DNA from: Nitrosomonas sp. | GTDB taxonomy: Bacteria > Pseudomonadota > Gammaproteobacteria > Burkholderiales > Nitrosomonadaceae | Direction: 5' to 3' | Length of the DNA stretch: 36,824 nt | Assembly (NCBI GenBank): GCA_021774055.1 | Contig: JAJFJL010000254.1 | Span: 1-36,824, forward strand | Shown: positions 1 through 36,824 of the stretch, one piece after another | How the letters are laid out: each line of letters begins with the position of its first letter | How positions within the stretch are numbered: position 1 is the stretch's first letter | Position numbers and translations under genes: made by a program | Notes under the pieces: generated by a model | Told to the model about the DNA's origin: nothing | Seen by the model: the letters and a program-made list of their open reading frames with translations, nothing else | The model's database searches: none

Positions 1-117
1 AGAGCCGCCAGTACTATTATCAATATAATGTTGCATGTTCTGGCGATAATCTCGTTCAGTTGTTGTATTTTGCTTTGCCTGTCGAAAACGTGATGGATCT
101 TTTTTATTATCCGTCAT
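1..117 (-). CDS. N-terminal fragment of a CDS running off the window (MTDNKKDPSRFRQAKQNTTTERDYRQNMQHYIDNSTGGS...), function unknown
   Basis: Open minus-strand frame from ATG at 117 to the window edge, directly downstream of the 122-1255 ORF in the same orientation. Confidence 0.55.
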   Translation of the reverse strand, partial: MTDNKKDPSRFRQAKQNTTTERDYRQNMQHYIDNSTGGS

Positions 118-121
118 TATA

Positions 122-1240
122 TTAACTTCTAACCTTAATAACTTGATTATGCTGCATCTTAACAACAGAATTAAATGGTAAATTTTGAGTAAGCACACAT
201 CCAGAAGGAATTAAACAACTATCCTCGATAGTAAGATATGGCTCCACTAAAACTCCCATACCAAATTTCACCTGATTCCCAATTGTTACCGCCCCAGATG
301 TAGTGAAACGAGGGCCAAAGGTACAATGATTACCTACTTTAGTATGATGCTCAATACAGGCATGACTGGCAAGAAAATTGTTATCTCCTAATACACAAAA
401 GGGTGCTAAGTAAGCATTTCCCATAATTAGATTGCCTTCGCCCATAGATACATAGCTTTTAACTACAGAAGTTGGGTCAATCACATTGGCGAAACATATA
501 CCTTGGTCTCGTAAATTATTAAAAATCGTGACACGATCTATGATACTTGCAGTAACACAAATTATTGCAGCATCAAAATCTTTCTTCTGCCAAAGCTCAG
601 CAGCCAGGTTGTTGTTACCAATAACAGGTACACCCATTATAGTTTTGCCATGTAATGCGGCATTGTTGTCAAGAATTCCAACTGCTCGTTGATGCTGTAT
701 TCGTGACAGGGTCTCTAAAGTTATAGCACCCCCACCGGCACCTCCACCAATTAATAGTATACGTTGAGGTCGTAAATTAGGGTTAGCATCTTCCAATAAA
801 TCTTTACCAACAAACCTTGATTTATTAAATTCTAATACATCTGCTTCGGTGATAACGCTATCAGCATGCTTAGCAGTCAAATCTGCTAGATCTACACCAA
901 GTTTCTTGGCTACTAATTCAGCTTTCTTTGTCCATTTACGCTCTGTTGTCGCTGATTCTGATTTTTCTAAGGAAGTTATAAAGTCACTGTAATCTTCATT
1001 AGGAGTGGCTGTAATTACTGCAATTAGTTGGTCATTTTTAACAACTTGACCCTTCTTCACCAAATATCGAATAAAACCATCCGCTTCAGCCACAATATCA
1101 TGCGCAGCTTTAGTGGTTTCCACAATACATATCTCATTACCACGGTTAACTGCTTTTTTATCTTCAATGCACCAATCAACAATAATTGCTTGATCTTCAT
1201 TAGCATTTAGAACTGGCATACGTACTACTACTGTATTCAT
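122..1240 (-). CDS. Fusion: N-terminal lipoyl domain (ETTKA lipoyl-Lys motif), peripheral-subunit-binding-like segment, C-terminal NeuD/PglD-like left-handed beta-helix sugar acyltransferase
   Basis: ORF 122..1255; start probably the internal Met of MNTVVVRMPVLNAN. IVETTKAAHDIVAEADGFI resembles lipoyl domains; KKAELVAKKLGVDLADLTAKHADSVITEADVLEF resembles E3-binding domains; ILLIGGGAGG...GVPVIG... plus hexapeptide-like repeats resembles NeuD/PglD. Confidence 0.85.
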   Translation of the reverse strand: MNTVVVRMPVLNANEDQAIIVDWCIEDKKAVNRGNEICIVETTKAAHDIVAEADGFIRYLVKKGQVVKNDQLIAVITATPNEDYSDFITSLEKSESATTERKWTKKAELVAKKLGVDLADLTAKHADSVITEADVLEFNKSRFVGKDLLEDANPNLRPQRILLIGGGAGGGAITLETLSRIQHQRAVGILDNNAALHGKTIMGVPVIGNNNLAAELWQKKDFDAAIICVTASIIDRVTIFNNLRDQGICFANVIDPTSVVKSYVSMGEGNLIMGNAYLAPFCVLGDNNFLASHACIEHHTKVGNHCTFGPRFTTSGAVTIGNQVKFGMGVLVEPYLTIEDSCLIPSGCVLTQNLPFNSVVKMQHNQVIKVRS

Positions 1241-2229
1241 GACATTAACTCCCATACTGCATTCTCAATGTCTTGCGCAGAAATTAGCGTTTTAATTTCT
1301 AACTGGCGTGCCGCTGGAATTGCCTGCGATGCTGAGGCTAGCCTTGCAATAGGTGCAGCTAATTTGCCATGCAAGTTTTCATAAAGTAGCGCAGCTATTT
1401 CACTGCCCCAATTAAACCCTGCACTACTTTCTTCACAAAGAACTATACGCCCACATTGCGCACCATAGCGTGTTAAAGTTTCAACCGGTACAGGCCATAG
1501 ACTTGATGGAAATACTGCGTTTACATTAAGTTCATCATCATGCAGCTTAGCTAATAAAGGTACAATTTCTAGACTTAATCCACCATAAGCAATAATCGTA
1601 ACATCTGGCTTACCTGTGCTGAAATTACGTAATGCTACCGTAGGATAGCCTGATATTTCTACACTTTGTTCCATAAATACATGCACATGTTGTTCCAAAG
1701 GATATAGCAGTTTATTTTCAATAAATAATACTGGATCGTCATCATTAAGGATTGCATATTTCAATATATCATTTGTCGCATGTAAGTGACTGGGGGCGAC
1801 AACCTTAATGCCTGGTATTCCAAGAAACATTTTCTCTAGGCTTTGGCTATGTGTTGCACCATAACCACGCCCACCGCCCATTGGGGTTCGGATTACCAGC
1901 GGCACTTTTACTTGATTGTTATACATATCAGGAAATTTCGCCATATGGTTCACAATTTGATCACTACAAAGTGTTAAAAAATCTCCAAACATAATTTCTA
2001 TGACTGGCCTAAAGCCACGTAACGCCATACCCACGGCCACACCAGTAAAACCGCCTTCACAAATAGGTGTGCTAATAACTCGCTCGGGAAAACATGTAGA
2101 CAAACCTTTGGTAACTTTAAATGCACCACCATATGGATCTACAATATCTTCGCCAAGAACAATCACTTTCCGATTAGCAGTTAATGCCTCTTTTAACCCT
2201 GACTGCAAACCTGATAAATAGCTTGCCAC
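1237..2229 (-). CDS. 2-oxoacid dehydrogenase E1 beta subunit-like (transketolase-like, pyrimidine-binding)
   Basis: ORF homologous in pattern to PdhB/AcoB (GEDIVDPYGGAFKVTKGL, TPMGGGRGYGATHSQSLE, PVLFIENKLLY); ends overlap neighbouring ORF. Confidence 0.9.
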   Translation of the reverse strand: MASYLSGLQSGLKEALTANRKVIVLGEDIVDPYGGAFKVTKGLSTCFPERVISTPICEGGFTGVAVGMALRGFRPVIEIMFGDFLTLCSDQIVNHMAKFPDMYNNQVKVPLVIRTPMGGGRGYGATHSQSLEKMFLGIPGIKVVAPSHLHATNDILKYAILNDDDPVLFIENKLLYPLEQHVHVFMEQSVEISGYPTVALRNFSTGKPDVTIIAYGGLSLEIVPLLAKLHDDELNVNAVFPSSLWPVPVETLTRYGAQCGRIVLCEESSAGFNWGSEIAALLYENLHGKLAAPIARLASASQAIPAARQLEIKTLISAQDIENAVWELMS

Positions 2230-2231
2230 TA

Positions 2232-3122
2232 CTATTCCTTCCTCAAATTGGCCACCAATAACGCTACTTCCTGGCGGATTTGTTTTTCAATTGAAGTAAC
2301 CCAAGAAGGATCAAGTTTTTTACGCAAACGAGATAAAGGTTCTTGTTGTTGGTGGAGATCAATTTCTTTGGGATCTCTTAAGTCATCTCCTTTACTATGA
2401 GGACCAATTCTATAGGTGCGCATAAACATTAAACGTGGCGTGCACTGTGTACGAATTTCATTAATTAAATGCTGCGTTGTGTGATAAACCTCTTCTACAT
2501 CATTGCCGTCAATATCAACCATTGGCACACCAAAAGACTCACTGCGCTGTTCCAACATGCCAGAATGTTGTGCGTTCCAATGTGTACTTTGTGCATACTG
2601 ATTATTCTCTACTGCAAACATAATTGGCAATTTCCATAAGGCCGCCATATTCATAGCCTCATAAACAGCACCTTCTGCCATTGCACCGTCACCCATAAAT
2701 TGCACAACTACTGCGCCACTTCCTTTAAGCTTCTCAGCAAATGCCATACCTACGGCAACTGGTGCCATGCCACCAAGAATTCCATTGGAATAAAAATTTT
2801 TCATTTGTAAGTGCTGACTGCCACCAATGCCACCACAAACACCGCTTGGTTGGCCAAGTATCTCTGCCACCAAACTACTAGTATCTCCGCAATAAGCAAG
2901 AAAATGGCCATGCCCTCGATGATTTGAACAAATAATATCAAGATCTAAGTTAAGCGCAGATATTAACCCAACTGCAACTGCTTCTTGCCCCAAGCAAGTA
3001 TGTACCGTGCCGCCAATTACGCCTTGTGCAAACAAATCAAGAAAAGTTTCTTCGACAACTCGAATATGAGTCATTTCTTGAAAAAATGATCGCAAACATT
3101 TCGGACGATTATTCACTAACAT
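2232..3122 (-). CDS. Thiamine diphosphate-dependent 2-oxoacid dehydrogenase E1 alpha subunit-like
   Basis: TPP motif GDGAMAEGAVYEAMNMAALWKLPIMFAVENNQ; HRGHGHFLAYG-like segment; immediately upstream of E1 beta. Confidence 0.9.
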   Translation of the reverse strand: MLVNNRPKCLRSFFQEMTHIRVVEETFLDLFAQGVIGGTVHTCLGQEAVAVGLISALNLDLDIICSNHRGHGHFLAYCGDTSSLVAEILGQPSGVCGGIGGSQHLQMKNFYSNGILGGMAPVAVGMAFAEKLKGSGAVVVQFMGDGAMAEGAVYEAMNMAALWKLPIMFAVENNQYAQSTHWNAQHSGMLEQRSESFGVPMVDIDGNDVEEVYHTTQHLINEIRTQCTPRLMFMRTYRIGPHSKGDDLRDPKEIDLHQQQEPLSRLRKKLDPSWVTSIEKQIRQEVALLVANLRKE

Positions 3123-3134
3123 GAGTATTTTTAA

Positions 3135-3240
3135 GCATCCTTCATTATTCGGTTTATATTTAAGGTAGGGGGTGTTTTACGCACCAACGTTATAAATGGT
3201 GCATGGAATGCACCCTACTTTTGGTTTATTTTTTATACTG
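3135..3240 (+). repeat. Repeat family A copy (MITE-like, hairpin core GTAGGGGGTGTTTTACGCACCAACGTTATAAATGGTGCATGGAATGCACCCTAC)
   Basis: Same end (CATCCTTCA.TATTCGGTTTA.ATTTAA) and core as 25034-25175 and reverse of 21639-21780. Confidence 0.8.
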
Positions 3241-3270
3241 GAAAATTATTTCTTAATACAGACAAAAACT

Positions 3271-4350
3271 TCAGGTTGTAATATTTTCTTCTGTGTATTC
3301 TGTAATTTGTTGCAATGTAATGGCACGCATATTTTGTTTATTACACCAAGACTGATGCCATGCAATTGTTTTGTTTAACGCTGTTTCTAAATTCCACTTT
3401 GGTTTCCAGCCTAATTTAATGTGTGCCTTACTACTATCTAATTTTAAATAATTAGCCTCATGCAGTTGTGATTCTTCACAGCATCGCCAGTTGACATCGC
3501 TGCGTATTTCAGCCATCCGTTCAACAATCCACTGTACTGAATAAGTTGCATCATAACTTGGACCAAAATTCCATGCTTCAGCAAAACTTGCACCTTCCAC
3601 ATATAGTCGCTCTGCTAGCATCAAGTAACCAGAAAGTGGTTCTAATACATGTTGCCAAGGTCGTATCGAATTAGGCGCACGAATTTTTAATATCTCTCCA
3701 GCATCCAAGGCACGCAAAAAATCAGGAATCAAACGATCTTTGGCCCAATCACCACCACCGATAACATTACCTGCTCTAGCACTAGCCAACGCAACACCCA
3801 TTGACTCTAGATAGGATTGGCGATAGGCTGCAGTAACCAATTCCGAGCAAGCTTTACTGCTGGAATATGGATCAGAACCGCCCATTGGTTCATTTTCACG
3901 ATATCCCCATACCCATTCGCGATTTTCATAGCATTTGTCTGTCGTGATATTGATGACGGCTTTTATACTAGGTATTTTTCGTACAGCATCCAGCAAATTT
4001 ACTATTCCCATCACATTTGTAGCATAAGTTTCTGCGGGGTGAGCATAGGAGTAATGTACTAAGGGTTGTGCGGCCAGATGAAAAACAATTTGTGGGCTTG
4101 TTGCTTGTATACTTTTAAGAAGGTTGTCGGCATCTTTAATATCAGCAATTCTACTACTTTGCATACCTCCGTCAATATTAGCAACAGTAAAAAAATTCGG
4201 CTCAGTAGGAGGATTAAGTGCGTAACCATATACCTCTGCTCCCATACTCTGCAGCCATAATGACAACCATCCTCCCTTAAATCCAGTATGCCCGGTAACA
4301 AAAACACGCTTGTTTTTCCAGAAGTTCTTTTTTATTCCCATTTTTTCCAC
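3271..4350 (-). CDS. rfbG: CDP-glucose 4,6-dehydratase
   Basis: SDR N-term [58 protein letters not shown]; next to rfbF. Confidence 0.92.
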
Positions 4351-5105
4351 GGTGCTTTGTCATCCTGCCATAGCTTCTCTAAATAATTTTTATCGCGTAG
4401 AGTATCCATTGGCTGCCAAAAACCATTATGTTCAAATGCCATCAAGTCATCTTTTGCGGCTAAGTGATTGAGTGGTTTTCCTTCCCAGTGTGTCATGTCG
4501 TTATCAATAAGATCAAGGCAGCTTGGTGATAGCACGAAAAATCCACCATTAATCCAACCACCATCACCTTGTGGTTTTTCAATAAAACCACGCACAGATT
4601 TTCCTTCCATATTTAGTGATCCATAACGACCCGGTGGTTGTACTGCAGTCACTGTTGCACGCTTACCGTGTTGTTTGTGAAATTCCACTAGTTGAGTAAT
4701 ATTTATGTCAGCTACGCCATCTCCATAGGTAAAACAAAAAGCATCTTCATTCTTAACATATTGTGCAACACGTTTTAAACGCCCACCTGTCATGCTATTT
4801 TCGCCAGTATCTACTAAAGTAACCCGCCATGGCTCAACATGTTGCTCATGAACTTCCATTTCATTATTTTTCATACAGAAAGTTACATCTGACATATGTA
4901 AAAAATAGTTGGCAAAATATTCTTTAATTACATACCCTTTATAACCGCAGCATATAATAAATTCATGAATATTATGGGCTGAATATATTTTCATTATGTG
5001 CCATAGAATTGGTCTACCACCTATTTCTATCATTGGCTTTGGTCGTAATGTTGTTTCTTCACTGATCCGTGTTCCTAGACCACCGGCAAGTATGATCGCT
5101 TTCAT
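4332..5105 (-). CDS. rfbF: Glucose-1-phosphate cytidylyltransferase
   Basis: [42 protein letters not shown]; canonical RfbF sequence. Confidence 0.95.
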
Positions 5106-5243
5106 AATTTATTGTCCTTAGGAACATATCTGGGATAAATTAGGTAATATGTGGACGTGTAAACAAACGTATAGCACAGCCACGTAACTGCTTACATAAC
5201 GTAGAAGATGAGTATAAATACAAAGCGAGTTGGCTAATTTGTT

Positions 5244-8138
5244 TCATGTACGTTCCTTAGTACACCAGGTTTTCCACATATTGCGATAAGCTTGTTCAAT
5301 CTTTAATGCAAAGCCTTCCTCATCTCTTAGTGGGCTATTTTCCATTTGATCACGTAAAGTAGCACGCACAGCTGACAAATGATTCAAATCACCTGCTAAT
5401 TCAACTGCTTTATTAATATAATCTTCTTCGCTTTCAGCTATCCATTCTGGGTGCCCTAGTCCGTGCAAAATACAACTGCCCAGACGTCCAACTGAAGGCC
5501 GCCCAGCTAACGTAATGTATGGTACACCCATGTACAATGTTTCAAACAAAGTGGCGCCAGAGTTATGTGGGAAACAATCCAAACCGATGTCGGTACTACG
5601 TAGCACATCCCACGGCGGGCTATGATAACCAATTTGTAATCTTTCCCTAGTAATACCATGTGCAGCAAATTTATCAGCAAACATATCCTGCATACACTTT
5701 CCAATGAAAGCTTTGCTATCAATTATCAACTGTGAGTTTTCTACCTGCTTAAGAATTTCCGACCAAACCCGAATTGTCCGGTAGTTAATGCGAATTGGGC
5801 GAGTTAATGTACCGAAGGTAACATATCCCTTGGTTGACGCTGGCAGAGCATTGACTTCTCCCATACCCTTAGCCGGTCGATAGCCAAAACTTGGTGTTGC
5901 AACTCTATAGGGTGTTTCAGAAAAAAGGTATTCGCTACCTGGTGGAACCGTAGCTATATCTGTTAAAAAATAGTCAATTGCTGTTAATCCAGTAGTATAA
6001 CCATACCCTAACCATGATATTGATACCGGCGCAGGTTTTCGGGCAAGTACTTGCAATCTGTTTTTTTCAGTATGACCCGCCAAGTCGATTAAAACATCAA
6101 TTCTATCTGTACGAATACGCTCAGCCAATGCACTGTCAGACATGCCATTAGTTAGAATCCAGTGATCTACATAGCCTTTCAAACGTTTGCTCACTAAGTC
6201 TTCTGTTGTCAGTTCTGCATAGGCATATACTTCAACGGCTTGTTTATTATGCCGAGACAACAAAGGTTCAATAAAATACTGTACAGAATGACTTCTGAAG
6301 TCTGAAGACACATATCCTATTTTCAGTCGGCGACTTATGCTACGATCATTATAATGATATTGCCAATCTTCTTTATGAGGCAAGCAATATTTTACATCGT
6401 ATTCTTGATAAACCTCGAATATCTCTTCTGCAGTCTTATCTGGATGATAATTTAGGATAAATAATAAATTATGGAAAGCAAAATCACCACCAGATTTAAC
6501 CTGGTTTAATTTAACTTCTAGCGCGTTACGGTAATAGGTCTCTGCTTCATCCAGTTGCCCCAGATTTTGTAACGTATTACCTAAATTATTAAGTACTTCC
6601 ACATTATTTGGCTTTATTTCTAGTGCTTTTAAGAAGCAGGTCTCAGCCTTATTAAACTGTGCTCGTTTTTGATAAACATTACCTAATGTCAGATATGATA
6701 ATGCATGGTTTGGATTTATTTTTAAAGCTTGGTTACAGCAAGCAATTGCTTCGTCTAGCCGCCCAAGTTCCTGCAAAACATTGCTCAAATTATTGTATGC
6801 GTTAATATAGTTTGGTTTAATTCTAAGCACATACCGGTAACTAGCTTCAGCTTCTTTAAAAAGATTGAGTGCTTGCAAAATAATCCCTAATGTATTATGT
6901 GCTTCAGCTGAATCTGGATTAATTTTTACTGCCTGATCGCAATAAATTTTTGCTTCGTCTAATCGTCCTAATTCCTGCAACGTATTACTCAAGTTATTGT
7001 ACGCATCAGCATAGTCAGGTTTGATTCGCAGTGCATGCTGAAAACTTATTTCCGCCTCTTTAAGAAGATTCCGTTCTTGCAAAATAACACCCAATGTATT
7101 AAGTGCCTTAGCTGAATCTGGATTTATCCGCAACGCCCTTCGACAACTTACTTCTGCTTCGTTATACCGCTTCAAGTCGTTTAGGGTGATAGCTAAATTA
7201 TTATGTATTTCATCGTTATCTGGCTCAAGTTCTGCCGCTGTTTGTAGAGGCAAAAGGGCACTCTCACTTTGTTCCATATGTTTTAATACAGAACCTAATA
7301 CTTTCCAACCAAAGGCATAATTAGGAAAATATTCTATCATTTGCTTGGCTAACCTTATGGCTTCCGTGTATTGCCCTTCATTAAACAAATTAACCAGCTC
7401 ATTTTTACGTGTTTCGACATTATCTGGTGCAAGCTCTATTACCTTTCGTAAAGGAGATAATGCCTCTTTATTTCTCCCTATCTGTTGGAGTGCTGTACCT
7501 AGCATTCTCCACCCAAAGGCATAGCTTGGATAATTCCTTGTCATTTTCTTGGCAAAAAATATAACCTTTGCATATTCTCCCCCGCTAAACAAATTAACTA
7601 GCGTATTGATCTCGTTAGATGAAGGTACTTTTATTTTGTGCAAAGAGTGTTTTTTATTAATTTCTGCTGTTTTATTCTTTAAGTCTATTTTTGCAACATA
7701 TAATAATTTTTCGGCAGGAAGCTGAGCCCATGATTGCTTTGCTCTTTGCATGTTATATTCTAAGCATTCAGCCAAAACAGTTAACATTTCCCCTTGTAAT
7801 CCATGTTGTTGTCCCACCTGCAGTACTTGCAAAGCAATTTCAGTTTTACCTGTCACTATTAACGCATCAATATAATTAAACCAATGCTCTGCTTGTTCTG
7901 GGTTTGCTTCTAATACAGTGCTGAATTGTTCCAGTCCCTCCGCAGCTAATTTAACCCGTTCTTTTAGTAGGCTTAGATTGTGGTGTACATCTGGATGATC
8001 AGGTTGAAATTGAAGAATAATACGATAAAGATATTCAGCATCCTGTAAATGACCAGCTTGGTGATGAGAGGCTGCTTTTTGGAAAGCTTGCTCAATAGTC
8101 ATTAATGTACCATCTTGTTTCAGTGTGTTTTGAGTCAC
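5244..8138 (-). CDS. TPR-repeat O-linked N-acetylglucosaminyltransferase / SPINDLY family glycosyltransferase (GT41-like)
   Basis: Many TPRs followed by RRLKIGYVSSDFRSHSV... IDVLIDLAGHT ... WLGYGYTTGLTAIDYFLTD ... DIGLDCFPHNSGATLFETLYMGVPYITLAG. Confidence 0.92.
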   Translation of the reverse strand: MTQNTLKQDGTLMTIEQAFQKAASHHQAGHLQDAEYLYRIILQFQPDHPDVHHNLSLLKERVKLAAEGLEQFSTVLEANPEQAEHWFNYIDALIVTGKTEIALQVLQVGQQHGLQGEMLTVLAECLEYNMQRAKQSWAQLPAEKLLYVAKIDLKNKTAEINKKHSLHKIKVPSSNEINTLVNLFSGGEYAKVIFFAKKMTRNYPSYAFGWRMLGTALQQIGRNKEALSPLRKVIELAPDNVETRKNELVNLFNEGQYTEAIRLAKQMIEYFPNYAFGWKVLGSVLKHMEQSESALLPLQTAAELEPDNDEIHNNLAITLNDLKRYNEAEVSCRRALRINPDSAKALNTLGVILQERNLLKEAEISFQHALRIKPDYADAYNNLSNTLQELGRLDEAKIYCDQAVKINPDSAEAHNTLGIILQALNLFKEAEASYRYVLRIKPNYINAYNNLSNVLQELGRLDEAIACCNQALKINPNHALSYLTLGNVYQKRAQFNKAETCFLKALEIKPNNVEVLNNLGNTLQNLGQLDEAETYYRNALEVKLNQVKSGGDFAFHNLLFILNYHPDKTAEEIFEVYQEYDVKYCLPHKEDWQYHYNDRSISRRLKIGYVSSDFRSHSVQYFIEPLLSRHNKQAVEVYAYAELTTEDLVSKRLKGYVDHWILTNGMSDSALAERIRTDRIDVLIDLAGHTEKNRLQVLARKPAPVSISWLGYGYTTGLTAIDYFLTDIATVPPGSEYLFSETPYRVATPSFGYRPAKGMGEVNALPASTKGYVTFGTLTRPIRINYRTIRVWSEILKQVENSQLIIDSKAFIGKCMQDMFADKFAAHGITRERLQIGYHSPPWDVLRSTDIGLDCFPHNSGATLFETLYMGVPYITLAGRPSVGRLGSCILHGLGHPEWIAESEEDYINKAVELAGDLNHLSAVRATLRDQMENSPLRDEEGFALKIEQAYRNMWKTWCTKERT

Positions 8139-8303
8139 AATTCACTTCTCGTTATGTATTACACCTTAGTTGTTGAAACAAGATATCTTTTAATCATTAC
8201 TAGCATTATCTACTATGAATAAATAGGATACTGAAGAAACAATCTTTTAAAAAAACTTAGCTATTTGATATTTATAGCCTATATTTTTGCAATTGGACAG
8301 TTA

Positions 8304-11300
8304 CTAATTTCCACGTCCCTTAGTACACCAAGTTTCCCACATAGTGCGATAAGCTTGTTCAACCTTTAATGCAAAACTTTTCTCGTCTCTTAGCGGGCTA
8401 TTTTCCATTTGATTACGTAAAGTAGCACGCACTACTGACAAATGATTTAAATCGCTTGCTAATTCAACTGCTTTATTAACATAATCTTCTTCGCTTTCAG
8501 CTATCCATTCTGAATGCCCTAGTCCGTGCAAAATACAACTGCCTAAACGCCCAACTGAAGGCCGTCCAGCTAATGTAATGTATGGTACGCCCATGTACAA
8601 TGTTTCAAATAAAGTGGCACCTGAGTTATGTGGAAAACAATCCAAACCGATATCGGTACTACGTAACACATCCCACGGCGGGCTATGATAACCAATTTGC
8701 AACCTTTCTCGAGTAATACCATGCGCTGCAAATTTATCTGCTAACATATCCTGCATATACTTTCCGCTGAAAGATCTGCTATCAATAATTAATTGTGAAT
8801 TTGGCACCTGTTTAAGAATTTCTGACCAGACTCGAATTGTCCGGTGATTGATACGCACTGGGCGAGTTAATGTACCGAAGGTAACATACCCCTTTGTTGA
8901 CGCTGGCAACACATTGACTTCTCCCATACCTTCAGCCGGTCGATAGCTAAAGCTTGGTGTTGCAATTCTATATGGCGTCTCGGAAAAAAGAGCTTCGCTG
9001 CCCAGCGGGACTGTAGTTATATCTGTTAAAAAATAATCAATTGCGGTTAATCCAGTAGTATAACCATACCCTAACCATGATATTGATACCGGCGTAGGTT
9101 TACGAGCAAATACTTGCAATCTAGTTTTTGCAGTATGCCCTGCCAAATCGACTAGTATATCAATATCATCAGCACGAATACGCTCTGTCAATGCAATGTC
9201 AGATACGCCTATAGTTGGAATCCAGTGATCCACATAGTCTTTGAAACGTGCACTCACTAAATCTTCTTTTGTAAGCTCCGCATAAGCATATACTTCAACA
9301 GCTTGTTTATTATGGTGAGCCAATAAGGGTTCAATAAAATAGTGTACAGAATGATTTCTGAAGTCCGGTGATACATAGCCTATTTTTAGTCGGCGTTGTA
9401 TATCGCGACTGTTGTTATGAGGTTGCCATTCAGCTTGGTGGAATAAGCAGTACTTATTGTTATATTCTTGATAAACTTTAAATATCTCTTCTGCAGTTTT
9501 ATCTGGATGGTAATTTATGGTAAACAATAAATTACGGAAAGCCAGATCATCACCAGATTCAATCTTCAATGCTTGTTGGAAGCAGGTTTCAGTTTCATCA
9601 AATCTTCCCAAGCGGTGTAATGTGTTACCTAAATTAATGTAAGCCAAAGCGCTGCCGGGGTCAATTTCTAATGCTTTCCTACAGCAAGCCTCCGCCTCAT
9701 CTAAGCGCCCTAAAATCTGTAGTGTGTTGCCTAAATTATGATAGGCAGAAACATCATTCGGCTTAGCCTCTATTACCTTCCTAAAGGATGATTCAGCTTT
9801 ATTTAATTTCCCAAGATCCTGCGAAACGTTACCCATCATTAACTGAGCCGAAATAAAATTTGGCTTGATTTCCAGTGTCTTACGATAGCAAGTCTCAGAT
9901 TCATCTAGTCGTCCTTGAGTTTGCAATATATTACCTAAATTATTATAGGCTTCTGCTAGATTCGGTTTTATTTTTATTGCCTGCACGAAGCATGCTTCAG
10001 CTTTATCCAATTGCTCAAGTTCTCGATAGATATTTCCTAATGTTAAGTGTGCTGATGCGTAATTTGGATCCACTTTTAACGCTTTATGGCAATAGTCTTT
10101 TGCTTCATCTAAACGCCCCTGTTCTTGAAGGGTATTACTTAAGTTATTGCACGCACCAGTATAATTTGGTTTTATCTGTAGTGCATGTTGATAGCTAGCT
10201 TCTGCTTCATCAAGACGATTAAGTGCTTGTAAAATAATCCCTAGTGTATTGTGTGTTTCTGCTGACTCTGGATCAAGCTGTAACGATCTTCGACAGCTTA
10301 TTTCCGCTTCTTTAGAGAATTCCAATTCGTTTAGGGTAATAGCCAAATTATTATGAGCTTCAGCATCATCTGGTGAAAACTCAACTGCTTTTTTAAGAGA
10401 AAGCAAGGCATCTTTACTTTGGTCTATCTGTTTTAGCACCGAACCTAGCACTTTCCAGCCAAATGCATAATTAGGGCAATCTTCTGTCATTTGCTTGGAT
10501 AACTGGATAACCTCTGTATATTTCCCTTTATTAAACAAATCAACCAATGTATTTTTACGTGTTTCGGCATCATCTGGCGCAAGCTTTACCACTTTTTGCA
10601 AAGGGAGTAACGCTTCTTTATTTCGCCCTGTTTGTTGCAGCGCTGTTCCTAGCATTCTCCAACCAAAAGCATAACCCGGGTAATTTTTTGTCATTTTCCT
10701 AGAAAGTGATATAACTTTTATATATTCTCCTTTGTTAAACAGATTAATTAGTACACTTGTTTGTTGAGATGAAGGTGTTTTTATTTTTTTTGATGAATAT
10801 TTTTTGCTCTGCTTAGTAGACTTGTCATTAGTTTTTATTACGTTGTTTTTTAAATTTATTTTTTCTATTTGCAATAATTCCTCGGCCGGAATCTGATTCC
10901 ATGATTGCTTCGCTCTTTGTCTATCATATTCTAAACGCTCAGCTAGGATAGATAACATTTCACCCTGTAATCCATGTTTCCGCCCCACTTGTAATACTTG
11001 TTGAGCAATCTCAATTTGACCGGTCACTAATAACGCATCAATATAGTTAAACCAATGTTCTGCTTGTTCTGGACTGGCTTCTAATACAGCGTTAAATTGC
11101 TCCAAACCCTGAGTAGCTAATTTAACTTGCTCTTCCAACAAACTTATGTTGTGCGGCACATCTGGATGATCAGGCTGAAATTGAAGAATAATACGATAAA
11201 GATATTCAGCATCTTGTAAATGACCAGCTTTATGATGAGTAACTGCTCTTTGGAAAGCTTGCTCAATAGTCATTAATGTACTTGGTGGTGGTTGCTGCAT

Positions 11301-11315
11301 CTTGGTGTCAGTCAT
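8304..11315 (-). CDS. Paralogous TPR-OGT / SPINDLY family glycosyltransferase
   Basis: Very similar N-terminus and C-terminal catalytic half to 5244-8138; different TPR number/sequence. Confidence 0.92.
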   Translation of the reverse strand: MTDTKMQQPPPSTLMTIEQAFQRAVTHHKAGHLQDAEYLYRIILQFQPDHPDVPHNISLLEEQVKLATQGLEQFNAVLEASPEQAEHWFNYIDALLVTGQIEIAQQVLQVGRKHGLQGEMLSILAERLEYDRQRAKQSWNQIPAEELLQIEKINLKNNVIKTNDKSTKQSKKYSSKKIKTPSSQQTSVLINLFNKGEYIKVISLSRKMTKNYPGYAFGWRMLGTALQQTGRNKEALLPLQKVVKLAPDDAETRKNTLVDLFNKGKYTEVIQLSKQMTEDCPNYAFGWKVLGSVLKQIDQSKDALLSLKKAVEFSPDDAEAHNNLAITLNELEFSKEAEISCRRSLQLDPESAETHNTLGIILQALNRLDEAEASYQHALQIKPNYTGACNNLSNTLQEQGRLDEAKDYCHKALKVDPNYASAHLTLGNIYRELEQLDKAEACFVQAIKIKPNLAEAYNNLGNILQTQGRLDESETCYRKTLEIKPNFISAQLMMGNVSQDLGKLNKAESSFRKVIEAKPNDVSAYHNLGNTLQILGRLDEAEACCRKALEIDPGSALAYINLGNTLHRLGRFDETETCFQQALKIESGDDLAFRNLLFTINYHPDKTAEEIFKVYQEYNNKYCLFHQAEWQPHNNSRDIQRRLKIGYVSPDFRNHSVHYFIEPLLAHHNKQAVEVYAYAELTKEDLVSARFKDYVDHWIPTIGVSDIALTERIRADDIDILVDLAGHTAKTRLQVFARKPTPVSISWLGYGYTTGLTAIDYFLTDITTVPLGSEALFSETPYRIATPSFSYRPAEGMGEVNVLPASTKGYVTFGTLTRPVRINHRTIRVWSEILKQVPNSQLIIDSRSFSGKYMQDMLADKFAAHGITRERLQIGYHSPPWDVLRSTDIGLDCFPHNSGATLFETLYMGVPYITLAGRPSVGRLGSCILHGLGHSEWIAESEEDYVNKAVELASDLNHLSVVRATLRNQMENSPLRDEKSFALKVEQAYRTMWETWCTKGRGN

Positions 11316-11386
11316 AATTTGTGATGTACGAAATATACCTTTTTTATTAAAGCGATCTCAGTACGAAATGTCAGCTGAGCCTAGTG

Positions 11387-11895
11387 TTACCACGTTCTTG
11401 AAATAAAAGTGGAGTTATTTGATAACTCTAAATGATCACCATTTTGGGCAATAACATACAGTCCTTTTTTAATTGCACAAGTGGCCACATTTTTTGGTAT
11501 TACCATCCCTGCCACTGCACCTAAAATACGATTCTCTTTGTAACAAGGAATCAATCGTTTGATTTTCTTCAGTCTCTCAACATGCTCATCAATACTTAAA
11601 TTACTTTTACATTCAATTGCAATGCTATCTTTATCATTAACAACCAACAAGTCAATTTCTAAGCCTTCTTCCGCTCTAGTAACGGAAATATTTTGCTGAA
11701 CCTTATGAATATCAATACCATATTACTGAAATAGCCTTACAGCTACTGGACGTACAACCTCTTCTACAAACTCTCCTAGTCTATTACCTAATCGTACAAT
11801 ATTCGTACTAAATGCCTGGATCTTTTTATCGGTCTCTTGAAACTTCTTATCAGTCTCTTTTTGACTAACAGATAGCTCTCTGATTAGTATTAATA
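11387..11895 (-). pseudogene. Degraded gene for a PD-(D/E)XK nuclease-like / DUF3782-like protein, with in-frame TAA
   Basis: Minus frame reads ...ELSVSQKETDKKFQETDKKIQAFSTNIVRLGNRLGEFVEEVVRPVAVRLFQ*YGIDIHKVQQNISVTRAEEGLEIDLLVVNDKDSIAIECKSNLSIDEHVERLKKIKRLIPCYKENRILGAVAGMVI...; stop at 11723-11725; 5' side abuts a repeat element. Confidence 0.7.
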
Positions 11896-11914
11896 TTATG
11901 TACCCGTTAATTTG

Positions 11915-12125
11915 ATATATGGAACAATCTGCTGTGCAGTATGTGTGCGATTACTTGCAGGATCTAGGTGTTATCGTTAAATTTCAGTGTTACCGCATAC
12001 AACAGACCTACTTACAGCAAACCCCACTCTTTAAAAATATCAATAAGTATTCTACGCAAAATAAAACTCACCCTGCAAAATAATTTGCTGCACATTACAG
12101 GTACGATTACCGACGAAATCTAGAT
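11915..12125. repeat. Degenerate repeat family B sequences (inverted half copy followed by a diverged copy)
   Basis: ATATGGAACAATCTGCTGTGCAGTATGTGTGCGATTACTTGCAGGATCTAGG matches the reverse complement of the left end of 27613-27773; AATATCAATAAGTATTCTACGCA...TTTGCTGCACATTACAGGTACGATTAC matches core and right half. Confidence 0.7.
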
Positions 12126-12180
12126 GGCAAAAAATCATGAATGTTAAATCTTAGGTTATCGATTAATTTAATTGGTTCGC

Positions 12181-12207
12181 TAAACTTTCAAAAATGTCGT
12201 CCGATAA
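12181..12207 (+). promoter_or_regulatory. Sigma-28 (FliA) type promoter for flagellin
   Basis: TAAACTTT-N11-TCCGATAA, close to TAAAGTTT-N11-GCCGATAA, 109 nt upstream of fliC start. Confidence 0.8.
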
Positions 12208-12315
12208 TAACTACTAACAGCGGCTCAACTCTCTCTTAGATTATAGGGAGAAGCCAGTATCTAAGGCAATAATGCCAAGCACTAAGTGCTTAACTAATAG
12301 GGAAGGAGAACTAAA

Positions 12316-13785
12316 ATGCCTCAAATGATAAATTCCAACATATCCTCACTATCCGCACAACGTAACCTTAATACTTCACAAAGTGCATTGACAACCTCTT
12401 TAGAACGTTTGTCTTCTGGTCTACGGATTAATAGTGCGAAAGATGATGCTGCAGGATTGGCTATTTCTGAAAGAATGACCTCACAAATTCGTGGATTGAA
12501 TCAAGCTGCGCGAAATGCAAATGATGGTATTTCATTGGCACAAACAGCTGAAGGCGCGCTAGATGAGATTGGCAATAATTTACAACGTATCCGTGAGCTA
12601 GCGGTGCAGTCATCCAATGCAACCAATAGTGCCAGTGATCGAGCTGCATTACAGGCTGAAGTAACGCAATTATCTGCTGAGATAACTCGTGTTGCTGGCC
12701 AGACTGAGTTTAATGGAACAAGTCTTCTTGATGGGTCTTTCACTAATAAAAGCTTTCAGATAGGCGCTAATGCTAATCAAACAATTGATGTTCCACAGAT
12801 TGCTGATGCTCGCTCAGCTGCACTAGGTAACAATACACTAGATACAGACGGAAGTAAGGCAGGCACTACCATAGCTGCGGCCACAGATTTAGCAGCCGCC
12901 GCTTCTACTGCAGCTAATGTTCTTTTAGTAGAAACTGATTTACAACTGACCAATAATCAGGGCACGACCGGTCTTATTTCCTATGCTGCAGGGGCTAGTG
13001 CAGAGACGGTTGCTGGAGCAATCAATACTGCAGGAAACTCACTTGGTATTGAAGCAGAAGCTAGCAACACCACTACTATAGGAGGCCTGTCTGTTGGAGG
13101 TACAGTTGCTTTTAGCTTAAATGGTGAAGCAATATCAGCAGGTGTTTCAGATCCAGCTGATTTAACTAGTTTGGCTTCAGCAATTAACGGAAAAGCAAAT
13201 ACAACTGGGGTAACAGCTTCATTTCAAACGGATGGTGATAAAACCACCCTCACATTAACAAATGAAACTGGAGCAAACATTGCACTTGAAAATTTTGTTG
13301 GTGGTGTAACAGGAGATACAGCGACAGCCACTTTTGGAGGTCAAACACTAACAGAAGGGGCGGCTGATTCAGCAATAGCAAATGGAACAATTACGCTTTC
13401 AAGCGCAGATGGCTCCATTGCTGCAGCAAATGCCAACACTGACTTATTTACTGCAACTGTTAGTACATTTGGCGCTGTTGCTGACGTAGACATTTCAACA
13501 TCAGATGGTTCACAATCTGCAATTGATGTATTGGATGCAGCACTAGCCCAAGTTAATGATTCACGAGCTGATTTAGGTGCAGTTCAAAACCGCTTTTCTT
13601 CAACAGTCGCTAATTTGCAGAATACATCTGAAAACTTGTCTGCAGCACGAAGTCGAATACAAGACACTGATTTTGCATCAGAGACTGCCAGCTTGACAAG
13701 AGGACAGATTCTACAGCAGGCAGGGGTTGCAATGTTATCACAAGCTAATTCTCTACCGAATAATGTTCTTTCATTATTACGTTAA
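12316..13785 (+). CDS. fliC: Flagellin
   Basis: MPQMINSNISSLSAQRNLNTSQSALTTSLERLSSGLRINSAKDDAAGLAISERM and C-term AARSRIQDTDFASETASLTRGQILQQAGVAMLSQANSLPNNVLSLLR. Confidence 0.98.
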   Translation: MPQMINSNISSLSAQRNLNTSQSALTTSLERLSSGLRINSAKDDAAGLAISERMTSQIRGLNQAARNANDGISLAQTAEGALDEIGNNLQRIRELAVQSSNATNSASDRAALQAEVTQLSAEITRVAGQTEFNGTSLLDGSFTNKSFQIGANANQTIDVPQIADARSAALGNNTLDTDGSKAGTTIAAATDLAAAASTAANVLLVETDLQLTNNQGTTGLISYAAGASAETVAGAINTAGNSLGIEAEASNTTTIGGLSVGGTVAFSLNGEAISAGVSDPADLTSLASAINGKANTTGVTASFQTDGDKTTLTLTNETGANIALENFVGGVTGDTATATFGGQTLTEGAADSAIANGTITLSSADGSIAAANANTDLFTATVSTFGAVADVDISTSDGSQSAIDVLDAALAQVNDSRADLGAVQNRFSSTVANLQNTSENLSAARSRIQDTDFASETASLTRGQILQQAGVAMLSQANSLPNNVLSLLR

Positions 13786-13805
13786 GCTAAAAACAAGAAG
13801 TTAAT

Positions 13806-13847
13806 AGTGAGCAGATAGGTTAGTAGCAAAATGGCCTATCGCTCACT
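13806..13847 (+). terminator. Hairpin downstream of fliC
   Basis: AGTGAGCaGATAGG...CCTATCGCTCACT stem (one bulge) followed by TTAG; 21 nt after fliC stop. Confidence 0.6.
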
Positions 13848-13999
13848 TTAGTTAAATAAAACATTTCAAGATGTTAAATAAAAAGTAAACTTTTAGTTTC
13901 TTTGTTATGCAATACTAACACCTTGCTTTTTATCATTTAGTCCTGATGTGAAAATGATAAAGTAATGATACTTATCCATTTTCTTCAAGGAGTCATAAC

Positions 14000-14365
14000 A
14001 TGTCAATTGATCCATTAGCTGCATCGGGCAATCTACTACGGCAGCAATCGACACCAGAGCAAGTGTCAGCACCTCGTGTCAACAATATAACACCTCCGCC
14101 TACAGAGAAAGTACAAGCTGAATTGCCTACAGAGGCAGCCTCAAAAGAGGATATTCAACAAGCAGTTGAACAGATCCAACAAGTTACAGAAAGTCTGACA
14201 CAAAATTTACGATTTTCTATTGATGAAGATACCGGCATTACCGTTATTAAAGTGACTGATTCACAAACGCAAGAAGTGATACGTCAAATACCAACAGAAG
14301 AAGCGGTTTCCCTTGCACGTACCTTAGATAAGGTACAAGGCTTATTGTTTAGCGACAAAGCGTAA
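14000..14365 (+). CDS. flaG: Flagellar protein FlaG
   Basis: FlaG-like C-term LRFSIDEDTGITVIKVTDSQTQEVIRQIPTEEAVSLARTLDK; between fliC and fliD. Confidence 0.92.
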   Translation: MSIDPLAASGNLLRQQSTPEQVSAPRVNNITPPPTEKVQAELPTEAASKEDIQQAVEQIQQVTESLTQNLRFSIDEDTGITVIKVTDSQTQEVIRQIPTEEAVSLARTLDKVQGLLFSDKA

Positions 14366-14392
14366 TTTTAATCTTATAACAGGATAAAGAAA

Positions 14393-16372
14393 ATGCTTGC
14401 GACACCAGGAATTGGCTCAGGATTAGATATCAACAGCATTGTTGATCAGCTAATGGCGGTTGAAAGTAGACCACTGAATGTATTGGCTAGTAAAGAGGCT
14501 AAGCAACAATCCCAATTGAGTGCTTTTGGTAGCTTGAAAGGGGCACTATCTTCTTTTCAAACCAATGCACATACGTTATCTAATTCAACTAATTTTTCTG
14601 CAGTAAAAGCAAGTTTTTCTGACGATAGCATTGCATCTGTCAGTGCGACTTCAGCTGCTGTTGCTGGTAGTTTTTCAGTTGAAGTGCAAGACTTAGCACA
14701 AGCACAGAAGGTTAAATCTGGCAATTTTGCCTCGTCTACTGATACTGTGGGCAGTGGCTCACTGACTATTCAGTTTGGGACTTATAGTGGCGGTGCTTTT
14801 ACCCTTAACCCAGAGAAAGTAGCACAGTCAGTTACTATTTCTTCCGGACAATCTTCTTTATCCGGGGTACGTGATGCTATTAATGATGCAGATATTGGCA
14901 TTTCAGCTAGTATTGTTAACGATGGCAGCGGCAACCGATTGGTAGTGGCATCAAAAGATACTGGCTTGAGCAATGCGTTAAAAATCACAGTAACAGATGA
15001 TGATCTAGATAATACAGATAATGTCTCTGGTTTATCGCGACTAGCTTTTGATGCTTCTACCGGCGGCACTATGAATCTTACTGAGACAGTTGCTGCAAAA
15101 AATGCCGCATTGGTTATTGATGGCATTAATATCAGCAAATCATCCAATACAATCAGCGATGCCATTGAAGGGGTAACCTTAGATCTAAAAAAAGCAGATA
15201 TTGGCAATACATCAACTCTGACAGTGGCACGAGACACATCTAAAGTTCAGGCTTCGATAAAATCATTTGTAAGTGCTTTTAATGATCTTAATAACACCAT
15301 TAGTAACTTATCCAGATTTGACTCTGAGAATAATCGTGCATCTGTATTAACTGGAGATTCTACCGTAAGGTCGGTTCAATCGCAGTTACGCGGAGTATTT
15401 AACACCCCCTTATCAACAGCAGGCGGTGGCCTGACAACATTATCTGATATCGGCATTACATTTCAAAAAGATGGCACGCTTCAATTAGATTCAAGCAAGC
15501 TGGGCGAGGTTTTAAGTGATACTACTAAGGATGTGTCAACGTTATTTGCTGCTATTGCAAAAACAAATGATAGTTTAGTTTCATTTGTTGACTCTTCATT
15601 AGAAACGCAAAATGGTTCTTACGCTTTAAATATTACACAGCTTGCTACTCAGGGAAAAACAGATGGTAGTAGTGCTGCGGTATTAACAATTAATGCAGGC
15701 AGTAATGATGTGCTTAATTTTGATGTTGATGGTATCAGTGCCAGCATCACCTTAGCAGCCGCCACTTATACAGCTGACAGCTTGTCTGCAGAAATACAAT
15801 CTAAAATTAATGGTGCAACTGCTATTAAGGATGCAGGTGTTAGTGTAAGTGTTACACAGTCAACTGGTATATTAAGCATTACTTCTGACAGTTATGGTTC
15901 AGATTCAACGGCATCCGTAACTAGCGGGACCGGGTTAACTGATTTATTTGGCACCCCAGTTGACGCGGATGGCGTTGATGTTGCTGGTACCATTGGCGGC
16001 GCTACTGCAACAGGTTCAGGCCAAACGCTTACTGGCGCAGGTGGCAGCAGTGGTTTAGTACTGGAAATAACCGGCGGGGCTGTTGGTGACCGTGGCAGCG
16101 TAGACTTTGCACGCGGATTTGCGGTTAAACTTGATAAATTAATAGAAAGCATGCTGGAAAACGACAGCTTGATTGATAGTCGTATTGATGGCATTAATTC
16201 AACAATTAAAGATATTGGCAATCAGCGTGAATCAATTGGCCGTCGCTTGGAAAGTACGGAAAGTAGAATCCGCGCACAATTTACATCATTGGATATTTTA
16301 GTTGCTAGCATGACCCAAACTAGTAATTTTTTGCAACAACAATTGGCTAGCCTGCCAAAAATAGGTAGCTAA
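14393..16372 (+). CDS. fliD: Flagellar hook-associated protein 2 (filament cap)
   Basis: GIGSGLDINSIVDQLMAVESRPLNVLASKEA, C-term RLESTESRIRAQFTSLDILVASMTQTSNFLQQQLASL. Confidence 0.96.
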   Translation: MLATPGIGSGLDINSIVDQLMAVESRPLNVLASKEAKQQSQLSAFGSLKGALSSFQTNAHTLSNSTNFSAVKASFSDDSIASVSATSAAVAGSFSVEVQDLAQAQKVKSGNFASSTDTVGSGSLTIQFGTYSGGAFTLNPEKVAQSVTISSGQSSLSGVRDAINDADIGISASIVNDGSGNRLVVASKDTGLSNALKITVTDDDLDNTDNVSGLSRLAFDASTGGTMNLTETVAAKNAALVIDGINISKSSNTISDAIEGVTLDLKKADIGNTSTLTVARDTSKVQASIKSFVSAFNDLNNTISNLSRFDSENNRASVLTGDSTVRSVQSQLRGVFNTPLSTAGGGLTTLSDIGITFQKDGTLQLDSSKLGEVLSDTTKDVSTLFAAIAKTNDSLVSFVDSSLETQNGSYALNITQLATQGKTDGSSAAVLTINAGSNDVLNFDVDGISASITLAAATYTADSLSAEIQSKINGATAIKDAGVSVSVTQSTGILSITSDSYGSDSTASVTSGTGLTDLFGTPVDADGVDVAGTIGGATATGSGQTLTGAGGSSGLVLEITGGAVGDRGSVDFARGFAVKLDKLIESMLENDSLIDSRIDGINSTIKDIGNQRESIGRRLESTESRIRAQFTSLDILVASMTQTSNFLQQQLASLPKIGS

Positions 16373-16400
16373 CCACACCCTAGTTAGAGACCCATAGATT

Positions 16401-16523
16401 CGTAGCTTGGAGAAGCGCAGTGGAATCCGGGAATAGGTAACACAATGTACTCCTGATCTACTCGCTATCCATTTGACTCCAGGCATCGTAATTCCGAATT
16501 CCACAAGCTTCATCCAGGCTACT
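16401..16523. repeat. Imperfect inverted-repeat element (about 35-bp arms)
   Basis: CGTAGCTTGGAGAAGCGCAGTGGAATCCGGGAAT versus reverse complement of TAATTCCGAATTCCACAAGCTTCATCCAGGCTACT. Confidence 0.6.
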
Positions 16524-16526
16524 TAC

Positions 16527-16600
16527 TTTAGGAATATCAATAGGTATTCCATGCGAAGTAACATTCACTCTATGAAGCAACTTGTTAGATACCAAATGAT
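16527..16600 (+). repeat. Degenerate family B half copy
   Basis: GGAATATCAATAGGTATTCCATGCGAAGTAACATTCACTCTATGAAGCAACTTGTTAG matches core and right half of 27613-27773. Confidence 0.65.
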
Positions 16601-16700
16601 GGATACATTTGCTTACCCACCCTACCTTTATGCACCTCTTTCACCACTCACATCCCCACTATAAGCACGTATTTAGTCCTATTTTTTGCATAAAAAACAT

Positions 16701-16727
16701 TAAACTTTTTGTGTAAATATCCGTTAT
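16701..16727 (+). promoter_or_regulatory. Possible sigma-28 promoter upstream of fliS
   Basis: TAAACTTT-N11-TCCGTTAT; same -35 and spacing as the fliC candidate. Confidence 0.45.
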
Positions 16728-16872
16728 TAATCATGTATGTTGAAAGAAGTGGCGGCTGAATAATTGACAGATTTTTATTCGTGCCCTTCATGTTCTTCAT
16801 GGCAAAGAAAAGACTTTAAGCGCACGAACAATCTGTGCAAAAAAAGATATTTATGAAAACAGGGAGAATAAA

Positions 16873-17301
16873 ATGTTTGCTGCACTAAATAATCCAATTG
16901 CCGCTTATCAGACTACTGGTGTTGAATCTGGAGTTGAGTCTGCTGATCCACATAAATTGATATTGATGTTATTTGAGGGCGCACAACAAGCCTTAGCAAA
17001 AGCTAAACTACATATGCAATACAATGAAATTGCAGCCAAAGGGGCTATGATTTCGAAAGCAATTATGATTATTGATCATGGTCTTAAAGCTAGCCTTGAT
17101 ATGGAGGCAGGTGGTGAAATTTCAGAAAACCTTTTTAGTCTCTATGAATATATGGTGCAGCGTTTATTAGTTGCTAATCTAGAAAATGACCCAGAAATAA
17201 TTAACGAAGTTAATAAGCTGTTATATGAATTATATGAAGCGTGGGAAATGATAGGTAAAAATAAAACTACAGATTTGGCATTACATGCCGTTACAAGCTA
17301 A
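16873..17301 (+). CDS. fliS: Flagellar export chaperone FliS
   Basis: YQTTGVESGVESADPHKLILMLFEGAQQALAKAK...; position after fliD. Confidence 0.95.
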   Translation: MFAALNNPIAAYQTTGVESGVESADPHKLILMLFEGAQQALAKAKLHMQYNEIAAKGAMISKAIMIIDHGLKASLDMEAGGEISENLFSLYEYMVQRLLVANLENDPEIINEVNKLLYELYEAWEMIGKNKTTDLALHAVTS

Positions 17302-17330
17302 GTCCGGTAATGTAAATAATAGAGGCAGCT

Positions 17331-17672
17331 ATGATGATGAACGGTGAGCAGGTAATTACTACATATGAGTCCATATTAAGCACGACAGGAGAAATGCTTA
17401 CGGCCGCTCAGAATAATGAATGGGATAGGCTGATTGCACTGGAGAAAGAATGTAGAGCGCTAACTGACAAGCTTATTCATAATAAGCCTGAGCAGAAATT
17501 AAATGCTGAATTTCAGCAAAAAAAAGTAGCCATTATTCACCAGGTGTTAGCGCATGACGCGCAAATTCGGGAAATTACCGAGCCCTGGATGATGCGACTA
17601 CAGAATATTCTTAACACCGCTGGGCATAAACGCAACTTACAACAAGCCTATCAAAATGGCAGTTATACCTAA
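17331..17672 (+). CDS. fliT: Flagellar protein FliT-like
   Basis: Small helical protein YESILSTTGEMLTAAQNNEWDRLIALEKECRALTDKL directly after fliS. Confidence 0.8.
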   Translation: MMMNGEQVITTYESILSTTGEMLTAAQNNEWDRLIALEKECRALTDKLIHNKPEQKLNAEFQQKKVAIIHQVLAHDAQIREITEPWMMRLQNILNTAGHKRNLQQAYQNGSYT

Positions 17673-17697
17673 GATTGAGTTGGTTTTTGACTCACAC

Positions 17698-17747
17698 CTA
17701 AGTTCTGCAAACAATAACGCAGGCACAGTTGTTTACAGAACTTAGGT
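17698..17747 (+). terminator. 18-bp stem hairpin (one mismatch, 14-nt loop) followed by TTTTG; possible terminator
   Basis: CCTAAGTTCTGCAAACAA / TTGTTTACAGAACTTAGG. Confidence 0.5.
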
Positions 17748-17823
17748 TTTGTGTGCTTGTGTGATTAAGACCCAAACATACTCACCGAATTTTCTTTCCT
17801 TTTTTAGAGTCAGTTGAATTGTT

Positions 17824-19533
17824 GTGATTCCGACTACTATCAAAACTGATGCAACGTCACATTCGCCAAATATAGGTCCGGTTGCACCTATAACACCGGT
17901 AACTGCTGCTAGTGATTCACTACATTCAAACCTCACCTTGGGACAAAAATACCAAGCAATTGTTGATGTACGACTAGCAAATGGTGCGGCCAGAGTTTTA
18001 ATTGCAGGACGGCCTTTGCAAATAAATCTTCCTAAAGATATTCTTTCTGGAAATGAAATAGAACTGGTACTTGTCGCCAAGGAACCAAAGTTAAAATTTC
18101 TACTGCAAGATAATATTTCAAAAACTGGCGAGGCGTTACTATCATCAAAATCAGGTTCAGCCACTCCAATAACAGCTACATCAGCAACGTTGCAAAATAA
18201 TATTTCCAAAACTAGCGAGGCATTACTATCATCAAAATCAAGTTCAGCTACTCCAATAACAGCTACATCAGCAACGTTACAAAGTAATATTTCCAAAACT
18301 AGCGAGGCATTACTATCATCAAAATCAAGTTCAGCCACTCCAGTAACAGCTACATCAACAACGTTACAAAGTAATATTTCCAAAACTAGCGAAGCATTAC
18401 TATCATCAAAATCAGGTTCAACCACGCCAATAACAGCTACATCAGCAACGTTACAAAGTAATATTTCCAAAACTAGCGAAGCATTACTATCATCAAAATC
18501 AGGTTCAACCACTCCAATAACAGCTACATCAGCAACGTTACAAAGTAATATTTCCAAAACTAGCGAAACATTACTATCATCAAAATCAGGTTCAACCACT
18601 CCAATAACAGCTACTCCAGATTTAACCCAACCAGATCTCGATTTCACCTTGGGTCAAAAATATCAAGCAGTCGTTGATACACGACTAGCAAACGGCAATA
18701 CCAGGGTTTTAATTGCAGAGCATTCATTACAGATGAATCTCTCCAAAGATATTCTTTCTGGAAGTAAAATAGAACTTGTATTTATTGCTAAAGAGCCAAA
18801 TTTAAAATTTTTACTACAAAACAACACTTCTTTAGATAAAAGCAAAGGTTCGGCTGTTATTAGCTCAACCGGAAGCCTTATTGGTTCGTTAGCACAAGGC
18901 ATCGCAAAATCACCTGCATCGCAACCCCTAATCAGTACAACACCTATTTTGACAAGTCCACCAACAAATAGCGCGGAAACCTCCGTTTTATTACAAAAAA
19001 CATTATCTCAAAGTGGGTTATTCTATGAGTCACATCAGTCACAATGGTTGGTTGGAGAAAAAACATTAATACAATTGAAACAAGAGCCTCAAGGTAAACT
19101 AGTCATTGCGTCAGGTTCCACCAATATCTCCGCTACTGTATTAAACAGTGATACACCTGCTAACACACAAAACTTGCCTTTAGTACAACAACAGCTTGCT
19201 GTACTGGAAACAAATCATTTGGCTTGGCATGGGGAGATATGGCCTAAGCAGATAATGGAATGGGAGGTTCTTGAAAAGAAGTCAGATGGAAACAAATCAG
19301 AAGAAGATGAACAACCAACTCCATGGCAAACAAAATTACGCCTTGATTTGCCAAAACTAGGTGAAGTTTCTGCTACTATTATGTTTAATTCTGGTAATGT
19401 GCGTATTAAGATTCATACCAACACTGAAACCACAAAATTATTAAAAAACAACCAGCCACAGCTAACAACTGCCATGAATATAGCAGGCTTGAATGTTCAA
19501 GCGGTAGAGGTATTTCATGATGATGAAAAATGA
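17824..19533 (+). CDS. fliK: Flagellar hook-length control protein (FliK-like) with internal tandem repeats
   Basis: C-term LRLDLPKLGEVSATIMFNSGNVRIKIHTNTETTKLLKNNQPQLTTAMNIAGLNVQAVEVF resembles FliK Flg_hook domain; GTG start; followed by FlhB-like gene. Confidence 0.85.
   Translation: MIPTTIKTDATSHSPNIGPVAPITPVTAASDSLHSNLTLGQKYQAIVDVRLANGAARVLIAGRPLQINLPKDILSGNEIELVLVAKEPKLKFLLQDNISKTGEALLSSKSGSATPITATSATLQNNISKTSEALLSSKSSSATPITATSATLQSNISKTSEALLSSKSSSATPVTATSTTLQSNISKTSEALLSSKSGSTTPITATSATLQSNISKTSEALLSSKSGSTTPITATSATLQSNISKTSETLLSSKSGSTTPITATPDLTQPDLDFTLGQKYQAVVDTRLANGNTRVLIAEHSLQMNLSKDILSGSKIELVFIAKEPNLKFLLQNNTSLDKSKGSAVISSTGSLIGSLAQGIAKSPASQPLISTTPILTSPPTNSAETSVLLQKTLSQSGLFYESHQSQWLVGEKTLIQLKQEPQGKLVIASGSTNISATVLNSDTPANTQNLPLVQQQLAVLETNHLAWHGEIWPKQIMEWEVLEKKSDGNKSEEDEQPTPWQTKLRLDLPKLGEVSATIMFNSGNVRIKIHTNTETTKLLKNNQPQLTTAMNIAGLNVQAVEVFHDDEK
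18112..18616 (+). repeat. Six tandem 87-bp repeats (29 aa, QSNISKTSEALLSSKSGSTTPITATSATL) inside fliK
   Basis: AATATTTC.AAAAC starts at 18112, 18199, 18286, 18373, 18460, 18547, i.e. exact 87-bp period. Confidence 0.97.
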
Positions 19534-19807
19534 AACGATTCAATCTGCTGTTGCACTTGCTTACCGCAGTGGTTTTTCAGTACCAAAGGTTGTCGCTAAA
19601 GGTAGAGGGGTTACTGCTGAAGAGATAATTAAACGCGCCAAAGAGTCGGGTATTTATGTTCATGAATCTTCAGAGTTAGTAGCATTGTTAATGCAAGTTA
19701 ACTTAGATGACCATATACCGCCGCAACTTTATAGAGCGGTTGCCGAATTACTTGCCTGGCTTTATCAACTAGAACAAGAACAATCGGATATTAATGGAAC
19801 CAATTAA
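19517..19807 (+). CDS. FlhB C-terminal-domain-like protein (EscU/YscU/HrcU-type switch domain only)
   Basis: SAVALAYRSGFSVPKVVAKGRGVTAEEIIKRAKESGIYVHESSELVALLMQVNLDDHIPPQLYRAVAELLAWLY. Confidence 0.88.
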   Translation: MMMKNETIQSAVALAYRSGFSVPKVVAKGRGVTAEEIIKRAKESGIYVHESSELVALLMQVNLDDHIPPQLYRAVAELLAWLYQLEQEQSDINGTN

Positions 19808-19869
19808 TCTCCTAAAACAGATTATCTTAAATAACCTTCCGATTTAATCAAATAAAAACTTAATAAATA

Positions 19870-20634
19870 ATGCCTAAGCTCAATCAAGTATTAGAAGAAT
19901 CTGCGCGCATTGAGTCGATGCAAGAAGAAGATAAAGATAAGGAATTTCGTATCCATGACAAATTGGATATCTGCGCCGTTCTGCAAAAAATTAAGCGTAA
20001 GCATTCATTGATAACAATGTACCTTGGTAAAAGCAATAACTTTATTCTAACTTCAATTTTGGCAGTCGATACGGAGCACAATGAAATAATTATTGACTAC
20101 GGTATTGATGAAGCATTAAATCAGCTTGCACTTAAGGCTGACAGATTGACTTTCATTGCATCTGAAGATCGCATTAAAATAGATTTTGTCTGTAACACTA
20201 TTAAAAAAATGCAGTTTGAAGAACGCAATGCTTTTATCGTCAATTTACCTGATTCTTTGGTTCGAATGCAAAGAAGAAATTATTTCAGGGTTGTGACGCC
20301 AACTATTAATACATTAAAATGTATTATTCCGTTACCTGATGGACATAATACAGAAGTTGCATTAGCTGATATAAGCAGTGGTGGTACTGCATTAATAGAG
20401 CATAAGCCTGTGGTTAATTTTGAATTAGGAACGACGTTTAGAAACTGCCAGATTATATTACCCAACGTCGGCACCGTTACTGTGACAATTCAAGTAAAAA
20501 ATACTTTTGAAGTCACCTTAAAGAATGACGATGTTTGCAAACGTATTGGATGTGAATTTGTAGCACTACCAATGAAAATGGCAGCGATTATACAACGTTA
20601 TATTATGAAACTAGAACAGATGGCACGCTCATAA
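19870..20634 (+). CDS. ycgR: Flagellar brake-type PilZ protein (YcgR-like)
   Basis: YcgR-like N-terminal region plus PilZ motifs RNYFR (RxxxR) and DISSGG (D/NxSxxG). Confidence 0.82.
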   Translation: MPKLNQVLEESARIESMQEEDKDKEFRIHDKLDICAVLQKIKRKHSLITMYLGKSNNFILTSILAVDTEHNEIIIDYGIDEALNQLALKADRLTFIASEDRIKIDFVCNTIKKMQFEERNAFIVNLPDSLVRMQRRNYFRVVTPTINTLKCIIPLPDGHNTEVALADISSGGTALIEHKPVVNFELGTTFRNCQIILPNVGTVTVTIQVKNTFEVTLKNDDVCKRIGCEFVALPMKMAAIIQRYIMKLEQMARS

Positions 20635-20639
20635 AGGTA

Positions 20640-20790
20640 GCGCCTAGATCTTGTACAACAAACTATTTCATATAGAAAACTTTATTCTTTGGGGATATCA
20701 ATAAGTATTCCAAAAAGAATAAAATCTATGAGTCACAGCATCAACACCTCCATAATCGTCGTAATGGCGCATGGAATACACCCTGTAGAG
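20640..20790 (+). repeat. Chimeric repeat: family B half joined to a family A core fragment
   Basis: CTTTATTCTTTGGGGATATCAATAAGTATTCCAAAAAGAATAAA (B core) then TGGCGCATGGAATACACCCTGTAG (A core end). Confidence 0.65.
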
Positions 20791-20835
20791 CTAGAAACAC
20801 ACACGAAAGCGGATAAATATTATAAAGAAAGCCAC

Positions 20836-21162
20836 TTACACTTGCATTCTCATGATTTCTTGGTAACTTTGCACTAATTTATTACGCATTTGTATCATTG
20901 ACTGAAAAGATACATTAGATTTTTGTAACGATATCATGACTTCATGCAAGTTTTTGTCTGATTCACCGCTGGTAAATTCCCGTGTTGCCTTGCCTGCTGC
21001 CTGTTGCGTAGCATTGACTTGATCGATAGCTGCTTTAAATTTATGCCCAAAATCAGCTGATGCAGCATTTTCTTCAGATGCTGATAGCTTTTTTGTACCG
21101 GAAGCAGTTGCTGATGCTGCACGCAATTGCGAAAGCACATTTTCAATTCCAGAATTATCCAT
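20836..21162 (-). CDS. fliE: Flagellar hook-basal body complex protein FliE
   Basis: FGHKFKAAIDQVNATQQAAGKATREFTSGESDKNLHEVMISLQKSNVSFQSMIQMRNKLVQSYQEIMRMQV. Confidence 0.95.
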   Translation of the reverse strand: MDNSGIENVLSQLRAASATASGTKKLSASEENAASADFGHKFKAAIDQVNATQQAAGKATREFTSGESDKNLHEVMISLQKSNVSFQSMIQMRNKLVQSYQEIMRMQV

Positions 21163-21198
21163 GATTTAAACCCAACCTTTATTCACCTAAGCCTCACA

Positions 21199-21388
21199 AA
21201 CGATCATGCATATAATGTATAACAAATTGTTTCATAGAGTGAATCTTATTCCACATAGAATAAAGTTTGCCATATGAGACCCACTGTTGCCTTACAAAGA
21301 AACAACATAACCTTACCCCTGATACGATACCCGTAGAGCGCATTCCATGCATCATTTATACGATTGGTGTGTAAAAAACACCCTATTA
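21199..21388. repeat. Chimeric repeat: family B half with deleted core, then family A core in reverse orientation
   Basis: CATATAATGTATAACAAATTGTTTCATAGAGTGAATCTTATTCC (B) and GCATTCCATGCATCATTTATACGATTGGTGTGTAAAAAACACCCTA (A core, reverse). Confidence 0.65.
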
Positions 21389-21638
21389 CACCTTCTATAG
21401 TGACAGGTAGCATAGCATTATTCAGGTTGTTATTTATGATCAGAATAAAGCCAACAAATTCACTCTGTTCGAGCATTCAGCTTAAATAAAAATACTGATA
21501 ATCTTTATATCGTTATGTTAAGGTGGCTGAGGTAGGATAATATCTCATTGAAAATAGCATGTATTCGCACTAAGACGAGGCAATAATACTTTATCCATTT
21601 GGACTTGCCTTACCCTAAATTAAATAGAGTGAATATTT

Positions 21639-21780
21639 GGGCATCCTTAATATCAACACCAAAGTAGTTTGCACTTTTGATGTCAAAAAATCACACGCAG
21701 GTTGCATTCCATGCACCATTTATAACGTTGGTGCGTAAAGCGCACTCTACCTTAAATGTAAACTGAATAATGAAGGGCGC
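21639..21780 (-). repeat. Repeat family A, full copy in reverse orientation (142 bp)
   Basis: Ends and hairpin core match reverse complement of 25034-25175. Confidence 0.8.
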
Positions 21781-21878
21781 CGATGTTTCATGGCTTTACC
21801 TTTATAGCAACCAATCTTTACATCAGGCAGTTATTGAATTTTTTAAACAACTTCTAGTACAAATGTAGTATTGGGATT

Positions 21879-22041
21879 TATACTTTGCGCGGCCATAGTT
21901 TCAGTTTTCTAGTGGATCATTTTTGCCAATACCAGCGTTACTGAAATAATTACATGGCTAGCTATGCACTTGTTTCAGCACCTTGCTCTTGACAAAAATT
22001 ATCACACTGTAAAATCTGAAACCATGACCGCGAAAAGTATA
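21879..22041 (+). repeat. Repeat family C, copy 1 (163 bp, inverted terminal arms, internal hairpin)
   Basis: Near-identical to 36529-36691; TATACTTTGCGCGGCCATAGTTTCAG ... CTGAAACCATGACCGCGAAAAGTATA; internal CTGAAATAATTACATGGCTAGCTATGCACTTGTTTCAG. Confidence 0.9.
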
Positions 22042-22082
22042 TTACCAGTCAAACAGATCAAGATTTAAGTGGGAAAGATATT

Positions 22083-23828
22083 ATGGCAACCGTACCAAGT
22101 GAGTCTGTCGTAGCAGACGAATCTATTATACAAACACGGCTAGAACAATTCAATCAACTTCCAAGTCAAAAAAAACTTGGCTTTATGATTGCTGCCGCAG
22201 CAATTATTGCATTGTTGGTTGGAGCTTGGATGTGGAGCCAAACACCTGATTACAGAGTACTTTATTCCAATCTATCAGATGATCAGGATGGTGGTGAAAT
22301 TATCAATGCACTGCAACAAATGAATGTTCCGTACAAATTTTCTAAGGGTGGCAGCACAATTCTTGTTCCTGACAACCAAGTCCATGATGTACGCTTAAAA
22401 CTTGCTAGTCAAGGATTACCTAAAGGTGGCTTAGCTGGTTTTGAACTAATGGAAAATCAAAAATTTGGATCTAGTCAGTTTTTGGAACAAGTCAATTATC
22501 AACGTGCCATAGAAGGGGAATTATCACGATCTGTGCAGTCACTATCAGCTGTCCAAAGTGCACGCGTACATCTTGCTATTCCTAAGTCATCTGTATTCGC
22601 CAGAGAACGAAAACAACCTAGTGCCTCTGTATTGCTCAATTTGATTCCTGGCAGATCGATGAGCACAGAGCAAATAAATGCTATTACCCATTTAGTGTCA
22701 AGCAGTGTACCAAGCCTGGAAACCAATAATGTTACCGTAGTTGACCAAGATGGTAATTTATTAAATCTACAAGCTGACGACAAATCTAACGTTGGCCTTG
22801 ATGCAGATCAGCTACAATATATTGCGGCACTAGAGGAAGGCTACATTAAACGAATCGAAACAATTCTTACACCGATTGCTGGACGAAATAACGTGCGCGC
22901 ACAGGTAACAACAGATGTTGATTTTTCACGTATTGAGCGTGCGGAAGAAATTTATCGACCAAACGATAGCGAAGAAAATCCAGCTACAATTCGTAGCCAG
23001 CAAAATGTAGAGTCTATGTCTACTGGCTCCAATTTTGATGGTGGTATTCCAGGAGCGCTAACAAATCGTCCTCCTGAACCAGCACAAGCCCCTATTGAGG
23101 TTGATGTTGGAGAAGTAGAAGACGGTGTGCAAGATAATGAGCCGGCAGTCCCTACAGATCAACGTTCAGAGTCAACAATAAATTATGAGGTAGATAAAAC
23201 CACCTTACACACGCAAGAATCTACAGGTGGGATTAAACGATTATCTGCGGCAGTTGTAGTTAATTTTCGTGCCAATACTGATGAAGAAGGTAATGTCACA
23301 TACGAGCCACTAACTGCTAAGGAGATCGAAGATATTAATAATCTAGCCAAGAATGCAGTCGGTTATAACGAAGCACGTGGTGACACACTAACAGTAACAA
23401 ATAGTTTATTTAGTGAAGCACAAGCATCCACTGATCCATTATGGAAAGATCCAGATATGCTTATGCTGGGGAAAGAAATTGGCAAACAGTTATTAATTGC
23501 AGCATTAGTTTTATTCTTCTTGCTTAAAGTATTACGGCCATTTTTAAAGAGTTTAGCACCGCAACCACCGGTAGAAGAGCCTCCTTTAGCAGAGAACGCT
23601 TTGGAAGATGGAGGAGCATCTGAGCAAAATCGTCTGGCCGGAGAGGGAGGTGAACAAAACATGCTGACTGCAGAGGAAACGTTAGCACTGGAGCAATCTA
23701 CGGAAAAAGCTGCTAATCGGACATCCTATGAAGAAAACCTTAAAAAAGCCAAGAAAATGGCTATCGAAGAGCCAGTGATTGTTGCTAATGTTATCAAGGA
23801 ATGGGTGGCTGGTGATGGCGGAAAATGA
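22083..23828 (+). CDS. fliF: Flagellar M-ring protein FliF
   Basis: SQTPDYRVLYSNLSDDQDGGEIINALQQMNVPYKF..., QKFGSSQFLEQVNYQRAIEGELSRSV. Confidence 0.97.
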   Translation: MATVPSESVVADESIIQTRLEQFNQLPSQKKLGFMIAAAAIIALLVGAWMWSQTPDYRVLYSNLSDDQDGGEIINALQQMNVPYKFSKGGSTILVPDNQVHDVRLKLASQGLPKGGLAGFELMENQKFGSSQFLEQVNYQRAIEGELSRSVQSLSAVQSARVHLAIPKSSVFARERKQPSASVLLNLIPGRSMSTEQINAITHLVSSSVPSLETNNVTVVDQDGNLLNLQADDKSNVGLDADQLQYIAALEEGYIKRIETILTPIAGRNNVRAQVTTDVDFSRIERAEEIYRPNDSEENPATIRSQQNVESMSTGSNFDGGIPGALTNRPPEPAQAPIEVDVGEVEDGVQDNEPAVPTDQRSESTINYEVDKTTLHTQESTGGIKRLSAAVVVNFRANTDEEGNVTYEPLTAKEIEDINNLAKNAVGYNEARGDTLTVTNSLFSEAQASTDPLWKDPDMLMLGKEIGKQLLIAALVLFFLLKVLRPFLKSLAPQPPVEEPPLAENALEDGGASEQNRLAGEGGEQNMLTAEETLALEQSTEKAANRTSYEENLKKAKKMAIEEPVIVANVIKEWVAGDGGK

Positions 23829-24816
23829 TGGCATTACTAAAAGTGCAATATTAATGATGTCACTAGGCGAAGCTGAGGCAGCCTCTGTATTTAAGCATTT
23901 GACACCTAAAGAAGCACAAAGATTAGGTGAGGCAATGTCTACCTTAAACAATGTTACACACAATGAAATTGGGGGAGTAATTGAAGAACTGATTGACCAG
24001 ACAGAAGAAAAAACTACTCTAGGACATAATTCAGACGATTACATTAGGAATGTACTAACTAACGCCCTAGGTGATGATAAAGCTGCCAACTTAATTGACC
24101 GAATTTTACATGGTGGTGATACCAGTGGTATTGAAAGCTTGAAATGGATGGATGCACCATCGGTAGCAGAATTAATAAAAGACGAACATTCACAGATTAT
24201 TGCAACTATCCTAGTTCACCTTGAACGTGATCATGCGAGTGAAATTTTAAGTTTATTGACTGAGCGATTACGTAATGATGTGCTATTGCGAGTCTCTACG
24301 CTGGATAGTATCCAGCCAGATGCATTACGTGAGCTTAATGAGGTTCTAGTTAAACTAATGTCTGGTGGCAATAATAGCATTAGAAAAGCTCCAATGGGTG
24401 GCATCCGTGCAACAGCCGAAATTCTTAATTTTATGCCAACCGCAATGGAGAATAATATTATAGAAAATATCAAACAATATGACTCTGATTTTGCCCAACA
24501 AATAATGGATGAAATGTTTGTATTCGATAATCTAATGGATATTGATGATCATGGCATTCAATTGTTATTGCGAGAGGTACAGTCTGAATCTCTAATTATC
24601 GCACTCAAAGGTGCCGCAGAAGAACTACGCACTAAAATATTTAAAAACATGTCACAACGTGCCGCTGAAATGCTAAGAGAGGATCTTGAAGCAAAAGGCC
24701 CGGTACGTGTTTCAGAAGTAGAAGCAGAACAAAAAGAAATTCTTAAAACACTACGCCAATTGGCTGATGATGGACAGATTGTTATTGGCGGTGGCGGAGA
24801 AGATAATTTTCTTTAG
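23815..24816 (+). CDS. fliG: Flagellar motor switch protein FliG
   Basis: KSAILMMSLGEAEAASVFKHLTPKEAQRLGEAM...; ORF 23779, likely start at the internal Met (MAENDGITKSA) overlapping fliF. Confidence 0.97.
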   Translation: MAENDGITKSAILMMSLGEAEAASVFKHLTPKEAQRLGEAMSTLNNVTHNEIGGVIEELIDQTEEKTTLGHNSDDYIRNVLTNALGDDKAANLIDRILHGGDTSGIESLKWMDAPSVAELIKDEHSQIIATILVHLERDHASEILSLLTERLRNDVLLRVSTLDSIQPDALRELNEVLVKLMSGGNNSIRKAPMGGIRATAEILNFMPTAMENNIIENIKQYDSDFAQQIMDEMFVFDNLMDIDDHGIQLLLREVQSESLIIALKGAAEELRTKIFKNMSQRAAEMLREDLEAKGPVRVSEVEAEQKEILKTLRQLADDGQIVIGGGGEDNFL

Positions 24817-24829
24817 AAAAAATTTATAA

Positions 24830-25022
24830 CATCCTTCATATTGATTCAAAAGTAGTTTACACTTTTAATATTAAAAATTCTCTTTGGCGCATATTTATCC
24901 CTCGTTATTCCTGCTAGAAACATGCAGGAATAACGGAGGGTGTTTCATATAAGCTATTTTTGATAGCATTTCAATGTGAAACCTTGTATTTTCGACAAAT
25001 GTAAACCGAATATTGAAGGATG
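24830..25022. repeat. Family A-ended element with a different hairpin core (193 bp)
   Basis: Left end CATCCTTCATATTGATTCAAAAGTAGTTTACACTTTTAATATTAAAAATT and right end AAATGTAAACCGAATATTGAAGGATG match family A ends; core CCCTCGTTATTCCTGctagaaacatgCAGGAATAACGGAGGG is unrelated. Confidence 0.75.
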
Positions 25023-25033
25023 TATAATTTATT

Positions 25034-25175
25034 GGGCATCCTTCAATATTCGGTTTACATTTAAGCCAGAGTGTGTTTTACGCACCAACGCTATAAATAG
25101 TGCATAGAATGCACTCTACTTGTAATTTTTTACATCAAAAGTGTAAACTAGTTTGATGCTGATATGAAAGGTGCC
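25034..25175 (+). repeat. Repeat family A full copy (142 bp)
   Basis: GGGCATCCTTCAATATTCGGTTTACATTTAA...core...ACATCAAAAGTGTAAACTAGTTTGATGCTGATATGAAAGGTGCC. Confidence 0.85.
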
Positions 25176-25273
25176 ACTTATTGATTAGTTTTGCAATCAA
25201 AGATACCACACAAAATTTGCAATATTAGGTTGTGCTATCACCAGCCTGATCCACCAAGCTTGCAGGATATAAC

Positions 25274-25981
25274 ATGGATACTACTAATATTATCCCGAAG
25301 GAAGAACTTGCCACATTTCAACCTTGGGAGCCTGACTCTTTCGATTCTCCTAAATCAGACGAAGCACCTACACCTGAACCTGCACCTGCACCAGTTGTTG
25401 ATCATGAAACAAACAAGCCAAATGAAGTTGAATTACCAACACAGGAACAAATTGACCTTACTTATCAAAAGGCACAGGAGGAAGGTTATGCAGCTGGATT
25501 CCAAGCAGGACGTGAAGCAGGATATCAAGAAGGCAAGCAATTTGCAAAAGTAGAAATGAAGACTGAAGTAGAACAGATACGTTTATTATTGGCCGAACTT
25601 AACAATGCATTAAACCAGATAGATCAACAAGTTGCCCAAGATTTACTAATTCTAGCATTAGGCCTTACTAAAGAAATGCTAACACAAGCATTAAAAATTA
25701 AACCAGAATTAATTCTACCTATTGTACAAGAAGCTATTAGACAACTTCCTAACGCGATGGAACACCCTTGTTTAATTTTACATCCAGACGATGCGACATT
25801 AGTTCGAGAGCAGCTATCAGAGCAGCTATCCCAATCTGACTGGAAGATTCTAGAAGACGAAAAAATTGCCAAAGGTGGCTGTCGTGTTGAGGCGAACGGG
25901 AGTGAAATAGATGCTAGCATACCAACCAGATGGCAGCGTGTATTGGCAACAATAGGACAAAAAGATGATTGGCTAATATGA
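25274..25981 (+). CDS. fliH: Flagellar assembly protein FliH
   Basis: YAAGFQAGREAGYQEGKQFA motif, position between fliG and fliI. Confidence 0.92.
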   Translation: MDTTNIIPKEELATFQPWEPDSFDSPKSDEAPTPEPAPAPVVDHETNKPNEVELPTQEQIDLTYQKAQEEGYAAGFQAGREAGYQEGKQFAKVEMKTEVEQIRLLLAELNNALNQIDQQVAQDLLILALGLTKEMLTQALKIKPELILPIVQEAIRQLPNAMEHPCLILHPDDATLVREQLSEQLSQSDWKILEDEKIAKGGCRVEANGSEIDASIPTRWQRVLATIGQKDDWLI

Positions 25982-26114
25982 TTCATAAATGCTAGCACTC
26001 ACGCTAAAAAAATGAAAAACAATCATGATCTCAACATTATCATACTGAAACATAATGAAAAACCAACGCATAGCCAATTCTTTCCCCTGAATAGATACTC
26101 TGTGAGAATTATTT

Positions 26115-27617
26115 ATGACATATACCAGCAACTGGTGTGATTTCTTACAAAACTGCCAGCAACGTGTTACTACTTCAGACTCGTTTGGCAAACAAGAAAT
26201 ACAGACAGAAGATGAGATTAAGGCACGGCACATTAATAACTGGCGTGATTATTTGAAAAATTGCAACCAACTTATTGGTAGTTCAAATCCATTCCTGCAT
26301 AGTGGAACTTTAACTAGAGTTGCCGGGTTAGTGATGGAAGCAGTTGGTCTTAAATTGGCTGTTGGTAGTAGTTGCACTGTTTTTCTTACCAATGGCAGTA
26401 GTGTTCCAGCTGAAGTTGTTGGATTTTCAAGTGATAAATTATTTTTAATGCCATTAAGTGATGTTTATGGGCTGGTATCTGGTGCTAAAGTTATTCCTAT
26501 TGAATTTGTCGGAGAATTACCGAAAATTGGTTGTATTCAATATCCACGGCGACGAGCTGCAGACCATGCAAAACATGTAACAGTTGGTTATGAATTATTA
26601 GGGCGAGTATTAAATGGCGCAGGTGAACCACTTGATCAATTTGGTCCTATTCATACAAACCATAGTGTACCTTTATATAGTAGGCCGTATAACCCTTTAG
26701 AACGTACCCCGGTTACTGACCCACTTGATGTTGGTGTGCGTGCAATTAATACTTTGTTAAGTGTAGGGCGGGGGCAGCGTATGGGGCTGTTTGCCGGGAG
26801 TGGTGTTGGTAAAAGCGTTTTACTTGGAATGATGGCACGTTATACTAGCGCTGATGTAATTGTTGTTGCACTTATCGGTGAACGAGGTCGGGAAGTAAAA
26901 GAGTTTATAGAAAATATTCTAGGCAGTGAAGGTTTAAAACGTTCTGTTGTCGTGGCTGCTCCAGCTGATACTTCCCCGTTATTAAGATTACAAGGTGCAG
27001 CTTATGCAACCTCAATAGCTGAATATTTTCGTGATGAAGGAAAACATGTACTCTTAATCATGGACTCGCTAACTCGATATGCTATGGCACAACGAGAAAT
27101 TGCACTTGCTATTGGTGAACCACCTGCTACTAAAGGATACCCACCTTCAGTCTTTGCCAAATTGCCGCAATTGGTAGAACGTGCGGGAAATGGTAATAGT
27201 AGCGGTGGCTCAATTACAGCATTTTATACCGTACTAACGGAAGGTGATGATCAGAATGACCCAATTGCTGATAATGCTAGAGCAATTCTTGATGGACATA
27301 TTGTGCTTTCACGTCGGTTATCTGAGTCTGGACATTTTCCTGCTATTGATATAGAAGCATCAATAAGCCGTGTTATGCCTAGTATTATTTCGCAAGAACA
27401 GGCTGATTCATCGCGTAAGTTCAGAAGTCTTTACTCTCGCTATCAACGTAGTCATGATTTAATTAGTGTGGGTGCCTATGTAAGTGGTACTGATCCAGAA
27501 TTAGATTTAGCTATTTCATTTTATCCTGCGTTAGAATCTTTTCTAAAACAAGATATGTTTCAACAAGAAAGTTTTGACGAGAGTCAAAATAAACTAAAGG
27601 CACTATTTAATACCTAG
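26115..27617 (+). CDS. fliI: Flagellum-specific ATPase FliI
   Basis: [19 protein letters not shown] Walker [55 protein letters not shown]. Confidence 0.98.
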
Positions 27618-27773
27618 ACACTGCAAGTAATCGCACACATACTGCACAACAGATTGTTCCATATAGAAAACCTTATTCTTTGGGAATATCAATAAGTATT
27701 CCACGCAGAATAAGATTCACTCTATGAAACAATTTGTAGCACATTATATGTACGATTACTTGCAGGATCTAGG
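27613..27773 (+). repeat. Repeat family B, best copy (161 bp, about 53-bp inverted terminal repeats)
   Basis: CCTAGACACTGCAAGTAATCGCACACATACTGCACAACAGATTGTTCCATATAG pairs with reverse complement of right end CCTAGATCCTGCAAGTAATCGTACATATAATGTGCTACAAATTGTTTCATAGAG; core GGAATATCAATAAGTATTCC. Confidence 0.92.
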
Positions 27774-27843
27774 TAATACCTAGATTGTGTGAGTGATATT
27801 GTTTAACCATGATGACAATAAACAATAGGGTAAAAAAACAATT

Positions 27844-28281
27844 ATGATTACCAAGCCAACGCTTAATATGCTAATAAATCATGCCCAGAGAAAAAGTGAT
27901 GATTCAGCAAAAGAATTAGGTAAATTGACATCTCGTCAACAAGAAGCCGAACAAAAACTAAATTTGTTGTTGGAATATCGTAAAAACTATCAATCACAGC
28001 TCCAGGATGTCGCAGAAAATGGGATTAATAATATCGAATGGTTAAATTTTATTGCCTTTATAAATAAATTAGACGTGGCAATAACAGAACAAAAACAAAA
28101 TGTAAGTATTGCTCATAGTAATAGAGAAGCAGGTGGCAAAGAGTTTCAGTTACATCAGGCTAAATTAAAATCGTACGATACGCTGTCAAAACGACATAAT
28201 AAGCTTGAGCTTCAACAACAAATGAAACATGAACAAAAAGAACAGGACGAATATGCTGCAAGGAGTAATATTTACAAATAA
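27844..28281 (+). CDS. fliJ: Flagellar export protein FliJ
   Basis: Coiled-coil FliJ-like protein after fliI; LTSRQQEAEQKLNLLLEYRKNYQSQLQ. Confidence 0.9.
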   Translation: MITKPTLNMLINHAQRKSDDSAKELGKLTSRQQEAEQKLNLLLEYRKNYQSQLQDVAENGINNIEWLNFIAFINKLDVAITEQKQNVSIAHSNREAGGKEFQLHQAKLKSYDTLSKRHNKLELQQQMKHEQKEQDEYAARSNIYK

Positions 28282-28531
28282 CCTACAATATGAATTAAGA
28301 GCTAAATTGGACGCGTAAAATAAGTGTGTTATACGTACTAACAAATATAATTAGAAACCTCTTATTTACAACCCTTTGAATGACTGAAATTAAAAATTTC
28401 AGCCCTTAGTTCACATTATTTACTTCGTGCGATTACAGATTTTTGGTGTTTTTGAGCTTTTATGAAGGATGCCCAATCATATTTAATTGTGATATATAGT
28501 TACTATTCGGAAAGTTAACTTATACTAATTA

Positions 28532-30067
28532 ATGATAAAGAAAGTGGTAACAAAGAAACTGAATGTGCTAATGGTTGAAAACAAAGCAGATGATGCAAAA
28601 CAAACCAAGCGTGTTCTACTAGAAGGTGGTCTACACCTTGACTACCATAGGATTACCACTATTGATGCCTTACGTAATGCTTTAAATAATAAAAACTGGG
28701 ACATTATTTTATCTGATTATAGTTTGCCTGAAATAAATGCTGAAACCATATTATCTGTATTGGCTGCACTCAATCAAGATGTACCGTTAATTATTTTATC
28801 TAGTCATGTTGGTGAAGAAGCTGCCAATACTTTAATGGAAATGGGCGCACATGACTATGTAATGAAAGAAAATATGGCCAGACTAGTTCCAGCAATACGA
28901 CGTAGTTTAAGAGAAGTTGAAAACTTCAAATGCCTTGACCATATACAAGCTGCATTGCAAAAAAGTGAAGCACGTTTCCGAGCACTTACCTCCAACCTTC
29001 CTGGCGTCGTTTTTCAATATTTACTTACAGAAGATGGCAAAACCAGTTTTCCTTATGTTAGTGATGGGTCAACCACACTACTTGGCTTATCACCACAGAC
29101 ACTAATGAACGACTCAACATCATTTCCTGAATTAATGCTAAATAAAGATAAACAGCTATATAATCAACAAATGTCAGAATCGAGTAGATGCCTTTCAACT
29201 TGGAACTGGGAAGGCTGTATTCATAATAGCGATGATACTGATGTAAAATGGGTTAGTCTTCGTGCTACACCACGACGCACCGCAATAAGTGCAACTTTGT
29301 GGGATGGCATCATGATCAACATTACCCGCAACAAACAGGCTGAAAGTGAAATTGCACAATCACGAGAACAGTTGGCAGAATTATCGTCCTATCTACAAAA
29401 AGTGAAAGAAGATGAGCGAGCCAGTATTGCTCGTGAAATTCATGATGATATTGGTGGTACATTAACAGCTATAAAATGTGAATTGGTACCATGTATGGAC
29501 GCCTCGCCCAGAGAAGCTAGCTTTTATCAAGCAAAAGCGATCACTATAGAATCTTTGGTTGATAGAGTAATTGACAGTACACGCCGAATATCTCTTCATT
29601 TACGACCAGGAATTCTAGATTGCGGGATTGTTGCTGCAGTCCAATGGCAAACCAGAGAGTTCTGCAGCCGTGCTGGCGTTTCCTGCCAAGTATCAAACGA
29701 AAGCGACGACATTCCACTAGACCCTGATTTAGCTGTCGCTATTTTTCGTATTTTTCAAGAAGCATTAACCAATATTTCAAAACATGCTAATGCCACACGT
29801 ATTCAAGTGACACTTAATGAAATTGATAACTTGATATTTCTTGAGATTATTGATGATGGATGCGGCATCACTAAACTAGACATGGAAAAACAAACTTCAT
29901 TCGGCATTAGAGGAATGCGCGAACGTTGCCAACAACTAAAAGGAAGCCTGCATGTCACAGGTATCCCAGGTAAAGGTACAAAAGTTACAATTTGTATTCC
30001 TATTAATGGTGTTAAAAATACTACCATTGCCCAACCATTAATAGATTCTAATACTGGAACACTATGA
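28532..30067 (+). CDS. Hybrid sensor: N-terminal receiver, PAS, NarX-type HisKA_3 histidine kinase
   Basis: DIILSDYSLPEINAE, LIILSSHVGEEAANTLMEMGAHDYVMKEN (REC); SEARFRALTSNLPGVVFQYL (PAS); ASIAREIHDDIGGTLTAIKCEL (H box); ATPase motifs. Confidence 0.9.
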   Translation: MIKKVVTKKLNVLMVENKADDAKQTKRVLLEGGLHLDYHRITTIDALRNALNNKNWDIILSDYSLPEINAETILSVLAALNQDVPLIILSSHVGEEAANTLMEMGAHDYVMKENMARLVPAIRRSLREVENFKCLDHIQAALQKSEARFRALTSNLPGVVFQYLLTEDGKTSFPYVSDGSTTLLGLSPQTLMNDSTSFPELMLNKDKQLYNQQMSESSRCLSTWNWEGCIHNSDDTDVKWVSLRATPRRTAISATLWDGIMINITRNKQAESEIAQSREQLAELSSYLQKVKEDERASIAREIHDDIGGTLTAIKCELVPCMDASPREASFYQAKAITIESLVDRVIDSTRRISLHLRPGILDCGIVAAVQWQTREFCSRAGVSCQVSNESDDIPLDPDLAVAIFRIFQEALTNISKHANATRIQVTLNEIDNLIFLEIIDDGCGITKLDMEKQTSFGIRGMRERCQQLKGSLHVTGIPGKGTKVTICIPINGVKNTTIAQPLIDSNTGTL

Positions 30068-30699
30068 TGATACGTGTAATGATAACCGACGATCACGCGA
30101 TCGTACGCCAAGGTCTAAAACAAATACTGAATGAGACCAAAGATATAAAGGTAACTGGTGAAGCAGAAACCGGTTTCCAGGCACTTAAAATAGTGCGTCA
30201 GCATAACTATGATGTAATGCTACTTGATATTTCATTACCTGACAGAAATGGCATTGAAATTTTAAAGCAGGTTAAAAAAGATCACCCTCACCTTGCTGTA
30301 TTAATGCTAAGCATGCACACTGAACACGAATTTGCAATTCGTGCACTAAAAGCAGGCGCCTCAGGATATTTAAACAAACAAAGTGCACCAGCCCAACTAG
30401 TTACTGCCATACGTCAGGTGGCATCTGGTGAGAAATATGTTAGCCCAGCCGTTGCCCAGGAACTTGCCAATTCGGTCAACATTAATAATGATCGACCATT
30501 ATACGAGCAATTATCTGATCGTGAATTTCAAACCCTATGCCTGATTGCCGATGGTAAAACACTTGCTGACATTTCATCTGGAATGTTCCTAAGTCCAAAA
30601 ACAGTCAGCGTTTATCGTGCACGACTACTTGAGAAACTTAATCTTACAAATAATTCTGAATTAATTCGCTATGCCATTAAGAATAAACTGGTCGACTAA
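30064..30699 (+). CDS. NarL/FixJ family LuxR-type response regulator
   Basis: REC MITDDHAIVRQGLKQIL + HTH LSDREFQTLCLIADGKTLADISSGMFLSPKTVSVYRARLLEKL; overlaps kinase by 4 nt. Confidence 0.94.
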   Translation: MMIRVMITDDHAIVRQGLKQILNETKDIKVTGEAETGFQALKIVRQHNYDVMLLDISLPDRNGIEILKQVKKDHPHLAVLMLSMHTEHEFAIRALKAGASGYLNKQSAPAQLVTAIRQVASGEKYVSPAVAQELANSVNINNDRPLYEQLSDREFQTLCLIADGKTLADISSGMFLSPKTVSVYRARLLEKLNLTNNSELIRYAIKNKLVD

Positions 30700-30796
30700 G
30701 AAACATTCATTAAATAACCAAAACGTTCTGAATAGGCTTTTTGTTTTTCTTTAACCTGGATTTTATTTATTACTACTGTTATTTCTTGAGCGTATT

Positions 30797-32674
30797 ATGA
30801 ACAAAAACTCTAATCCATCCATCATTGCCCGTGAAACTTTACGTCAACTAGCAATGCTTAAAATGGCTCCAACACCAGATAATTATCAAAAACTTTATGA
30901 TGAAATGGCTGAAACACCAGCTAGTTACATGCATACTAGTACAGTTAAAGCACTTACTGAATTAGCTAACGAATTTCCACGTAATACACCAGAACTTGTA
31001 ACTTGTGCGAATCAATTAGAGTCAGCAACCAACGAAAGAAACTGGGAAAAATATCATGCCACCTTAATCAACTTTATTAAACATACTGCACTATCTACTA
31101 AACCTATAGAGAAATCTACAGAAACAACACCAAAGGCTAATGCAGCATGGGGAGAAACTATTTCTCTACTTTTGAAACAACTTGACATAAATAATGGCTC
31201 ATTAACCATTGCCAAAAAACGTGAGGGCTTAAATCGAGTATTAAGCCGGTTTTCAGCAGAGCCAACAAAACTACATGATAAGCTATCATCATTAATTGAT
31301 TCTTGGGCATTAGCACCAACCATCACCCAAGAATCATTAGCACCAACCATCACCCAAGAAAATAGTACTGAAACAATCAGTGAACTGTCACCCTCAACAA
31401 GTTCAATTGACGCAATCACTGCATCAACCTCAACAGCCACTTCAACAAAAAAACCAGCAATAATCATACCAAATCAATTGCAAGAATTACTGGTACAAAT
31501 ATTACAACAGATTACCGCACAACCATTAAATAACCACCAATTAATTGAGGAAGCAAATACACTCGCAACACAAGTATCACTTATCGATAGTGAAGACAGG
31601 CTGACTCAGTTCATTAATGGCACAAAGGAATTTAGTAACAAACTTGTCTCGCATGGTAAGAATAATACGCAACTGCAAAAAAGATTACTCCAATTATTTA
31701 ATTTGTTAATGGATAGAACCAGTGAGCTACTCTCTGGTGACAAATGGTTGCAAGATAAACTTGCATTATTAAGAAACACTCTATCCAACAACATTGACTT
31801 GCAAGCAATTGATCAAGCAGAATATTATTTAAAAGAAATAGTAACAAAGCAAATTACTGTCAAACAGAGCCTAGAAGAGACCAAAACAACATTAAAACGA
31901 ATGGTCACTAGTCTAATCAACAATATCGAAGAATTATCTGATTCAACTGGTAATTATCATAATAAGATTGAACATTATGCTGAAACAATCAATCAAACTG
32001 AAGATATCTCAACCTTAAGCCAACTTGTAATGGATATCGCATCTGAAACCAAGAAAATGCAAGCAGATGTACTAAATTCTCGCAATGATTTTTTAGCAGC
32101 CCGCACAGAAGTAGATATTGCCCAAAATAAAATTCATGAATTAGAATCTGAATTACAACAAATGGGAGAACAAGCACATGAAGATCATCTAACCGGAATT
32201 TTGAATCGACGTGGACTTGATAACGCATTCAAACGTGAATTAGAGCATTCTAAAGAACTGCATACTTCAATATGCTTAGCTTTAATTGACATTGATAACT
32301 TTAAAAAATTTAATGATACGCATGGCCATAAAGTTGGAGATGATGTATTGGTTTATCTAGCAGAAACTATGAAAGAAACAACCAGACCTGAAGATATTGT
32401 CGCTCGTTTTGGCGGAGAAGAATTTGTTATTCTTTTACCAGATACTGAGATAAATGAAGCAGTATCAATTGTATCAAGAGTACGACGTAATCTTACTAAA
32501 CATTTCTTTCTACATCAAAATAACCGTCTATTGATAACTTTTAGTGCCGGAGTTGCAGAACATCAATTAGGAGAAACACAAGAAAATATACTTGTAAGAG
32601 CGGACAAAGCACTCTATCAAGCAAAAAATAACGGTAAAAATCAAGTCATCGCTGCTGCTGCTCCACCAAGCTAA
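30797..32674 (+). CDS. GGDEF diguanylate cyclase with long N-terminal helical region
   Basis: EDHLTGILNRRGLDNAF...RPEDIVARFGGEEFVILLP (I-site RxxD and GGEEF). Confidence 0.93.
   Translation: MNKNSNPSIIARETLRQLAMLKMAPTPDNYQKLYDEMAETPASYMHTSTVKALTELANEFPRNTPELVTCANQLESATNERNWEKYHATLINFIKHTALSTKPIEKSTETTPKANAAWGETISLLLKQLDINNGSLTIAKKREGLNRVLSRFSAEPTKLHDKLSSLIDSWALAPTITQESLAPTITQENSTETISELSPSTSSIDAITASTSTATSTKKPAIIIPNQLQELLVQILQQITAQPLNNHQLIEEANTLATQVSLIDSEDRLTQFINGTKEFSNKLVSHGKNNTQLQKRLLQLFNLLMDRTSELLSGDKWLQDKLALLRNTLSNNIDLQAIDQAEYYLKEIVTKQITVKQSLEETKTTLKRMVTSLINNIEELSDSTGNYHNKIEHYAETINQTEDISTLSQLVMDIASETKKMQADVLNSRNDFLAARTEVDIAQNKIHELESELQQMGEQAHEDHLTGILNRRGLDNAFKRELEHSKELHTSICLALIDIDNFKKFNDTHGHKVGDDVLVYLAETMKETTRPEDIVARFGGEEFVILLPDTEINEAVSIVSRVRRNLTKHFFLHQNNRLLITFSAGVAEHQLGETQENILVRADKALYQAKNNGKNQVIAAAAPPS
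31310..31361 (+). repeat. Two-copy 27-bp tandem repeat within GGDEF gene (LAPTITQES / LAPTITQEN)
   Basis: TTAGCACCAACCATCACCCAAGAA repeated twice. Confidence 0.9.
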
Positions 32675-32679
32675 TACCT

Positions 32680-33867
32680 ATGTCCTTACACCCGACATTA
32701 CCTGCTCCTGATAACCTTGCCTATCAACATAGTTGCAAGGTGCAAGAAGCTATAGTGACTGAAATTAGTAAAGCAAATGGCTGGATATCATTTGAACATT
32801 ACATGGAGCAAGCACTCTATGCACCAGGATTAGGTTATTACAGCAGCGGTTCCAGTAAATTTGGCAGTCAAGGAGATTTTGTAACAGCACCAGAAATTTC
32901 ATCACTATTTGGCCGTGCATTAGCGCAACAAGTAATACAAGTTCTTGAACAAGTTAATGATGCTAACGTTTTAGAATTCGGCGCAGGGTCTGGAAAACTA
33001 GCACTAGACTTGCTAATTGAGTTAGAACAATCAAAACGCTTACCAAAAAAATATTATATCCTAGAAGTAAGTGCAGACTTACGACAACGACAACAGGATC
33101 TATTTGAAAGTCAAGCAAGCCACCTCACCCCATTAATTGAATGGATAGAACAATTACCAACACAATTCAATGGAGTAATATTAGCTAATGAAGTACTTGA
33201 TGCTATGCCAGTACACTTGCTTACATGGTGTAATGATAAATTATTTGAACGCGGCGTAACATGGGAAAACAATCAATTTAAATGGCTTGAACGTCCACTA
33301 GATAATTCAGAACTATTAACAATAGCAAATAAGTTATCACCCCAAATTAACCAAGGTAGCGACCATATTAGTCATTACACCAGTGAAATAAGCCTTTCTA
33401 CACGCCGTTTTACACAAAGCCTAGCAGATATATTACAGCATGGATTAATTTTACTAATTGATTATGGCTTTGGACGTAATGAGTATTATCACCCCCAACG
33501 TAGCCAGGGAACTCTTATGTGCCATTACCGTCATTATGCACATGACGATCCATTTTATTTGCCAGGCTTACAGGATATCACTAGCCATGTTGATTTCAGT
33601 GCGATTAGTGATTCGACAAAAGATTCACCATTAAACTTACTTGGATATACAACACAAGCACATTTTCTTATTAACTGCGGTATTATTGAGATTCTGGCAC
33701 AAACGTCGGTCACCAATGTAAATAAATATTTACCATTAACAAACCAATTACAAAAATTGGTTAGCACTGCTGAAATGGGTGAACTATTTAAAGTAATTTC
33801 ATTCGGCAAAGGTATTTGCCAACCACTTATTGGTTTTACCAGCGGCGATAAAAGCCGTTTGTTATAG
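32680..33867 (+). CDS. SAM-dependent methyltransferase, MidA/NDUFAF7 family
   Basis: ISFEHYMEQALYAPGLGYYSSGSSKFGSQGDFVTAPEISSLFGRALA...VLEFGAGSGKLALDLL. Confidence 0.92.
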   Translation: MSLHPTLPAPDNLAYQHSCKVQEAIVTEISKANGWISFEHYMEQALYAPGLGYYSSGSSKFGSQGDFVTAPEISSLFGRALAQQVIQVLEQVNDANVLEFGAGSGKLALDLLIELEQSKRLPKKYYILEVSADLRQRQQDLFESQASHLTPLIEWIEQLPTQFNGVILANEVLDAMPVHLLTWCNDKLFERGVTWENNQFKWLERPLDNSELLTIANKLSPQINQGSDHISHYTSEISLSTRRFTQSLADILQHGLILLIDYGFGRNEYYHPQRSQGTLMCHYRHYAHDDPFYLPGLQDITSHVDFSAISDSTKDSPLNLLGYTTQAHFLINCGIIEILAQTSVTNVNKYLPLTNQLQKLVSTAEMGELFKVISFGKGICQPLIGFTSGDKSRLL

Positions 33868-33950
33868 GAAAAGATACTCAACACTACTGCAAACCAGATG
33901 TTATTACAGTTGCGGTAATACAAAATTTAACAACTCTAGCAATAGTTATT

Positions 33951-35033
33951 ATGGATAACAGACGAAATTTTTATCGTGTTCTACATGTTCAACCTGATGC
34001 CGCAAATAAAGTTATTCAGCAAAGCTATCGTTCATTGATGCAAAAAATGCGGTTACACCCAGACCTTGGTGGAGATAATCATCATGCAGCAATTATCAAT
34101 CAGGCCTATGCCACCCTACGTAACCCAAAAGTACGTGCTGCATATGATACTAAATTGCGCAATCGCTATAGCATTAAAACCTTGGCAAGCATAGGTGGTT
34201 TTAATTCTAGCGCGACTAATGAAACAATGCGGCAAAATGGCAATCAACGCAACTATTACAGAATATTAAATATTCAAAATGATACTGAGTCTGAAGTAAT
34301 CAAATCAAGTTATCACACACTCTCTAAACTAGTAACAAATGAAAACAAACCGCTACTTAATGAAGCTTTTTACGTTGTCGGAAATATAACTCGCAGACGG
34401 CAATATGATACTTTGCTAAGGCTACACACCCATGCAGCTAGTGTTAGAAAACTTAAGATGGCGCAACATATAAAAATAAAATCAACAAATAGTAATATTA
34501 GAAATTCTGCTATAAACACTCGCTCAATAACAAAACAAAAAAATGAGTCAAAAATTAAACCAGCTACAGCTCTAAAACCAATTTCCAGCCTAGGTATAAA
34601 ACGTCAATCAGCAATCAAATACCACTGCAAGTTTTGTAAAACACCTTATGTTAATGGCTATTTTATGAAACAAAAGAGTTTCTGCAATACATGTGAAAGT
34701 CCTTTATCTTTATCTACTGATGGTTCTATTAATACTTCACAACGTAACCTTCCTCGCATGCAACAATCAAAGAAAGTTTATATCTATGAATGTTGGCCCG
34801 GGGATCCTTTAGAAGTTTCACTTGAAGATCTATCTCCTTCTGGCTTGAATTTTTATGCAACACAGACATTCAATAGCAATCAGATAATTAAAATAGATGC
34901 CTGCAACTTTAAAGCAGTCGCTAAAGTTGTCTACTGTTGTCAGAATAACAACTCTATTAATAGCATTGGAGTTAGTTTTATCACCATCCAATTTCTTAGC
35001 ACCACCGGTAGTTTCTTATCAACATCTGCTTAA
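33951..35033 (+). CDS. DnaJ-domain protein: J domain + degenerate second J-like domain + CxxC zinc ribbon + PilZ-like domain
   Basis: NFYRVLHVQPDAANKVIQQSYRSLMQKMRLHPDLGG (HPD); NYYRILNIQNDTESEVIKSSYHTLSKLVTNE (no HPD); CKFCKTPY...CNTCESP; RNLPR ... DLSPSG. Confidence 0.8.
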   Translation: MDNRRNFYRVLHVQPDAANKVIQQSYRSLMQKMRLHPDLGGDNHHAAIINQAYATLRNPKVRAAYDTKLRNRYSIKTLASIGGFNSSATNETMRQNGNQRNYYRILNIQNDTESEVIKSSYHTLSKLVTNENKPLLNEAFYVVGNITRRRQYDTLLRLHTHAASVRKLKMAQHIKIKSTNSNIRNSAINTRSITKQKNESKIKPATALKPISSLGIKRQSAIKYHCKFCKTPYVNGYFMKQKSFCNTCESPLSLSTDGSINTSQRNLPRMQQSKKVYIYECWPGDPLEVSLEDLSPSGLNFYATQTFNSNQIIKIDACNFKAVAKVVYCCQNNNSINSIGVSFITIQFLSTTGSFLSTSA

Positions 35034-35048
35034 CCCTTAACCAATAAA

Positions 35049-35072
35049 ACCTAGATCCTATAGAATCTAGGT
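35049..35072 (+). terminator. Weak candidate hairpin terminator after DnaJ-like gene
   Basis: ACCTAGATcctatagaATCTAGGT, no strong T tract. Confidence 0.35.
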
Positions 35073-35155
35073 AACATTTAAATAGTTCTAGCAACTAGTA
35101 CTTGCATGCACAAAGCACAACTGAATTGACTGATTGAGTTTTTAAATTATATCTT

Positions 35156-35530
35156 TTACTGAACAGCAGGTGGTTTACAGTAAAAACGAGAGGTGAACTC
35201 TTCGTTACGACGTGAATTTCTAATAACATCTCCCCCTTCTCTAACGCATGCCAGGGTAGCATTATCTAAACTATAAAAATATTCATTTGATCCTGGTAGA
35301 TCAGATATTGGAGGAACGGTTGCTTTGATTCTAGCACAAGTACCAGACTGATCGGATAATGGGTCATCATCAACCATCGCTGGCAAAGGGCACAATTGAC
35401 AAGGGTTCCCTGGGCACAAGCATCCTGTACAGGCTGCAACCGCTTGAGACGGCATTACACCCAGCCATAACCATACACTAAGGATAGTGGTTATAGTCAT
35501 CTTAAAAACACTGGTTAATTCTAATCTCAT
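35156..35530 (-). CDS. Small secreted cysteine-rich hypothetical protein
   Basis: Signal-peptide-like N-term (MTITTILSVWLWLGVMPSQAVAA) followed by CTGCLCPGNPCQLCPLP. Confidence 0.6.
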   Translation of the reverse strand: MRLELTSVFKMTITTILSVWLWLGVMPSQAVAACTGCLCPGNPCQLCPLPAMVDDDPLSDQSGTCARIKATVPPISDLPGSNEYFYSLDNATLACVREGGDVIRNSRRNEEFTSRFYCKPPAVQ

Positions 35531-35596
35531 ATTTTCTGGTCTTATATAATTTGATTTACATTAAATTGTATTTACTTTATAAATAATTACGTTACC

Positions 35597-36502
<906 letters not shown>

Positions 36503-36528
36503 TTATGATGATAATATGTGAATGAATA

Positions 36529-36691
36529 TATACTTCGCACAGTCATAGTTTAGGTTTTCTAGTGGATCATTTTTGCCAATATCAGCGTTACTGAAACAAT
36601 TACATAGCTAGCTATGCACTTGTTTCAGCGCCTTGCTCTTGACAAAAATTATCACACTATAAAATCCTAAACTATGACTGTTCAGAGTATA
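36529..36691 (+). repeat. Repeat family C, copy 2 (163 bp)
   Basis: Same length and core as 21879-22041; arms ACAGTCATAGTTTAGG / CCTAAACTATGACTGT. Confidence 0.9.
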
Positions 36692-36824
36692 GTTACTATA
36701 AATTATACCTAGGAGCCTGTCGGACTTATGAGTTTCGGCTGCAAATTCGGAGAAATCGGCCCAAATCCTCCCCAGTTTTCGTTAAATATACCAAATATTC
36801 GCCTCAAACCGGTGATAATTTGGC

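Follow-up and report, generated by a model that had tools for sequence, protein, structure and literature searches.

The repeat-bearing fliK2 gene of this Nitrosomonas sp. (17824..19533, plus strand) probably does not set hook length. We analysed a window of 36,824 nucleotides, positions 1 to 36,824 of contig JAJFJL010000254.1 (C173), and a profile search of the same genome, a 256-contig, 84%-complete draft, revealed two Flg_hook genes. On the reading we favour, which we hold at about even odds, FliK2 would be an accessory FliK paralogue that partners the neighbouring FhlB and carries an array of disordered-linker repeats, and the canonical FliK encoded on another contig would measure the hook. 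The first-pass annotation had named the window gene FliK, the hook-length ruler. The FliK-type domain stood, but the ruler role was not supported, since the window protein is a tail-less paralogue coupled to fhlB and a canonical FliK gene precedes fliL-fliR elsewhere. A FliK-domain gene with repeats need not be a hook ruler, and a natural misreading is hereby corrected.

We defined fliK2 by its open reading frame, a Pfam search, a genome profile search and an orthologue alignment; the open frame spans 571 residues, or 569 aa when read from a GTG taken provisionally as the start. The results showed a C-terminal T3S4/Flg_hook domain (PF02120; 19174..19521, plus strand) without the FliK C-terminal tail, which scored 58 bits in Pfam (residues 493-568; cut-off 29.8), and the protein gave profile matches to 2RRL and 5CUK. 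Modelling with AlphaFold and 57 relatives yielded confident beta-barrel modules at residues 25-95 and 261-332, no structure across the array (pLDDT ~30-38) and a C-terminal domain at residues 451-566 with pLDDT above 90 over most of its length; the array is predicted to be disordered. The top Foldseek match of the C-terminal domain was 5CUK, the PscP switch (SS) domain (E 0.003, TM 0.61 by target length), so that the injectisome rulers YscP/PscP offer the nearest solved fold. Matches below 5CUK, to lactamases, initiation factors and toxins, were weak and were taken as chance fold similarity.

We compared this protein with the product of the other Flg_hook gene, the canonical FliK (FliK1). The canonical fliK lies on contig C210 and is followed by fliL, fliM, fliN, fliO, fliP, fliQ and fliR (names assigned from sequence and order), which is also the order fliK-fliL-fliM-fliN-fliO-fliP of E. 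coli; the window gene sits between fliT and fhlB, the position before fliL-fliM being held by its C210 paralogue. The canonical protein matched the Salmonella FliK structure 2RRL at 2.6e-18, and its C-terminus reads VVNTFA, that of E. coli FliK GVDIFA. Both Flg_hook genes were present in nearly all flagellated congeners searched. Every complete canonical FliK frame ended in a switch tail, (V/I)(N/D)(T/I)(F/Y)A, which was found in none of 108 complete FliK2 orthologue frames (gathered by two fetching routes and including some duplicates) and likewise not in the window protein. FliK2 ends about 40-50 residues short of canonical FliK, with the T3S4 core kept. In Salmonella FliK, control of the switch is reported to lie with the C-terminal tail (PMC6972891); FliK acts on the cleaved domain of FlhB, and its last five residues are the proposed effectors (PMC13344023). 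FliK2 resembles the FliK of Salmonella and E. coli in its C-terminal T3S4/Flg_hook fold, its multi-domain build and its flexible linker, but differs in lacking a tail ending (V/I)(D/N)xFA, in not standing before fliL, in its FliK2-specific N-terminal barrel and in coexisting with a canonical FliK.

The start of fhlB (19517..19807, plus strand) overlaps the end of fliK2. Its product is a stand-alone homologue of the FlhB C-terminal domain (PF01312 model positions 261-335 of 335; TIGR00789, 85 bits) and comprises the cleaved domain alone, with neither the membrane part nor the NPTH motif; full-length FlhB is encoded on another contig. Upstream lie the late filament genes fliC, flaG and fliD of the same cluster (12316..16372, plus strand; open frames named by sequence and order, the order being conserved in relatives), fliS (16873..17301, plus strand; profile matches) and fliT (17331..17672, plus strand; PF05400, 87.5 bits). 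Across 80 loci fetched from Nitrosomonas and related groups, fhlB followed FliK2 in 79, and the one exception was a contig that ends just past FliK2. The upstream order fliC-flaG-fliD-fliS-fliT was usual in Nitrosomonas loci and missing in several Sulfuricella and other loci. One congener (G047, 91% complete) has FliK1 and FlhB and is missing both FliK2 and FhlB, a co-loss that concerns this single incomplete genome. These loci bring to light a conserved FliK2-FhlB pair. A literature search found no experimental work on FliK2 or FhlB of this lineage, and searches for ylqG/ylqH and for FliK in Nitrosomonas returned no evidently relevant paper. Separately, a strong inverted repeat at 17693-17750, between fliT and fliK2 (ACCTAAGTTCTG / CAGAACTTAGGT, then TTTT; -24.4 kcal/mol, z -2.6), is possibly a terminator parting fliK2-fhlB from the late genes.

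By the precedent of the FliK C-domain and the FlhB cleaved domain, the T3S4 core of FliK2 would bind FhlB (or FlhB), and this binding may modulate or back up the export-specificity switch, with hook measuring done by the canonical FliK. A 2026 paper makes the case for the FlhB cleaved domain as a lock that FliK removes (PMC13344023); a genome with a spare copy of the lock beside a tail-less FliK is a natural testing place for that model. The window FhlB is like the stand-alone FlhB C-terminal domains of the FhlB/FlhX/HP1575 type in consisting of the cleaved domain only. Unlike in the FlhX/HP1575 type, the gene here stands next to one of FliK type, within a cluster of late filament genes, and its function is putative. 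For Helicobacter, HP1575 has been reported to be a spare part for this domain, according to the title of Wand et al. 2006 (cited in PMC3040844).

We characterised the array (18111..18614, plus strand) by TRF, unit register and shuffled controls. TRF returned a period of 87 with 5.8 copies, 95% matches, 0% indels and a score of 882, against a best score of 66 among 500 dinucleotide shuffles of the fliK2 gene. Six 87-bp (29-aa) units start in register at 18112, 18199, 18286, 18373, 18460 and 18547, in agreement with the period and copy number that the first-pass annotation had given, and the whole array lies in frame inside the open reading frame 17824-19533, which bears out its remark that all changes are in frame. 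Units 1-5 differ pairwise by 1 to 8 per 87 bases, units 4 and 5 by 1 of 87. Unit 6 equals units 4 and 5 over about 68 bases, after which the sequence is already the flank of module 2; the earlier description of the last three units as nearly identical therefore holds for units 4 and 5 but not for unit 6 beyond its first ~68 bases. Six copies are credible because the longest exact repeat within the array, 67 bp, is resolvable by short-read assembly, with the count read as an assembly count in which additional identical copies may have collapsed. No further 87-bp array was found in the searched 84%-complete draft. A hairpin of the 87-bp unit was considered as a driver of slippage and rejected, its DNA fold being no better than that of shuffles. 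An antisense open frame that covers the array (17742-18647; 301 aa) was dismissed as mirroring the repeat.

Two copies of a beta-barrel module flank the array. Copy 1 is N-terminal (17896..18114, plus strand; core 17932-18114), was modelled at residues 25-95 with a block pLDDT of ~67-91 and matched a FliK2-specific module HMM at open-frame residues 41-97; copy 2 (18604..18825, plus strand; core 18643-18825) was delimited by the orthologue alignment, AlphaFold and the module HMM. The cores, ~61 aa each, are identical at 142 of 183 bases (78%) and 45 of 60 residues, confirming the duplication of ~60-aa modules proposed before, and they are each other's closest relatives, the nearest orthologue sharing 41 of 60 residues. 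The module HMM was positive in 109 of 109 FliK2 proteins and in 0 of 31 FliK1 proteins, and within the FliK2 set two clear copies were found in the window protein only; a weak second match in L139 looks like one domain split in two. FliK2 orthologues have a single module without the repeat, and the alignment showed that copy 2 holds the place of this single module.

The alignment also revealed that a relative (L027, the same as L064) carries a 17-aa insertion at the point of the array, with an echo of the module end; this site therefore seems prone to insertion. The 29-aa unit itself looks like the tail that follows a module fused to the head that precedes one, which suggests that the junction of the duplicated module was later multiplied, a step we infer from the composition of the unit. 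We regard a lineage-specific module duplication with expansion of a disordered linker, in an accessory FliK2-FhlB pair, as the best reading, although it is as open to being wrong as to being right. The N-terminal barrel would have been duplicated once this lineage had split from the sampled relatives, and the tail-head junction between the barrels would then have grown into six 29-aa disordered-linker units by slippage or unequal recombination. The array would probably lengthen a tolerated flexible spacer, and hook length need not change.

We measured FliK lengths across the genus. FliK2 frames in congeners ranged from 333 to 405 aa, apart from one short frame of 206 aa; the 569-571 aa of the window protein make it the sole long FliK2, and the array was missing from all other congeners examined, each species being represented by one genome. 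The coefficient of variation was 3% for FliK2 versus 9% for FliK1 (Brown-Forsythe p 1.9e-5), a difference that is not decisive, as tight length could also reflect a ruler constraint. No correlation between FliK1 and FliK2 length was found across congeners (rho 0.11, p 0.45). That the array is unique and predicted to be unstructured, and that FliK2 is missing from one congener, would agree with a reading in which the gene is dispensable or decaying and the module duplication and array arose by neutral drift, with no effect on function. We consider such drift somewhat unlikely, as the frame is intact across modules, array and T3S4 domain, every 87-bp step is in frame, and both modules are confidently modelled.

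The canonical fliK carries repeats of its own. A 54-bp (18-aa) array of at least 8.7 copies with 91% matches lies N-terminal to the switch domain (L146, on C210, 1-468), and contig C210 starts within it at an assembly break. A search of the rest of the assembly did not turn up the 5' end of this gene, but the N-terminal query is poorly conserved and absence is not proven. Since the canonical FliK has such an array of its own at an assembly break, the idea of length tuning suits it better than FliK2. Length tuning might then be real in this species but act through the 54-bp array, the window array being incidental in a genome prone to repeats. The greater variability of FliK1 length across the genus (367-538 aa) speaks for this, but the full length of the gene is not measurable with its 5' end missing, and FliK1 repeats in other congeners are short or weak only; we judge it quite unlikely. 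To return to the accessory FliK2-FhlB pair, a wider version is a doubtful one: Nitrosomonas and related Nitrosomonadales would possess a second, tail-less switch pair (FliK2 and a free FlhB cleaved domain) beside FliK-FlhB, and both FliKs of this species would have gained repeats independently, with spacer lengths evolvable by copy number. Since the two FliK proteins of a single species both have repeats, length tuning becomes concretely testable.

The first-pass annotation had proposed that the FliK of the window works as the hook ruler and that slippage or recombination may change the number of its 87-bp units and so tune hook length between strains or cells; its T3S4 domain, the in-frame array with near-identical neighbouring units, the lengthening of Salmonella hooks by ruler insertions (PMC6972891) and the YscP repeat number, which differs among Yersinia enterocolitica strains, YscP size correlating with needle length (PMC3469391), would favour this, but we find it very improbable, given that a canonical FliK encoded on another contig bears the switch tail that the window protein lacks, that no other congener has the array, and that the differences among units 1-5 mark an array not freshly homogenised throughout. 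For 40 added residues, PMC6972891 predicts a hook of about 70 nm rather than 55 nm; were the window protein the ruler, its roughly 220 additional residues would be expected to give a far longer hook. YscP is like the window protein in having in-frame repeats, and their number varies naturally between strains (PMC3469391). The YscP repeats, however, alter an established ruler, whereas the window repeat lies in a flagellar paralogue whose ruler role is only putative.

Further Flg_hook matches were seen in some congeners. A third, weak Flg_hook match in a short frame (154-158 aa) occurred in three of them (G045:C1:156776-156907; G053:C1:2017650-2017778, L162; G049:C82:13364-13495), and one congener (G040) has two FliK2 genes, at G040:C19:68199-69143 and G040:C2:152178-153128, with frames of 347 and 377 aa. 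In one Sulfuricella genome, a CRISPR-like array with a 61-bp period (L115:5-2901) lies upstream of FliK2. Elsewhere in the window, two exact 27-bp copies at 31308-31360 fall within the open reading frame 30797-32674, the C-terminal part of which is GGDEF-like. Near fliC, two adjacent and similar minus-strand proteins (5244-11315) showed, by eye, TPR-like repeats and an O-GlcNAc-transferase-like end, and flagellin glycosylation is a possible function for them.

Follow-up and report, generated by a model that had tools for sequence, protein, structure and literature searches.

A family of 163-bp repeats in Nitrosomonas, very probably non-coding MITEs with the ends of an IS630/Tc1-mariner-type element

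The window (the whole 36,824-nucleotide stretch analysed here) carries two copies of a 163-bp repeat, the first of which sits in a repeat-filled intergenic region adjoining fliE, 42 bp upstream of the fliF start. Judged by the relatives of its FliF, with a top match of 69% identity, the host belongs to Nitrosomonas; its assembly is a MAG of 3.07 Mb in 256 contigs, 84% complete. The two copies, named here as putative miniature elements (MITEs), and their parts are as follows.

21879..22041, + strand: putative MITE copy 1, full, both TA target duplications included
21879..21904, + strand: left terminal inverted repeat of copy 1, TATACTTTGCGCGGCCATAGTTTCAG
22016..22041, - strand: right terminal inverted repeat of copy 1, reading TATACTTTTCGCGGTCATGGTTTCAG on the - strand, 3 mismatches to the left arm
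21941..21978, strand unassigned: internal hairpin of copy 1
36529..36691, + strand: putative MITE copy 2, full
36529..36554, + strand: left terminal inverted repeat of copy 2
36666..36691, - strand: right terminal inverted repeat of copy 2
36591..36628, strand unassigned: internal hairpin of copy 2

The window holds other repeats as well. A second palindromic repeat family, with ends ACCTAGATCCTGCAAGTGATCGTGCA and abundant in the host, lies at 11911-12125, 16526-16598, 20634-20725, 21185-21262, and 27584-27783, and a third, with GTAGGGTGCATTCCATGCACC-type inverted ends, at 3128-3230, 21329-21385, 21685-21781, and 25029-25131. An 87-bp tandem repeat of six copies (18019-18701) overlaps long ORFs on both strands, and two neighbouring large paralogous ORFs (5244-8138 and 8304-11315) contain 102-bp internal repeats of 34 residues each, a TPR-like length. 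The contig ends shortly after TAGGAGCCTGTCGGACTTATGAG (36712-36824), which we take to resemble the end of an insertion sequence.

The first-pass annotation had recognized the two 163-bp copies and their near-identical interior, and both observations were confirmed: the copies are 88% identical overall, with 5 differences in the interior (counted by eye), and the internal hairpin was found in each. Its terminal arms of 16 bp proved to be 26 bp long and to reach the ends of the element, which begins with TA, runs from TACTTCGC to GCGAAGTA and closes with TA (TATACTT...AGTATA in both copies). The arms do differ between the copies at several positions, as had been noted, but their complementarity within each copy is partial, with 3 mismatches in 26 bp in copy 1 and 3 in copy 2. 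The whole element is about 80% similar to its own reverse complement in a gapped alignment, a near-perfect whole-length palindromy that arises because the ends are inverted and parts of the interior are inverted too. No ORF of at least 80 aa overlaps the element, and the promoter/terminator scan around copy 1 gave a signal no stronger than in shuffles.

The family comprises about 40 dispersed copies in the host, 32 of them near full length and several partial, most of these genomic matches having E below 1e-25. The TIR (terminal inverted repeat) pattern gives 95 matches as against 0 with the reversed control, and the repetition is far beyond what chance would give. Almost all copies are intergenic, 2 of the 32 overlapping a short ORF in a rough ORF test, and their TIRs terminate in TATACTTC. 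Shortened copies of about 71, 89, 114, and 120 bp are also present, together with many solo ends. One solo TIR (L053, near C209:7317) directly abuts the second repeat family and could have been left behind by a deletion after insertion. For a tiny perfect palindrome at C73:30344-30373, the idea of a separate REP-like family was dropped, its exact pattern occurring only once; it looks like a TIR-TIR deletion product. The 163-bp consensus gave no matches in 40 relatives (24 of the same genus), core-pattern scans of genome contigs and viral contigs gave none, and neither did blastn against plasmids.

The target site can be read where one copy (L004) is nested inside another repeat family (ACCTAGATCCTGCAAG...), at a site that L027 occupies as well. 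Taking the element together with one TA out of L004 leaves flanks that, once joined, align gaplessly to several empty copies of that repeat, with 92-96% identity to the best of them. The net insert is 161 bp, with TA duplicated; the empty site has one TA fewer, and therefore the target duplication is TA. The second repeat family apparently lies inside a MITE copy at C178:10156-10484, the reverse of the nesting seen at L004 and L027.

Across 85 Nitrosomonas genomes searched for the TIR pattern, the same TIR bounds MITEs of 106-107 bp in four congeners (G042, G043, G088, and G018) and, in the congeners G018 and G043, an element of 1.1 kb (L182:2269-3391, also L187 and L180), so that G018 carries both an IS and a MITE with these TIRs. 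The TIRs of the 1.1-kb G018 element are TATACCTCACACGGTCACATTTGCGG and TATACTCGGCACGGTCAAATATGCGG; the end of a second G018 IS copy, TATACTTCACGCGGTCACATTTGCGG, differs at 4 of 26 positions (own count) from host arm variants such as TATACTTCACGCGGTCATGGTTTCGG, and the arms of older-looking host copies are closer to the IS type (TATACTTCGCGCG..CAC..TTGC). The 1.1-kb element encodes a 348-aa ORF matching NCBIfam transpos_IS630 (NF033545) with 184 bits against a cut-off of 100, and also Pfam DDE_3. Acaryochloris and Pseudanabaena proteins, with ISAcma14-annotated transposases among the IS630/Tc1-mariner comparators, share about 42-43% identity with this transposase. The relative on a Pseudanabaena plasmid (43% identity) has the end TATACTTTAGACGGTCA... 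(TATACTT..ACGG), and the ends of the Acaryochloris relative are TATACTGCAGACG.../TATACTCTAGACGG...; the TIRs of the 1.1-kb element are absent from all the more distant IS630 relatives that were fetched from other Nitrosomonas. An IS with these ends was not found in the host's own assembly, which is incomplete as stated above, and IS copies are frequently missing from MAGs. The only relative of the congener transposase detected in the host is distant (23% identity) and broken, with one stop, and none of the four host DDE_3 loci has the TIR.

Judging from the sequence, the 163-bp repeat is very probably a non-coding MITE of the IS630/Tc1-mariner type, whose matching arms are the inverted ends of a transposon. 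An IS630-type transposase, encoded by an IS now lost from the host genome or unassembled in it, would bind the 26-bp TIRs and excise the MITE, as expected from the behaviour of this family of enzymes, and would insert it at TA dinucleotides; the TIR match and the TA duplication themselves are observed. The first-pass annotation had also thought of a mobile repeat with ends matching a transposase, possibly a RAYT-like one, and the first part holds for an IS630-family IS but not for RAYT. The host does have at least 10 Y1_Tnp loci, as would suit a REP/BIME-like palindrome mobilized by a RAYT (Y1 transposase); eight Y1 loci were scanned, and no recognizable ends were found nearby except a weak 21-bp partial match at L067. 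The TIRs, the TA duplication, and the matching ends of an IS630 element point to a different mechanism, and we regard mobilization by RAYT as barely credible.

It remains to account for the arms, which had been taken to co-vary between copies and to diverge faster than the core. Left and right arms differ at 0 to 7 positions per copy among 32 copies. In the arm pairs, 37 two-sided compatible changes were counted, compared with 17.1 expected when right arms were permuted (0/5000), and a second tool confirmed the covariation excess in the arms, which is significant in shuffles. The arms do co-vary. The core pairs do not in a tree-aware count, with 2-3 compensatory changes on the same branch where 1.3-1.8 are expected. 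The faster divergence holds when all variation is counted (14.4% at arm positions 8-26 vs 5.7% in the core) but not for the rate of private mutations (1.07% vs 1.45%, p = 0.39). Private rates being equal and shared variants threefold more frequent in the arms than in the core (13.3% vs 4.3%), the arms, whose variants are mainly shared, hold a pool of shared haplotypes.

These numbers bear directly on the proposal of a structured RNA, from a regulatory or sRNA gene family, with a stem kept by selection. The consensus fold is predicted to be very stable (-79.5 kcal/mol), and the significant arm covariation would fit such a stem; any inverted repeat folds, however, and the core pairs are at expectation. 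A transcript would tolerate G-U but not A-C, and one-sided changes lead equally to both (39:38 in the arms, 44:44 in the core); the structured-RNA reading is therefore unsupported. Private mutations are no less frequent in the arms than in the core, the congener MITEs have 2-5 fixed arm mismatches, which within G042 are common to the copies, and an Rfam search of the element gave no match. Nothing here supports an RNA under selection, and the suggestion of a structured RNA in the first-pass annotation is very improbable.

Gene conversion within a stem, which had also been suggested, fares better. Arm matching might have arisen mainly after insertion, by replication template switching (quasipalindrome correction) or by gene conversion between the arms of one copy; in E. 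coli, template switching has been shown to make imperfect palindromes more perfect (PMC7202029). Each left arm has 3.4 mismatches to its own right arm and 5.1 to the right arms of its nearest core neighbours (p = 1e-5). Distances are correlated between the two arms (r = 0.30, p = 0.0015), not between arms and core. On a core-only tree, same-branch arm co-changes number 21 as against 6.1 expected (0/2000), but this tree is weakly resolved and a core-based control may mislead. When the comparison is made with copies that have similar left arms, the own right arm is hardly closer (3.4 vs 3.7, p = 0.15), and co-changes on the whole-element tree exceed expectation only slightly (5 vs 2.1; 94/2000 simulations as high). 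The tree of copies is star-like, with 88% of its length terminal. The 102 one-sided changes, set against the 37 two-sided ones, show such correction to be partial at best, and we consider it unlikely as the main source of arm matching, at odds of perhaps one to three.

For the covariation excess, the best explanation is that TIR haplotypes were passed down by source elements, with perhaps some arm-to-arm conversion: left and right TIRs would arrive together from source elements with different matched haplotypes, so that the arms co-vary. Template switching that homogenizes the arms may contribute, and conversion within copies is a possible contributor, unnecessary as the main cause. NEMIS hairpins of Neisseria are processed by RNase III. 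By analogy, the hairpin in fliF and other messages might be processed (e.g., by RNase III), which would make the family a dispersed post-transcriptional regulator with TIR haplotypes homogenized within copies by arm-to-arm conversion; we consider this improbable.

The family would add an IS630-type MITE to Nitrosomonas, where our literature search, of incomplete coverage, found no paper on MITEs. It also calls for caution, in that families of inverted-end repeats pass naive covariation tests because source elements hand matched end haplotypes to the copies. The strand asymmetry (G-U vs A-C) and the comparison of private with shared variants distinguish the inheritance of haplotypes from RNA structure.

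Known systems offer several parallels. ISY100, an IS630/Tc1-mariner element, has imperfect TIRs of 24-26 bp and a TA target duplication, its TA mechanism having been shown biochemically (PMC2170065); the host MITE shares the imperfect TIRs and the TA duplication but, unlike ISY100, carries no transposase. The Correia/NEMIS elements of Neisseria, with forms of about 107 and 155 bp, 24-bp TIRs, and stem-loop transcripts (PMC2229807), resemble it in TA termini, target duplication, TIRs, and similar sizes, a likeness drawn from descriptions. The repeat unit of pneumococcus (RUP), 107 bp long with a 9-bp TIR in the table of the review and partnered by IS630-Spn1, is likewise a non-coding element of about 100 bp with IS630-like TIRs and TA insertion (PMC2229807). 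RUP differs in its host, in its smaller size, and in having its partner IS in the same species, whereas that of the host MITE was found only in congeners. The 163-bp repeats are a new family of a well-known kind, and RUP with IS630-Spn1 is the closest precedent.
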